Positions 1-64,000 of a stretch of 64,000 nt of DNA are shown here, in pieces. The stretch's first letter is position 1, and each line of letters begins with the position of its first letter. Source of the DNA: Syntrophomonadaceae bacterium (GTDB taxonomy: Bacteria; Bacillota; Dethiobacteria; DTU022). The DNA is taken from NCBI GenBank assembly GCA_007119965.1, contig SKOR01000068.1, positions 1 through 64,000 on the forward strand, read 5' to 3'. The position numbers and the translations under genes were made by a program. Under the pieces are notes generated by a model, which was not told the origin of the DNA, ran no database searches, and worked only from the letters and a program-made list of their open reading frames with translations.

Positions 1-55
1 CTCAAGAAATGCAAGCTAAGCAGGCAGCTAAATGATGGTGTGGTGGAAAATGGAG

Positions 56-1390
56 TTAACGGAGGTATTCAAGGAAGACAGATGCTACGGTGAAGTAGAT
101 CAACAAGCCGGTGACATCTTTGATCGTGGTAACGAACGGGCCGGCGGTAATAGCCGGATCGATATTGACCATGGTGCAGAGCATGGGCACGAGGGTGCCG
201 ATTAAAGCAGCGACACTGATCGTCGCCAGCATCGAGATGCCGACTACCAGGCCAAGGTACATATTGCCCTGCCAGAAGAAAGCGGCAACCGAAATCAGGA
301 TTCCGCATAAAACTCCCATCACGGCTCCAATCCTTATCTCTCGGAAAAAATAAGGCCAAAGCTCGGTTTTTTCGATTTCACCCGTGGCCAGGCCTCGCAC
401 GAAAATAGTAGACGATTGGGTGCCTACATTTCCGCCCATATCCATCAAGACCGGGATGAAAACAGCGAGCATAACAATTGCTTCGAGGGTGGTTTCAAAA
501 ACGCCAATTACGCTTCCTGACAGGATACCACCGGCCATACTGATAAACAGCCAGGGCATCCTGAGGCGGACAACCTTGCCTACAGACGCCTTGGTCAGTT
601 CCATCCCTTCAACTTCACTGGCCCCGGCAAGACGGTAGATATCTTCTGTCGCCTCTTGCTCCAAAACATCAATGACATCATCGACGGTGATGATTCCGAG
701 CAGCCTGTTTTGATCATCGACTACCGGGACGGCAAGCAGGTCATACTTGGAGACAACACGGGCCACTTCTTCCTGGTCGAGCTCGGCATAAACGCTGATT
801 ACGTTGCGGCGCATAACATCTTTAATAATTGTACCGTCCGAAGAAGCGATCAGATCGCGCAGCGAGATAACACCGATCAGGCGGTTATCCCCGTCGACAA
901 CATATACATAATAGATAGTTTCAGCTTCGGGGGCAATTTCTCTCAGGCGGGCTATAGCTTCTTCAACGGGGATGTCGGCAGGGAGGGATATAAACTCCGT
1001 GGTCATAATCCCCCCGGCGGTATCTTCCGGGTATTTTAGGAGATCGCCAAAATCTACCGGCAGCTCTTCATCGTCAATCAGCTCCATCATGTTTTGGGCA
1101 TCTTCGGGTGAAAGCTCGCCGATCAGGTCCGCGGCATCATCGGATGCAAGGCTTTTAAGGATGAACTTAGCTCTATCATGCTCCAGCAAACGGAGAATTT
1201 CAGCCTGTTCAAAGTCTTCCATTTCCTGAAAGATATGCGCTGCATCATCAGCAGAGAGCATCTCCATCAGCTCGACTTTTTGCTCAATTGCGAGGTCTTC
1301 AAAGAGATCAAGCAGGTCCCCGGGATGGGCTCCCGATTTCAATTCACGGCTGATCTGAATATAAATATGCTCGACGGACAAAGCGATCAC
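56..1390 (-). CDS. mgtE: Magnesium transporter MgtE
   Basis: 444 aa; MgtE N-domain, paired CBS (TAGGIMTTEFISLP, VPVVDDQNRLLGIITVDDVIDVLEQEATEDIYRLAG) and C-terminal TM domain (DMGGNVGTQSSTIFVRGLATGEI). Confidence 0.95.
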   Translation of the reverse strand: MIALSVEHIYIQISRELKSGAHPGDLLDLFEDLAIEQKVELMEMLSADDAAHIFQEMEDFEQAEILRLLEHDRAKFILKSLASDDAADLIGELSPEDAQNMMELIDDEELPVDFGDLLKYPEDTAGGIMTTEFISLPADIPVEEAIARLREIAPEAETIYYVYVVDGDNRLIGVISLRDLIASSDGTIIKDVMRRNVISVYAELDQEEVARVVSKYDLLAVPVVDDQNRLLGIITVDDVIDVLEQEATEDIYRLAGASEVEGMELTKASVGKVVRLRMPWLFISMAGGILSGSVIGVFETTLEAIVMLAVFIPVLMDMGGNVGTQSSTIFVRGLATGEIEKTELWPYFFREIRIGAVMGVLCGILISVAAFFWQGNMYLGLVVGISMLATISVAALIGTLVPMLCTMVNIDPAITAGPFVTTIKDVTGLLIYFTVASVFLEYLR

Positions 1391-1460
1391 CTCCCCCGGC
1401 TAAATTTTATAGGGAGTTTCGGAACCAAACAATTCTTATTATAGCACGCTGGTAAGCAAT

Positions 1461-1640
1461 AAAAAACCCCGCTGTGCCGTGGACCGTGGTTTTGAACTGT
1501 TCCCCCGAAAGGTGGGTACCCTCTCACCTGTTTTGCAGGTCCTCTTTTCAAAGGCTGCTGCTCCGCAGCTGAAGTCCGGGTTCCCATTGTAAAAGTGTTA
1601 GCTCAAAACTTATCGGTTGTCACGAACACCGCAGGGCGAT
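1461..1640 (-). ncRNA. ssrS: 6S RNA (SsrS-like)
   Basis: On the minus strand CCCTGCGGTG...(~150 nt)...CACAGCGGGG forms a closing stem followed by T-run; central part GAGCTAACAC...GGGAACCCGG...; lies directly downstream of aspS, as bsrA does in Bacillus subtilis. Confidence 0.75.
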
Positions 1641-1725
1641 ATCCTTGCTGTCAGTCTCTCTTTCCATAGAAATAATAGCATAAAACGCCATGTTTAGCAA
1701 GGTTCGGGGCTGCCCGGATAGGCCC

Positions 1726-4700
1726 TTATTCTTCCTCTTCCTGCTTCTGAAGCTTTAATTTCAGCTCCTCCAGTTGTTTACCTGCAACACCCGCCGGGGC
1801 GCCGGTCATCAGGCAGCTGGCTGCAGCCGTCTTCGGAAACGGGATGACCTGCCTGATAGATTCATCCCCCGTAAGCAGGGCGACAAGGCGGTCCAGCCCG
1901 AGGGCAATCCCCCCGTGTGGCGGAGCGCCATAGGACAGGGCCTCGAGCAGGAACCCGAATTTTTCCCTGCTTTCCTCTTCTGAAAGCCCGAGCAATTTAA
2001 ATATGCCGGACTGAACCGTGCTATCGTGGATCCGGGTGCTTCCTCCGCCTATCTCCACGCCATCCAAAACCAGGTCGTAAGCCTGGGCCCGTACGGCCAG
2101 GGGATCGCTCTCAAGCAGGGGCAGATCTTCAACCCTGGGGGCGGTAAAGGGGTGGTGATCAGATTCATAGCGCTGTTCTTCATCGTCATAATGGAACAGC
2201 GGGAAATCGACTACCCAGAGAAAATGCGGTTCAGGTGCGATATCTTCAGGGGCCAGGTGGCGGCGCAGGTAGCCGAGCACATGACAGGTTGTATCCCACC
2301 TGTCGGCGACAAAGAGTAAAACATCGCCCTCTTCAGCTTCCATCCTGCTGGTTATATCCGCCATCAGGGCATCATCAAAGAATTTACTGATCGGTGAACG
2401 CCAGCCGTTTTCTTCAACAAAAACCCAGGCCAGACCCCTGGCGCCAAGTTGACGGGCCAGCAGGGTCAGATCGTCTAAATCCTTGCGGCTCATCTTTTGG
2501 CCGCCTTTTACCCGCAGCCCCTTAACGGCACCGCCGCCCTCCAGGGCAGAAGTAAATACTTTAAACTGGCTCTTAACAGCCAGGTCATTGAGATCAACCA
2601 GTTCCATGGCAAATCGCAGATCAGGTTTATCTGAGCCGAAACGATTCATCGCCTCGCTGTACGGCATGCGCAGAAAAGGCCGTTTAATCTCAACTCCGTG
2701 AATCTCTTTCCAGAGCAGGGCGACCAGCCCTTCAGTAAGGGCAAAAAGATTTTCGATCCCGAAAAAAGAGGTCTCTATATCGATCTGGGTAAATTCCGGC
2801 TGACGGTCGGCCCGCAGATCTTCATCGCGGAAGCAGCGCACTACCTGGAAGTAACGTTCAACCCCGCTGACCATGAGCAATTGCTTGAACAGCTGCGGCG
2901 ATTGGGGCAGGGCGTAAAAGTCACCGGGGTGCGGGCGGCTGGGCACCAGAAAATCCCTTGCCCCCTCAGGGGTGCTGCGGGTGAGCATCGGGGTTTCAAC
3001 CTCCAGGAAATCGTAACGATCCATATAATCGCGGACCAGCTTGACTGCCCGGTGACGCAGCTGCAGGCGGCCGAGCATTTCAGGGCGCCTTAAATCGAGA
3101 TAGCGGTAACGCAGCCTCAGGTTTTCATCAACATTGATATCGTCTTCTATGTAGAAAGGAGGGGTTTTTGAGGTATTTAAGACTTCCATAGCCTCGACCC
3201 GCAGCTCAATCTCGCCGGTGGGCAGGGCAGGGTTGATATTTTCTTCCGATCGCCTGACCACCTCTCCTTCAACGGCAACAACATACTCACTGCGCAGGCT
3301 TTCAGACTCTTCAAATAGCCCGGCACCCAGCTTCTGATCAAAAACCAGCTGCATGACCCCGCTGCGATCTCTCAGGTCGATAAAGATCAACCCACCGTGA
3401 TCACGGCGCCTGCCGACCCAACCGGCCAGCCTGATCCTGCTGTTAACATAACCTGTATTAAGCAGCCCGCAGTAGTGAGTTTTCTTGTCCGGGATATCCG
3501 GGGCAGGCAGGGTTACTTCTGCTTTTTCAGGTGGGCGGACAGCTGCTTTTTCCGCCGGCTGCTCCTGCAGCAGCTTTTCATGCAGGCTTTCACGGGGCAG
3601 TTCCTGCTGCTCACCGCTTTCCATATTGCGCAGGCTTACCACGCCGCGGGCAATTTCATCTTCGCCGATTATCGCTACGTGCCTGTAGCCCTGCCGCCCG
3701 GCATATTTCATCTGCGCTTTCAAGCTGCGCGTCATCATTTCCGTTTCGGCAGCGATACCACGCTGCCGCAGGTCTGAGGCCAGTAGCAGGGATTCTCCCT
3801 CGAGGCCTTCTCCCGCGGAGGCAATGTAAACTGCTGCAGCAGATTCCGGCAGCTGCTTACTCCAGTCCATGGTTAAAAGGATCCTTTCAACGCCAAAGGC
3901 AACCCCAACACCGGGGGTATGCGGCCCGCCGCAGTGCTCTACAAGATGATCGTAACGGCCGCCGCCGCACAACGAAGCCTGGGCTCCAGAAGCGCCGGCG
4001 TTAATTTCAAAAGCTGTCCGGGTGTAATAATCGAGGCCGCGGACGAGGCGGTTGTTCAGGTTATAAGGGACCCCGAGCTTGTTCAACAGGCTTTTAACTG
4101 CAGCAAAGTGGTCGTCGCAGTCAGGACAGAGATGATCGGTCATCCGCGGCGCCGCTTCGACTGTAGCCTGGCAGCTTTCAGTTTTACAATCAAGGACACG
4201 CATCGGGTTATTCCTGTAACGTTTTATGCAGTCTCCGCAGAGCTGTTTTTCGGCCTTTTCCAGGTAAGGCACCAGGGCATCGCGAAACCCGGGGCGGCAG
4301 ACGGGGCAGCCCACACTGTTTAGCTCAATAGAAAGGTTTTCAATCTGCAGCGAACGGAAAAAATTATAACAAAAAGATATGATTTCGGTATCGGCCGCGG
4401 CACTGGCTGCGCCGAAGATTTCCAGGCCAAACTGGTTGAACTGGCGGTAACGGCCGGCCTGGGGGCGGTCGTAGCGGAACATGGGGCCGATATAATATAG
4501 TTTTAACGGCTGAGGCTGCTCCTTGAGGTTATGTTCAAGGTAAGCCCGCGCTACGGCAGCAGTCAATTCGGGACGCAGGGTTAAATCACGACCGCTGCGA
4601 TCTTTGAATGAATACATCTCTTTTGAAACGATGTCGCTATCTTCACCGACACTGCGGACAAAAAGTTCGGTTTGTTCAAACATGGGGGTGCGGATTTCTC

Positions 4701-4809
4701 CAAAACCGTAGAGGCTGCAGAAATCGGAAAACCTCTCCTCCAGGTACTGCCACTTTTTTGCTTCATCCGGTAGTATGTCTCGGGTTCCTCGGGGTGCCTT
4801 GTAGATCAT
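1726..4809 (-). CDS. Fused histidyl-tRNA synthetase - aspartyl-tRNA synthetase (single ORF)
   Basis: 1027 aa. N-term HisRS (PRGTRDILPDEAKKW, LVRGLDYYTRTAFEI, C-terminal anticodon-binding domain); C-term bacterial AspRS (WVGRRRDHGGLIFIDLRDRSG, FRDEDLRADRQPEFTQIDIE, GGIALGLDRLVALLTG). No stop between modules. Confidence 0.93.
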   Translation of the reverse strand: MIYKAPRGTRDILPDEAKKWQYLEERFSDFCSLYGFGEIRTPMFEQTELFVRSVGEDSDIVSKEMYSFKDRSGRDLTLRPELTAAVARAYLEHNLKEQPQPLKLYYIGPMFRYDRPQAGRYRQFNQFGLEIFGAASAAADTEIISFCYNFFRSLQIENLSIELNSVGCPVCRPGFRDALVPYLEKAEKQLCGDCIKRYRNNPMRVLDCKTESCQATVEAAPRMTDHLCPDCDDHFAAVKSLLNKLGVPYNLNNRLVRGLDYYTRTAFEINAGASGAQASLCGGGRYDHLVEHCGGPHTPGVGVAFGVERILLTMDWSKQLPESAAAVYIASAGEGLEGESLLLASDLRQRGIAAETEMMTRSLKAQMKYAGRQGYRHVAIIGEDEIARGVVSLRNMESGEQQELPRESLHEKLLQEQPAEKAAVRPPEKAEVTLPAPDIPDKKTHYCGLLNTGYVNSRIRLAGWVGRRRDHGGLIFIDLRDRSGVMQLVFDQKLGAGLFEESESLRSEYVVAVEGEVVRRSEENINPALPTGEIELRVEAMEVLNTSKTPPFYIEDDINVDENLRLRYRYLDLRRPEMLGRLQLRHRAVKLVRDYMDRYDFLEVETPMLTRSTPEGARDFLVPSRPHPGDFYALPQSPQLFKQLLMVSGVERYFQVVRCFRDEDLRADRQPEFTQIDIETSFFGIENLFALTEGLVALLWKEIHGVEIKRPFLRMPYSEAMNRFGSDKPDLRFAMELVDLNDLAVKSQFKVFTSALEGGGAVKGLRVKGGQKMSRKDLDDLTLLARQLGARGLAWVFVEENGWRSPISKFFDDALMADITSRMEAEEGDVLLFVADRWDTTCHVLGYLRRHLAPEDIAPEPHFLWVVDFPLFHYDDEEQRYESDHHPFTAPRVEDLPLLESDPLAVRAQAYDLVLDGVEIGGGSTRIHDSTVQSGIFKLLGLSEEESREKFGFLLEALSYGAPPHGGIALGLDRLVALLTGDESIRQVIPFPKTAAASCLMTGAPAGVAGKQLEELKLKLQKQEEEE

Positions 4810-4833
4810 CTTCGTTCTCCTCTCCAGTCATCT

Positions 4834-5283
4834 TTAAAATTGCTTCTTGCTGTCCAGCAGTATCGTTACCGGGCCGTCATTATCGACTATAATACGCATC
4901 TCGGCCTGAAAGCGGCCTTTAGCCACGGCAATGCCCTGCCTGCGCAGGTTTTCAGTAAAATGTTCGTATAATTCTTCGGCCTGTTCCGGTGGCGCTGCAG
5001 CAGAAAATCCGGGGCGGCGCCCTTTGCGGCAATCCCCGAAGAGGGTAAACTGCGATATGCTTAGAATTGCCCCGCCGGTATCCTGCACTGAAAGGTTCAT
5101 CAACCCCTCTGTATCTTCAAAAATACGCAGCCCGGCAATTTTACCGGCCAGGTAATCGCTGTCGGCAGGACCGTCTTCCCTGCCGACGCCTAGAAAAACA
5201 ACAAGGCCATCTTCTATCTGTCCTGCTACTTCGGCTTTAACTTCCACCCTGGCTGCGTTAACGCGCTGTATTACTGCTCTCAT
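4834..5283 (-). CDS. dtd: D-aminoacyl-tRNA deacylase
   Basis: 149 aa; MRAVIQRV..., SISQFTLFGDCRKGRRPGF, NDGPVTILLDS. Confidence 0.95.
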   Translation of the reverse strand: MRAVIQRVNAARVEVKAEVAGQIEDGLVVFLGVGREDGPADSDYLAGKIAGLRIFEDTEGLMNLSVQDTGGAILSISQFTLFGDCRKGRRPGFSAAAPPEQAEELYEHFTENLRRQGIAVAKGRFQAEMRIIVDNDGPVTILLDSKKQF

Positions 5284-5303
5284 CGGTGACCTCCTGCAGG
5301 CGG

Positions 5304-7502
5304 CTAACTTTTAGCGCCGTAAACGTAACGGCGGACAGAGTATATATCTTTAATCTTGCCCAGTTTTGCCATGATCTGATCGAGATGAACCTGATCCCGC
5401 ACTACAAGGGTCATGTGAATAGTTGCATCCTTATTTTTATCGGCACGGGCTGAAACAGCGTTTACTTCAATTTTACTTTCATTGACAGCAGCCATTATAT
5501 CGGCCAGCAGGTTTTTGCGGTCATTGGCGTTGATTTCAATTTCAACCGGGTAGGACGCCCCGGCGGCTTCGCCTTCCCAGGATGCTTCCAGCAGGCGGCT
5601 GTCATCGCCTTTATACTGAGCCAGGTTGGGACAATCGCGGCGGTGTATGGAAACACCGCGCCCGCGGGTCACCAGGCCTGTTATTTGGTCCCCGGGCACC
5701 GGGTTGCAGCAGCGGGCAACCCGCATCAACAGGTCGTCCATACCCTGGATCGTAACGCCCGGTGAATCGTGCTTCGGTTTTTTGACCGGCTTAAACTCGG
5801 GGATAACCTCTTCCGGCTCCCGGTCTTTATTCCTGCGCTGGTATTCCTCACGCATCCTGCTGATCACCTGGTGAACAGAAACCCCGCCGTAACCGACAGC
5901 TGCATAGAGATCGTCCGCTGAAAGCAGGTTGAATGAACCCGCTACATCATCTAAAAGATCATTTTTCAGGTGCAGGCGCTGTTCAACGTTGATCCGCCTG
6001 ATTTCTCTTTCGATCATCTCGCGGCCTTTTTCAACATTCTCCTCGCGGCGTTCTTTCTTGAACCAGGTGCGGATTTTATTTTTGGCATGGGAAGTTTTGA
6101 CAAGCTTGAGCCAGTCACGGCTGGGTGATCCCTGCTTGGAGGTTACAACCTCAACCATGTCACCGGTTTTCAGCTGGTAGTCAAGCGGGACCAGGCGGCC
6201 GTTAACCCTGGCGCCCGTACAGTGGTTACCGATATCGGTGTGGATCTTGTAGGCAAAATCAAGGGTTACAGCACCTGCCGGCAGATCGATAACATCGCCT
6301 TTAGGGGTAAAGACAAAGACTTCATCGCTGAAGAGATCGCCTTTTAGGTCCTTAATAAAGTCGCGGGCATCACGGTAATCGCCCTGCCACTCAATCAACT
6401 GGCGCAGCCAGGTCAGCTTGTCGTCAATGTCGGTTGAATCCCTGGTTTTTTCTTTATAACGCCAGTGAGCGGCAATCCCGTATTCAGCGGTGCGGTGCAT
6501 ATCCCAGGTCCTGATCTGGATTTCGGCCAGTTCGTTTTCAGCAGCGAAAACCGTGGTGTGCAGAGACTGGTACATGTTCGGCTTCGGCATGGCGATAAAA
6601 TCTTTAAAGCGGCCGGGAATCGGTTTCCAGATGGTGTGGACAATACCCAGGGTATGGTAGCAGTCTTTGACCGTGTCGACTATAATGCGCACCGCGGTCA
6701 GGTCGTAAATTTCGTTGATATTTTTGCCCTGTGACTTCATTTTATTATAAATACTGTAGAGGTGTTTCGGACGGCCCTGGATTTCCGCTTCGATGTTGGC
6801 TTCAGAGAGGTAGTCCTGCAGGATCCAGATAATCCTATTGATAAAGTTTTCGCGTTCGCGCCTTTTCTTATCCAGCTTTTCAACCAGCTGAAAATATTCT
6901 TCGGGCTGCATGTAACGGAATGCCAGGTCTTCAAGTTCCCATTTAATCATATAAATCCCGAGGCGGTGGGCCAGGGGGGCATAAATTTCCATGGTTTCGC
7001 GGGCAATTTCTTTCTGCTTATGGGTATTCAGGTAACGCAGGGTGCGCAGGTTATGGGTCCGATCGGCCAGCTTAATTAAAACCACCCTGATGTCCTGGGC
7101 CATGGCGATAAACATCTTGCGGAGTGTTTCCGCCTGCTGCTCTTCCTTGGAGGTAAAATCGAGCCGGCTTAACTTGGTCACACCATCAACCAGGGCGGCA
7201 ACTTCATCACCGAACTCCTCCCGGATGTCTTCCAGGGTCAGGCCTGTATCTTCAACCACATCATGAAGCAGCCCGGCAATAATGGTAACCAGGTCGAGCT
7301 CCAGTTCGGTCAGAATCAGGGCTACTCCCAGAGGGTGGGTAATGTAAGACTCGCCCGATTCGCGCAGCTGCCCTGAATGGGCTTCTACCGAATACAGGTA
7401 GGCTTTTTCAACCAGGGCCCAATCATCCAGATCAGGGTAGTAGCGCTCAATCCTTTTTTTAAGTTCATTCAGTTTTTGTTCTTTAACGGTCATCTTAACC
7501 AT
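5304..7502 (-). CDS. relA: Bifunctional (p)ppGpp synthetase/hydrolase, RelA/SpoT (RSH) family
   Basis: 732 aa; HD domain (HDVVEDT), synthetase domain (GRPKHLYSIYNKM, YQSLHTTV), TGS, ACT. Confidence 0.95.
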   Translation of the reverse strand: MVKMTVKEQKLNELKKRIERYYPDLDDWALVEKAYLYSVEAHSGQLRESGESYITHPLGVALILTELELDLVTIIAGLLHDVVEDTGLTLEDIREEFGDEVAALVDGVTKLSRLDFTSKEEQQAETLRKMFIAMAQDIRVVLIKLADRTHNLRTLRYLNTHKQKEIARETMEIYAPLAHRLGIYMIKWELEDLAFRYMQPEEYFQLVEKLDKKRRERENFINRIIWILQDYLSEANIEAEIQGRPKHLYSIYNKMKSQGKNINEIYDLTAVRIIVDTVKDCYHTLGIVHTIWKPIPGRFKDFIAMPKPNMYQSLHTTVFAAENELAEIQIRTWDMHRTAEYGIAAHWRYKEKTRDSTDIDDKLTWLRQLIEWQGDYRDARDFIKDLKGDLFSDEVFVFTPKGDVIDLPAGAVTLDFAYKIHTDIGNHCTGARVNGRLVPLDYQLKTGDMVEVVTSKQGSPSRDWLKLVKTSHAKNKIRTWFKKERREENVEKGREMIEREIRRINVEQRLHLKNDLLDDVAGSFNLLSADDLYAAVGYGGVSVHQVISRMREEYQRRNKDREPEEVIPEFKPVKKPKHDSPGVTIQGMDDLLMRVARCCNPVPGDQITGLVTRGRGVSIHRRDCPNLAQYKGDDSRLLEASWEGEAAGASYPVEIEINANDRKNLLADIMAAVNESKIEVNAVSARADKNKDATIHMTLVVRDQVHLDQIMAKLGKIKDIYSVRRYVYGAKS

Positions 7503-7559
7503 CCCTTATCAGGCGGCAGTCTTAATATCCGCCCGGGGCTCTGCCGGTTACCTGTGCTT

Positions 7560-7700
7560 TCTGTTTAATTAAACCTGCAGCTGAAAGCCCGGTTCGCGCT
7601 CTATGCGCGCCGAAGCGCGGTGAGCCCGGCTTCAGCCTTCCGTCCCCGCTTCGAAGGTGATTCTCCCTTGCGCAGCTCAGGACAGGCAATATCTATAATA
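7560..7700 (-). promoter_or_regulatory. Structured 5' leader candidate upstream of relA/spoT
   Basis: Non-coding interval with GC-rich nested inverted repeats on the minus strand: AAGG..CCTT; GCTGAAGCCGGGC.....ACCGGGCTTTCAGC; inner GCGC-TTCG-GCGC; promoter-like TTTACA-N17-TAGATA just upstream. Confidence 0.35.
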
Positions 7701-7733
7701 CTAAAAAATGGCTGTAAATTCTATAGCTATTAA

Positions 7734-10172
7734 TTAACTGCCGCTGAGATCGTGCAGGTAAGCCGCAATTTCTTCGGAGGAACCGTCAAGGAGGAGACGC
7801 TGAAAGTGCTCACAGCTGTCCAAAAGTTCCATGGCAGCCAGGTAAGTGGGTGATTGACCGAGGCATTCGGGCCAGCTTTTCATAATAGCCACCCTGTCTG
7901 CTGAAAGGCGGCCTTTTTCCAATAGTTTAATTTCAACCAGGATCTTTTCAACCCGCTCCCAAAAGCTTTCGGCAGGCTTGACAGTCAGGCTTTGCCCTGC
8001 CGAACCGGGGAACGTTATTTCCGCAGTTTCAGGGGCGTCCCGGAGCAGGGAGGCAACAATCGTTTCCAGCACTTCCGCCGAGGGCAGTGATAAGTCCGTC
8101 AATTTGCAGTTTTGCTCCTGGTCGCTGTCATTATAGAGCAGGTATACTTTAAGTTTGCCACTGTCAGACCGGTTTTTGAGGATCGGTTCGATAATTTTCT
8201 CATGGAGAGGCAACTCGTAGAGCATCAGCGCTGCTGCATCCGCAGGTAACGCGGCCCCTCCATTCATCGCACCGCTGGTAAGCAGGTGCAGCGGCTGACC
8301 GTCCGGGCAGTTTTCCCTGATCCAGTTAGCCCTTGAAAGTGTGGCCGAGAAAACTATACCCGCCCCTTGTTCCCGCGCGAGCGCTTCTTTCAAAAGCCCT
8401 AGGCGGTTTTCGCTACCGCGGAGATCGATAACTTCAAAGCTGCCGCACGTATAAGTGTCGCTGTAATTGATATCTTTTAATTCAACTTCCAGGGTCTTCT
8501 GTTCGCGGAAGAAACCATTTTTCAACCTGAAGGCGAGGTCAACCCTGCGCCCTTTTTCAAGCTGCGGTTCCAGGTCGGCCGCTGCGAACATGATCGGGGC
8601 AAGGGCTTGCCCTCCTTTCCGCACGCTCAGTTTAAGGTGTTTTTTGCCGGAACCAACCAGTCGCCATGAATCTATCTCCCAATCGCGAAGGCCGAAAAGG
8701 GGCATCGGGTTGGCTGTGCCGAAAGGCTGCAGCCTGTCCAGGGCGGCGGTTAAGTCGAAACCTATTTCAGAGCCGGCCAGCTCCGCATCGATCTGTAAGC
8801 GGGGGGCCAGTACGCTATCATCCAGGTTCAGGCGGGCGTAGTTGTTCAGGCTGTCGCGCAGCTGTTCAATCTTTCCATTCTCGACGGTAAATCCCGCAGC
8901 CTGCTCATGGCCCCCGAAGCGTTCCAGCAAGGGTGCGCTTTCGGCCAGGGCTGCAGTTATGTCGAAGCCCGGCACACTGCGGGCGGAACCCCGCCCGGTC
9001 TCATCTTCCAGGGCGACCAGGACTACAGGGCGGTTGAATTTCTCCACGAGTCGCGAGGCAACAATGCCAATCACTCCGTGATGCCAGCTTTCAGCGGCAA
9101 GGGTAATTATCTTGGTTTCTTCCCTTGAAAACAGCTCGAGGGCTGCTTCTTCAGCCTCTTTTAAAATTACCTGTTCTATTGAACGCCGTTTCTGGTTGGC
9201 TTTATTCAACTGCTCTGCCAGTTCGGCTGCTTTAAGTCCGTTTTTTTCGAGCAGCAGCCGGGCTGCAGGCAGAGCTTCACCCATGCGGCCGGCAGCGTTT
9301 ATCGCCGGGGCAAGGATAAATGACAGGGCGGTGCTGTTAATGCGGTTCCGATCCAGGCGCACTGCCTGGGCAAGAGCTTTAAATCCTGCCCGCCTGAGGC
9401 CGCAGAGCACATCCAGTCCGAGCGAAACGATTACCCTGTTTTCACCGAGCAAAGGCACCACGTCGGCCGCTGTACCCAGGGCGGCCAGATCAAGGAGCTG
9501 TGATGGAAAGCGCTCGCCCGACTTTTCCATCAGGGCGGCAGCCAGTTTAAAAGCGATGCCCGCCCCCGACAGTTCTTTGAAGGGGTAGGGGCACTCTTTC
9601 TGCAGCGGATTAATCACTGCCACAGCGCCTACCGGTTGCCCGAGGGGTTGGTGGTGATCGGTAATGATCAGGTCGAGGCCGATCTCCGCAGCATAGGCAA
9701 TTTCTTCGGCAGCGTTGATTCCGCAGTCAACGGTAACCACGAGAGAGGTTCCGTCTTCCTTAAATTGTGTTAAGGGCTCAATGTGCAGGCCGTAACCTTC
9801 TTCAAAGCGGCTGGGCAAAAAGTAGTCAACCCTGCCGCCGAGCTGGCGGATGGCCTCAACCAGGATCACCGAAGCGGTAATCCCGTCGGCATCGTAATCA
9901 CCGTGGATAATAATCTTTTCACTGCTGCTGATTGCTTCGAGCAGCCGGGATACTGCGCACTCCATGCCAAGCATCAGCCAGGGCGAATGCAGTTGATCCG
10001 CCGAAGGTTGTAAAAAAGTCCCGGCCTGCGCGGGATCGGTAAAACCACGGTTAAGCAGCAGCCGGGCCAGGGCCGGTGGGATATCGATTTCCCGGGCCAG
10101 GTCAGCGGCGCGGGCATCAGCCTGATCCGGCCAGATCCACTGTTTACCTTTCAGACTCATCCGGATCCTCAT
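7734..10172 (-). CDS. recJ: Single-stranded-DNA-specific exonuclease RecJ
   Basis: 812 aa; HGDYDADGITASVIL, VTVDCGINAAEEI, ITDHHQP, GGHEQAAGFTV. Confidence 0.93.
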   Translation of the reverse strand: MRIRMSLKGKQWIWPDQADARAADLAREIDIPPALARLLLNRGFTDPAQAGTFLQPSADQLHSPWLMLGMECAVSRLLEAISSSEKIIIHGDYDADGITASVILVEAIRQLGGRVDYFLPSRFEEGYGLHIEPLTQFKEDGTSLVVTVDCGINAAEEIAYAAEIGLDLIITDHHQPLGQPVGAVAVINPLQKECPYPFKELSGAGIAFKLAAALMEKSGERFPSQLLDLAALGTAADVVPLLGENRVIVSLGLDVLCGLRRAGFKALAQAVRLDRNRINSTALSFILAPAINAAGRMGEALPAARLLLEKNGLKAAELAEQLNKANQKRRSIEQVILKEAEEAALELFSREETKIITLAAESWHHGVIGIVASRLVEKFNRPVVLVALEDETGRGSARSVPGFDITAALAESAPLLERFGGHEQAAGFTVENGKIEQLRDSLNNYARLNLDDSVLAPRLQIDAELAGSEIGFDLTAALDRLQPFGTANPMPLFGLRDWEIDSWRLVGSGKKHLKLSVRKGGQALAPIMFAAADLEPQLEKGRRVDLAFRLKNGFFREQKTLEVELKDINYSDTYTCGSFEVIDLRGSENRLGLLKEALAREQGAGIVFSATLSRANWIRENCPDGQPLHLLTSGAMNGGAALPADAAALMLYELPLHEKIIEPILKNRSDSGKLKVYLLYNDSDQEQNCKLTDLSLPSAEVLETIVASLLRDAPETAEITFPGSAGQSLTVKPAESFWERVEKILVEIKLLEKGRLSADRVAIMKSWPECLGQSPTYLAAMELLDSCEHFQRLLLDGSSEEIAAYLHDLSGS

Positions 10173-10587
10173 CCATTTCTGCCTGCCCGGCAGCTGTTTC
10201 GCCTGGTTGAAGTTCTGCCTGCGTTTTTTCCTGCCGGTCTGCGTTATTCTCCTTTGCCTTTTCTTCCTCTTCGGGCACGGATTTCTCTTTATTTAGTTCG
10301 GCTTCAAGGTAGATCTTGTCTTCCTCCAAAACCCTGACCTGCTTTTGCAGAGCTTCATTTTTCTGCCGCATCTCGCGAAAAGACAGGGCTGTGCGGATGC
10401 TGCGGAAAAGGGCGAAAAAACCCATTACCAGGGCACCGACAAAAGCGGAGCCAAGGATCAGAAGGATAAGCGACACTTCTGCCCGTCCGAAAATATAGCT
10501 GACCGTTACCGGCTCATTGTTTGCCAGGGCAACTATAGCTATAATCAGGCTGAAAACAAGGCCCAGAATCAGGTAAAATGATCCCAT
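10144..10587 (-). CDS. LapA-domain membrane protein
   Basis: 147 aa; two N-terminal TM helices, ANNEPVTVSYIFGRAEVSLILLILGSAFVGALV typical of LapA (DUF1049), charged coiled tail. Confidence 0.75.
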   Translation of the reverse strand: MGSFYLILGLVFSLIIAIVALANNEPVTVSYIFGRAEVSLILLILGSAFVGALVMGFFALFRSIRTALSFREMRQKNEALQKQVRVLEEDKIYLEAELNKEKSVPEEEEKAKENNADRQEKTQAELQPGETAAGQAEMDEDPDESER

Positions 10588-10611
10588 TTTATTCCCTCCC
10601 TATTGAAAGTG

Positions 10612-11535
10612 CTAAGCCGCCCGGCGGCGCTTCAGTCCGATATTAACATCCTGAAGGTTGAGCCAGAGGGGGCTGGCGACAAAGATCGATGAATAGGTGC
10701 CGACTACAACACCCAGGATCAGGGCCACTACAAAGACAATCAGGTCCAGGCTGCCGATATAATAGTGGAAACCGAACAGCAGGGCCATCAGGACAACAAG
10801 GGTAGTCAGGGAAGTATTAATTGAACGTACCAGGCTCTGGTTGATGCTTTCATTAACGGTTGCCGCATATTCACTTTTACGTTTATGCCTGATATTTTCA
10901 CGGATCCGGTCGATAATCACAATTGTGTCATTGACAGAATAGCCGAAAACGGTGAGTATGGCGGCAACAAAGGGCACATTGATTTCCATCTGGAGGATGG
11001 AAAAGACCCCGATTACGATGATGATGTTATGCAGCAGGGCTGCTATGGTGGCCAGGGCAAACTTAAACTCAAAACGGTAAGTGATGTAGCCGACCATCAG
11101 GATGATAGCCACAACCAGGGAAAGGATTGCCTGGCGGGCCAGTTCCCCGCCGATCACAGCGCCGACGCTTTCAATTCTCAAATCTGCCGGGTCAAGGGCC
11201 GGCCAGCGATCCCTGAAGGCGTTTAAGATCATTTCACGGCGATCTTCTTCAATATAGGGAGCCTTGATCACCAGGCCTTCGTCGGACAGTTCGCCGCTTA
11301 AGTCTCTGCTCTGGACAACCTGGAGCGCCGCCCCTTCCAGTTCCGCAAAAGGGGCAATTACATCCTGGACTTCTTCTAAGGAAAAATCTTCCCCCAGGTT
11401 CAGGTGCAGTACTGTCCCGCCTGTAAAGTCTATTCCCAGGTTTAAACCGAACACAGCAATTGACAGCAGGCCGGCTATTACCAGCACGGCTGAGAAAAAG
11501 TATGCTTTTCGGCGGTTTTCGATAAAATTAATCAT
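10612..11535 (-). CDS. secF: Protein translocase subunit SecF
   Basis: 307 aa; GIDFTGGTVLHL, FGYSVNDTIVIIDRIRENIR. Confidence 0.95.
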   Translation of the reverse strand: MINFIENRRKAYFFSAVLVIAGLLSIAVFGLNLGIDFTGGTVLHLNLGEDFSLEEVQDVIAPFAELEGAALQVVQSRDLSGELSDEGLVIKAPYIEEDRREMILNAFRDRWPALDPADLRIESVGAVIGGELARQAILSLVVAIILMVGYITYRFEFKFALATIAALLHNIIIVIGVFSILQMEINVPFVAAILTVFGYSVNDTIVIIDRIRENIRHKRKSEYAATVNESINQSLVRSINTSLTTLVVLMALLFGFHYYIGSLDLIVFVVALILGVVVGTYSSIFVASPLWLNLQDVNIGLKRRRAA

Positions 11536-12782
11536 GATCCTCTCACCCCCACGTAAGCCCCGCTTCTGATCAGGCCGGCTCTAAAAGCAAGGCGCATCAG
11601 CAGGCGGGTAAAAACTACCGCTGTAAACATGCTGCAGATGATTCCGATAAAAAGGGTGACGGCAAAACCCCTGACCGGGCCGCTGGCCAGGCTGAAGAGG
11701 ACAATGGTCACAATCAGGGTGGTTATATTGGCATCGAGAATAGCCCGGAATGCTCGCTGAAAACCGCCCTCCATGGCGCTGCGCGGAGTCCGCCCGGAGC
11801 GCAGTTCATCCTTGATCCTTTCAAAGATGATCACGTTGGCATCAACAGCCATTCCAATCGAAAGGATCAACCCTGCTATACCGGGCAGGGTCAGGGTTGT
11901 CGGCAGGATAGTCAGGGCCCACAGCACCAGGGTCATATAGAAGACCAGGGCTACCCCGGCGACCACTCCTGCCACCCTGTAGAAAATAATCATGAACAGC
12001 AGAACCAGGGCCAGGCCTATGCCTGCAGCGTAAACGGCAATTTCTTCGGTGCGCTGACCGAGAGTCGGGCCGATCATGCGTGATTCAAGTTCATTGAGCT
12101 CAACGGGCAGGGCGCCGCTGCGCAGCAAAAGGGCCAGGTGAGCCGCTTCTTCAAAGTCAAAGGTTCCCGTTATAGTGCCACTGCCGTCAGGGATAACATT
12201 CTGAACGACGGGCTGGGAGATAACTTCGTCATCGAGCACTATGGAAATCGGTTGTTCTAAAAATTCCCTGGTTGCCTCGGCGAAAAGGGCCGCCCCGACA
12301 GCGTCAAATTCAATACTGACAAAAGGATAGGGGCTCTGTTCGGGAATCCGCTGAGCCCTGGCATCAACCAGGTTAGCCCCGGTAACTATAACTTCATCAT
12401 CTGGCCCGATAAACCTCAGCATCGCCGTCCGGCCGATAATATTCCGGGCCTGCTCGACATCTTCCAGGTCGGGCAGTTCAATACGAATACGGTCATCGCC
12501 CTGGGCCGCTATAATCGGTTCGGCAACCCCGAGTTCGTCAACACGCATGCGGATAATCTCTATTGCCCGGTCGATTGTATCCTCATCAACTTCACGACCT
12601 TCAGTTTCCTGCGCCTCCATCAGGACGTAAAGCCCACCGGCGATATCGAGACCGCGCTTGATGCCGTCTTCCCTGTCAGCCGCATTTTGAAAAGCATAGT
12701 AACCTGAAGCAATAATAGCCAGGCATATTACGACAAGAAGAAAAACACGGCCCGGCTTAACAGCTTGATTCATTTCTACCAC
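11532..12782 (-). CDS. secD: Protein translocase subunit SecD
   Basis: 416 aa; GLDIAGGLYVLMEA, GMAVDANVIIFERIKDELRSG; overlaps secF start. Confidence 0.95.
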   Translation of the reverse strand: MVEMNQAVKPGRVFLLVVICLAIIASGYYAFQNAADREDGIKRGLDIAGGLYVLMEAQETEGREVDEDTIDRAIEIIRMRVDELGVAEPIIAAQGDDRIRIELPDLEDVEQARNIIGRTAMLRFIGPDDEVIVTGANLVDARAQRIPEQSPYPFVSIEFDAVGAALFAEATREFLEQPISIVLDDEVISQPVVQNVIPDGSGTITGTFDFEEAAHLALLLRSGALPVELNELESRMIGPTLGQRTEEIAVYAAGIGLALVLLFMIIFYRVAGVVAGVALVFYMTLVLWALTILPTTLTLPGIAGLILSIGMAVDANVIIFERIKDELRSGRTPRSAMEGGFQRAFRAILDANITTLIVTIVLFSLASGPVRGFAVTLFIGIICSMFTAVVFTRLLMRLAFRAGLIRSGAYVGVRGS

Positions 12783-12856
12783 TCTCCATTCTTCACAACC
12801 GCTGTATGTTTTTTATATGCCACGGACAACAGCTGTTCTTCTGCCGGGGCATGTAT

Positions 12857-13948
12857 TTAAGACAGAAATAATCCTAAGATATTTTTAAGGAACTGTTCAT
12901 CATTTACCGGGCCGATTGAAGCAGAACCGATGGCCGTTGGCAAGACAAAGATCAGATCACTTTCGCGGCGTTTTTTGTCTTGCCTTAGTTTATCGATTAC
13001 CTTTTCTGCGGTCAACCCCGCAGGCGGTTTTTTTATACCGACTTTATTCAGTAAAGCGGTAATCCGTTCGGCTGCAGGGCGATCAATCTTTTTTTGGTGT
13101 AGGGCAATTTCCACCGCTGCGGCCATGCCGGCCATGACAGCTTCTCCATGCAGGTAATAGCTGTAACTGGTAGCTGCTTCCAGGGCGTGGCCGATAGTAT
13201 GGCCGAAATTCAGAATCCTGCGGTAGTCATTTTCATATTCATCAGCTTCAACGACCCTTGCTTTGGCCCGAACCGATTCGGCGATAGCTCCGGTCAGGCA
13301 GGTGCTGTCCCCTGCAAGCAGGTAATCAATATTATCTTCCAGCCACAGGAAAAACTTTTCATTTTCGATGATACCATACTTGATCACTTCGGCCAGCCCG
13401 GCCTGCAGCTGCCTGGCGGGCAGTGATGCTGTAACCAGCGGATCAATGATCACCAGGCGGGGCGGGTATATTGTACCGATCAGGTTTTTCCCGCGGGGGT
13501 GGTTGACGGCAACTTTGCCCCCCACACTGCTGTCGACCTGGGCCAAAAGCGAGGTGGGAATCATGATCAGGGGCACTCCGCGCAGGTAGGTGGAAGCCAC
13601 AAAGCCGGCCAAATCCCCGACAACCCCTCCGCCAAGGGCAATAATCGGCGAGTTTCTGTCGAGCCCTGCATCAACGGCAGCATCGTAAAGATTCGAGGCG
13701 TTGAGCAGGGTCTTAGATTGCTCTCCCGGCTGGAGCCGGTAAGTGCTGACCTGCCATTTTTCTGCTTTGAGCGTTTTTAATACCTGTTCACCGTAAAGGG
13801 AATGGACAATTGAATCGCTGACCAGCAGGGCCCTGCTGGAAGGCAAAAGCAGTCGCAGCGCACTGCCTGTACCCGACAGCGCTCCTGCTTCGATCAGGAC
13901 CCTGTATGTTAAACCGGCTGCTTTTACCATTATTTCCTGCCCGGTCAT
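12857..13948 (-). CDS. aroB: 3-dehydroquinate synthase
   Basis: Track ORF runs to 14092, but homology begins at MTGQEIMVKAAGL (ATG at 13948); GGGVVGDLAGFVASTYLRGVP, LNFGHTIGHALE, HGEAVMAGM. Confidence 0.93.
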   Translation of the reverse strand: MTGQEIMVKAAGLTYRVLIEAGALSGTGSALRLLLPSSRALLVSDSIVHSLYGEQVLKTLKAEKWQVSTYRLQPGEQSKTLLNASNLYDAAVDAGLDRNSPIIALGGGVVGDLAGFVASTYLRGVPLIMIPTSLLAQVDSSVGGKVAVNHPRGKNLIGTIYPPRLVIIDPLVTASLPARQLQAGLAEVIKYGIIENEKFFLWLEDNIDYLLAGDSTCLTGAIAESVRAKARVVEADEYENDYRRILNFGHTIGHALEAATSYSYYLHGEAVMAGMAAAVEIALHQKKIDRPAAERITALLNKVGIKKPPAGLTAEKVIDKLRQDKKRRESDLIFVLPTAIGSASIGPVNDEQFLKNILGLFLS

Positions 13949-14117
13949 TTTAACACCCCATTGTTTTATAAAATAAGATGTGCGGCCGGGGCGCGCACTT
14001 TTCCTGCCCTGTACTGTTTTCCAGATTCCCGGAGTACCCTGCCGGGTTATCGCCAGCCGTATTATGGGAGGGCTGCACTGTCCAGCCAACATTAAATTAA
14101 TTTGTTCTGCTGTTTTC

Positions 14118-15290
14118 TCAGTGGTTTGGTTTTAAGCGCCTTTCCACCTGTTCTGTATAAAACCGGTAAGCGGCTTCGACTTCTTCGAGATAGTCACCCG
14201 CAAATTTTTCCCTGAAAGCAACGGCCAGCTCCCATGCCGCAACCGCCTCGGCTACAACGGCAGCTGAGGGCACAGCACAGACATCTGATCTTTCTGTCGC
14301 TCCTGAAACTTTTTCGCCCGTTTTCCAGTCCACACTGGGCAGAGGTTTAGCCAGGGTCGGGATCGGTTTCATGGCTGCCCGAAAAACCAGTGGTTGACCG
14401 TTGGTGATACCGCCTTCAAGGCCTCCGGCCCGGTTGGAAGGGCGGCTGATTCCGCTGCCCTCTTCAATTGTAATTGGATCGTGCAGAGCGGAACCGCGGG
14501 CGGCGGCGGCAGCAAAACCGGAACCGATTTCAACCCCCTTGATCCCCTGGATGCTCATAACTGCCCCGGCCAGGCGGCCGTCAAGGCGGCGGTCCCAATG
14601 GACATGGCTGCCGAGGCCCGGGGGCAGGCCTGTAACAACCAGCTCGAGAACCCCGCCCAGCGTATCGCCCTGGTCGCGGGCTTTTTCAATTTCCAGGATC
14701 ATCTTTTCTTCCGCTCCCCCGTCGGCGCAGCGCAGGGCTGAACTTTCAATCTGAGCGGCAAGCCCGGGAACTTCTGAGCTGCCTGCAGCAGATTCAACCG
14801 GCCCGATGCTGACAACGTGACTGTAGATCCGGACACCGAATTTTTCAAGCAGAAGGCGGCCCACACTGCTTACAGCAACCCTGATTGCTGTTTCACGGGC
14901 GCTGGAGCGTTCGAGGACCAGCCTCAAATCGTCGTAGTTATATTTAAGGCCGCCGGCCAGATCGGCATGGCCGGGACGCGGCCGGCTGAGCTGTACTGAA
15001 CCAGGCGGTTCACTGCCTTCCGGGGCCATCAGCGTCTGCCAGTTTTCCCAGTCGCGATTCCTGATCTGCAGGGTCAGGGGGCTGCCGATGGTACGGTTGA
15101 AGCGCAGGCCCGATAATATTTCAACACGATCTTTTTCTATCGCCATCCTTGCTCCCCTGCCGTAGCCGCGCTGGCGGCGCTCGAGATGCCTGTCCAGATC
15201 GTCCGATTTAAGTTCGAAACCGGCCGGCAAACCTTCAATTATACCTGTTAAGCAGGGTCCGTGTGATTCGCCGCCTGTAAGATAGCGCAT
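14118..15290 (-). CDS. aroC: Chorismate synthase
   Basis: 390 aa; MRYLTGGESHGPCLTGIIEGLPAG, RPGHADLAGGLKY, RSSARETAIRVA. Confidence 0.95.
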   Translation of the reverse strand: MRYLTGGESHGPCLTGIIEGLPAGFELKSDDLDRHLERRQRGYGRGARMAIEKDRVEILSGLRFNRTIGSPLTLQIRNRDWENWQTLMAPEGSEPPGSVQLSRPRPGHADLAGGLKYNYDDLRLVLERSSARETAIRVAVSSVGRLLLEKFGVRIYSHVVSIGPVESAAGSSEVPGLAAQIESSALRCADGGAEEKMILEIEKARDQGDTLGGVLELVVTGLPPGLGSHVHWDRRLDGRLAGAVMSIQGIKGVEIGSGFAAAAARGSALHDPITIEEGSGISRPSNRAGGLEGGITNGQPLVFRAAMKPIPTLAKPLPSVDWKTGEKVSGATERSDVCAVPSAAVVAEAVAAWELAVAFREKFAGDYLEEVEAAYRFYTEQVERRLKPNH

Positions 15291-15598
15291 TAAGACCGCC
15301 TCCTCCTGGTTGTAAATACCTTGTCAGAGCATGCAGAGACCGTGAACCGGATTTTCAGGGCCGGGTTCCCGTCCATATAATTATATTCCATAATGGCGCC
15401 GGGTATGATCCCGGGCCTGATTCATGCTGAAGTCTTTAATTATTAGCTTCGACATGGTTTGCAGTTTATGGGCATATCCACCGCAGCGGGCAGCTGCAGC
15501 TCCTGTTCAATGCCAGGTATAAGCGGCAGAGCGTATTAAATGATTTGCGCCGCAGGAAGATAAACTGTTTGCATCGCGCCGGTTAAAGAGCACGGGCA

Positions 15599-16093
15599 TT
15601 AACTGTCCCGCCTTATCCCTTCCAGCGCATCCTCCAACTCAAGCAGCATTTCTTTCCAGCCTGCGGGGCCGCTGAAACCGCCCAGTTTACCGCCGCTGCC
15701 GACAACCCGGTGGCAGGGGACTATAATCGGGTGGCGGTTTGCTTTCAGGGCCTGCCCTGCAGCCCTCCAGGCTTTCGGTGACCCGGCCAGCTCAGCTGCC
15801 CGGCGGTAAGTGCACACCTGCCCGGCGGGAATCTGCCTGACCTGGCCGAGCAGGGCGGCAGTAAAAGGCCTGTAACCGCTAAAATCAAGAGGATAACCGG
15901 CCCAGTCAACTGTTTCACCTTTTAGATAACGGTTCAAATCCTCCGCCAGCTGCGGCCAGGGCAGCGCCCGGTATGGGTATTCCCGGTCAGGGCCGCTGCC
16001 CGGGAAAAAGATTTCATATATCCCGCCGATACCGAAAAGAATCAAAAAAACGCCCTCTGGCGTGGCAATTCTGTCACAATAAAGTTCCCGCAA
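15599..16093 (-). CDS. ogt: Methylated-DNA--[protein]-cysteine S-methyltransferase
   Basis: 164 aa; active-site motif IIVPCHRVVGSGGKLGGFSG. Confidence 0.9.
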   Translation of the reverse strand: MRELYCDRIATPEGVFLILFGIGGIYEIFFPGSGPDREYPYRALPWPQLAEDLNRYLKGETVDWAGYPLDFSGYRPFTAALLGQVRQIPAGQVCTYRRAAELAGSPKAWRAAGQALKANRHPIIVPCHRVVGSGGKLGGFSGPAGWKEMLLELEDALEGIRRDS

Positions 16094-16164
16094 CCAGGCC
16101 CCTCCTCCCTTTCAGATAGATGCAGGTTGAATTTCAGGACAAGCCCCCTTCCTTACCGGCCAGT

Positions 16165-16968
16165 TTACCAGGAGAGGGGGACGAAGCTTTTAAACCGCTG
16201 ATCGAATACTGCCAGTTCCCGGTAGCCGGTGGCTTTGAGCAGTTCTGCCGCTTCGGTGAAGTAGCGGCCAACCTGTCCGGGCCCGTGGGCATCGGAACCC
16301 ATCGTAACCGAAACACCGTTTTCAAAACATGTTTCAAGAAGCCGCCTGTGTGGGTAGAATTCACCAACGGGCGCATCCCTGCCGGAGGTGTTTAATTCGA
16401 TGCAGGTTCCGGTATCCCTGAGGACGCGGGCTGTTTCTGACCAGTAGTGTTCCAGGCTGCCGTCGGGCCGGTAACCGAACTTTTTTATTACATCAATATG
16501 CCCGATGATGTCAAAAAGGCCGGTGCGGCATAGATTCCAGACCAGTTCAAAGTAAGTGCTGTAAAGCTGGTCCAAATCGCGCTCTTTATATGAGTCGGCG
16601 TAAACCGGATGAGTAAAATCCCAGTCCTCCATGAAGTGGATCGAGCCGATCACATAATCGAAGCTGTATTTTTTAAGCAGGGCGGCTAGTTTTTCTTCAG
16701 TCCCCGGCAGGTAATCTACTTCGATCCCTATCTTAACTGCAACCCCGTCAGAGCTGTTCTTCAAACCCTCGATCTGCCGGATGTAGCCCTCAAGTTCATC
16801 AGGTGTCATAGTTACCTGGGCCCGCGGGGTATAATCCAGCAAACCCAGGGGAAAGTGATCGGCAAAACCTATTTCGCGCAGTCCTTTGGTTTCCGCTTCA
16901 GCGAGGTATTCTTCAGGGGTTCCTTCCGCGTGGCAGCAGCGCGCCGTGTGCAGGTGGTAATCAACCAT
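16165..16968 (-). CDS. hisK: Histidinol-phosphatase, PHP family (HisK type)
   Basis: [50 protein letters not shown]; likely ATG at 16968 inside the 276-aa ORF. Confidence 0.85.
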
Positions 16969-17350
16969 CGCCCGGCTCCTGCTGATCGAAACCACTCAGG
17001 GTATTAAAGAAACATGAGTAACGGCCGGTATGACAGGCCTTCCCCGCGCCGAGCGGGACAACCTTTACCAGCAGGGTATCGGCATCACAATCGGCGTAAA
17101 TCGATTTAACCTCGAAATAGTTGCCCGATGTTTCGCCCTTTACCCAGTATTCCTGACGGCTGCGGCTCCAAAAACAGACTCTGCCTTCCTTAACAGTCCG
17201 TTTAACAGCCTCCTCATTCATGTAACCAACCATCAGGACGGCATTATTTCTATTGTCCTGAATAACCGCCGGAATCAGGCAGTTTGGATCATATTTAAGC
17301 TGCCCGGTTTCCAGGGGTTCCAGGGTATCTATATTCTTCTGACCAGTCAA
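16961..17350 (-). CDS. hisI: Phosphoribosyl-AMP cyclohydrolase (HisI without HisE domain)
   Basis: 129 aa; [49 protein letters not shown]. Confidence 0.92.
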
Positions 17351-17521
17351 ATTAAACCCTCCAATAAATAATATGCAGCCGGAAAGCCGGCCCTCTCAAC
17401 CAGGTTTTTCCAAACCGGCTAAAGGTACAGGTCGCTGTCCCACCATTTCATTCTAAATTCATGTCAGCCGGAATGCGATAAGACCGGATCCTGGAAAAGA
17501 GGATCTGTCCAGCTGTCACGA

Positions 17522-18241
17522 TTATCCAAATACTGCCATGGCATCGGGCAGGGTGAGCTGGTTGGAGTAGAGAGCCTTGCCGATGATCACGCCTTTAACC
17601 CGATCTCCGTAGGGCTTGAGAGATTTCAAGTCATCGATTGATGATATGCCTCCCGACATAATTATCTGCAGGGATGTTTTTTCCAGCAGCTGTTCCAATC
17701 CTTCCAGGTCAGGGCCCTGCATGGTTCCATCTTTTTGAATATCGGTGTAGATTATCTCCCTGATTCCCCACTCTTCGATTTGGGCCGCCAGGTCGACTGC
17801 TTTTACCGCTGATGATTCTGTCCAGCCTTTAACAGCAGCCATGCCGTCCCGGGCATCAATACCGACCAGGATCCTTTCGCCGTAATCGTTAACCAGTGCT
17901 CGGGCCAGTTCGGGCTGTTCAATCGCTATTGTACCCATGATAATCCTGGAAACACCTGCAGACATAGCCCTTTCCGCGGCATCCCTTGAACGGATTCCGC
18001 CGCCTAACTGCAGCGGAATGCTCACTTCTTCACCAATATTGCAGATTACCCGAGCATTTTTGGAATAGCCGGTAAAAGCGCCGTCAAGGTCAACCAGGTG
18101 CAGCATTTTTGCGCCCAGGTGTTCCCACTGCAGGGCAACCTCAACAGGGTTGTTACCGTAAACGGTTTCCCGTTCCGGGTCTCCCTGGTAAAGCCTCACA
18201 CAACGGCCCCGATGCAAATCAAGGGCAGGTATAACCAGCAA
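17522..18241 (-). CDS. hisA: ProFAR isomerase HisA
   Basis: VIPALDLHRGRCVRLYQGD, LQLGGGIRS, GTMQGPDLEGLEQL; probable TTG start at 18241 with GAGGTG RBS. Confidence 0.93.
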   Translation of the reverse strand: MLVIPALDLHRGRCVRLYQGDPERETVYGNNPVEVALQWEHLGAKMLHLVDLDGAFTGYSKNARVICNIGEEVSIPLQLGGGIRSRDAAERAMSAGVSRIIMGTIAIEQPELARALVNDYGERILVGIDARDGMAAVKGWTESSAVKAVDLAAQIEEWGIREIIYTDIQKDGTMQGPDLEGLEQLLEKTSLQIIMSGGISSIDDLKSLKPYGDRVKGVIIGKALYSNQLTLPDAMAVFG

Positions 18242-18254
18242 ATCGTTCACCTCA

Positions 18255-18848
18255 TTATAAGTTCCCCTTGGTCGAGAGGACTTCGTCAAAACCTTCCATG
18301 ACAGATGATGCTTCATTCAAAGCCCGGCCGGCAGCTTTATAGGATGCTTCAATAATATGGTGTTTATTCAGGCCGTGATTCATAACCAGGTGCAGGTTAA
18401 ACCTACCTTCGTTGACAAATGCCTGCCAGAATTCCCTGAAGAGTTCCGGGTCCATCGGCCCGACCGGACCCGGTGGGAGCTCGAAATCATAGTGCAGCCA
18501 GGACCGGCCTGAAAGATCGGTTACCGCTGTAACCAGCGCTTCATCCATCGGAACGGAGCTGAAACCGTAACGCCTGATCCCTTTTTTACTGCCCAGGGCT
18601 TCATTAAAGGCCTGTCCCAGGCAGAGGCCTGTGTCTTCAACCAGATGGTGCGGATCAACCGCGATATCACCCCTGGCTTCAATCTTCAGGTCAAAAAACC
18701 CGTGGCGGCACCACAGGGTAAGCATATGCTCAAAAAACGGCAGGCCCGTTGCAAGATCAGCATGTCCCCTGCCATCCAGGTTAAGATCCAGGATAATGGC
18801 GGTTTCTGTTGTTTTACGTTTAATTGCTGCTTTTCGGCTCATCACCAT
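18255..18848 (-). CDS. hisB: Imidazoleglycerol-phosphate dehydratase
   Basis: 197 aa; GLPFFEHMLTLWCRHG, DPHHLVEDTGLCLGQA, HHIIEASYKAAGRAL. Confidence 0.95.
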   Translation of the reverse strand: MVMSRKAAIKRKTTETAIILDLNLDGRGHADLATGLPFFEHMLTLWCRHGFFDLKIEARGDIAVDPHHLVEDTGLCLGQAFNEALGSKKGIRRYGFSSVPMDEALVTAVTDLSGRSWLHYDFELPPGPVGPMDPELFREFWQAFVNEGRFNLHLVMNHGLNKHHIIEASYKAAGRALNEASSVMEGFDEVLSTKGNL

Positions 18849-20115
18849 GCCTCCTCATTAAGACTGCCCTGGCGTGGGCTTCCAGGCCTTCCGCCCGGGC
18901 CAGGGCGGCAATATGGGGCGCCGACTGCTGCAGGGCAGCAGATGAATACCAGATAACATGCGATCTTTTCAGGAAATCGGCTACTCCGAGCGCGGAGGCG
19001 TAACGGGCTGCAGCCCCCGTGGGCAGGACATGATTTGATCCGGCCCAGTAGTCGCCCAGCGATTCAGGCGTGTAGGGACCGAGAAATATTGCCCCGGCAC
19101 TGGTAATCCTGTTAAGGTGGCCCCAGGCATCTTCAAGGTGCAGTTCAAGGTGCTCGGGAGCCAGTTCATTGACAACCGGCCAGGCCCCGTTAAGATCGGG
19201 AACCAGAATTATTGCTCCCTGCCGTGTCAAAGACCGGACGGCTATTTCTTTCCTGGGCAGCGTCTCCAGCTGGTTTGCGATCTGTTCGAGGACAAGCGAG
19301 GAGAGGGCTTCGGAGGGTGTAATCAAAATAGAGCGCGAAAGGGGATCATGCTCAGCCTGGGAAAGCAGGTCAGCGGCAATGTATGCCGGGTTGGCCCCTT
19401 GATCGGCAACAATAACAATTTCACTGGGGCCGGCCAGCATATCAATACCGACCTGCCCGAAAACTTCTTTTTTGGCCAGGGTCACATAGATATTGCCCGG
19501 GCCTACGATCTTTTGCACTGCAGGGATAGTCTCGGTGCCGTACGCCATGGCAGCAACTGCCTGGGCTCCCCCTGCTTTGTAGACTGCAGTAGCGCCGGTT
19601 TCATAAGCGGCGGCAAGGGTCAGCGGGTTTACAGCCCCATCGCTGCCAGGCGGTGTGCACAGGTATATTTCCCGGACCCCGGCAACAAGAGCAGGAATAA
19701 CCGTCATCAATACCGATGAGGGATAAGCTGCAGTCCCTCCGGGGATATAAGCGCCCACTTTTTGCAGCGGTACCGAACGCTGCCCGGCTACCCAGCCCGG
19801 ACCGTTTTCCCACCAGTTTACTTCTGCCTGGCGACGGTGAAAACTTTCTATATTATCTTTCGCCCCGCGGATGGCCTTCATCAGGGCCGGTTCGACCGAC
19901 TGAGCGGCTGCGGCGAGATCATCGTCGCTGACCTGCAAGTGCTGCAGTTCAGCCTGATCAAATTCACGGGCATATTTAATAAGGGCACTGTCGCCGTTAT
20001 TACGGACATCTTCAATTATATTCAGAACCTTTTCGCGCTCATGTGGATAATCATGCAGGGTAGTTGCAGGGTGATTACTTTTATATTGCTCGTAGGAACA
20101 AACAGGTAAAGGCAT
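18820..20115 (-). CDS. hisD: Histidinol dehydrogenase
   Basis: VGAYIPGGTAAYPSSVLMTVIPA, GPGNIYVTLAKKEVFGQVGIDMLAGPSE, AEHDP; probable ATG at 20115 inside longer ORF. Confidence 0.94.
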   Translation of the reverse strand: MPLPVCSYEQYKSNHPATTLHDYPHEREKVLNIIEDVRNNGDSALIKYAREFDQAELQHLQVSDDDLAAAAQSVEPALMKAIRGAKDNIESFHRRQAEVNWWENGPGWVAGQRSVPLQKVGAYIPGGTAAYPSSVLMTVIPALVAGVREIYLCTPPGSDGAVNPLTLAAAYETGATAVYKAGGAQAVAAMAYGTETIPAVQKIVGPGNIYVTLAKKEVFGQVGIDMLAGPSEIVIVADQGANPAYIAADLLSQAEHDPLSRSILITPSEALSSLVLEQIANQLETLPRKEIAVRSLTRQGAIILVPDLNGAWPVVNELAPEHLELHLEDAWGHLNRITSAGAIFLGPYTPESLGDYWAGSNHVLPTGAAARYASALGVADFLKRSHVIWYSSAALQQSAPHIAALARAEGLEAHARAVLMRRHGDEPKSSN

Positions 20116-20221
20116 CGATTTTCTCCTAATCTGCCGCAAAAGGAACAAAGAAATGCGGGCGTGAGTACGCGGAAGGAACAACCATATTTTAACATGGGAT
20201 TCTACAGGCGTCAATTAAGGG

Positions 20222-21532
20222 CTATTTCAGGATCAGCGAGCGCAGGGCAGCCATAAACCCCGGAAAAGAGATATTAATCGCTTCGGCGTCATGGACCGCT
20301 GTTTCGCCTTCTGCCACCAGCCCGGCCACGGCCAGGGCCATAGCGATACGGTGATCTCCACAGCTGGACACTTCGGCCCCCCTGAGGCCTTTTCCGCCTT
20401 CAATAATCATCCCGTCTTTAGTTTCGGTTATATCCACTCCCATTTTTACCAGCTGCCCGCTCAGTTCGGTAATCCGATCCGATTCTTTAACCCGCAGCTC
20501 GGCGGCATCGCGGATCACGGTCTTTCCATCGGCAGCAGCAGCGGCCACGGCAATAACCGGTATTTCATCAATCAGACGGGGGATTATGTCCCCACCCAGG
20601 GAGATGCCTTTAAGCGGGCTGCCGCCTTTAATCATGATATCGGCAACCGGTTCCCTGCCCCAGTAACGCCTGTTCTGCAGCTCTAAGCAAGCGCCCATAT
20701 TTTGCAGCACCTCGATTATCCCGCTGCGGGTCGGATTTACACCCACATTTATGAGCAGCACTTCGGCATCGGGTATGATGGCCGCGGCAACCATGATAAA
20801 TGCGGCAGCAGAAATATCCCCCGGCACCAGTACCTTGCCGCCCCTTAATTCAGGCCGTCCCCGAAGGGTAACTGTACTGCCCTGGCTTTCGATTGAGGCC
20901 CCGAACATTTCCAGCATCAGCTCCGTGTGGTTGCGGCTCAGATAGGGTTCTTTTACCGTGGTGATCCCGTCTGCAAATAAGCCGCCCAGCAGGACAGCCG
21001 ATTTCACCTGGGCGCTGGCCCGCGGGGAGTTATACTCTATGGCCTGAATGCTTCCGCCAGTAACAGTAAGGGGCAGCCGCTCCCCGCCGTTTTTACCATC
21101 AATAGCAGCACCCATCAAACGAAGCGGCTCCGCCACCCTTTTCATCGGCCGCTTCTGCAGTGATTGATCGCCGGTAATCACCGTTTTAAAAGGCTGCCCG
21201 GCCAGGATTCCAAGCAGCAGGCGGGCTGTAGTGCCCGAGTTGCCGGCATCAAGGGTCCCGGCAGGCTGCTTCAGAACCATGCCCTGCCCGTCAATAATCA
21301 AATTACTGCCCCTGACCTTAATCCTGACCCCCAGCAGCTGCAGGCACCTGATCGTGGAGAGGGTATCTTCGGCATCAAGAAAACCGTTTACTTCTGTTGT
21401 GCCGCGGGAAATGGCGCCGAGCATGGCAGCGCGGTGGGTGATTGATTTGTCACCGGGAACAACTGCTTCCCCTGCAAATTTTTCTGGCGGGTTGGTTATA
21501 ATGATCACGTCGGGTAATCCCCTTATCTTCAA
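20222..21532 (-). CDS. aroA: 3-phosphoshikimate 1-carboxyvinyltransferase (EPSP synthase)
   Basis: 436 aa; VVPGDKSITHRAAMLGAI, LDAGNSGTTARLLLGIL, RVKESDRI. Confidence 0.94.
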   Translation of the reverse strand: MKIRGLPDVIIITNPPEKFAGEAVVPGDKSITHRAAMLGAISRGTTEVNGFLDAEDTLSTIRCLQLLGVRIKVRGSNLIIDGQGMVLKQPAGTLDAGNSGTTARLLLGILAGQPFKTVITGDQSLQKRPMKRVAEPLRLMGAAIDGKNGGERLPLTVTGGSIQAIEYNSPRASAQVKSAVLLGGLFADGITTVKEPYLSRNHTELMLEMFGASIESQGSTVTLRGRPELRGGKVLVPGDISAAAFIMVAAAIIPDAEVLLINVGVNPTRSGIIEVLQNMGACLELQNRRYWGREPVADIMIKGGSPLKGISLGGDIIPRLIDEIPVIAVAAAAADGKTVIRDAAELRVKESDRITELSGQLVKMGVDITETKDGMIIEGGKGLRGAEVSSCGDHRIAMALAVAGLVAEGETAVHDAEAINISFPGFMAALRSLILK

Positions 21533-21639
21533 TTGGTTAAAGGCTGTTTTTTATGATTTCATAATCTATGCTATAATAATAAACAGTTTAACTTGCTGAC
21601 GCAAGTATTTTGCCAATCTGAAACATTGGAAGTGGTTGC

Positions 21640-22518
21640 ATGGAAGTTTACGCCTTAATCGGCCACAGCGGTACCGGAAAAAGCCATCAGGCACCGGTAA
21701 CGGCCAGGGAACATAAGATTGACTATATTATCGATGACGGCCTGTTAATCAAAGGCCATTATAACTTAGCCGGACGTTCGGCAAAACGGGAAAGCACCCG
21801 CTTCGGAGCTATAAAAAGAGCCCTGTTTAAAGATTCCGAACATGCCGGGCAGGTGAAAAACAAAATCAGGGAAATTGAGCCGGAGCGCCTCATGATTATC
21901 GGCACCTCGAGACGAATGACCGAAGTAATCGCAGAAAACCTCGGGCTGCCTAAGCCCGCTTATTACTTCACCATTGAAGAGGTTTCCACCCCTGAGTCAA
22001 TTAAAACAGCGCTGACGATCAGGGCAACAGAAAACCGCCATGTAATACCCCTGCCTACTTTTGAAATTAAAAAAGAATTTCCGGGCTATATTATTGATCC
22101 CCTTCGCTCTTTATTCAGCTTCCACTCTTCCCAGGCCGGGAAACTTCCGGTGGAACGTTCAGTGGTCCGCCCGGTTTTCAGCACCCTGGGCAGCTTTTAT
22201 ATTGCTGAACACGTGATAACCGACCTGGTCAGTCATGCCATCGCCAATATCCCAGGTGTATATAAAGTACTGCATACAGAGTTAAAAAACGGCAAGGTCA
22301 GGGTTGTTTTAAATATCGACCTGGCCATTGACCTGGTCGCTATCCCGGGCATGAGAATTGATGCCCTTTTACATGTTGTCCAGCAAACAGCCAAGAACGA
22401 GATCGAGTTTCAGACAGGCTTCTACCTGGATGAAGTCAATGTCAATGCCAAAAAACTGCATTTACAGAGGGAAGTAAAGAAAGACCAGGCTGCCCTGCGC
22501 AAGCATTTAACTTCCTGA
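21640..22518 (+). CDS. P-loop NTPase-like domain fused to Asp23/Gls24-family domain
   Basis: 292 aa; N-terminal Walker A (LIGHSGTGKSHQA); C-terminal Asp23/Gls24-like segment (VITDLVSHAIANIPGVYKV...LNIDLAIDLVAIPGMRIDALLHVVQQTAKNEIEFQTGFYLDEVNVNAKKL). Confidence 0.7.
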   Translation: MEVYALIGHSGTGKSHQAPVTAREHKIDYIIDDGLLIKGHYNLAGRSAKRESTRFGAIKRALFKDSEHAGQVKNKIREIEPERLMIIGTSRRMTEVIAENLGLPKPAYYFTIEEVSTPESIKTALTIRATENRHVIPLPTFEIKKEFPGYIIDPLRSLFSFHSSQAGKLPVERSVVRPVFSTLGSFYIAEHVITDLVSHAIANIPGVYKVLHTELKNGKVRVVLNIDLAIDLVAIPGMRIDALLHVVQQTAKNEIEFQTGFYLDEVNVNAKKLHLQREVKKDQAALRKHLTS

Positions 22519-22519
22519 G

Positions 22520-23320
22520 TTAACCGCTTTTGATCCTCCAGGGGTGGCAGTAGATATTCAACCTTTGTCCCCTGACAAAACCGGCCAGGGTGATATTCAG
22601 GCTTTCGGCCAGCTCTATGCACAGTGACGTTGGCGCAGCCCTTGAAACGAGGAGCTGAATTTTCAGCTTGGCTGCTTTCAGCAGGATCTCCGAACTTAAC
22701 CTGCCGCTGGAAACTATGATCTTCTCATCAGTGGCGATCCCATCAAGCAGGCATTCGCCGATAAGCTTATCAATCGCATTATGGCGCCCGATATCTTCAA
22801 AAAAATAGAGGATCCGCTCCCGGTCGGCCAGCGCGGCGCTGTGCACCCCACCGGTTTTTTTGAAGAGCTCCGCTTTTTCCTGCAGGGATTCCATCAGGCC
22901 TAATATCCGACCTGCTTCTATTTCCATTTTTCCTTCCAATGGGCTGCTGCGCAGCGAATCGAGGACATTAAAAAAAACGGTTCCTTTACCGCAGCCTGAA
23001 GTTACCGTTCTCTTGCCGTATAGTTTTTCAGCCAGGCCTGTTTTGTTTTTCAGGTCAATTTCGACCAACCCTTCTTTTTCCTTAACCCGAATCGCCTCCA
23101 GGTCGTCAAGGGATGCCAGCAGCCCTTCTGAGCGAAGAAAGCCCAAAGCCAGCCGGTCGATTTTTTCAGGGGTGCAGAGCAATGTAACCAGTTCACTGCC
23201 GTTTAAATATATGGTGACGGGGGCTTCAACTGCAACTAGATCTTCCAGTTCTCCCCTGGAACCGCTGCCGCCCTGGCGGATCCTGCTAATTGCCTTTTGC
23301 ACAACCCTGTTCTGCTCCAC
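22520..23320 (-). CDS. fdhD: Formate dehydrogenase accessory sulfurtransferase FdhD
   Basis: 266 aa; TSGCGKGT, TGGVHSAAL, EDIGRHNAIDKLIGECLL, SSGRLSSEILLKAAK. Confidence 0.93.
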   Translation of the reverse strand: MEQNRVVQKAISRIRQGGSGSRGELEDLVAVEAPVTIYLNGSELVTLLCTPEKIDRLALGFLRSEGLLASLDDLEAIRVKEKEGLVEIDLKNKTGLAEKLYGKRTVTSGCGKGTVFFNVLDSLRSSPLEGKMEIEAGRILGLMESLQEKAELFKKTGGVHSAALADRERILYFFEDIGRHNAIDKLIGECLLDGIATDEKIIVSSGRLSSEILLKAAKLKIQLLVSRAAPTSLCIELAESLNITLAGFVRGQRLNIYCHPWRIKSG

Positions 23321-23321
23321 T

Positions 23322-24674
23322 TTATACCTCCAGCCCGTTGCGGCTGATCACATCTCTGTACCAATAAGCGCTGTTTTTGAAGTACCGTTTTTGGGTCGGG
23401 TAATCGACATAAATCAAGCCAAACCTTTTACTATAACCGAAGCTCCACTCAAAATTGTCGAGCAGGGTCCAGACGAAGTAACCTTTCAGGGGGACCCCTT
23501 CCTGCAGAGCGTTCCACGCTTCAGCCAGGTAGCCCTCCAGGTAGCTGATCCGCTGCCGATCATCTACTGTCCCGTCCCTGTTCAGTTCATCGTTGAAAGC
23601 GGCTCCGTTTTCGGTAATATAAAGGGGCAGGGGGCCGTAATCGCGGTGCAGGCGGGTCAGCAGTTCGTAAATTCCGCGCGGATAAACTTCCCAGCCCATT
23701 TCGGTGTACTCAGACCCTGGCGGGTTGATCGGGTTACCCATGAAATCATCTTCTGAACCGCCGGCCCGGACAACTGTCCTGGTGTAGTTGTTAACGCCCA
23801 GAAAGTCGATCGGAGCAGCAATCACGCCGGCATCTTCTTCCTGAGCCGGGGCGAAGTCAAATGAACGAAGAAATAGTTCAACCATATCCTGCGGGTAACT
23901 ACCCCTGAAAAGAGGATCGAGAAACCAGCGGTTCATGAAACCGTCTGCCCTTTCTGCCTGGGCCAGGTCAGCTTTGCTGTCCGAGGCAGGATGCACGGGA
24001 GCCAGGTTCAGGGTTATGCCAATCGGTTCGTTTCCCCTCTCGATGTCACGGAAAGAACTGACGGCCAGGCCGTGACCCAGCAGCAGGTTGTGCGCCGCCT
24101 GCAGGGCGATATTGAAATCGTTTATACCGGGGGCATGGACCCCCAGCCCGTAGCCGAGAAATGCGGAAACCCAGGGTTCGTTTAAAGTTATCCAGCGTTC
24201 AACCGGCAGATCGAGGTTTTCAAATACAAAAGCGGCATACTCGCCGAAATACTGTGCAGTATCGCGGTTTGCCCAGCCACCCCGATCCTGCAGAGCCTGG
24301 GGCAGATCCCAATGGTAGAGGGTTACCGCGGGCCTGATCTTGCAGCTGTGCAGTTCCTCAACCAGGCGGCGGTAGAAATCCAAACCTTCCGGGTTAGGTT
24401 TGCCCCCGCCCTGCGGAAATATGCGCGGCCAGGATATCGAGAAGCGGTAAGCATTTAAGCCAAGATCAGCCATACGCCTGACATCTTCCCGGTAGAGGCG
24501 GTAGTGATCGCAGGCCAGGTCACCATTTTCTTCATTCCAGATATTGCCGCGCGTGTGCGAAAAACGATCCCAAATTGATTCCCCCTTACCGTCAGCAGAC
24601 GGGGAGCCTTCAATCTGGTATGAGGCCGTAGCAGCCCCCCACAAAAAATCATCGGGAAACAGAAGCCTGGACAT
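23322..24674 (-). CDS. Family 1 glycoside hydrolase (beta-glucosidase)
   Basis: FPDDFLWGAATASYQIEGS, ITLNEPW, LYITENGAAFND; ATG at 24674 with GGGAGGTGA RBS. Confidence 0.95.
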   Translation of the reverse strand: MSRLLFPDDFLWGAATASYQIEGSPSADGKGESIWDRFSHTRGNIWNEENGDLACDHYRLYREDVRRMADLGLNAYRFSISWPRIFPQGGGKPNPEGLDFYRRLVEELHSCKIRPAVTLYHWDLPQALQDRGGWANRDTAQYFGEYAAFVFENLDLPVERWITLNEPWVSAFLGYGLGVHAPGINDFNIALQAAHNLLLGHGLAVSSFRDIERGNEPIGITLNLAPVHPASDSKADLAQAERADGFMNRWFLDPLFRGSYPQDMVELFLRSFDFAPAQEEDAGVIAAPIDFLGVNNYTRTVVRAGGSEDDFMGNPINPPGSEYTEMGWEVYPRGIYELLTRLHRDYGPLPLYITENGAAFNDELNRDGTVDDRQRISYLEGYLAEAWNALQEGVPLKGYFVWTLLDNFEWSFGYSKRFGLIYVDYPTQKRYFKNSAYWYRDVISRNGLEV

Positions 24675-24680
24675 CAACTG

Positions 24681-27131
24681 TCACCTCCCGCACATCTTAC
24701 TAACGATAAAATTGTCAATTACCGAACGCCTGCTCATGCTTTCGCTCTGGCACTGGCAGGCATGGTGGGCCGCTATACAGCTGCCGGCACCTGTTTCTTC
24801 AGGGCCTGCCGCCTCATGGCCGACCACTGAAAAAAGACCCAGGCCACGGCTGAAACGCCCTTCGTAGAGAAATGCTGTCCCGGGATGATCTTTCGAAGGA
24901 CAGGGCCACTGCAGCCCCTGCACGGCCAGCTTTTCGTAAGACATACCGGCGTACTGCGGGGTAAGTGAGGCCATCTCGGCAAAGACATCCTCCGGTCCGC
25001 CGTAATCCCAGTCGAAACCCAGCCAACCTGCCAGCTCGGCAATAATTGCCCAGCCAGGATGAGCTTCACCCGGCGGTTTCACTGCCTGGCGAGTAAGCTG
25101 GACCCGCCGCTCCGTGTTGGTATAGGTGCCCTGCTGTTCAGCAAAAGCGGCAGCAGGGAGAATAACGTCTGCCAGGGCGGCAGTTTCAGTCATGAAGATA
25201 TCCTGGACAACAAGGAAATCGAGATCGCCCAGGAAGCGGGCAGTTTCTGAGTCTTCTCCACCGAGGCAGGAAACAGGGTTTTCATCTAAAATATACATCG
25301 CCTTTACCGGATCCTGGCTGCCTTTTTGAAAGACATCTGCCGCAGAAAGGCCCGGCTCTTCACTGATCTTAACGCCCCAGGAGCGGGAGAATTTTTCACG
25401 GATCGCTTTTTCCTTAACCGGTTGGTAACCGCTCAAAACAGCAGGTAAAGCGCCCATATCGGAAGCGCCCTGCAGGTTGTTTTCACCGTAAGGGAGGTAG
25501 AGCCCCGCCGACTCTTTACCCAGGTTCCCGGTAAGCAGGGCCAAGTTGGCGAGAGCCAATACCAGGCCGCCATTCCCGGCAGAATAATCCATACCAACCG
25601 TGGAAATCACTGCCGCTTTTTCAGCCCCTGCATAGGCCCGGGCGGCGCTGCGCAGGTCATCTTCTCCGATCCCGGTAATTTCGGCGGCGTACCGCGGGGT
25701 ATATTTAGCAACCGCAGACTTCAGCGCCTCAAAACCCTCGGTGCGCTTCTCGATAAAAGTCCGGTCATGCAGGTTTTCTTCAATGATCACGTTGGCCATG
25801 GCGTTGACCAGGGCCACGGCGCTGCCCTCTTGCAGGGGCAGGTAGTGATGCGCCAGGTCGGTCAGCCCGATCGGTTCGGGATCGGCAACTATCAGTTTAG
25901 CCCCTTTCCGAACCGCTTCACGCACCCTGTAACTGATTACCGGATGGCTTTCGGAGGGATCGGCGGCAATGACAAAAACAGCTTGTGTCTCCGAGAGTTC
26001 CCCGATACTGTTGGTCATAGCTGCGCTGCCGAAAGCTTCCATCATTCCGTCCACCGCGGGCGCATGGCAGTGCCGTGTATAGCTGTCTACATTATTTGTC
26101 CCGAGAGAGCGGATCAACTTTTGAAACAGGTAGCTCTCCTCGTTGGTGGTTTTCGGCGAGCAGAGGCCCATGATCGCTTCGCTGCCGTAACGGTCCAGCA
26201 CTTGATCAAGGTTGTCGGTAATTAGGCCCAGTGCTTCTTCCCAGCTCACTTCAACAAAAGCGCCGTTGGATTTGACCAGGGGCCTGGTAAGGCGATCGCC
26301 GCTTTTCAGGTAATCCCAGCCAAATTTACCCTTGACGCAGAGGTGCCCCCGGTTCACCGGGTTTTCTTCTGCGGGGCTGATGCCGATCACTTCATTGTCC
26401 TTAACATGCAGTGTTACATTACAACCGATGCTGCAGTACGGGCAGACAGTTTTTGTTTTCTCCACCTGCCAGGGGCGTCCCCGGCCAAGGCTGTACCTGG
26501 GAATCAGGGCTCCGACGGGGCAGCTGTCGATACAGAGGCCGCAAAAAACACAGGTCGAGTCTTCAATTGCGTCTTCAAAAGGCGGTCCCACATTGGACAC
26601 AAAGCCGCGCCTGGTAAAATCGATCGCCCCTGCGCCAATCACATCCTGGCATTTTCCGACACAAATACCGCAGAGGATGCACTTATTCATATCGCGTACA
26701 AAGAAGGCGTTGGTATCATCATCGGCCAGTTCTTTGACTTCACCGCCAAAGTCGCTATCGGCAACCCCGTAACGGTAGCAGTAATCCTGCAGTTTGCATT
26801 CCCCGGTTTTTTCACAGGTAATGCAGTCCAGGGGGTGGTTGGCTATCAGCAGGGTCAAAATCGCTTTACGGGCATTGATAACCCTTTCAGATTCGGTGTA
26901 AACAACCATGCCCGCCCCGACAGGAGCAACGCAGGAGGCAACCAGGGCCCGCGCTTTCTCAACCTCGACCACGCAGATCCGGCAGGCCCCGTTGGGCGGC
27001 AACTCCGGATCGTAACAGAAAGTCGGGATATCTTTACCCAGCTGCCGGGCCGCTTCCAATATCGTCGTCCCCGGCGCCACTTCAATTTCTCTTCCATCTA
27101 TAGTCAGTTTAATTGCTGACATCAGCTTCAC
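24681..27131 (-). CDS. fdhA: NAD-linked formate dehydrogenase catalytic subunit (Cys type), apparently C-terminally truncated
   Basis: 816 aa; N-terminal 2Fe-2S, His-Cys and 2x4Fe-4S domains (CYDPELPPNGACRICVVEV, CILCGICVGKC, CVFCGLCIDSCPVGAL), molybdopterin domain (CPYCSIGCNV, TRHCHAPAVDG with Cys at the usual Sec/Cys position); ends shortly after LQWPCPSKDHPGTAFLYEGRFSRG. Confidence 0.85.
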   Translation of the reverse strand: MKLMSAIKLTIDGREIEVAPGTTILEAARQLGKDIPTFCYDPELPPNGACRICVVEVEKARALVASCVAPVGAGMVVYTESERVINARKAILTLLIANHPLDCITCEKTGECKLQDYCYRYGVADSDFGGEVKELADDDTNAFFVRDMNKCILCGICVGKCQDVIGAGAIDFTRRGFVSNVGPPFEDAIEDSTCVFCGLCIDSCPVGALIPRYSLGRGRPWQVEKTKTVCPYCSIGCNVTLHVKDNEVIGISPAEENPVNRGHLCVKGKFGWDYLKSGDRLTRPLVKSNGAFVEVSWEEALGLITDNLDQVLDRYGSEAIMGLCSPKTTNEESYLFQKLIRSLGTNNVDSYTRHCHAPAVDGMMEAFGSAAMTNSIGELSETQAVFVIAADPSESHPVISYRVREAVRKGAKLIVADPEPIGLTDLAHHYLPLQEGSAVALVNAMANVIIEENLHDRTFIEKRTEGFEALKSAVAKYTPRYAAEITGIGEDDLRSAARAYAGAEKAAVISTVGMDYSAGNGGLVLALANLALLTGNLGKESAGLYLPYGENNLQGASDMGALPAVLSGYQPVKEKAIREKFSRSWGVKISEEPGLSAADVFQKGSQDPVKAMYILDENPVSCLGGEDSETARFLGDLDFLVVQDIFMTETAALADVILPAAAFAEQQGTYTNTERRVQLTRQAVKPPGEAHPGWAIIAELAGWLGFDWDYGGPEDVFAEMASLTPQYAGMSYEKLAVQGLQWPCPSKDHPGTAFLYEGRFSRGLGLFSVVGHEAAGPEETGAGSCIAAHHACQCQSESMSRRSVIDNFIVSKMCGR

Positions 27132-28965
27132 TCCCCACAGGTGTGATCATGATGCAGTCCTGGCGGCACTTCTCAATACAGCTGCCGCAGCGGGTACAAA
27201 GTTCCTGGATAATTTCATGGGGTTCTTTTTTCTCGCCTTTTATGGCATCTGCGGGGCAGGCCCTGACACAGGCTGTACAGCCGGTACACTTTTCCTCGTC
27301 AATTCTGTATTTAAAGAGCTCCTTGCAGACCCCGGCCCGGCAGAAGCGTTCGTTTATATGCTCCTCATATTCATTCCTGAAGTAGCGTATAGTACTCAGG
27401 ACAGGATTGGGGCAGGTCTGCCCCAGGCCGCAAAGTGAACTGTCTTTAATGCTGCCGGCCAGGCTGTCGAGGACTTCTAAATCACCAGGTTCACCGAATC
27501 CCTCAGATATCCGGTTCAGAATCTCGAGCATACGCTTGGTCCCTTCCCTGCAGGGGGTACACTTTCCGCAGGATTCTTTCTGGGTAAAGCTTAAAAAGTA
27601 GCGGGCCAGGTCGACCATGCAGGTTCCTTCATCCATAACCACCAAACCGCCCGAGCCCATAATCGCCCCGGCCTGATTCAGGGAATCATAGTCGATCGGC
27701 AGATCGATCAGATCAACAGGAATGCAGCCGCCCGAAGGTCCGCCGGCCTGGACTGCCTTAAAATCACGACCGCCCTTGATCCCGCCGCCGACATCATAGA
27801 TAATTTCCCTGATTGTAATACCCATGGGCACTTCGCAGAGGCCAGTATTGCGGACTTTTCCGGCCAGGGCGAAAACCTTGGTACCCTTGCTCCCTTCAGT
27901 GCCGACCTTTACAAATTCGGCCGCCCCGCCTTCTTTCATAATCAGGGGGACATTAGCCAGGGTTTCTACATTGTTGATTGTCGTCGGCTTGCCAAAGAGT
28001 CCAGATTGGGCCGGAAAAGGCGGCCGCGGGCGGGGCATGCCCCGTTTCCCCTCAATGGAGGCCAACAGGGCGGTTTCTTCACCGCAGACAAACGCCCCCG
28101 CACCTTCCTTGATGTTCATTTCAAAATTATACCCGTAGCCGAGGATATTCTCGCCGAGCAGACCGTATTCTTGCGCCTTCTCGATGGCAACCCTCAACCT
28201 TTTGATCGCCAGGGGGTATTCGGCCCGGCAGTATATGTATCCTTCATCGGCCCCGATAGCCCGCCCGCAGATCAGCATACCTTCCAGGATGGCATGGGGG
28301 TCGCCTTCAAGAATACTGCGATCCATAAAAGCACCCGGGTCTCCTTCATCGGCGTTACAGACCACATATTTTTTTGATCCCGGCGCTTTATTGGTAAACT
28401 CCCATTTAAGGCCGGTTGAAAAACCGGCCCCGCCCCGCCCGCGCAGGCCGGCCTGCTTAACTTCTTCACAGACAGCAGGCGGATCCATGGCCAGGGCGCG
28501 GGTAAAAGCGCGATAACCGCCGCGCATAATATATTCATCAATACTTTCGGGATCAATTACCCCGCTGTTTCTTAAAACATTAAATTTTTGCTTGGCATAG
28601 AACGGAATTGTATCGTAAAAGCGGGCAGGCACATCGACATCGGGTCCCTTGTAGAGCAGCCTCTCGACAATTTCACCGCCGACCAGGTGTTTTTCAACCA
28701 GCTCAGCCATGTCCTTCGGCTTCAGGCGGCAGTAAAACACTTCATCGGGGTAAACAACGATAATTGGCCCGACTTCGCAGAAACCGGGGCAGCCGCCCAT
28801 AACCAGGCGGAATTTATCTTTGATGCCCTGTTTTTCGAGCTCTTCGACCAGGGCTTGTTCCACCAGGTGCGAACCTGATGAAAGGCAGCCGGTGGCCCCG
28901 CAAATCATGAGGTGTTTCTCATACAAATTATCCTTACCTCCCTCTTCCAGGAACTTGTTTAGCAA
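27109..28965 (-). CDS. NuoF-like NADH-binding flavoprotein subunit (HydB/FdhB type)
   Basis: 618 aa; N-term thioredoxin-like 2Fe-2S, RGRGGAGFSTGLKWEFT, NADEGDPGAFMDR, CGKCTPCREGTKRM, C-term 2x4Fe-4S. Confidence 0.92.
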   Translation of the reverse strand: MLNKFLEEGGKDNLYEKHLMICGATGCLSSGSHLVEQALVEELEKQGIKDKFRLVMGGCPGFCEVGPIIVVYPDEVFYCRLKPKDMAELVEKHLVGGEIVERLLYKGPDVDVPARFYDTIPFYAKQKFNVLRNSGVIDPESIDEYIMRGGYRAFTRALAMDPPAVCEEVKQAGLRGRGGAGFSTGLKWEFTNKAPGSKKYVVCNADEGDPGAFMDRSILEGDPHAILEGMLICGRAIGADEGYIYCRAEYPLAIKRLRVAIEKAQEYGLLGENILGYGYNFEMNIKEGAGAFVCGEETALLASIEGKRGMPRPRPPFPAQSGLFGKPTTINNVETLANVPLIMKEGGAAEFVKVGTEGSKGTKVFALAGKVRNTGLCEVPMGITIREIIYDVGGGIKGGRDFKAVQAGGPSGGCIPVDLIDLPIDYDSLNQAGAIMGSGGLVVMDEGTCMVDLARYFLSFTQKESCGKCTPCREGTKRMLEILNRISEGFGEPGDLEVLDSLAGSIKDSSLCGLGQTCPNPVLSTIRYFRNEYEEHINERFCRAGVCKELFKYRIDEEKCTGCTACVRACPADAIKGEKKEPHEIIQELCTRCGSCIEKCRQDCIMITPVGSEADVSN

Positions 28966-29138
28966 ATTACAAATTGTTCGTTAAGGGCTACTTTATTAAT
29001 AATTGCCTTTCTTTTTTTGGTGCAGGGCTCGTTTTTATGGCAGATCGGCCCTTCTACACAACAGTTGATAAAATCCCGACAGGGGTTCGCTTTCGTATGG
29101 GTACATTTTTCACAGCAGTGATCTATAAATTTTTCCAT
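28959..29138 (-). CDS. Small Cys-rich protein between NuoE- and NuoF-like genes
   Basis: MEKFIDHCCEKCTHTKANPCRDFINCCVEGPICHKNEPCTKKRKAIINKVALNEQFVIC; nine Cys; AGGAGAG RBS before ATG at 29138; overlaps nuoF-like gene start. Confidence 0.7.
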   Translation of the reverse strand: MEKFIDHCCEKCTHTKANPCRDFINCCVEGPICHKNEPCTKKRKAIINKVALNEQFVIC

Positions 29139-29166
29139 CAGTTTCTCTCCTGTTTCCTCCTGCATG

Positions 29167-29661
29167 TTATTGATACCTATCCAGAATGTCTTTAATTTTG
29201 TCCGGGGTAAGGCGGCCGTGCGGATCGTCGTTGATCATGATTACGGGAGCGAGAGCGCAGGCCCCGATACAGGCAACCTCCTCCAGGGTAAACCGCAGGT
29301 CATCAGTGGTTTCTCCGCTTTCAATTTCCAGGATATCTTCAATGCGTTCGGCAATTTTCGGGCTGCCCTGGATGTGGCAGGCCGTTCCTTTGCAAACCCT
29401 GATTATATAGCGGCCCCGCGGCTTCATTTTGAACTGGGCATAGAATGTTGCTATTCCGTAAAGCCTGCTCAGCGGGATGTTCATTCGCTTTGATACCTGT
29501 TCAACGGCAGGCCTGGGCAGATAACCAAAATAATCCTGGACTTTCTGCAGGGCGGGGATAACCATTTCCTTCCTGCCGATATAAGGCTCCACTAATGAAT
29601 CGACCCTGCTTAGATCAATTTCCCCGGTTACTTTTTCTGCAGCTTCAACTTCTGTGCTCAA
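29167..29661 (-). CDS. NuoE-like 2Fe-2S subunit
   Basis: 164 aa; ALQKVQDYFGYLP, GTACHIQGSPKI, EVACIGACALAPVIMIND. Confidence 0.93.
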   Translation of the reverse strand: MSTEVEAAEKVTGEIDLSRVDSLVEPYIGRKEMVIPALQKVQDYFGYLPRPAVEQVSKRMNIPLSRLYGIATFYAQFKMKPRGRYIIRVCKGTACHIQGSPKIAERIEDILEIESGETTDDLRFTLEEVACIGACALAPVIMINDDPHGRLTPDKIKDILDRYQ

Positions 29662-29882
29662 ATTTCCGACCTCCTAATAGAAACTTTAAAGTCAGAGGAT
29701 TTAGCCGCGGAAAACCGGACAAAACATAAAGCGCGGTCAGGCTGATTACGAATTTCACGGCCACCGCTTCACATTCAGCAAGCCCCGGCTCCGGGTTTTA
29801 CTGCTTAATCCCGTTCCCTAAACCCTGACTCCTTTATAATTACTCTTTTTATTGCCTCAATCCTGCCATTAAGATAAAAATT

Positions 29883-30575
29883 TCAACGCAGTTTCAGGGG
29901 GGTAAAATTGATCCCGTCTGCAGCGACAAAGCGGTATTCAACCCCGTTTTTTTCCCCCTGGAAGATATAGTCCCTGCCGCTGTCATGGATATGACCGAAT
30001 ACACATAGTTTTACAGCAAATTTTTCAAGCAGATCTGTAAATACGCTCGGCTGCCCTCTCCTGTTGTAGGGCGGAAAATGCAGTGCGGCAATAATATGGG
30101 AATCCACTGCGCTGACAGCGCTTTCCAGGGACAGCTCGAGACGCCGGGCTTCCCTTAAATAAAGTTTCTGATCCTGATCATTGTCGAACCCTTCTTCACC
30201 GGGGCAGAGCCAGCCCCTGGTGCCGCAGACAACATGCCCCGGCCACAAAAAATGGTCATTTTGCAAAGCGTAGACTGACGGGGGCAGCTGGGCGCGGACT
30301 TTAGTAATAGAGTTCCACCAGTAATCGTGATTGCCCTTGATTAAAAGTTTAGTGCCCTTAAGCCCGGCCAGCCAGTTTAAATCAGCCGCTGCCCCTGGCA
30401 GGTGCATCGCCCAGGATATATCCCCGGGGACAATGACAAGATCGTGGTCACCGACAACCAGGTTCCAGTTTTTTTCAATTTTTTCTACATGATTTTCCCA
30501 ATCCGGACCGAAGATATCCATCGGTTTGGCCTGCCCGTGAGAGAGATGTAAGTCGCCGATCGCATAAATACCCAT
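29883..30575 (-). CDS. Metallophosphoesterase
   Basis: 230 aa; YAIGDLHLSHG, IVPGDISWAM, LIKGNHDYWW, VFGHIHDSG. Confidence 0.9.
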   Translation of the reverse strand: MGIYAIGDLHLSHGQAKPMDIFGPDWENHVEKIEKNWNLVVGDHDLVIVPGDISWAMHLPGAAADLNWLAGLKGTKLLIKGNHDYWWNSITKVRAQLPPSVYALQNDHFLWPGHVVCGTRGWLCPGEEGFDNDQDQKLYLREARRLELSLESAVSAVDSHIIAALHFPPYNRRGQPSVFTDLLEKFAVKLCVFGHIHDSGRDYIFQGEKNGVEYRFVAADGINFTPLKLR

Positions 30576-30915
30576 GGCACACTCCTGGTTCTTGATATAG
30601 CGCTGTTAGGAGAAGCAACTCAACAGCACCTGCCCCGGCGTATAGTAAACAGGGCTGGTATAAAAGCCGGTTGCTCCGGCCTTTCAGCTGCAGGATAACG
30701 GGATGAGAACCTGATTAATGCGGCCGAACACAATTATTTTTATTCTGATTATGCCGGTTTTTTTTCTAAGCTTTATTTAGGGAATCCTGCCTTTATAATA
30801 TTACTAAATCAGTGACTGAAATGCAAAAGGAGCTTTTTTCTGCCCATTAAAACGTTTTGCGGCTGAAGTTAAGCTTTGCAAATATTTTAATAGAATGATA
30901 TAATGTCGCCACAGT

Positions 30916-31575
30916 TTGAAGTATATACTAAATCAGTTTAAGGAGGTTGTTAAGGATTTGGAGAACAAAACACCTAGGAGGCCGCGACGTTACCTGCGCA
31001 GCAGGATAACCCGTAAACTGATCCTGGATACCGCACTTGATGTATTCCTGACGGAGGGCTATGCAAAGACTACCATTGCCAAGATCAGCCAGCAGGCTAA
31101 GGTCGGATACGGCACGGTCTACAGCCACTTCAAAGGAAAAGATGACATTTTAAACAAGGTCGTTGATAACGTCCTGGACGAATTTTACAACCTTCTGGAA
31201 GTGCCCTTCGCGCCTGAAACCCAGGAGGAAGCGCGCAGCGCTTATTATGAACTTGTTTTAACTTCTTTCCGCCTGGCTGAGCAGCACCAGCCGATCATGA
31301 AAGTATACCAGGAAGCGCTGGGCCAATCAGAATCGATTGCTGAACACTGGGAGAACATCATTGAAAAGTTTATCAAGAGTTCAGCCCGCTCCTTTGTTTA
31401 TTCCCAGGAAAAAGGGCTGGCCAAAGATTTTGATATCCAGCTCGGAGCCAAGGCTTATATCCTGCTGGTAGATCGTTTCATATGGGAAGTTGTCAATGAA
31501 AAAGAAGATAACCTCGACCATATAACCGCCACAATTATGGACCTGCTTTTCCACGGTTTTTTCAAGTCTGATTAA
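30916..31575 (+). CDS. TetR/AcrR family transcriptional regulator
   Basis: 219 aa; RKLILDTALDVFLTEGYAKTTIAKISQQAKVGYGTVYSHFKGKDDIL. Confidence 0.92.
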   Translation: MKYILNQFKEVVKDLENKTPRRPRRYLRSRITRKLILDTALDVFLTEGYAKTTIAKISQQAKVGYGTVYSHFKGKDDILNKVVDNVLDEFYNLLEVPFAPETQEEARSAYYELVLTSFRLAEQHQPIMKVYQEALGQSESIAEHWENIIEKFIKSSARSFVYSQEKGLAKDFDIQLGAKAYILLVDRFIWEVVNEKEDNLDHITATIMDLLFHGFFKSD

Positions 31576-31634
31576 GCGGTACGGCGAAAAGGGATATAAT
31601 TATTTTAGCGCTAAAAAATTATAAAACCAATCAA

Positions 31635-31675
31635 AAATGCCCGGGTGATTACAACACCCGGGCATTTGGGGTTTT
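31635..31675. terminator. Rho-independent terminator between convergent genes
   Basis: AAATGCCCGGGTG-attacaa-CACCCGGGCATTT, followed by GGGGTTTT. Confidence 0.85.
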
Positions 31676-31678
31676 GCG

Positions 31679-32254
31679 CTATTTTCTGCTTTCGATAACC
31701 CGCTCTTCGGTAATGATTATATCTACCCTGCGGTCCCATTCATCTACGGGAACTGCGTTAACAACCTGCAGCTCAAAAACGAGGGCCACCAGGGGAGTCT
31801 GAGGCTTCAGAAGCGGGAAGAAACGGTCGTAATAACCGCCTCCGTAACCCAGCCGGTTTCCTTTTGAATCAAACGCCACCCCGGGCACAATCAAGAGATC
31901 AATTGTTTCAGGTTTAAAGGGGCGGAAAGCTTCTTCTTTTGGCTCGGGGATATTGTAAGCCCCGGGCGCCAGGTCATGATCCCAGTCCAGAAGCTGCGAG
32001 GGTATCATTTCGCGCGTTTTCGGAAGAGGTTTCGGGGCCAGGGCTACTTTGCCCATTTTTATCGTTTTTTCAACCATGGCCCTGGTTTCCACTTCAGTGC
32101 CAAAGGTAATAAAGAACATCACTGCGCCTGCATCACGATAAGCGGGCAGTTTATAGAGATTTTCGGCAATCCGGCTGCTTTTTTCCCCGATTTCTCCGGG
32201 AGAGAGCCGATCGCGCTGCTTAATTATTTTTTTACGCAGTTCTTTTTTATTCAT
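31679..32254 (-). CDS. 5-formyltetrahydrofolate cyclo-ligase
   Basis: 191 aa; LLIVPGVAFDSKGNRLGYGGGYYDRFF. Confidence 0.93.
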   Translation of the reverse strand: MNKKELRKKIIKQRDRLSPGEIGEKSSRIAENLYKLPAYRDAGAVMFFITFGTEVETRAMVEKTIKMGKVALAPKPLPKTREMIPSQLLDWDHDLAPGAYNIPEPKEEAFRPFKPETIDLLIVPGVAFDSKGNRLGYGGGYYDRFFPLLKPQTPLVALVFELQVVNAVPVDEWDRRVDIIITEERVIESRK

Positions 32255-32263
32255 GGCGCTGCC

Positions 32264-33745
32264 CTAGTAGGCCCGGGCGAAGTAAGCAGCTTCGACTGCT
32301 TTTCCTCCGCAGGCAAAACATTTATCGCCTTCAGGCTCCATGTCAAAAGGCAGGCAGCGAATCGTCGCCCTGGTTTCATTTTTTACTTTTTCTTCACAGG
32401 AATCATCTCCGCACCAGGGCGCAAGGTATAAGCCGCGCTCTGTTTCCATGATCCGCTTGAATTCTTCGTAATCAGCTCCCCTGCGAGTGTTTGCTTCGCG
32501 GAATTCAAGGGCTCTGGCCAGCATATCTTCCTGGATCTCTACCAGAAGCTGCTGCAGGCGGGCAGGCAGATCGTCATTGGAAACGAACTCTTTTTCACCT
32601 GTATCGCGGCGGGCCAGCACGACCTGGTTTTTGTCCAAATCACGGGGGCCGACTTCGATGCGAACCGGAATACCCCGCATCTCCCATTCATTAAATTTCC
32701 AACCGGGTGAATGTTCCTCGCGATCGTCAAGCTTAACCCGGACGCTTTCTTTCAGCCGGCCTTCCAGCTCCAAGACCGATTTCAGGACGCGGTCACGGTC
32801 TTTTTTGCCCAGTATGGGCACTATAACAACCTGGGTAGGGGCCATACGGGGGGGTAGAACCAGGCCGCGATCATCACCGTGGACCATAATCAACGCGCCG
32901 ATCAGGCGGGTCGAAACACCCCAGCTGGTCTGCCAGACGTGCTTTAAAAGATCATCCTGATCAAGGAACGTAATATCGAAAACCTTGGCAAAATGCTGGC
33001 CCAGGTTGTGGGAAGTTCCGGCCTGGAGGGCCCTTCCGTCAGTCATCAGGGCTTCTACACAGTAGGTACGCAGGGAACCGGCAAATTTTTCCCGCTCTGT
33101 CTTGCGCCCGGCCAACGCAGGTATGGCCATCTCCGTCTCCAGGAACTCGCGGTAAACCTCGAGCATCTTGAGGGTTTCTGCTTCAGCTTCTTCTTCGCTG
33201 CGGTGGCAGGTGTGCCCCTCCTGCCAGAGGAACTCGGAGGTCCGGAGGAAAGGGCGGGTTGATTTCTCCCAGCGGACAACATTACACCACTGGTTGATCA
33301 GGATCGGCAGATCTCGCCAGGATTGAATCCAGCGCGAGTAAAAATCACAGATTATGGCTTCGGATGTGGGGCGGACGGCCAGGGGTTCGTTTAAGATCTC
33401 GTTGCCGCCCTTGGTCACCCAGGCCAGTTCGGGGGCAAATCCCTCGACATGATCGGCTTCCTTCTGAAGCAGGTTCTGGGGAATAAAAGTCGGAAAATAT
33501 GCATTCTCGTGGCCGGTATCCTTGAAGCGCCGATCGAGCTGTTCCTGGATCTTTTCCCAGAGAGCGTAACCTGCGGGCCGGATGGCCATAAACCCTTTCA
33601 TAGGAGCATAGTCCATCATTTTCGTTTTCAAGATTACATCAATATACCACTGCGAATAGTCAACAGCTTTTGGGGTTATCTCTTTTACGAATTCCTTGTT
33701 TTGGGCCTGCTTGCCCTGCCCTTTCTTCTGCTCCACTAGAACCAC
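32264..33745 (-). CDS. proS: Prolyl-tRNA synthetase, archaeal/eukaryote-like type
   Basis: 493 aa; DYSQWYIDVILKTKMMDYAPMKGFMAIRPAGYALWE, LAVRPTSEAIICDFYSRWIQSWRDLP, LRTSEFLWQEGHTCH. Confidence 0.93.
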   Translation of the reverse strand: MVLVEQKKGQGKQAQNKEFVKEITPKAVDYSQWYIDVILKTKMMDYAPMKGFMAIRPAGYALWEKIQEQLDRRFKDTGHENAYFPTFIPQNLLQKEADHVEGFAPELAWVTKGGNEILNEPLAVRPTSEAIICDFYSRWIQSWRDLPILINQWCNVVRWEKSTRPFLRTSEFLWQEGHTCHRSEEEAEAETLKMLEVYREFLETEMAIPALAGRKTEREKFAGSLRTYCVEALMTDGRALQAGTSHNLGQHFAKVFDITFLDQDDLLKHVWQTSWGVSTRLIGALIMVHGDDRGLVLPPRMAPTQVVIVPILGKKDRDRVLKSVLELEGRLKESVRVKLDDREEHSPGWKFNEWEMRGIPVRIEVGPRDLDKNQVVLARRDTGEKEFVSNDDLPARLQQLLVEIQEDMLARALEFREANTRRGADYEEFKRIMETERGLYLAPWCGDDSCEEKVKNETRATIRCLPFDMEPEGDKCFACGGKAVEAAYFARAY

Positions 33746-33796
33746 CCTTTCAGATCTGTTTCAATTATTTTTTATCTGCTAATTCTAACACAAATA

Positions 33797-36415
33797 TCAG
33801 CGTGCAACCAGTTCACGACGGGTTTGGAGCAGCATTTGCCAGCTTTGATCGCTTAAGGGACGGTTGAAACTGCGGAAGTTGGCCAGTTTGAAACCGTGCT
33901 CCTCGGCTAAGTACCTGGTCCGCAAAATCGATTCCAGGTTAACTCCTGAAGAGCCGAGACTGTAGTGCTTGTACTGCTGTTCAAGGGCAAGCATCATCGT
34001 TTCAGCCATGCAGGCATAGGCCAGGCCTTCCTCGAAGCCAAAGTCCCAGCCGAGGGAAGGAAGACCCGGTATTTCTACAACCCCGCCGTCGATAACCAGC
34101 ACGTCGGGGCGGGCCTCGTCGACCTCTTCGCTGACATTTGCCGGGCGGGAGATGTCGCAGACGATAGCGCCTGCTTTCAGGTTTCCGGCATGAATCACTT
34201 TTTCTGTGGCACTGGTAGCGCTGATTACTATATCGGCCCTTGCCAGTACGGCATCAATATCGGTAGAGAATTCAATCAGGCCCATACGGTGCCCTTCCCC
34301 TTCGGCAAAAGCTTCGAAGGCTTCCATCGGGGCATCGGGCGCCGGCAGCCCGGAACAATCGGCCAGCCGGCGTCCCATGCTGCCCGGTTTAAGAGTGCGG
34401 CCCTGCTGCAGCAGCGCCGACTGGTAGCGGTAGATTTCTGCGGCCACCTGCTGCAGCCTCTCGCTGGCCGACTTATTATTCGGGTTGCCAATCAGGATCA
34501 GGCTGGGCACTGTTTCTGAGAGCAGAAGTGAAATCCCCCGGCCGATCGACCCTGCGGCGCCGACAATAGCGGCTGTAGTCTGAGAGCGATCAATATGCAG
34601 TTTTTCCGTGGCGGTAGTAACCGCGTCAACAGCCGAGACAACGGTATAGCTGTTGCCGGTGGTAATCGGCACGCCTTCATTTTTCAGGTAGAGCCCGCCC
34701 ATGGAGGCCACGGCGGTGAAAGCCCCCAGTCCGACAATTTTAGCCCCCCGTTCGCGGGCCATTGCTACAGCTGCTTTGAGCTCATTTAAAGCCTGTTTTC
34801 GAGGCATCTGCACAAATTCATCGGTTGTGCGGGGCAGGCCAATGAATTCGCCGTAAGCCGTTTTTCCGGCAGCAGAATTGATTTTTACCCGCCCGGCAAC
34901 GAAGGGCTCGATCATGTCGCCAAACCGGCCGGTCAGTTCGGCCAGCTCTTCTTCGCTGAAGGCAAGCAAACTGTTATCAAACTGGTGATAGCTTTTCAGG
35001 TCGAGAGCATGGATCAGGAAGGCAAAACGACCTTCCGACGGCTCACCGCCCGGGACAGTCTTTTCGGCGGGATAGGGAACAAACTTCGGAAAACGGCCGG
35101 AACTTTCAGGCCTGACCAGGTAAGCCAGGAACTGAGCCGTGTTTCCTTCATTAAGAACCTCGAGCATTGAATCAAGGCCGCGCAGCGCTTCGCGGCACTG
35201 CTCCTCGCTGATGGTCAGCGGCGGTTCCATGCGGATAACGGCGTTGCCGTTTAAGGTCGGGGCAACCCGTATTTTTTCCACGTTTAAAAGATAAGAAGAT
35301 ATTGTCGGGGTCAGCAATTCCTGCTCAGCCATCACACCCAGCAGGCTGCCAGGGAAATATTCACGGTCCATGAAAAACTCAATGCCCAGCATCAACCCGC
35401 GGCCGCGGATTGCGCTGACCAGACCGGGGTATTTTTCCTTCAGCTTCAGCAAACCTTTTTTAAGCAGCTCGCCCCTGGAAATCACATCTTTTAAGATCGC
35501 CCCGTTATTCACTGTCAGCTCTTCAATAACCTGCAGCCCGACCCTGCAGGCCAGGGCATTGCCGGCAAAAGTCGATGAGTGCTTTAAACCGAAGTCCTCG
35601 GTATACGCTTCAGCTGTACTGAGACAGGCGCCGATCGGCATCACACCTCCGCCAAGCGCCTTGGCCAGGACCAGCACGTCAGGAGCAACGTTTTCCTCCT
35701 CGCAGGCAAACAGCGTTCCGGTGCGGCCCAGGCCGGTCTGCACTTCATCAAAGATAAGCAGAACGCCGTACTCGCGGCAGATCTCTTTTACCTCGGCCAG
35801 GTAGCCTGCAGGAGGCTCAACTATGCCTCCTTCACCCTGGATCGGTTCGATAATGAAAGCAGCGTAAAAACCGGGATTTTCGGCCAGTTCATCCCGGAGG
35901 GACCCGCACTCGCCAAATGGAATATGGTTGAACCCTTCGGCGGGGGCATTAAAGGCCGACTGGTAACCGGGGTTGCCAGTGGCCGAAAGAGCCCCGAAAG
36001 TTTTCCCGTGAAAACTGTTATCGGTAGCCAGGATACCCGCACGGCCCGTGGCGGATCTACAGAGTTTAATTGCTGCTTCAACCGCCTCAGCGCCGCTGTT
36101 GGCGAAGGTAACATATTCAAGACCTTCCGGGGCTAACTTAACCAGGCGGCGGGCCAGCTCTCCGGCGGCATCGAGGGCTGACGGCTGGATAAAGTTCGGT
36201 TCAGCCGATTCTCGGTAGCGATCAATCGCATCCCAGATCCGGGTGGGGTTGTGCCCGAAAGGCAGGGCCCCGTAGGCAGCAATACAGTCCAGGTAACGGT
36301 TGCCCGGGTCATCATAAAGATAGCAGCCTTCGCCGCGCACATATTTTTGATCGAGCCTGATGCTTTCCAGCATCTCGCCCAGATATGGATTAACAAAACG
36401 GGTATAATTATTCAT
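33797..36415 (-). CDS. Class III aminotransferase fused to acyl-[ACP] reductase (AAR)-like domain
   Basis: Start at MNNYTRFVNPYL (36415, AGGAGG RBS). N-term PLP domain (TFANSGAEAVEAAIKL, EPIQGEGGIVEPP, IFDEVQTGLGRTG, LAKALGGG). C-term GLGAFTAVASMGG...TTGNSYTVVSAVDAV...AAIVGAAGSIGRG...VIDGGVVEIPG...YACMAETMMLALE. Confidence 0.85.
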   Translation of the reverse strand: MNNYTRFVNPYLGEMLESIRLDQKYVRGEGCYLYDDPGNRYLDCIAAYGALPFGHNPTRIWDAIDRYRESAEPNFIQPSALDAAGELARRLVKLAPEGLEYVTFANSGAEAVEAAIKLCRSATGRAGILATDNSFHGKTFGALSATGNPGYQSAFNAPAEGFNHIPFGECGSLRDELAENPGFYAAFIIEPIQGEGGIVEPPAGYLAEVKEICREYGVLLIFDEVQTGLGRTGTLFACEEENVAPDVLVLAKALGGGVMPIGACLSTAEAYTEDFGLKHSSTFAGNALACRVGLQVIEELTVNNGAILKDVISRGELLKKGLLKLKEKYPGLVSAIRGRGLMLGIEFFMDREYFPGSLLGVMAEQELLTPTISSYLLNVEKIRVAPTLNGNAVIRMEPPLTISEEQCREALRGLDSMLEVLNEGNTAQFLAYLVRPESSGRFPKFVPYPAEKTVPGGEPSEGRFAFLIHALDLKSYHQFDNSLLAFSEEELAELTGRFGDMIEPFVAGRVKINSAAGKTAYGEFIGLPRTTDEFVQMPRKQALNELKAAVAMARERGAKIVGLGAFTAVASMGGLYLKNEGVPITTGNSYTVVSAVDAVTTATEKLHIDRSQTTAAIVGAAGSIGRGISLLLSETVPSLILIGNPNNKSASERLQQVAAEIYRYQSALLQQGRTLKPGSMGRRLADCSGLPAPDAPMEAFEAFAEGEGHRMGLIEFSTDIDAVLARADIVISATSATEKVIHAGNLKAGAIVCDISRPANVSEEVDEARPDVLVIDGGVVEIPGLPSLGWDFGFEEGLAYACMAETMMLALEQQYKHYSLGSSGVNLESILRTRYLAEEHGFKLANFRSFNRPLSDQSWQMLLQTRRELVAR

Positions 36416-36435
36416 GATCAAACCTCCTGTTGAGC

Positions 36436-36455
36436 TGTGCACAATTATGTGCACA
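36436..36455. promoter_or_regulatory. Near-perfect 20-bp palindrome, candidate operator
   Basis: TGTGCACAATTATGTGCACA (8 of 10 half-site positions symmetric), about 20-40 nt upstream of the fusion gene start. Confidence 0.45.
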
Positions 36456-36533
36456 TCAATAGGCCTATTTTAACCCGCCTGGTTAAAAAAATCAACAGCT
36501 GCTCAATGATCATTCTTTATACCCTCTTTTTGC

Positions 36534-37841
36534 TTAACTTTCTTTCGGGGGGACGATCAGGGAAACAGCGTGGCGATCAGGGTCGAGGTTTTCTTCGGCC
36601 AGGGCCAGCACTTCTTCACGCCTCACTTCCTGGAGAACCGACGGCAGCTGGAATAAATCGGTGCCTTTAAAGCGGAAAGAGAGAAAATTGTTGGCAATGA
36701 ACTCCAACGAGTTAAAACGCCTGATGTAGCCGCCGAGAATTTTGCGGCGGTGCCGCTCAAACTGTTCTTTGCTGACTCCCTCTTTCAGAAATCCGGCTAT
36801 CGCTCTCATAACACGCCGGTAAAGCTGATCAGGATCTTTCGTCTCCCCGCCGATCATTGTGTAACCGTAATTAATTTCTGCTGTATATTCGGAGTCGAAG
36901 TTTTCATCGATCAGGTCTTCCCTGTAAAGTTCATTGTAAAGCGCCTCGCTTGACCCGAACAGGATATCGAGGACCAGCTCCATCAGGATTTCTCTGCGCA
37001 TCAGATCACGTCCCTGCAGATCTCCCACGACCATATCTTTGAAGCCGAGCAGGATAATCGGCTCAGATACAACCAGCTCCTGAACAGTCCGCTGTTTCGT
37101 TATTTCGGCCGGTTCCGGCGGGTACTGGCGCACTATGGCTCCCATCGGCTTGTGTTTGTGGGCGGCAAGGTTTTCTTCCACCTGGCAGCCGATCCGGCCG
37201 GGGTCAAGGTCGCCGACTACAAACACGGCCATGTTGCTGGGATGGTAAAAGGTGTTATAGCAGCGGTAGAGCAGATCGGGGGTGATCCGGGCGATGCTTT
37301 CAACCGTGCCGGCAATATCGTTACGAACCGGGTGTTGACGGTAGAGGCCTTCAAGCAGGTTAAAAAAGACCCGCCAGTGGGGGTGATCTTCATACATCTT
37401 AATTTCCTGGCCGATTATGCCCTGCTCTTTTTGCACTGTCTGCTCTGTAAAGTAAGGTTTTTGGACAAAATCGAGCAGCTGCCCCAGGCTTTCTTCAAAG
37501 TTGTCAGTACATGAAAAGAGGTACGAAGTCTGGGTAAATGAAGTAAAAGCGTTGGCCGAAGCGCCGAGAGCGGCGAAGCGGTCAAAGACATTGCCCCCTT
37601 CATCCTCGAATAGTTTATGCTCCAGGAAGTGAGCCACCCCGTCGGGCAAAACCGTAAATTCCTGCTCCGGCTCGACCCGAAACCGGTTGTCGATCGATCC
37701 AAAGCGGGTCGAGAATATGGCATATTTTTTCTGATAGCCGGGGCGGGGCAGGACATAAACATCCATTCCCGGGTGGACACGGTAATGGTAAAGGGTTTCC
37801 TGTAGTTCCCTGTTCTCTATCAACCTGTAATTGCCTGTCAT
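36534..37841 (-). CDS. M16 family zinc peptidase
   Basis: 435 aa; HFLEHKLFEDE (HxxEH) active site. Confidence 0.92.
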   Translation of the reverse strand: MTGNYRLIENRELQETLYHYRVHPGMDVYVLPRPGYQKKYAIFSTRFGSIDNRFRVEPEQEFTVLPDGVAHFLEHKLFEDEGGNVFDRFAALGASANAFTSFTQTSYLFSCTDNFEESLGQLLDFVQKPYFTEQTVQKEQGIIGQEIKMYEDHPHWRVFFNLLEGLYRQHPVRNDIAGTVESIARITPDLLYRCYNTFYHPSNMAVFVVGDLDPGRIGCQVEENLAAHKHKPMGAIVRQYPPEPAEITKQRTVQELVVSEPIILLGFKDMVVGDLQGRDLMRREILMELVLDILFGSSEALYNELYREDLIDENFDSEYTAEINYGYTMIGGETKDPDQLYRRVMRAIAGFLKEGVSKEQFERHRRKILGGYIRRFNSLEFIANNFLSFRFKGTDLFQLPSVLQEVRREEVLALAEENLDPDRHAVSLIVPPKES

Positions 37842-37842
37842 A

Positions 37843-39138
37843 TTAATTGCTGCCTCCTTTTACGGGCCGCAGGATATAAACAGTATCGAGTGTTATCCTT
37901 TCAGCTACAGCCTTAAGATCTTTCCGGCCGACCGCTTCAATGCCGGCAGTGAGCTCTTCTATAGTGTAAGTCTTTCCGCCGATCGAACTGTCCAGGTGAA
38001 AAGAAATCAGCTGGCTGGGACTATCCTGCTTTGAACGCAGCTGGTTTAACAAGCCGCGTTTTGTATTGTCAAGTTCAGCATCGCTAACCCTGCCTGCGAC
38101 AATGTCTTCAAGCTGGCGGTCAATTATCTCACGCGCCCTGTCCCGCTCATCATAATTAATACCTGCCGCTATAACCATCAAACCCTTGTGTTTTTCGAGG
38201 CGGGAGTGAATGTAATAAGCGAGCCCTGCATCTTCGCGCACATTCATAAAAAGTTTGGAATGGGGGAAACCGCCCAGGATACCGCTGTATACAAGCATCG
38301 CGCAGTAGAGTGGATCCTGGTAGCCCGTATAGGTACGGTAACCCAGGACCAGCTTGGACTGGCTAATCGACATCTCCTCTTCGTGAAAGCGCACCTGATC
38401 AACGGGGCGCATAATATCGGTGTCGTGCAGATTGCGCTGTTCGCCATTACGGGAAAAAGAGAAAACTTTTTCGGCTGCCTCCAGCACCTGTTTCTGTTCG
38501 AGATCGCCTATCACATAAAGATCAATCGGGTTGCGGGCAAACAAAGCGCGGTAATAACTGTACAAGCCTTTAGCGTCGACCTTATCATAATCTTCGATCC
38601 GCCCCAGCTTATAGACCCCGAAGTTTTCTTCCGCGCACATTAAAGAGAGGCAGCGCTCCAGGGCATAAGATATCTTGTCGTTAAGCATCGCCCTGATGTC
38701 TTTAATCAACTGGTTCTTTTCCTGCCTGACATAATCTTCCCTGAAAGCGCCGTCAATCACCAGCGGGTCGCCCACGACGGAACCGAGAATCGACATGCCG
38801 TCATGGAGCAACCTGCCGTTTTCGCCCAGAAATTTATCGTGGGCTGTCTCCATGGTAAAAGCGAGGATATGCCTTTCGCCGCTTTTAATAATATCGGTAC
38901 CGATATCGGCACCATAGAGATTTTCTAACTGGCGCTGCAGGGTCAGGTAATCGGGATAAAGGCGGCTGCCCTGCTCCAGCACAGAAGGCAGCAGGGCGTT
39001 TAAGGCAGCCAGTTCCGGGCTCAGCTCCTGGTGCAAAAACAGGCCCATCGTGATTGTTTTAAATTTACCGGTCGGCATAAAAATCAGCCTGACCCCGTTA
39101 TGCAGATAGTGATATGTATAGTCTGCTTGCAAAACCAA
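37843..39138 (-). CDS. M16 family peptidase-like partner lacking HxxEH
   Basis: 431 aa; M16 fold motifs (GILGGFPHSKLFMNVREDAGLAYYIHSRLEKHKGLMVIAAGI) but no HxxEH in the N-terminal domain. Confidence 0.85.
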   Translation of the reverse strand: MVLQADYTYHYLHNGVRLIFMPTGKFKTITMGLFLHQELSPELAALNALLPSVLEQGSRLYPDYLTLQRQLENLYGADIGTDIIKSGERHILAFTMETAHDKFLGENGRLLHDGMSILGSVVGDPLVIDGAFREDYVRQEKNQLIKDIRAMLNDKISYALERCLSLMCAEENFGVYKLGRIEDYDKVDAKGLYSYYRALFARNPIDLYVIGDLEQKQVLEAAEKVFSFSRNGEQRNLHDTDIMRPVDQVRFHEEEMSISQSKLVLGYRTYTGYQDPLYCAMLVYSGILGGFPHSKLFMNVREDAGLAYYIHSRLEKHKGLMVIAAGINYDERDRAREIIDRQLEDIVAGRVSDAELDNTKRGLLNQLRSKQDSPSQLISFHLDSSIGGKTYTIEELTAGIEAVGRKDLKAVAERITLDTVYILRPVKGGSN

Positions 39139-39407
39139 ACCTCCTCCGCGGTATTTAAAGATGCGCCGAAAACTTTTTCAGCCGGCCCCGGCCGGTTTCT
39201 GCTTTTCCGGCGCCTAAAAACTAATTCCATATTGCCCGGGCTTTTCCTGCCCGCTGCGAACTGTTCCGGGCACGGACTTAACTCCGGGCGATTAAAGCGC
39301 CTGCAGGAAAACGAAACATTTCAAGTCTTCCGGCTGCCTGCCTGGTGCTAAAAAACTTGCCTTACAGCCCCGGATAAGATATAAGTGATATTAAAGAGGT
39401 AGACATC

Positions 39408-40997
39408 ATGTATTTTAACACACTGGCGCTTCCCCTCATCTTTGCAGGCCTGATTATTCTGGTCTTTTCTTGCTATATCTGGAAATCCGGGACGACCCGG
39501 GGAGAAAAATCTTTTGCCCTGCTGGCCCTGTCAATCGCCCTGTATAACCTTGCCTATGCTATGGAGATTTCCTCAATTTCACTGCAAACGATGCTCTTCT
39601 GGATCAGGCTTGAATATATCGGGGCGTCCCTCATACCGGCTTTCTTCTGTCTATCTGCCCTTTACTATACCGGGAAAATCACCCGGCTGACAAGACCGGC
39701 AGCTGCGGCTATCTTTTTGATTCCGGTAATTACCGTAATCCTGATGCAAACCAATGAATTGCACAACCTGATTTACCAGAGCGCAGCCCTGAATACCGGG
39801 GGGCCTTTCCCGATCCTCGAAACGGAAAGAGGCCCCTGGTTCTGGATTCACAGCGCGTACGTTTTTATGGGCATTTTTATATCCAATGCCCTTTTTTTTC
39901 AGCTGTGGCTGAGCACTAACCGGGCTAACCGCAGGCAGATTGCGGTTGTCCTCTTCGGCTCCCTGATCCCCTGGATCGGTTTCCTGGTTCACCTGGCCAA
40001 GCTGGTCCCCTGGGCAATCGATGTCAACCCCTTCTTTCTTTCCCTCAGCGGAGTAATCATTTTCGGGGGGCTGGTGCGCTATGGGCTCCTGGACCTTATT
40101 CCAATCGCCAGGACCAGGCTGTTTGAAGAAATGCCCGATGGAGTTTTGATCCTGGACACAATGATGCGCATAGTCGATATAAATACTGCAGCAAAGCAAT
40201 ATTTAAAATTAGGCCCCAAACTGATCGGCAAAACGGCAGCCGAAGCACTGGGGCATTTGCCGGAAATTACTGAAAGATTAAGGCAATCGGATAAAAAATA
40301 CCGCTTTGAGGTGCAGAATCTTAACAGCGGCAAGCCGGCCTGGCTGCTGCTCGACTTTTTCCCCCTGCATAATAAAGGCGCTCTCTCTTACGGTCAGATG
40401 CTTGTTATCAGGGACATAACCGAACGTAAAATGTTTGAGGAGACCCTATACAACTTAACCATGACCGACGAACTTACCACCCTGTTTAACCGCCGCTACT
40501 TTATGCAAATGGCGGAAAAAGAATTGAACAGGACCAGACGTTACGGCCACGCCCTCTCCCTGGCCATATTCGATATTGATTTTTTTAAGAATGTAAATGA
40601 CTCATGCGGGCACAGCGCCGGCGACAGGGTCTTAATCACCCTCAGCCAGATCCTGAAAAAGAGGCTGCGAAAAACAGATACGGCCGCCCGCCTGGGCGGC
40701 GAAGAGTTCGGGCTTATCCTGCCCGACACCAACCTCGAAAACGCCTACGTCGTGACAGAAGACCTGAGAAAAGTAATTGCCGGCACACCGGTTTATTATG
40801 AAGGAAATAAAATTTCCTTCACGGTAAGCATTGGCGTTACCGCCTGCAGCCCTGGAACATTATATGTTGAAGAGCTGCTCAGGGCAGCCGATAAAGCACT
40901 TTACCGGGCAAAAGACGAAGGACGCAACCGCACGATCATAAGACCGGCAGACAGCAAAGCAGAAGGCCCATTTTCATCCCCAATTATTTCCGGATAG
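39408..40997 (+). CDS. Diguanylate cyclase with 7TM sensor, PAS and GGDEF domains
   Basis: 529 aa; N-terminal multi-TM, PAS, GGDEF (RKTDTAARLGGEEFGLILPD with RxxD inhibitory-site motif). Confidence 0.92.
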   Translation: MYFNTLALPLIFAGLIILVFSCYIWKSGTTRGEKSFALLALSIALYNLAYAMEISSISLQTMLFWIRLEYIGASLIPAFFCLSALYYTGKITRLTRPAAAAIFLIPVITVILMQTNELHNLIYQSAALNTGGPFPILETERGPWFWIHSAYVFMGIFISNALFFQLWLSTNRANRRQIAVVLFGSLIPWIGFLVHLAKLVPWAIDVNPFFLSLSGVIIFGGLVRYGLLDLIPIARTRLFEEMPDGVLILDTMMRIVDINTAAKQYLKLGPKLIGKTAAEALGHLPEITERLRQSDKKYRFEVQNLNSGKPAWLLLDFFPLHNKGALSYGQMLVIRDITERKMFEETLYNLTMTDELTTLFNRRYFMQMAEKELNRTRRYGHALSLAIFDIDFFKNVNDSCGHSAGDRVLITLSQILKKRLRKTDTAARLGGEEFGLILPDTNLENAYVVTEDLRKVIAGTPVYYEGNKISFTVSIGVTACSPGTLYVEELLRAADKALYRAKDEGRNRTIIRPADSKAEGPFSSPIISG

Positions 40998-41142
40998 TTG
41001 CCAGGGTTAAGGACAGTACGGAATATAATCGCTGCTGCGAAAATCTTGATAAATCAAGCACCGCGACCCATCCTGGAAATTATTGGTAAGGTTTGACTTG
41101 TCCCCGGCTTGATGGTATTATTGCAATGTAAAAATATACTAA

Positions 41143-41217
41143 GCGCCCGTGGTGAAAGGGATATCACGCAGGCCTCCGGAGCCTGAAGTCGGGGTTCGAA
41201 TCCCTGCGGGCGTACCA
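41143..41217 (+). tRNA. tRNA-Arg (anticodon CCG)
   Basis: Cloverleaf: GCGCCCG/CGGGCGT acceptor, CAGGC-CTCCGGA-GCCTG anticodon arm, GGGGTTCGAATCCC T arm, encoded CCA. Confidence 0.95.
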
Positions 41218-41226
41218 TACTGAAGG

Positions 41227-41257
41227 AGCAACCTGCTTACAGGTTGCTTTATTTTTT
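41227..41257 (+). terminator. Rho-independent terminator after tRNA-Arg
   Basis: AGCAACCTG-CTTA-CAGGTTGCT followed by TTATTTTTT. Confidence 0.85.
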
Positions 41258-41280
41258 ATCTGCAAAGGAGTTCTGAAACT

Positions 41281-43119
41281 ATGCCAAAAGTTAAATTTAC
41301 CCCCCAAAACAAAGTAGCCGAGGTTGAATCAGGCACAAATTTACTTAAAGCGGCAGACCGGGCCGGCCTCTATATTGAAGGCGACTGCGCCGGCAGGGGC
41401 ACCTGCGGGAAGTGCCGGGTTAAGATTACAGAAGGGGACCGGGTCGAGCCGACAACCGCCGAGAAGAAGCATCTTTCACCGGGAGATCTGGAAGCGGGAT
41501 GGGTTCTGGCCTGCCAGAGGGTTTTAGACCGGGATATTACCATAGAAGTACCTATCCAAAAAGATGCTCACCTGCGCAAAACAACCCTGGCCGGCGGAGT
41601 CGAGGAGTTAACTGCAGAACCGCTGGTTGAAAAAACGGCTGTCAAGCTGAGCCGCCCGGCCGTCAAAGACCAGACTGCTGACTTAGAAAGGCTGCTTGGC
41701 CGGCTGGAGAGGCCTGAACTCAACATTGAACTGCGCGAGCTTGCCCACTTACCGACCTTGCTGAGGGATAATGCTTACGCTGTAACAGCAGCTATTGCCG
41801 GTGACAGGATTATTTCGATTGAACCCGGGGATACCACCGATCAGATGTACGGGGTGGCATTCGATATCGGAACTACAACTATAATGGGTTCCCTGCTTGA
41901 CCTGAAAACCGCTTCTGTAATCGCCGTTGCAGCGACGACCAACCCCCAGAACGCTTACGGCGCCGATGTTATCTCACGGATTACCCATGCTTCGGAAAGC
42001 AGGGAAAACTTAAAGCAGCTACAGGAAAAGGTCATTGAAGCTGCCAACAAAATTATTAAAGATCTGCTCAGGCAAACCAAGGTTGCCCGCGACCGGGTTT
42101 ACGAAGTAACCGCTGTGGGCAACACGACGATGAGCCATCTCTTTATGGGCGTTGACCCCACTTTCCTGGCCCCTGCCCCGTTTGTTCCCGCTTACAGCCG
42201 GCCGCTTGAAGTAGAAGCTTCAGAACTGGGCCTGAAGGTCAACCCTGCCGGGCGGGTCACATTTCTGCCCAACATTGCCGGCTATGTGGGTTCGGATACA
42301 GTCGGGGTGATTATCGCCGCCGACATGGACCAGCGTAAAGACAACTGTGCCGCTATTGATATCGGCACTAACGGTGAACTGGTCCTGGCCGCCAACGGCA
42401 GACTGATGGCCTGTTCAACTGCGGCGGGGCCCGCTTTTGAGGGGGCCCAGATTAAACACGGCATGCGGGCGGCAGCCGGGGCAATTGAATCAGTAGATTA
42501 CAAAGAGGGTGAGATTAAGCTGGGCACGATCGACAACCTGCCGGCCTGCGGCATCTGCGGTTCAGGCCTGATTGATGCCGCCGCAGCGCTGCTTGATGCC
42601 GGCTTGATTGAACCGAGCGGACGCTTCGTTAACCCTGAAGAAAACCCTGAAAAGGTTCCCGATCGTTTTAAAAACAGGCTGCGCCGGGGCGAGGGCGGTT
42701 ATGAGTTTGTCCTGGTTACCGCCGAAGACTCCGACATTGACAGCGATATTGTCCTGAGCCAGGGCGACGTGCGAGAACTGCAGCTGGCCAAGGGGGCTAT
42801 TTATGCCGGGTTGATGATCCTGCTCAAAGAAGCTGAAATCGAAATAGATGACCTGGACCAGGTTCTGCTGGCCGGGGCCTTCGGTAACTATGTGCGCAAG
42901 GAAAGCGCCTTAACCATCGGCCTGCTGCCCCAGCTTCCGCCGGAAAAAATAGTCGCCGTCGGCAACGCCGCCGGGGACGGTTCGAGAATGGCCCTGGCTT
43001 CCAAAACAATCCGCGAAAGAGCCGGGAACCTTCCGCACCGGGTGGAACACCTGGAACTTTCAACCCGGCCCGACTTTCAGGATATTTTTATCGAAGCTAT
43101 GGCTTTTCAAAAAATTTAA
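41281..43119 (+). CDS. ASKHA-domain 2Fe-2S protein, RACo/RamA-like (DUF4445)
   Basis: 612 aa; N-term 2Fe-2S (CAGRGTCGKCRVKI...ACQ), GVAFDIGTTTIMGSLLDL, AIDIGTNGELVL, GICGSGLIDA. Confidence 0.9.
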   Translation: MPKVKFTPQNKVAEVESGTNLLKAADRAGLYIEGDCAGRGTCGKCRVKITEGDRVEPTTAEKKHLSPGDLEAGWVLACQRVLDRDITIEVPIQKDAHLRKTTLAGGVEELTAEPLVEKTAVKLSRPAVKDQTADLERLLGRLERPELNIELRELAHLPTLLRDNAYAVTAAIAGDRIISIEPGDTTDQMYGVAFDIGTTTIMGSLLDLKTASVIAVAATTNPQNAYGADVISRITHASESRENLKQLQEKVIEAANKIIKDLLRQTKVARDRVYEVTAVGNTTMSHLFMGVDPTFLAPAPFVPAYSRPLEVEASELGLKVNPAGRVTFLPNIAGYVGSDTVGVIIAADMDQRKDNCAAIDIGTNGELVLAANGRLMACSTAAGPAFEGAQIKHGMRAAAGAIESVDYKEGEIKLGTIDNLPACGICGSGLIDAAAALLDAGLIEPSGRFVNPEENPEKVPDRFKNRLRRGEGGYEFVLVTAEDSDIDSDIVLSQGDVRELQLAKGAIYAGLMILLKEAEIEIDDLDQVLLAGAFGNYVRKESALTIGLLPQLPPEKIVAVGNAAGDGSRMALASKTIRERAGNLPHRVEHLELSTRPDFQDIFIEAMAFQKI

Positions 43120-43256
43120 AGACCGCACTTATTTACCGTAGTGCCGGTGCCATGCAGGACTACAAAAGCAGCATGTAGAAATATTAAACTACCTGCCAAA
43201 AGTTATGCCATAATAGCTGCCTGCAGGTACAAATAAACTGCCGGGAGGTAATACTA

Positions 43257-43727
43257 ATGTTTTTAACCAGAGATATTATGGTAACCCCTGCAATAAGCGT
43301 CACAAAAGAACAAACCGTGAAAGAAGCCTTGCACCTGCTTGATGAGCACGGTATAAGCGGCCTTCCGGTTGTTGATCCGAATAACAGGGTAATTGGTATT
43401 ATTTCCGACACCGATATTATTCGGTACTCTCAACAGAATAAAATTGTTCCCCACACCAGGTCTTCTTTCCGGGTTTCACCTTTTTCGGAGGTGGATGAGT
43501 TAGCCAGCGTTCGCAGTGGTTTCGAAATGCTGCACAGAACCCTGATCGAAGAGGTAATGACTAAAAAAGTCTACACCGTTACCGAAGATACTCCAACCAC
43601 TGATGTGGCTAAGTTAATGGACCGCCGCAACATAAACCGAGTTCCTGTGGTGGACGGCGAAGGCATATTGATCGGAATTATAACCAGGGCTGACATGATC
43701 CATTACATGGCAAACCTGGAGAAGTAA
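43257..43727 (+). CDS. CBS-domain pair protein (copy 1)
   Basis: 156 aa; ISGLPVVDPNNRVIGIISDTDIIRYS, INRVPVVDGEGILIGIITRADMI. Confidence 0.92.
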   Translation: MFLTRDIMVTPAISVTKEQTVKEALHLLDEHGISGLPVVDPNNRVIGIISDTDIIRYSQQNKIVPHTRSSFRVSPFSEVDELASVRSGFEMLHRTLIEEVMTKKVYTVTEDTPTTDVAKLMDRRNINRVPVVDGEGILIGIITRADMIHYMANLEK

Positions 43728-43850
43728 GCTGTGAGCTATCAGCTGAGGCCGGCAAAGCATCCGTCCGGAAATTACCGGTAAGCCTGCCTGACGCGATTTG
43801 CTTGTCATACAGCTTAAGCGCCACACCTTAATATCCCAGGAGGTATAAAT

Positions 43851-44315
43851 ATGTTTAAAGCAAAAGACATCATGAGCGCTCCGGCGATCAGTATCAGCGG
43901 TGAGAAAACCCTTCAAGAGGCCATTGAAATGCTGGCCGAAAAGCGGATCAGCGGTTTTCCGGTTGTCGATAACCTCGGCAAAATCATCGGCATTATTTCC
44001 GACACTGATATTATCCGCTATTCACAGAAATTAAACATTGTTCCTCATACCAGCCTGTCCGGCTGGATATCTCCATACGCCGATATTGGAGACCTGGCAA
44101 GCATGAAGAAAGGCTACGACTTATTCGGTAAAACCACGGTTAAAGAAGTCATGACCAAAAAAGTCTATTCCGTTCACGAAGATGCAGATGCACCGGATGT
44201 GGCCAAGCTGATGAGCCGCCGCAACATTAACCGTATCCCGGTGGTTGACAACGACGGCAAGCTGGTCGGTATCGTAACCAGGGCTGACATGGTGCAGTGC
44301 ATGGCTAAATTTTAG
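43851..44315 (+). CDS. CBS-domain pair protein (copy 2)
   Basis: 154 aa; ISGFPVVDNLGKIIGIISDTDIIRYS, INRIPVVDNDGKLVGIVTRADMV; paralog of the preceding gene. Confidence 0.92.
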   Translation: MFKAKDIMSAPAISISGEKTLQEAIEMLAEKRISGFPVVDNLGKIIGIISDTDIIRYSQKLNIVPHTSLSGWISPYADIGDLASMKKGYDLFGKTTVKEVMTKKVYSVHEDADAPDVAKLMSRRNINRIPVVDNDGKLVGIVTRADMVQCMAKF

Positions 44316-44317
44316 CA

Positions 44318-45787
44318 TTGAGATCTGAGAGGCCGGCAGTGCAAAATAATCAGAAACAGCATGTTAAGCCAGGCGGTTTTCATAACCGCCTTTTTAAACT
44401 CAAATTGCTGGCTGCAATCTGGTCCGGTAAAATCCTGATTGCCTTAACCAGGGTCCTGGGCCGCGGGGGGACGACCCTGCCCGGCAGGGCAGCCCTGAGA
44501 ATTGCCCCCCGGCTTTTATCCTCGCTCTCCGCCCCGCTCCCGCAGGGCAGCCTGATCGTAACCGGCACCAACGGCAAAACCACCACCTCAGCCCTGATCA
44601 CCGCAATTCTCAAAAATGCCGGCTACCGGTGCATCAACAATCAGTCGGGATCTAACATGTCGTGGGGCGTAGCCTCGGCCCTGCTCGCAGCCGTATCATG
44701 GACAGGACACCTGCCGGGAAACTATGCTGTAATGGAGGTTGATGAAGGCGCTTTTCCCGGCGTGGTGAGCAGCATTAAGCCCCGTGGAGTAGTGATCACC
44801 AATGTTTTCAGGGATCAGCTTGACCGCTACGGCGAAGTCGACCATGTTCTTGACGCCATTAAAAAGGGACTGGAAATGCAGCCTGAAGGCTGTTTTGAAG
44901 TAATCAATGCCGACGATCCTTCACTGGCCGGCATTGCATTAAACAAAGCCAAAAAAAGGTGGACTTACGGCCTGGAACTCGACCTGCCCGCCGGCACCTT
45001 CGAAAATACCGGGCGGGACATGAAAACCTGCCCCATCTGTACTAAAAAGCTGAACTACGATAAAATTTATTTTGCCCATCTCGGCCACTACCACTGCCTT
45101 TCCTGCGGTTACAGGCGGCAGGATCCGGACGTAAAGCTGACTGGCAGCACAGCCAATCCAGACGGTTCATCATCAGTCAGGATCAGTCTTCCCGGCGAAA
45201 ATATTGCAGTAAATTTCCACCTTATGGGAACCTACAACCTCTACAACCTTTTAGCCGCCGTCACCTGTGCCCGGGCCCTGGATATTTCTACAACGGCCAT
45301 GAGAGGGGCCCTGGAGCAATCCACTCCCTCTTTCGGAAGAATGGAAATTTTTAAGCTGGAAAACAAAACGATAGTGATGGCTTTAATTAAGAACCCGGTC
45401 GGGGCAAATGAGGTATTAAGGACAATTCTGGCCCAAAAAAACCGGATCAACATCTTGGTGGCAATCAATGATAAAATTGCCGACGGCACCGATGTATCCT
45501 GGCTGTGGGATGTCGATTTTGAACAACTGGTTTCCATAGAAGATAAACTTTCCGGTGTGATGGTCTCAGGTCTGCGAGCCCGTGAGATGGCCGTGCGCTT
45601 CAAATATGCCGGGCTCGACACCGCCCGAATAGGGATTGAAGAGAATACCGCCGCGGCGATCGACAGGGCCCTGGAACAAACCTCTGAGGGCAGCAGGCTC
45701 TTTATATTGCCTACCTACACCGCTATGCTTGAAATGCGCCGCACTTTAAATAAAATGGGCCTGGGCAAGCCATACTGGGAGGAATAA
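44318..45787 (+). CDS. murT: Lipid II isoglutaminyl synthase subunit MurT
   Basis: 489 aa; Mur ligase P-loop VTGTNGKTTTSALI, Cys4 (CPICTKKL...CLSCGYR), DUF1727 C-terminus. Confidence 0.92.
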   Translation: MRSERPAVQNNQKQHVKPGGFHNRLFKLKLLAAIWSGKILIALTRVLGRGGTTLPGRAALRIAPRLLSSLSAPLPQGSLIVTGTNGKTTTSALITAILKNAGYRCINNQSGSNMSWGVASALLAAVSWTGHLPGNYAVMEVDEGAFPGVVSSIKPRGVVITNVFRDQLDRYGEVDHVLDAIKKGLEMQPEGCFEVINADDPSLAGIALNKAKKRWTYGLELDLPAGTFENTGRDMKTCPICTKKLNYDKIYFAHLGHYHCLSCGYRRQDPDVKLTGSTANPDGSSSVRISLPGENIAVNFHLMGTYNLYNLLAAVTCARALDISTTAMRGALEQSTPSFGRMEIFKLENKTIVMALIKNPVGANEVLRTILAQKNRINILVAINDKIADGTDVSWLWDVDFEQLVSIEDKLSGVMVSGLRAREMAVRFKYAGLDTARIGIEENTAAAIDRALEQTSEGSRLFILPTYTAMLEMRRTLNKMGLGKPYWEE

Positions 45788-45789
45788 AG

Positions 45790-46551
45790 ATGGCTGAAAT
45801 AATTATTTATCATCTTTACCCTGCGCATTTAAACCTGTACGGCGATCGGGGCAACATGCTCGCCCTCTGCCGCCGGGCGGAGTGGCACGGTATCGGTATC
45901 AAGGTAGTTCCTGTGCAGCCGGGCGGGAGCATTGATTTTGCAAACTGCGACCTGCTCTTTATGGGCGGCGGCCAGGACAGTGACCAGAAGCTGGTCGCCG
46001 GGGATTTAAAGGGGCGCAGCAGTGACCTGCGCCGGGCTGTTGAGGAGGGCATGGCTGTTTTTGCCGTCTGCGGTTCCTACCAGCTGCTGGGCCGGTACTA
46101 CAAAACCAGCCGCGGGGAGAAAATCGGGGGGTTGGAAATCGTTGATCTGTACACTGAAGCCGGCCAAAAAAGGCTGACCGGTAATGCTGTAATCAACTGC
46201 TCCCTCTGGGAACCGCCCGCTACCCTGGTCGGGTTTGAAAACCACGCCGGAAGAACATACCTCGGCCCGAACCTGCAGCCGCTGGGGGAAGTGCTGATCG
46301 GATACGGTAACAACGGGGCTGATAAAACAGAAGGCGCCGTTTACAAAAACGTAATCGGCACCTACCTTCACGGCTCACTGCTTCCAAAAAATCCCAGGTT
46401 GACTGATTTCTTACTGGAAAAAGCCCTCAGCTACCGCAACCAGGGTTTTAAACCTGCAAAACTGGACGATTCACTCGAAAACCGGGCCCATGAAGCCGCT
46501 ATCCGGCTGGCCGGCTCACGGCGCCACAGGCGGCTGTCGACCAGGGCCTGA
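45790..46551 (+). CDS. gatD: Lipid II isoglutaminyl synthase glutaminase subunit GatD
   Basis: 253 aa; class I amidotransferase VFAVCGSYQLLGRYY, GFENHAGRTYLG, GTYLHGSLLPKNP; adjacent to murT. Confidence 0.92.
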   Translation: MAEIIIYHLYPAHLNLYGDRGNMLALCRRAEWHGIGIKVVPVQPGGSIDFANCDLLFMGGGQDSDQKLVAGDLKGRSSDLRRAVEEGMAVFAVCGSYQLLGRYYKTSRGEKIGGLEIVDLYTEAGQKRLTGNAVINCSLWEPPATLVGFENHAGRTYLGPNLQPLGEVLIGYGNNGADKTEGAVYKNVIGTYLHGSLLPKNPRLTDFLLEKALSYRNQGFKPAKLDDSLENRAHEAAIRLAGSRRHRRLSTRA

Positions 46552-46576
46552 GGCACCTTGAAAGATCCCGAACAGG

Positions 46577-47533
46577 TTATTCCAGGAAATACTCAATTTC
46601 AGCTTCTTCATAAAGCGTCTGGACCAGCTGATTGATCACCGGGGGAACCCTGTCTTCAACCATAGCCTCTTTAACTTCAGCGCTGACATCTTCATAAGCT
46701 GCTGTTTCCGCTTCGCTCCTGCCAAGCACTTCAATGATATGAAAACCGAAGCTGGTTTCAACAGGCCCGCCGATTTCCCCTGCATCCAGGGAAAAAGCCG
46801 CTTCCTCGAATTCATCCACCATAGCGCCCCGGCCAAAATAACCCAGGTAGCCTCCGTCATCTTTATTGGAAGTATCGATCGAGTACTCCGCAGCCAGCGC
46901 TGCAAACTCTTCGCCTTCATCCAGGAGAGCAATCAGTTCCTCCGCGGTATCTTCGCTTTCAACCAGGATATGCCTTGCTTCTACCTGCTCCTCCTGATCA
47001 AAAAGGTAGCGGTGCTCTTCAAAATACTGACGGGCTTCTTCTTCCGAGGTGTCAATTTTTTCCATCGCTATCTTGCGGACCAGCAGGTTCAAACGGGCAT
47101 CATCCCTGAATGCATCGATGCTAATCCCGTATTGTTCAAGGACCATTTCAAACTGTTCCTGTTGGCCCTGGAAGCTTTCATCAATGATTGATTGGACTTC
47201 TTCGTCCAGTTCATCTTCGCTGACCGTAATCCCCTCACTTTCACCCAGTTGAATAATCAGCTTCCTGGTTATCAGTTGATCGAGCGCTTCTTGCCCGCCC
47301 TGGGCATACATTGCTTCAAATAATTCATCACGCATAATCGGCTCATCATTTACCGTTGCTATAATATCGTCATGCTGCGGCGCCAACTGTGCAGACGGCT
47401 GCCGGGCCACCATAACAGTCAGAACGATCACCGCTACCGCAAGGACTGCAATTACACCCAAAAGAAGCTGTGGTTTCATTAAATCCTGCAGGCGCCTACC
47501 TGTATCCTGTGTCTCTTTTTCCATAATATTCAC
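46577..47533 (-). CDS. Peptidyl-prolyl cis-trans isomerase, parvulin/SurA-PrsA type
   Basis: 318 aa; N-terminal TM, SurA-like N domain, parvulin domain (EARHILVESEDTAEELIALLDEGEEFAALAAEYS...GGYLGYFGRGAMVDEFEEAAF). Confidence 0.9.
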   Translation of the reverse strand: MNIMEKETQDTGRRLQDLMKPQLLLGVIAVLAVAVIVLTVMVARQPSAQLAPQHDDIIATVNDEPIMRDELFEAMYAQGGQEALDQLITRKLIIQLGESEGITVSEDELDEEVQSIIDESFQGQQEQFEMVLEQYGISIDAFRDDARLNLLVRKIAMEKIDTSEEEARQYFEEHRYLFDQEEQVEARHILVESEDTAEELIALLDEGEEFAALAAEYSIDTSNKDDGGYLGYFGRGAMVDEFEEAAFSLDAGEIGGPVETSFGFHIIEVLGRSEAETAAYEDVSAEVKEAMVEDRVPPVINQLVQTLYEEAEIEYFLE

Positions 47534-47550
47534 CCCTCTTTATTCCCTGT

Positions 47551-48423
47551 CTAAGGAATTATCTTATTCATCGGAAATTCCAGGATACCCTCTGCCCCGG
47601 CATCCTGCAGCTCACAAATTAAAGTACGAACTGTCTTCTCATCAACCACGCTTTCCACAGCGACCCATTCATCGGCACACAGGTTGGATATAGTCGGCTG
47701 GCGCAGGGCCGGCAGCAACTTAATCACATTGGTCAGGTTACTCCTGTGAACGTTCATTTTAAGCATTACTTTCTGCTCAGCCAACAGCGCCCCCTGCAGG
47801 AGGGTAACCATCCGATCTACTTTTTTCCGCTTCCAGGGGTCGTCATAGCTATTGTGGTTCATAATGACCCGGGGCGTCGAAACAAGGATTGTTTCAATAA
47901 TCCGCAGTGAGTTCGCTTTCAGAGACCGGCCGGTTTCTGTCAGTTCAGCAATGGCATCGGCCAGAAGGGGAGGTTTAACTTCTGTAGCTCCCCAGGAAAA
48001 AGAAACCGTAGCACTGACCCCTTTACCCTCAAGGTAGCGCCTGGTGCTTTCGACCAGTTCTGTGGCAATGCGCTTGCCTTCAAGATCTTCGGCTTTTTCG
48101 ATACCCGAATCCTGCGGGACTGCCAGGACGAGGCGAACCGGCCTCAGGCCGCGCTTGGAATAATGCAGATCGGTCAGCTCCTTAACATCGGCATCTGTTT
48201 CATTAATCCAGTCTTTCCCGGTCAGTCCGACATCGAGGACCTGATCTTCTACGTATTTCGGTATTTCCTGGGCCCGCATCAGGACACAATCGATTTCATC
48301 ATCATCGATGTAAGGATAGTATGAACGTTCCCCGATTTGGATGTTATAGCCGGCTTTTTTAAATATTTCGAGGGTTGTGTTCTGCAGACTGCCGGCTGGC
48401 AGGCCCAACTTCAGCTTATTCAT
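47551..48423 (-). CDS. hisG: ATP phosphoribosyltransferase, long form
   Basis: 290 aa; KLGLPAGSLQNTTLEIFKKAGY, DVGLTGKDWI, C-terminal regulatory domain. Confidence 0.92.
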   Translation of the reverse strand: MNKLKLGLPAGSLQNTTLEIFKKAGYNIQIGERSYYPYIDDDEIDCVLMRAQEIPKYVEDQVLDVGLTGKDWINETDADVKELTDLHYSKRGLRPVRLVLAVPQDSGIEKAEDLEGKRIATELVESTRRYLEGKGVSATVSFSWGATEVKPPLLADAIAELTETGRSLKANSLRIIETILVSTPRVIMNHNSYDDPWKRKKVDRMVTLLQGALLAEQKVMLKMNVHRSNLTNVIKLLPALRQPTISNLCADEWVAVESVVDEKTVRTLICELQDAGAEGILEFPMNKIIP

Positions 48424-48739
48424 TGTGCTCTCTCCTTTTATTAACGGGTAGTAAGTAATAAGGTAGCACGTAGGCAGCCTGCTGTCAATTATGGCCGGCT
48501 GTTTTTCCGGTTGAGCCCGCTTGGGAGATAAATCCTGCGCAGCCGTTCCGGGCAGGACCGCATTATTTTTCGCCGGGCAGTTCTACCCGCCTGATTGAGA
48601 AAACCGGACAGCCAAAACATTGAATACCGGTCATGGGCAGCCAGATTAAACATCTTAACTAAGATTGCCTCCAGGGCAGGATATCGGAAGGGGCTTAAAG
48701 AATACCTGACAGCAGTCTGTTTTGCGAGGAGGCAGTTGA

Positions 48740-50086
48740 ATGAGCCAGAGTGAGATGAGCCGGGCGAAACGGCACCTGGAAACAACCCGGAAAATGAAGG
48801 AAATGCTGCCGCGTTTTTTTATGCGCCAGATGGAACGGCGCTTCAGCGGCAGCGAACCGCTGGCCTGGTGTATGGTCGGCGTACCCCCTGAACTGCTGAA
48901 AGCTTTTGACCTGCTGTTTGAATGGCCCGAAAATTTTGGCACAATGTGCGCCAGCAGGCTGGTTGCCCCCCGTTTTATCGAAGTTGCCGAAGGTGACGGT
49001 TACTCCCAGGAACTCTGTTCATATGTTACCAACACCATGGGCTACTGCAAGCTGACTAAAGAGGGCGGAGAACCGCCCGAGGAATCACCCCTGCCGGGAG
49101 GGATGGGCACACCTTCCATGATGCTCGGGTCGGGTTTTATATGCGAGCCGCGCTGGAAGTGGTTTCAGTCAATTGCCACCCGCTTCTTTGATGTTCCCGT
49201 TTACAGCAGCGATCCCCTGGCTCCTCCCTGGGATATTGATCCGCGCGATCCGCGGATTGAAGAACACTACCTGTCCCTGCTGCGGGAAGATTTAGCCGGC
49301 CAGATCGCTTTTATGGAAAAACACACCGGCAGGAAACTCGACCTGGACCTGCTGCGCGAAACCCTGGCCCTCTCGCATGAAGCCCTGGGTTACTGGCGGG
49401 ATACACTTGCTCTGCGCAAAGCTGTCCCCTGCCCGATGGGTTCGACCGACTATTTCCACTCAATAATTCCCCAGATGTACCTGGTCGGCGACAGGGAAGC
49501 AGTGGACTTTTACAGGGAAATGTATGAAGAGGTTAAAGATCGCGTCGACCGCGGGGTGGGAATTGTAGAAGAAGAAAAATACCGCCTGATCTGGTTCGGG
49601 CTGCCGCCCTGGTTTAACATGGGAATTTTCAACTACCTGGAATCACTGGGCGCTGTCGTAGCTTACGAATCTACTTACAATGTCGGCGATTATTTTGAAG
49701 TAGACTTAAGCGACCCCCTGGAAGCCCTGGTCAGGCGAACCTGGCAGCGGGCAGTTAAAATGCACGATTACGGCTCTGAAACCATGCCGGAGCTCTGCAA
49801 TCCCGCCGTTTTCGGAGGGTTTTCGGGCAGCAGCCTGTTAGATGAGCTGGTCGGAGAATACAGCTTGAACGGCGCATTGATGCACCTGACCCGTTCCTGC
49901 CGGGCGGTATCCTTCGGCGAAGTACACACCAAGAACAGGTTGGCCGGGCTGGGTGTCCCATCCCTGATCTTTGAAAGTGATATGGCCGACCCCCGCCTCT
50001 GGTCGGATGCCCAGATCAAAACAAGGCTGCACGCCTTCCTGGAAACTATGGATAAAGCTGCCGGAGGAGGTAAGATCAATGACTGA
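48740..50086 (+). CDS. 2-hydroxyacyl-CoA dehydratase / benzoyl-CoA reductase family (HgdB/BcrC-like) subunit
   Basis: 448 aa; FGTMCASRLVAPRFIEVAEGDGYSQELCSYVTNTMGYC. Confidence 0.82.
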   Translation: MSQSEMSRAKRHLETTRKMKEMLPRFFMRQMERRFSGSEPLAWCMVGVPPELLKAFDLLFEWPENFGTMCASRLVAPRFIEVAEGDGYSQELCSYVTNTMGYCKLTKEGGEPPEESPLPGGMGTPSMMLGSGFICEPRWKWFQSIATRFFDVPVYSSDPLAPPWDIDPRDPRIEEHYLSLLREDLAGQIAFMEKHTGRKLDLDLLRETLALSHEALGYWRDTLALRKAVPCPMGSTDYFHSIIPQMYLVGDREAVDFYREMYEEVKDRVDRGVGIVEEEKYRLIWFGLPPWFNMGIFNYLESLGAVVAYESTYNVGDYFEVDLSDPLEALVRRTWQRAVKMHDYGSETMPELCNPAVFGGFSGSSLLDELVGEYSLNGALMHLTRSCRAVSFGEVHTKNRLAGLGVPSLIFESDMADPRLWSDAQIKTRLHAFLETMDKAAGGGKIND

Positions 50087-51209
50087 GAACAATAGAAGCT
50101 CCGCAGCAGGCAGGAATGCCGCGATTGAAAGCGAAGAGCGGATCCGGCGCATCAAGGCAAAAAGCGGCAAACCTGTAATCGGCTATTTATGCTGCTTTGC
50201 CCCGCCTGAGATAATCAGCGCCGCAGGAGCGATTCCCTACCGGATTATGGGCCGCCCCGGTGAAGACAATTCGGCGGCAGACGCTTATGTCGAACCTTAC
50301 GGCTGTACCTATGTGCGCAATATTCTCGCCCGCGCGGTACGGGGCGAGCTCGACTTCTTAGACGGCCTGGTTATTTCTCACAGCTGCGACATGGTCCAGC
50401 GGCTCTACGGGATCTGGACATATTACCATCCCCTCCCTTACTCTTACATGTTTAACGTGCCGCATCAGGTCAGCCCCTGGGCACAAGACTTTTTTAAACG
50501 TGAGCTCGGCTTCTTCCAGGAAAGCCTGGAGAAGTTTACAGGCCATGATATTGACCCGGACTCTTTAAAAGATACCCTGACCGCCTATAACCTTAACCGT
50601 TCACTGGTGCGGGAACTTTATGCCCTGCGTAAAGAAAACCCGCCCCTGGTTAAAGGCAGTGAAATTCTTGACCTTCTGATCGACGGGGGGACGCTGCCTC
50701 CGGAAGATTTTACAGCTTTGCTCCGGGAAAAATTAGCCGAAGCAAAGCTGCGCAGCCGGCTGGGGGGCAAAGGACCCCGCATTATGGTCTGGGGCTCTGT
50801 TATGGACGATCCCGCCTTATTGCTGATCATTGAAGAAGCCGGGGGCAGGGTTGTCGCCGACGACACCTGCATCGGCTTTCGGGTATGGGAAAAAGATGTC
50901 CCCCTTACTGACGATTTATACACAGGACTCACTGAGCATTACTTTATAAACTTCCAGTGCCCACGCACAGACCGCGGCCCCGGGGTCGGGCGCTTCGATT
51001 ATTTGCTGCAGCGTGCCCGTGAATACAACATCGATGGAGTCGTCGGTTACTGCATCTCTTTCTGTGATCCCCATAAATTTGACTACCCGGACCTGCGCGA
51101 TTACCTCAGGAAAGAAGGCCTGCCGCTGCTGCTGGTTGACGACAACTACAGTTTTGAGCCGGCCGGGTCCCTGAAAACAAGGCTGCAGGCTTTTATGGAG
51201 ATGATCTGA
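50079..51209 (+). CDS. 2-hydroxyacyl-CoA dehydratase / benzoyl-CoA reductase family, second subunit
   Basis: Start ATG at 50079 overlapping previous stop; PVIGYLCCFAPPEIISAAGAIPYRIMG, SHSCDMVQRLYGIW, GVVGYCISFCDPHKFDYP, RLQAFMEMI. Confidence 0.85.
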   Translation: MTENNRSSAAGRNAAIESEERIRRIKAKSGKPVIGYLCCFAPPEIISAAGAIPYRIMGRPGEDNSAADAYVEPYGCTYVRNILARAVRGELDFLDGLVISHSCDMVQRLYGIWTYYHPLPYSYMFNVPHQVSPWAQDFFKRELGFFQESLEKFTGHDIDPDSLKDTLTAYNLNRSLVRELYALRKENPPLVKGSEILDLLIDGGTLPPEDFTALLREKLAEAKLRSRLGGKGPRIMVWGSVMDDPALLLIIEEAGGRVVADDTCIGFRVWEKDVPLTDDLYTGLTEHYFINFQCPRTDRGPGVGRFDYLLQRAREYNIDGVVGYCISFCDPHKFDYPDLRDYLRKEGLPLLLVDDNYSFEPAGSLKTRLQAFMEMI

Positions 51210-51397
51210 CAGCGCCATCACTGCCGTCTGCGCAGAACCGGCAGCAATATTAGTTTGTACCTGCTCAGTTAACCTGCAAATCCGGATTCCTTTGGAAACG
51301 CGAGCAGATCCAAAAGTTTTTCTTGTGCCGTCTCGCTAAATATGAGAAAATAATAACATTCATTTTTTATACCCGGCAATAGCAGCAGCAAAGGTGC

Positions 51398-52645
51398 GTG
51401 ATGGTAATGTCTTTGATTATACAGAAGTACGGGGGCTCTTCGGTAGCTACCACCGATCATATTCGCCGTGTGGCGATGGGGGTGGCATCTTCCAGGGTCA
51501 AGGGCAACAAAGTTGCCGTGGTTGTTTCTGCAATGGGCGGTCAAACCGACCAGCTGCTGAACCTGGCTGCCGAGATAACCAACCACCCTCCCGGCAGGGA
51601 GCAGGATGCCCTGGTCGCAACAGGAGAACAGGTTTGTGCCGCATTGATGGCCATTACCCTGGAGAGCCTCGGACACAGGGCTAAGTCGCTGATGGGGCTC
51701 CAGCTGCCCCTGATTACGGACAATGTCCACACCAGGGCGCGGATTACAGAGATGCAAACCGAAAATATTGAGCAAGTTCTTAATGATGATATTATACCCG
51801 TAGTAGCAGGTTTCCAGGGTATAACCGAAGACGGCAGCATAAGCACCCTGGGCCGCGGCGGCTCCGATACTACAGCAGTCGCCCTGGCAGCATCCCTGAA
51901 TGCAGACTGCTGCGAAATATACTCAGATGTAGACGGCGTATATACGGCAGATCCCAATATCTGCCCCAAGGCCCGCCATATTAAGAAAATATCTTACCAG
52001 GAAATGCTGGAACTGGCCGGGTTGGGAGCCAAGGTCCTGCACAGCCGCTCTGTTGAGCTTGCTCAAAAGTACCAGGTTCCCCTGGTAGTTAAATCGTCAT
52101 TCGGGGGAGAAAGACAGACCTGGATTGTCAACGAGGAGGAAGTCATGGAAAACTCAGTTATTAAAGGGGTCACCCTTGAAAAGAACGTATCGAAAATATC
52201 CCTGATTCGGGTCCCCGATCGGCCCGGTATCGCCTATCAGATCTTATCCCCGCTGGCCGATGCAGCGATCAATGTCGATATGATCATTCAAAATGCCAGT
52301 ATTGAAGGGTATACCGACTTTACCTTCACTATACCGACCAGCGACCTGGCAAAGGCAAAGGGACTGGTCGAAATTGTGGCGGCTGAAATTGGCGCCCAGG
52401 AGATGCTTGCCGCTAACAATATTGTTAAAATATCTGCCGTGGGAATCGGCATCAAAACCAATCCCGGGGTAGCTGCCCGCATGTTCCGCTCCCTGTCATC
52501 AGAAAATATCAATATAGAAATGATCAGCACTTCCGAATACCGTATTTCCTGCGTAATTGAAGAAAAATACGGTGAACTAGCGGTCAGGGCAGTCCATAAA
52601 GCGTTTGAGCTTGACAACATAAAGCAGGAAGAAAAAGAGGTTTAA
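51398..52645 (+). CDS. lysC: Aspartate kinase
   Basis: 415 aa; LIIQKYGGSSVATTDHIRRVA, TLGRGGSDTTAVALAASL, two ACT domains. Confidence 0.94.
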   Translation: MMVMSLIIQKYGGSSVATTDHIRRVAMGVASSRVKGNKVAVVVSAMGGQTDQLLNLAAEITNHPPGREQDALVATGEQVCAALMAITLESLGHRAKSLMGLQLPLITDNVHTRARITEMQTENIEQVLNDDIIPVVAGFQGITEDGSISTLGRGGSDTTAVALAASLNADCCEIYSDVDGVYTADPNICPKARHIKKISYQEMLELAGLGAKVLHSRSVELAQKYQVPLVVKSSFGGERQTWIVNEEEVMENSVIKGVTLEKNVSKISLIRVPDRPGIAYQILSPLADAAINVDMIIQNASIEGYTDFTFTIPTSDLAKAKGLVEIVAAEIGAQEMLAANNIVKISAVGIGIKTNPGVAARMFRSLSSENINIEMISTSEYRISCVIEEKYGELAVRAVHKAFELDNIKQEEKEV

Positions 52646-52689
52646 ACAGCCTCATACACCGGCCGTAATTAACCGGACCACGAAAAAGG

Positions 52690-53634
52690 GTGAACTGTAT
52701 GAAAAGCGCTGAAATGAACCGCCTGTGGAGTGGCTTCTGGCAAATAGCCGACCCTAAAATATGGATTGCTTCGACGATACCGATGGCTGTGGGCGGCACT
52801 ATTGCCTACACCCACCTGGGCAGCTTTAGCTGGCCCTGGTTTTTGATTGGCGCTGTCGCCATTTACCTGCTTGAAATAGGAAAAAACGCGATTAACGAAT
52901 ATGTCGATTATTTAAGCGGGGTTGACCGGTTCGTATCCGCCGACAAGAGGACCCCATTCAGCGGCGGCAAAAAAACTATTATCGACGGCAAACTGTCACT
53001 GGGAGAAAATTTGGCGATCGGGGTGATCACGGTCGTTATCGGCAGCCTGCTCGGTTTTTATGTTGTCCTGGCCAGGGATTTCAATGTTCTCTGGTTCGGC
53101 CTGGCAGGTGTTTTTTTCGCCCTATTTTACAGCCTCCCCCCCCTGAAATTTGCTTACCGCGGTCTTGGTGAGCTTGTAGTTGGTTTCACTTTCGGGCCGC
53201 TGATCACCACTGGCACTTACCTGGTCCAGGCCCATACCATCGCCCCTGAAGTCGTGCTTGCCTCGCTGCCACTGGGCTTTATCATCGCCAACGTACTCTG
53301 GATTAACCAGTACCCTGATTATGAAGCCGATCTGAAAGGCGGCAAGATGAACGGGGTCGTCCGCCTGGGCAAGGAAAAAGGGATCAGTGTCTATGCCCTG
53401 CTTTTCGGACTGGCCTATATCTCCCTGCTCCTGCTGGCTCTGTTCAGCCTGAATTTTTTCTGGCTGCTGCCATTGTTAAGCCTTCCCCTGGCCTTAAAAG
53501 CAATTACTGTAGCCCGCAGGCATTTCAACGATATCCCCAGGTTGATTGAAGCAAATGCAAAAACAATCCAGGTTTACCAGTTCACCGGACTGGCCATGGT
53601 TGCAGCGGCACTCCTTCCCCTCTTATTTACCTAA
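52690..53634 (+). CDS. UbiA-family prenyltransferase (MenA-like)
   Basis: 314 aa; multi-TM, NEYVDYLSGVDRF and NQYPDYEAD aspartate motifs. Confidence 0.85.
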   Translation: MNCMKSAEMNRLWSGFWQIADPKIWIASTIPMAVGGTIAYTHLGSFSWPWFLIGAVAIYLLEIGKNAINEYVDYLSGVDRFVSADKRTPFSGGKKTIIDGKLSLGENLAIGVITVVIGSLLGFYVVLARDFNVLWFGLAGVFFALFYSLPPLKFAYRGLGELVVGFTFGPLITTGTYLVQAHTIAPEVVLASLPLGFIIANVLWINQYPDYEADLKGGKMNGVVRLGKEKGISVYALLFGLAYISLLLLALFSLNFFWLLPLLSLPLALKAITVARRHFNDIPRLIEANAKTIQVYQFTGLAMVAAALLPLLFT

Positions 53635-53661
53635 CGCCATTTGGATGAAAACGGTGAATAT

Positions 53662-53703
53662 AAAAAAGCCGGGCTGCTTAAAATAAGCAGCCCGGCTTTT
53701 TAT
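53662..53703. terminator. Bidirectional rho-independent terminator
   Basis: AAAAAAGCCGGGCTGCTT-aaaat-AAGCAGCCCGGCTTTTTA between convergent genes. Confidence 0.9.
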
Positions 53704-53739
53704 TGACCTGAAATACCTGCCTGAACCAGCGAAGTCCGG

Positions 53740-53868
53740 TTATTTCCTGGCTTCCGGTTCCATCGGCTTGTTACAACAAACGAGGGTTCCCACCCCTTCT
53801 TCAACTACTTTAACGACATTGGTGCATACCTGACAACTGTAAACCTGCTCTTTTTTTGTAGCCATCAT
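53740..53868 (-). CDS. Desulforedoxin-domain small protein (not in ORF track)
   Basis: Hand translation: MMATKKEQVYSCQVCTNVVKVVEEGVGTLVCCNKPMEPEARK; CxxC...CC pattern of the desulforedoxin/desulfoferrodoxin N-domain; GGAGGAAACA RBS. Confidence 0.85.
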   Translation of the reverse strand: MMATKKEQVYSCQVCTNVVKVVEEGVGTLVCCNKPMEPEARK

Positions 53869-53944
53869 TGTTTCCTCCTGCCGTTTGATTGCATCCAGTA
53901 TATAATACACAGGCCTGGAACTTTTTTAAATGCAGCCGGATTCC

Positions 53945-54268
53945 CTAGCAGCATCCGCCATCGCATTTTTGATCGCTCTGATCGGCTGCAGGATCTGTTA
54001 TTGAAAAACCGGCCTGCGGTCCGTCATGAAAATCAATCGCCTTGCCGTCTACAAAGTTCGCAATACCCTGATCGAAGATTACTTTAATGTCCCCAAGGTC
54101 TTCAACAATATCTTTACCTTCTTGAACCGACTCATCCAGAGTCAGGCCATACCTGGGGCCGCCTCAGCCTACTCCACTGACATAGATGCGGATATGGGCA
54201 TTTGTTTTTTCTTCTTCAGCAAGATATTCTTTAAATTTTTCTTTTGCGGCATTTGTTACAGTTAACAT
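53945..54268 (-). CDS. HesB/IscA-like selenoprotein, in-frame UGA (Sec) at codon 35 (not in ORF track)
   Basis: Hand translation: MLTVTNAAKEKFKEYLAEEEKTNAHIRIYVSGVGUGGPRYGLTLDESVQEGKDIVEDLGDIKVIFDQGIANFVDGKAIDFHDGPQAGFSITDPAADQSDQKCDGGCC; UGA at 54166..54164; GGAGG RBS; homology-like sequence continues past UGA to TAG. Confidence 0.87.
54143..54155 (-). promoter_or_regulatory. Candidate bacterial SECIS apical hairpin
   Basis: CAGG-TATGG-CCTG, beginning about 9 nt 3' of the UGA; small loop containing G. Confidence 0.45.
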
Positions 54269-54297
54269 AAATAAAACCTCCTTGTAATCGAATCCAT

Positions 54298-54582
54298 TTA
54301 GAAGAGAACCCTGATAATATCGGCTGCTTCTTTGCTGTTTATACTGTAATGAACTTCGGTTCCCCTGCGTTCGCTGACAATAATCCCCAAATCCCTTAAC
54401 CGACCCAGGTGCTGGGATACAGTAGACTGAGAAAGCTGCAGGCAGTTCTGCATTGAAGTAACGTTGCAGGAGTCACGCTGCAGTAGCTCTTTTACTATAC
54501 ATAGCCGGACAGGGTTTGATAATGCTTTCAGCAAGATTGCCTTTTCTCTGATTAATTGCAGATCATTTGTTGTATCCATCAC
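54298..54582 (-). CDS. ArsR-family transcriptional regulator
   Basis: 94 aa; LLKALSNPVRLCIVKELLQRDSCNV...LSQSTVSQHLGRLRDLGIIVSERRGTEVHYSI. Confidence 0.92.
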   Translation of the reverse strand: MMDTTNDLQLIREKAILLKALSNPVRLCIVKELLQRDSCNVTSMQNCLQLSQSTVSQHLGRLRDLGIIVSERRGTEVHYSINSKEAADIIRVLF

Positions 54583-54792
54583 GGATTCCCTCCTCGATAA
54601 TTATTGTATCATAATATTTCGATTATGCAACCGCTTCCGGCCGATCTTCGCATGTTTTTTTACGTTAAATCTGCATCTTCCCCGAAACTGCCGGCGTAAC
54701 CCGCTATCTACTCAATACTGGCCGCCTGAAAGAGCCAATTCACTCAACTCATTTTGCCGCACCGGGGTCTATTATGCAGCCTTCATGTGGTT

Positions 54793-55025
<233 letters not shown>

Positions 55026-55065
55026 CTATTTCCAACAATCCGCTAATTACTCACCATAACAGCTG

Positions 55066-56481
55066 TTAGCCGACATTTTCAACGGTCGGCTTAGGCTCGA
55101 GCTCATCCCAATTCTTTTTACGGTAACGGATATATAATAGCAGGGCGCTAACAGCATACTGAAGGGTCATCACCCACCAGATATAGTACACTTCCAACTC
55201 TAAAGTAAATATTATGACGTACATAAATGGCAGCCGAACAAAAAGGTTGCTGTAAAGGCTGATTCTGAAAGGCCCTTTTGTATCTCCGGTTCCTTTAAGC
55301 GCGCCGCTGAAAATCATGGAGAGGGCGATGAACGGCTGAGTTACTCCCGCTATCTGCAGGCAGAGCACCCCAAGACGCACTACTTCCGGGTCGGGTGGAT
55401 CAAAGAGGCTCATAACCGCGAAGGGCATGAATAAAAACAGCATACCTACACTGGTCATTAACAATGTTCCAAGAAACACGGCCCAATAACCCGTCGCCCT
55501 GGCCTGCGCAATAAAACCCGCGCCGAGACGCTGGCTCACCAGGGTCGTCGCTGCGATAGCCAGGGCGTGGCCGGGCATAAATGAAATTGCTTCGGCAGCA
55601 ATAGCCGCTGCATTGGCGGCGAAAGCAACCGGGCCAAGCATGGTAATCCAACTGGCGGAAATTACCCTGCTGCCGCTTAAGGTCAGTTCTTCCGCTCCGG
55701 CCGGGATGCTGAATCTCAGAATCTTTTTGATTACAGACTTATGCAGGGGGAAAAGTGATTTAAAGGTAAAAGGTAATATGCCCTTATGAAAAAAGAGGTA
55801 ACCCAGCGAAAGAACCAGGGCAATCAACTGGGCAGAGCCTGTCGCCAGTGCCGCCCCTCTCACACCCAGCTCCGGAAACCCAAAATGGCCGAAAATAAGC
55901 AGGTAATCTCCGATCACATTGTACGTGTTGGCTATCAGGGCTATGATCATCGGCACGCGGGTATTACCCGTACCGCGAATAATACCCGAACAGACCAGCA
56001 GGGGCAGCAGGGCAAAACCGCCGCTGAAAAGGGCATAATTAAAATAATCCTGGGTAAAAGCAAGCGAGGCTGAATCCCTGATTATCGATGCAAAAAAGAG
56101 ATTGCCAAAAAGAGCTCCGAGGCCCGCGTAAACGATGGTAATCAACAGGCTGACAGAGAGAGCCTGGCCGCCTGTGAGCGCCGCATTCTTCATATCATTT
56201 GCCCCTGTATAACGGGCCACCAGGGCATTGGCCCCGATGCCAAGCGCTCCAAGGATCATCAGCGAATTAAAGAGAATCAGCGCCCCGTATTCTACTCCTG
56301 TCGCCTCAGCGGCCCCGAGACGCATTACCATGGCCGTATCGAAAATCCAAACGAATGTGTGCAGGCCCATTTCAATAACCAGCGGCCAGGAAAGGACAAT
56401 AATATTGTATACAGGCCTGAAGTTCCCGTTTTCACCCGCTAACGCAGGTTTATGTACCTGGATGCTTTTTTTCTTGAACAC
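55066..56481 (-). CDS. MATE family efflux transporter
   Basis: 471 aa; 12 TM; PLVIEMGLHTFVWIFDTAMV, GIIRGTGNTRVPM, FSGALKGTGDTKGPF. Confidence 0.92.
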   Translation of the reverse strand: MFKKKSIQVHKPALAGENGNFRPVYNIIVLSWPLVIEMGLHTFVWIFDTAMVMRLGAAEATGVEYGALILFNSLMILGALGIGANALVARYTGANDMKNAALTGGQALSVSLLITIVYAGLGALFGNLFFASIIRDSASLAFTQDYFNYALFSGGFALLPLLVCSGIIRGTGNTRVPMIIALIANTYNVIGDYLLIFGHFGFPELGVRGAALATGSAQLIALVLSLGYLFFHKGILPFTFKSLFPLHKSVIKKILRFSIPAGAEELTLSGSRVISASWITMLGPVAFAANAAAIAAEAISFMPGHALAIAATTLVSQRLGAGFIAQARATGYWAVFLGTLLMTSVGMLFLFMPFAVMSLFDPPDPEVVRLGVLCLQIAGVTQPFIALSMIFSGALKGTGDTKGPFRISLYSNLFVRLPFMYVIIFTLELEVYYIWWVMTLQYAVSALLLYIRYRKKNWDELEPKPTVENVG

Positions 56482-56872
56482 TATTACTCACAACCACCTG
56501 TCAGTATCACTTTAGTTTTGAGTACATATCAGACGAGAAGGGATAAGTCACCCTTCCCGCCGGCATCAGAAAAATTTTGGCTGCTGCAAACCATTACTGC
56601 CGCTTCTTCCGGTAAAACAGGCCGTCCATAATCTATTACGCCAGACAGTGACCTTTTTTATTTTATCCAACTGCCCCGATTTAAGCAAGCCTTTAAGCTG
56701 CCGGACCAGAAAGTTTTGCCGTATTTCCCAACTGATTCACTTTAACCCGGGCTGCTTTATGGCATCCGGTTCTTAAGATGACAGCAGGCGTAGACTGCCG
56801 GGCTGCCAAAAGACAGCTGAACAGGCAGATACCGTTCATCTTAGTGCCCGGCGGAAACAATGCCCATAAAGC

Positions 56873-56890
56873 TGGCATGATATTTGCAAT
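56873..56890 (+). promoter_or_regulatory. Predicted sigma-54 promoter
   Basis: cTGGCAT-GATAT-TTGCAA, consensus TGGCAC-N5-TTGCW with correct spacing, 47 nt upstream of the likely TTG start. Confidence 0.7.
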
Positions 56891-56936
56891 AGTAATCTTA
56901 GGTTAAATGAATTCAACTTTTGAGGAGGTAAAGATA

Positions 56937-58265
56937 TTGGACAGGCAAGGTGTAATAAAAGAAGGCGGGCGTATCCTTGACATGATTTTAAAGGAGCAGC
57001 TCAGTGCTGAGGAAAGAGATCGGATAGTGGCCGATTCAGTAGAAAACTATACTGACTTTGTTAACCCCGGCATTCTTGCAGTGCGTAAATCGGTCTCAAC
57101 AGACTACTCTTTCGTGGAATGGGAAGATGAAGGCGCGGTTTTTCGCGACACCCACGGTGTAGAGTTTATCGACTGCCTGGGTGGTTACGGGATCTATATG
57201 CTGGGCCACCGCAATCCAAAGGTTCTTGAAGTTGTCAAGGCCCAGTTGGACCGCTACGCGCTGCACAGCCAGGAACTGGTTGAACCGCTGCGGGGTTACC
57301 TCTCAAAGCTCGTATCCATGGTTACTCCCGGTGACCTGAAATATTCCTTCATCTGCAACGGTGGTGCAGAAGCGGTTGAAATGGCCCTTAAGCTGGCCAG
57401 GCTCGCTTCAGGGAAAAGATGCTTTATATCAACAGTCAACGCATTTCACGGCAAATCTATGGGTGCTGTTTCGGCAACAGGAAAAGACACCTACCGCAAA
57501 CCTTACCTCCCCTTAATCCCGGGCTTTCAGCACGTTGAATACGCTGATGCCGAGGCAATGGAAAAAGCAATTCGCAACCTTATTGCTGTCGGCGATTCGG
57601 TGGCCGGTGTAATTGTGGAGCCAATCCAGGGCGAAGCAGGAATCATTGTGCCCCCGGCCGGTTACCTGTCCGATCTGCGTGAGATCTGCGATCGCTACGG
57701 GGTTTACCTGATTACCGATGAAATTCAGACAGGCATGGGCCGGACCGGAACTTTTTGGGCCGTAGAAGAAGAAAACGTTGTCCCCGATATCCTGATCATG
57801 GGTAAAGCTTTCGGCGGAGGAGTCATGCCGGTCACCGGAATTGTAGCCCGTCCGTCTTTATGGGATAACATGAAAGACAACCCCTGGATTCTCGGCTCAC
57901 CCACCTTTGGCGGGAACCCTTTGAGCTGCTCGGCAGCCATTGCCGCGATCAAGTATACTGTTGAATGGGATATACCTGCAATGGCGGCAGATAAAGGCAA
58001 GTACATCATGGATAAACTGCTTGAACTTAAAGAAAAGTACGCCGTGTTAAAAGACATCCGCGGGAGGGGCCTGCTGATTGGGATGGAGTTCCCCACTGAT
58101 GAAATTGGTTTTGCCCTGGCTAAAGGGCTCTTCGATCAACGGGTGCTGGTCGGGGGAACCCTGAACAACTCCAGGGTAATACGTATCGAGCCGCCGGCAG
58201 TTATTTCCATGGAACAAATTGATACAGTCCTGTCGTGCCTGGAAAAAACCCTGAAAACCCTGTAG
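56937..58265 (+). CDS. Class III aminotransferase (putrescine aminotransferase/YgjG-like)
   Basis: ICNGGAEAVEMALKLARLASGKRCFISTVNAFHGKSMGAVSATG, VEPIQGEAGIIVPPAGYL, ITDEIQTGMGRTG, MGKAFGGGVMP; likely TTG start at 56937 with GAGGAGGT RBS. Confidence 0.9.
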   Translation: MDRQGVIKEGGRILDMILKEQLSAEERDRIVADSVENYTDFVNPGILAVRKSVSTDYSFVEWEDEGAVFRDTHGVEFIDCLGGYGIYMLGHRNPKVLEVVKAQLDRYALHSQELVEPLRGYLSKLVSMVTPGDLKYSFICNGGAEAVEMALKLARLASGKRCFISTVNAFHGKSMGAVSATGKDTYRKPYLPLIPGFQHVEYADAEAMEKAIRNLIAVGDSVAGVIVEPIQGEAGIIVPPAGYLSDLREICDRYGVYLITDEIQTGMGRTGTFWAVEEENVVPDILIMGKAFGGGVMPVTGIVARPSLWDNMKDNPWILGSPTFGGNPLSCSAAIAAIKYTVEWDIPAMAADKGKYIMDKLLELKEKYAVLKDIRGRGLLIGMEFPTDEIGFALAKGLFDQRVLVGGTLNNSRVIRIEPPAVISMEQIDTVLSCLEKTLKTL

Positions 58266-58269
58266 CGGC

Positions 58270-58549
58270 AAAATGTTTTGGATCCCGGGCGGGGCGGAAA
58301 CCAGTGATAATGTTATTAAGATAGCGCGCCAGTTTCCAGGGCGCCGTAAACAGCTGACCCCCCTGGAAAGGCCCCGACCCGGTAATCATGGGTCAGATCG
58401 GCGCCTGCCTGAAGGGAAAAGGAGTTTATACCAGCCTGCGCCGGAACTACCCCTTCCTGGACCCGCAGATCGCCAGCAATGTAGATAAAATGAAATTCGG
58501 CCCCGATGTGATTGATCAATGCCTGAAGTTAGCTTATGAGAGCCTGTAA
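58270..58549 (+). pseudogene. Decayed fragment, possibly another aminotransferase with internal deletion
   Basis: Frame 1 PGGAETSDNVIKIARQFPGRRK resembles the class III aminotransferase G-[AG]-EAN-ALKLAR segment; another frame gives KGPDPVIMGQIGACLKGKGVYTSLRRNYPFLDPQIASNVDKMKFGPDVIDQCLKLAYESL*. Confidence 0.55.
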
Positions 58550-58612
58550 AGGAGCGGTCAGATTTGAACAGCTGCCGGCCGGGCTTGTATTTCAGCCAAC
58601 TCATTATTAAGA

Positions 58613-58658
58613 TTATACTCAGCCCCCTTCTCAATACTGAGAAGGGGGCTGAGTATAA
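58613..58658. terminator. Perfect 21-bp inverted repeat, probable bidirectional terminator or element relic
   Basis: TTATACTCAGCCCCCTTCTCA-atac-TGAGAAGGGGGCTGAGTATAA. Confidence 0.6.
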
Positions 58659-58708
58659 TGAGCTGTCCGAATTCCGGCCTGAAGGCTTCATTAATTTTCT
58701 AAAAGCCA

Positions 58709-59542
58709 TTAAGCAGTATTATTATCACTTGTGAGAACCCTGTGTTTCAAGCTGGGCACTGCTTCCCTGAATTTGTCCTGCAATGCCCAGTCGATGGTAG
58801 CAGCCGCATAGCCAACACCCTCAGAAGCTCTCGCTATAACTGTGCCCCAGGGATCAATGATCATGCTGCCCCCGAAACAGGTTTTGTGATCCGGGTGGAC
58901 GCCAAACTGACCGGGAGCCGCGACATAGACCTGGTTTTCGATCGCCCTGGCCCTCAAAAGGGGCTCCCAGTGATCTTTCCCGGTATAAAGCGTAAATGCC
59001 GCAGGCACAAAAATAAGCCCCGCCCCTCTATCTGTAAGCGCCCTGAACAGTTCTGGAAACCTCAGATCATAACAAATAGCAAAACCAAAGCAGCCCAGTT
59101 CAGTTTCAGCGGTCACAATTTTATTGCCCGCCTTGTAGCTGTTTGATTCTTTTATGTTAACCTGGTTGGGGACATATACATCAAACAGGTGTATCTTCCG
59201 GTAGCATGATACAACCCGGCCGCTAGAATCGATTAAAACTGAGGTGTTATAAGCCTTTGACGGTTGCTCCGACTGTTCAATAAAACTCCCGCAGTGCAGG
59301 TAAATATTGAGTTCTTTTGCCTTGTTCCTGAAAAAGCTGATTATTTCCCCGTCAATAGGTTCAGCATGCCCGGTTATGTTGTGATCGGACAGATAACTTG
59401 AGTATTCAGGAAGAACAACCAGTTTTGCCCCGTCGGCGGCGGCAGCTTCAATCAGGCTTTCTGCCGACGAGAGGTTTTTCTTTGTATCATCCCCTGAATT
59501 CATTTGAACAACTGCAATTTTAAATTTAGGCTTGATGCTCAC
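58709..59542 (-). CDS. Carbon-nitrogen hydrolase (nitrilase superfamily)
   Basis: 277 aa; KLVVLPEYSSYL (Glu), YRKIHLFDVYVP (Lys), GFAICYDLRFPELFRAL (Cys). Confidence 0.92.
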   Translation of the reverse strand: MSIKPKFKIAVVQMNSGDDTKKNLSSAESLIEAAAADGAKLVVLPEYSSYLSDHNITGHAEPIDGEIISFFRNKAKELNIYLHCGSFIEQSEQPSKAYNTSVLIDSSGRVVSCYRKIHLFDVYVPNQVNIKESNSYKAGNKIVTAETELGCFGFAICYDLRFPELFRALTDRGAGLIFVPAAFTLYTGKDHWEPLLRARAIENQVYVAAPGQFGVHPDHKTCFGGSMIIDPWGTVIARASEGVGYAAATIDWALQDKFREAVPSLKHRVLTSDNNTA

Positions 59543-59699
59543 CTGTTAACTCACATCCCAGTTTTAAGCTTTTAGATCCGTCCCGGAAATGCTTACATGG
59601 AAGCCCTGCCTGTCATAGCTGGTCTTCACAGAAGAACTATCGCACCGCCCCATATGCTGCTAAAAAAAGCCGATATTATCGCCCTCAACCCTTATTGAT

Positions 59700-61568
59700 T
59701 CATTTGCTGCTGAGCCCGAGTTCGGATAATTTACGATAAAGCGTCGCGCGGCTTATTCCCAACTTTTCTGCGATGATCTGTTTTCCTTCATAGCTTGAGC
59801 TATAAATATCGAGAAATTCTTTCAGGACCTGGCGTTCATAATTGCCCAACCGGTGCTTCAGCGAATCATTCAAATGCTGTTCATTTTGATCCCTTACAAC
59901 TTTCTGGATCCTGGGCGGCAGATTTCCTGTCACAAGAACTGTGCTGTCAGCCATATTTACCGCATATTCCACGGCATTTTCAAGTTCCCTCACGTTACCA
60001 GGCCAGTTATAATGCACAAAACACTCCATCGCTTCATTTTCAATGGAGTCAATCTGTTTGTCCAGTATTGAGGTATACTTCTTCAGGCAGCGCTCAACCA
60101 GGGCAGGGACATCCTCCCTGCGGTCTTTAAGCGGCGGAATGCGCAGGGGAATTACATTCAACCTGAAGTAAAGATCCTTTCTAAAGTTCCCTTCCTGCAT
60201 CATTAGTTCCAAATCGCGGTTAGAAGCGGCAATAACCCGCACATTGACCGGTATTTTTTTTGAACCGCCTACCCGCTCAACAGCCATATCCTGCAGGACA
60301 TGGAGCAGCTTTACCTGCAGGTGAAGCGGCATTTCACCTATTTCATCAAGAAAAATTGTCCCTCCGTCAGCGAGTTCAAATTTTCCGGATTTACCTTCCT
60401 TTTTGGCTCCGGTAAAAGCTCCTCCCTCATACCCAAACAACTCGCTTTCGAGAAGCGCCTCCGGTATGGCGCCGCAGTTTATACTGATAAAAGGGCCCTT
60501 TTCACGGCTGCTGGCCTTATGTATGGCCCGAGCAAATATTTCTTTGCCTGTGCCGCTTTCACCGGTTATCAATACCGTTGAATTGCCCCCGGCAACCCTC
60601 AGGGCCTGTTTCTTAACCTGTTGAATTACTTCGCACTGGCCAATTATATCGTCAAATGTATACTCCATAGCCGTTGAGCTCAAATCATAGATCAGCCTGC
60701 GGGCTTCTGAAATATCGCGGAATGAAACCACGGCACCGTCCGGTTTGTCTATGCCGGCTATGGGCCGGACGGACACTATAAAGTGCATACTGCGCCGGCC
60801 TTTTGTTTTGTATATTTCTTCTTTCTCGATGTACTCTTTCCCGCTCTTTAGCACATCAAGGGCAGGTGTATTAACCCATAAATCAGCAAGTTTCCGGCCG
60901 ACGATCAATGATCGATCAAGGTTTAAAAGCATCCCGGCAGTCGTATTGCAATGGGTAACCACACCATTGGCATCTATCGCCAGGGCACCCTCATGGATTG
61001 TTTCCAGGATTGTGGTCAGTTCCTTGGAAAGGCGGGTCAGGCGTTCCACAGCTTCGCTTTCCGATACTTTGGCAGCCAGGAACCTGCTCAAATGTTTCAG
61101 AAATGACAGGATTGCATCCATCCTGGACAACAGCTGCTCCTTTTGCTCCATAGTGAAGGCAACCAGACCGATTACCCCGATTACTTTATCATCAAGGGTA
61201 ATTGGCGAACAGATTTCGGCCAGTTCCGGGGTTGTACCCTCCAGGGAGGAGGGATCGTAATTGGGATCGCTGACCGGATCACTGACCACAAAAGATTTTT
61301 TGCTGCGCAGGGTACGGGCATAAAGAAAGTTGCTGTCTAACTGGCCCAGTTCTTCTTTAAGGCCAATTTTATGGGCATAGCAACTGCTGCCGGCTATGAC
61401 GGTTAACTCTTCATCTACTATTTCCACTTCAATGGACAAAGCCGCGGCAATAGCTTCAGCTAAGTCCTGGACCATTGTTTGGATATGCATTAAACCTGAC
61501 ATAGCATTGCCCCTTCCGTTAACCCGGTTCATAATCAGTGCCTTATAATATTCTTCACCAAGGGCCAA
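59700..61568 (-). CDS. Sigma-54-dependent transcriptional activator (GAF-PAS-AAA+-Fis HTH)
   Basis: 622 aa; [35 protein letters not shown] (GAFTGA loop), [18 protein letters not shown]-terminal [22 protein letters not shown]. Confidence 0.93.
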
Positions 61569-61762
61569 TAACCTGCCGTTCAGATCAGCATTCCAAAAAT
61601 AAATCTCATTCTCGAGAATTTTATTAATTTCTTTTATCCTTATTAAGCAGCCATGCCCCGTAATACCGGGAAAGCATGGGCAATACCCTTATCGCAACCC
61701 GGGTTACAGGCTTTTCTAATGGCTGGGAATAATCTTTTAAGAATTAAACCGCCTGATGCGCC

Positions 61763-61780
61763 TTGGCATTGAAATTGCAT
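61763..61780 (+). promoter_or_regulatory. Predicted sigma-54 promoter
   Basis: tTGGCAT-TGAAA-TTGCAT; same spacing as the site at 56873..56890. Confidence 0.72.
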
Positions 61781-61874
61781 GTTTTATAAACAGTCGGTTT
61801 ATCCTGAACCGGCGTAAACCGTGCCCCGCAAACAGGCGGACACAGAAAAATTTATAAAAAGAAGGTAAAGACTT

Positions 61875-63215
61875 ATGAATCGGGATGTGAAAAAAATTCT
61901 CGGCTTTTCAAGTAAGGCTCTCGCCTTCCTGGCTCAGAAAGAGCTTACCGGTAAAGATAACAGACGGGCAGGCCGGGGAGCCTCCGCAGAATCAGGAGAT
62001 GTCTTTCAGACGGTCTTTCAGGAAAGTTATAAACCATCGCTCGATAGATGCGGTAACAGGGAATGGAAAAGTTTAAGCGCTGCTTATACCGGTCCATCTG
62101 AGGACAGATATATAAATTGCCAGGGCAGCGGCTGCATTTACAATCCCGGGCCGGTTCACTCCGGGATTGTCGAAGCTTTACAGGTTCAGCTGGAAAGACA
62201 GATAATAAATTGCCGGGAATTTCCTGAACCGATAAGCGCCTTGCTTTCAGAGCTCGTTTCTATGATCACGCCGGAGGAACTTCAGGTGCCCTTATTTACT
62301 AATGTTGGAACAGAAGCTGTCGGAGGTGCCTTAAAACTGGCCTGCAGCAGTACCGGACGCCCGGGCATCCTTGCCGCGGTTGCCAGTTCAAACGGGACTC
62401 CCGACAATTCTTTAAGCATCGCTGCTCATTATGATTACCAGGATCAGCATCTGGCAAATATACCCGGCTACCGGCAAATACCATTTGGGGATGCCAATAT
62501 ACTGGAAAGCGCCATAGCCGATTCTTTTGCAAACAACTGTGCCGTAGCAGCAGTTATTCTCGCACCGATATATAATAAAGGAGGGGTAATCGTACCACCT
62601 GACGACTATTTGGCCCGGGTTCGCGAAATATGCGACGAGTATAAATCCCTTCTGATTATTGACGAAACCGAAACCGGACTTGGACAAACCGGCAAACTTT
62701 TTGCCATCGAACACTATGAAGTTCTGCCCGATATCCTCTGCTTCAGCAAGGCTTTTGGTGGGGGCATTGCTCCAATAGGGGCTTTTGTATCCACTGCCAA
62801 TGTTTGGAATAATTTGGATTCCAACCCGTTCAGGCATCTACCGGGGTTTGAGGCTACTTCCCTGGCCTGTGCCGCTGCCATAGCCGGAATACAGGTTATT
62901 CTTGACGATGGGCTGGTCGAACAAACGGCTGAAAAAGGAAATTACTTCCTGCCCAAGCTTCAGAATATAGAAAGCAGATTCCCGGCGATCCTGGAAGCAA
63001 GGGGTAAGGGTTTATTAATCGGAATTGAATTTATCGATGAACAGACATGCTATTATGCAGCAGAAAAACTTTTTGAAAAGGGCATTCTCGTATCAATTGC
63101 CGAGAACAATTCATCTGCAATTCGCATTGAACCGCCCATGACAATCAGCATCGAGGAACTTGACTATATTATGGAATCTTTAGATGATATATCCATGCAG
63201 TTACCATCATATTAA
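61875..63215 (+). CDS. Class III aminotransferase-like protein with degenerate active-site motifs
   Basis: 446 aa; PLP Lys retained (LCFSKAFGGG) but EPIQGE replaced by APIYNK, FHG motif replaced by SNG, DEVQTGxGRTG replaced by DETETGLGQTG. Confidence 0.85.
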   Translation: MNRDVKKILGFSSKALAFLAQKELTGKDNRRAGRGASAESGDVFQTVFQESYKPSLDRCGNREWKSLSAAYTGPSEDRYINCQGSGCIYNPGPVHSGIVEALQVQLERQIINCREFPEPISALLSELVSMITPEELQVPLFTNVGTEAVGGALKLACSSTGRPGILAAVASSNGTPDNSLSIAAHYDYQDQHLANIPGYRQIPFGDANILESAIADSFANNCAVAAVILAPIYNKGGVIVPPDDYLARVREICDEYKSLLIIDETETGLGQTGKLFAIEHYEVLPDILCFSKAFGGGIAPIGAFVSTANVWNNLDSNPFRHLPGFEATSLACAAAIAGIQVILDDGLVEQTAEKGNYFLPKLQNIESRFPAILEARGKGLLIGIEFIDEQTCYYAAEKLFEKGILVSIAENNSSAIRIEPPMTISIEELDYIMESLDDISMQLPSY

Positions 63216-63238
63216 AGACAGGAAAGGAGAGAATTATT

Positions 63239-63631
63239 TTGAAAGCATTGTTTTTCCATGCAGAAAAATGTGTTGGCTGCAAGCTCTGCCACCTGGCCTG
63301 CAGCAGCCAGAACGAGCAGGTATTTAATCCGCGCCTGGCCCGGCTTAAAATTACTTCCTGCTATGATCGGAACGGTCTTACCGTAGAAGGAAAAACCTGC
63401 GATCTGTGCATGAGCTGTGTTGAGTCCTGCCCGGTTGACGCGATCGTAGAAAAAAACGGAAGGCTCGCCTTTGACGAGGACCTCTGCACCGATTGCGGAC
63501 TTTGTGTTGACATTTGCCCGCACGAGGTAATCGTCGGCAAGGATAGAGGTATTGGAGTCTGTGTTCAATGCCGCAGCTGTGTCAACTGGTGCCCCACTGA
63601 AGCACTGACCTTTGAGGAGGTGAATAAATAA
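63239..63631 (+). CDS. 4Fe-4S ferredoxin-type electron-transfer protein (AOR partner)
   Basis: 130 aa; CVGCKLCHLAC, CDLCMSCVESCPVDAI, CTDCGLCVDICP, CVQCRSCVNWCPTEAL; TAATG overlap with next gene. Confidence 0.9.
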   Translation: MKALFFHAEKCVGCKLCHLACSSQNEQVFNPRLARLKITSCYDRNGLTVEGKTCDLCMSCVESCPVDAIVEKNGRLAFDEDLCTDCGLCVDICPHEVIVGKDRGIGVCVQCRSCVNWCPTEALTFEEVNK

Positions 63632-64000
63632 TGGCCTACACCGGCAACATTCTGAGAGTTAACCTGTCTACGGGCAAAGCGGTGAAAGAAAAGTTAAATG
63701 AAAATTGGGCTAAAGATTACCTGGGAGGTAAAGGCCTGGCCATTAAATACCTGTACGAAGAATTAAAACCCGGGTTGGATCCCTGGTCCGAAGATAACAA
63801 GTTAATCCTGATGACAGGCCCCCTGACTGGAACTATTGCGCCCAATACAGGCAAGCTTGCTGTCGCCGCCAAGTCACCGGCAACCGGGACGATCCTGGAT
63901 TGTTCTATCGGCGGCCATTTTGCCCCTGAATTGAAATATGCCGGTTACGATGCCGTGATTATCGAAGGAAAAGCCAAAGTTCCGGTTTATCTTTATCTCG
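63631..64000 (+). CDS. Aldehyde:ferredoxin oxidoreductase, N-terminal part (runs off window)
   Basis: Hand translation: MAYTGNILRVNLSTGKAVKEKLNENWAKDYLGGKGLAIKYLYEELKPGLDPWSEDNKLILMTGPLTGTIAPNTGKLAVAAKSPATGTILDCSIGGHFAPELKYAGYDAVIIEGKAKVPVYLYL. Confidence 0.92.
   Translation, partial: MAYTGNILRVNLSTGKAVKEKLNENWAKDYLGGKGLAIKYLYEELKPGLDPWSEDNKLILMTGPLTGTIAPNTGKLAVAAKSPATGTILDCSIGGHFAPELKYAGYDAVIIEGKAKVPVYLYL

Follow-up and report, generated by a model that had tools for sequence, protein, structure and literature searches.

Does a bacterium make its histidyl- and aspartyl-tRNA synthetases as one protein? The question is raised by the window analysed here, a stretch of 64,000 nucleotides at the start of contig SKOR01000068.1 (assembly GCA_007119965.1, Syntrophomonadaceae bacterium), in which a single open reading frame encodes two whole synthetase modules for different amino acids, an arrangement conserved across 28 genomes of 11 genera. 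Joined synthetases for different amino acids are otherwise known as a eukaryotic oddity, represented by EPRS. A bacterial fusion on which the supply of two essential enzymes wholly depends would offer a simple system for asking what purpose such a fusion serves, one that is free of WHEP domains and of a multi-synthetase complex. Judging from the genomic comparisons below, we consider it highly probable that one chain of ~115 kDa acts as both the HisRS and the AspRS of the cell.

Results

One reading frame holds a complete HisRS and a complete AspRS

The original prediction described a stop-free frame of 1027 codons that contains a full HisRS, an Ala/Glu/Pro-rich linker of ~35 residues and a full AspRS with class II motifs, and we find each of these elements in place (Table 1). 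The N-terminal part matches the NCBIfam hisS profile TIGR00442 with 523 bits (cut-off 286.75) over residues 4-405, covering positions 1-405 of the 406 in the profile, and the C-terminal part matches the bacterial aspS profile TIGR00459 end to end with 744 bits (cut-off 373.85) over residues 442-1022; the linker lies between the two matches. By Pfam, the HisRS core and HGTP anticodon domain come first, followed by three domains of bacterial AspRS: OB-fold, class II core and GAD. Alignment of 27 fused proteins reveals that the class II motif residues are invariant in both halves (R112 and R309 in HisRS, R661 and R974 in AspRS), as is R257-Y262 of the histidine-specific LVRGLDYY motif. The closest solved chain to the HisRS half is 1qe0, to which its class II motif residues align together with those of 1kmm, while the AspRS half has 4wj3, 6hhv and 1efw as solved relatives and its motif residues align to solved AspRS. 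A search of solved structures found no chain matching both halves.

Table 1. Positions in the window of the fused gene, its parts and its immediate neighbours
Feature	Position	Strand	Description
6S RNA (ssrS)	1462..1640	-	immediately follows the fused gene on the same strand; Rfam RF00013, 88.5 bits
Fused hisS-aspS gene	1726..4809	-	one ORF, 1027 aa, ATG to TAA
AspRS part (aa 442-1022)	1744..3486	-	OB-fold, class II core, bacterial GAD insertion domain; TIGR00459, PF01336, PF00152, PF02938
Linker (aa 406-441)	3487..3594	-	~36 aa, Ala/Glu/Pro-rich; no in-frame ATG, GTG or TTG
HisRS part (aa 4-405)	3595..4800	-	class II catalytic core and HGTP anticodon-binding domain; TIGR00442, PF13393, PF03129
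Shine-Dalgarno GGAGAGGAG	4817..4825	-	strong; precedes the ATG of the fused gene
dtd, D-aminoacyl-tRNA deacylase	4834..5283	-	directly upstream of the fused gene, same strand; PF02580
relA/spoT-family gene	5304..7502	-	upstream of the fused gene, same strand; TIGR00691, 850 bits

The fused gene is the only hisS and the only bacterial aspS found in the genome

A second copy of either gene, a possibility raised along with the original prediction, was sought by profile search of the contigs of the window's genome, a draft in 120 contigs that is 96.6% complete. Neither a second hisS nor a second bacterial aspS scores over the cut-off. Weaker matches to the two profiles were rejected as second copies, being AsnRS and presumably other class II synthetases. 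Given that the fused gene carries the sole hisS over the cut-off, the chain very likely charges tRNA-His, and its AspRS half, as the sole bacterial aspS over the cut-off, is the candidate charger of tRNA-Asp. As no source of either enzyme other than the fused gene was found, each half should be functional. AsnRS has a gene of its own (G000:C11), and additional supply of tRNA-Asn by the AspRS half was set aside as not needed, although the presence of GatB leaves room for it. The genome has two full-length GatB genes, both over the family cut-off (G000:C91:52029-53456 and G000:C2:37055-38479).

The linker is translated, variable and predicted to be disordered

In 27 of the 28 fused genomes the linker was measured between the end of the HisRS anticodon domain and the AspRS Cys-Gly; it is 36-58 residues long (mean 45.7), with Glu, Ala, Leu, Pro and Gly abundant. 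The HisRS tail and the AspRS leader of unfused relatives, read from their loci, together come to roughly 25-33 residues, which makes the linker of the fused genes slightly longer than the sum of these two ends. Purifying selection on both halves is strong: in 11 close pairs the pooled pN/pS is 0.137 for HisRS and 0.137 for AspRS, and 0.59 for the linker. The two enzymes are thus being preserved, and the linker is translated under loose constraint. An AlphaFold2 model of the chain, modest in quality with a mean pLDDT of 63, was used for the linker only and says nothing on oligomers; in it pLDDT falls below 50 at about residues 418-444, where the linker is predicted to be disordered.

These same properties could be read in another way, namely that the single chain is made and a protease then cuts the linker, leaving ordinary separate HisRS and AspRS as the working enzymes and a fusion that merely co-expresses them. 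The linker is disordered in the model and would expose a stretch that a protease could cut, it evolves fast, and an AEVxLP stretch that recurs in the linkers of the larger of two fused groups could serve as a recognition site. This stretch is, however, absent from g11 and g18 of the smaller group, and we know of no dedicated protease for an AEVxLP-like site, although general proteases might still act. We regard cleavage as distinctly unlikely and prefer the reading in which the chain stays whole.

The window's linker has no canonical internal start

Could free AspRS be made beside the fusion by internal initiation? The window's linker lacks ATG, as had been pointed out from the sequence, and lacks GTG and TTG too. 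The nearest in-frame internal start is an ATG 51 codons before the AspRS Cys-Gly, inside the HisRS anticodon domain, and no SD-like sequence precedes it by the rule that scores 24 of 24 testable N-terminal (hisS) starts of fused genes. In genus g4, four genomes (G034, G060, G062 and G066) carry a GTG or ATG in frame ~13-19 codons ahead of AspRS, preceded by an SD-like sequence, and for this reason free AspRS could be made in them in addition to the fusion. Overall, 11 of 47 start codons in the linkers have an SD-like sequence before them vs 132 of 1320 (10%) in the rest of the ORFs, and g4 accounts for most of this mild excess. Such candidate positions vary between genera, whereas the SD-like sequence at the hisS start is present in all 24 testable cases. 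Taken with the bare linker of the window, this makes internal initiation as a supply of free AspRS very unlikely, and the single start of the fused chain remains the favoured source of both enzymes.

The fusion recurs in 11 genera

HisRS and AspRS share one open frame in 28 genomes, the window's included, all from the window's family of anaerobic bacteria (genera g1, g2, g3, g4, g5, g7, g9, g11, g13, g15 and g18, loci read), and none of the 28 fused frames has a stop codon in the linker. In G025 (g5) the pieces lie on two contigs, one of which holds the HisRS end and the whole AspRS in a single frame. The named records of fused loci are metagenome-assembled genomes (MAGs) from several projects, labelled Syntrophomonadaceae, Bacillota or Firmicutes bacterium, and no cultured member was seen among them; several bear sediment isolate names, which we take to be those of soda-lake surveys. 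An error of assembly or sequencing, by which a stop was lost or two genes were merged, is conceivable for a draft in 120 contigs but has a negligible chance of explaining the frame, given that 27 other genomes show the fusion too, with divergent linkers, in MAGs of several projects and with high synonymous divergence among the fused genes. Since the same fusion occurs in those 27 genomes, chance or artefact is excluded. The proposal of a natural covalent HisRS-AspRS fusion is thus supported by its spread over 11 genera and several projects, by purifying selection in frame and by the conserved class II motifs.

The fusion arose inside one family, once or twice

In the other families of the order hisS and aspS are separate and usually adjacent, and within the window's family g12 and g10 keep them separate. 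The hisS stop of g10 overlaps the GGAGG that precedes the aspS ATG, itself located 10 nt further on. In g6, g8 and g17 the loci meet contig ends or lack sequence, and these three genera were left out of the fused or separate call. Among the matches listed from 399 genomes sampled evenly over the phylum, fusions occur only in the window's family, and the whole-length matches listed outside it all carry stop codons. The earlier expectation that adjacency is usual and fusion is not standard holds in this sample, among the matches listed. Five candidates for an independent fusion, with a long AspRS frame or odd matches (G417, G092, G188, G443 and G381), are not fusions once the loci are read; in G417 the long AspRS frame runs over hisS in another frame. 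The comparison of loci indicates that an ancestral tandem hisS-aspS pair became one frame within the window's family and has been kept as such in at least 11 genera.

How many times did this happen? In a tree built on joined HisRS and AspRS, g12 lies outside, g10 is sister to the smaller fused group of g2, g11 and g18 (96/89), and the larger fused group (100/100) stands apart from g10 and the smaller group. Given this placement of g10, either fusion happened twice, or it happened once and was followed by one re-separation. The AU test does not reject a single fused clade (p 0.09 for the joined tree and 0.17 for HisRS alone); for AspRS alone the value is 0.05, from a tree with a bad row (the wrong fragment L093). 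The first residues of AspRS are PPGCGELRA in g11 and g18 and mostly KTHYCG in the larger group, and the linker also differs between the groups, differences that would fit two events. The trees thus point to an origin of the fusion inside the window's family, once or twice, with two events slightly better supported.

Two lineages have no bacterial aspS that could be found

In g16 (G029) hisS stands alone, and a profile search of the genome did not find a bacterial aspS. A 6S-like sequence, identified by eye, comes shortly after hisS (L103, about 2050-2190), and since it follows hisS, aspS seems to have dropped out between the two. An archaeal-type AspRS (TIGR00458, over the cut-off) lies elsewhere in the g16 genome. 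Genus g14 presents the same pattern in fragments, with an archaeal-type AspRS (TIGR00458) and no bacterial aspS found; the loci in the two genera are L207 and L208 (G021 and G029) and L209 (G019). It is probable that in both genera a horizontally transferred archaeal-type AspRS has replaced the bacterial aspS. Either these lineages lost the AspRS half of the fusion or they branched off before the fusion. Together with the neighbouring lineages that have tandem genes, they make the order of events testable.

Discussion

The fusion could have arisen by a simple route, in which the hisS stop was lost and the short spacer came to be used in frame. Each half would then fold as a normal class II homodimer, and a flexible linker would allow two chains to join at both interfaces, so that a particle of two chains would contain two active sites of each enzyme; should the pairings differ, longer chains would form instead. 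Each half would charge its own tRNA as usual, with no need for a new catalytic activity. The simplest consequence would be a fixed 1:1 stoichiometry set by the single translation start. A more far-reaching proposal is that the fusion makes a bacterial multi-synthetase particle, in which HisRS and AspRS dimers share a single or a polymeric assembly, that such a particle emerged twice in parallel in this family, and that physical coupling, beyond co-expression, was selected. We offer this tentatively and think it rather unlikely.

How does this protein compare with known systems? A search of openly available literature returned no fusion of HisRS with AspRS, and no bacterial fusion of two complete synthetases of such kind. 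The best 25 NCBIfam matches of the fused protein include no bifunctional HisRS/AspRS model. The automatic pipeline of UniProt labels some proteins 'multifunctional fusion protein', and unstudied HisRS-AspRS entries may be among them. Metazoan EPRS is described as a two-synthetase fusion (PMC4394549, PMC11580382), and the part of a 2024 survey drawn on here names two enzymes that have a pair of catalytic domains, EPRS and a parasite TyrRS, and contains no HisRS-AspRS form (PMC11580382). EPRS1 is the closest likeness in that two complete synthetases for different amino acids are joined by a linker in one chain, and its later fission is known in some nematodes (PMC4394549). It differs in being eukaryotic, in joining GluRS (class I) to ProRS (class II) through a folded linker of WHEP repeats, and in belonging to a multi-synthetase complex, whereas the fusion described here is bacterial, has two class II halves and a short linker that is predicted to be disordered. 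Pfam reveals no WHEP domain in it, and its modules are HisRS and AspRS, which places it outside the EPRS family.

Among bacterial arrangements, the tandem hisS-aspS pair of Bacillota, the ancestral state, has the same two genes in the same order, but as two frames separated by a stop, each with its own start. The alpha-beta fusion of GlyRS that is found in some bacteria and chloroplasts, according to the same part of the survey (PMC11580382), differs in that two subunits of one enzyme are joined. The NCBIfam family PRK12820 (bifunctional AspRS/GatC) also fuses a bacterial AspRS to a protein of the aminoacyl-tRNA pathway, but there the partner is an amidotransferase subunit, and the fused protein scores 628 vs a cut-off of 1379.

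Other genes in the window merit mention. An AcsV-like corrinoid protein (41281-43119, plus strand) and Fdh-alpha/NuoF-like subunits (24681-28965, minus strand) suggest Wood-Ljungdahl metabolism, acetogenic or acetate-oxidising. RecJ (7734-10172, minus strand) is 812 residues long, with a RecJ profile match that ends at residue 567 and ~245 C-terminal residues that have no Pfam match. A further two-part frame of 885 residues (33797-36454, minus strand) combines a class III aminotransferase (PigE-like, residues 37-430) with a C-terminal part that carries a weak Shikimate_DH (NAD-binding) match at residues 731-781.
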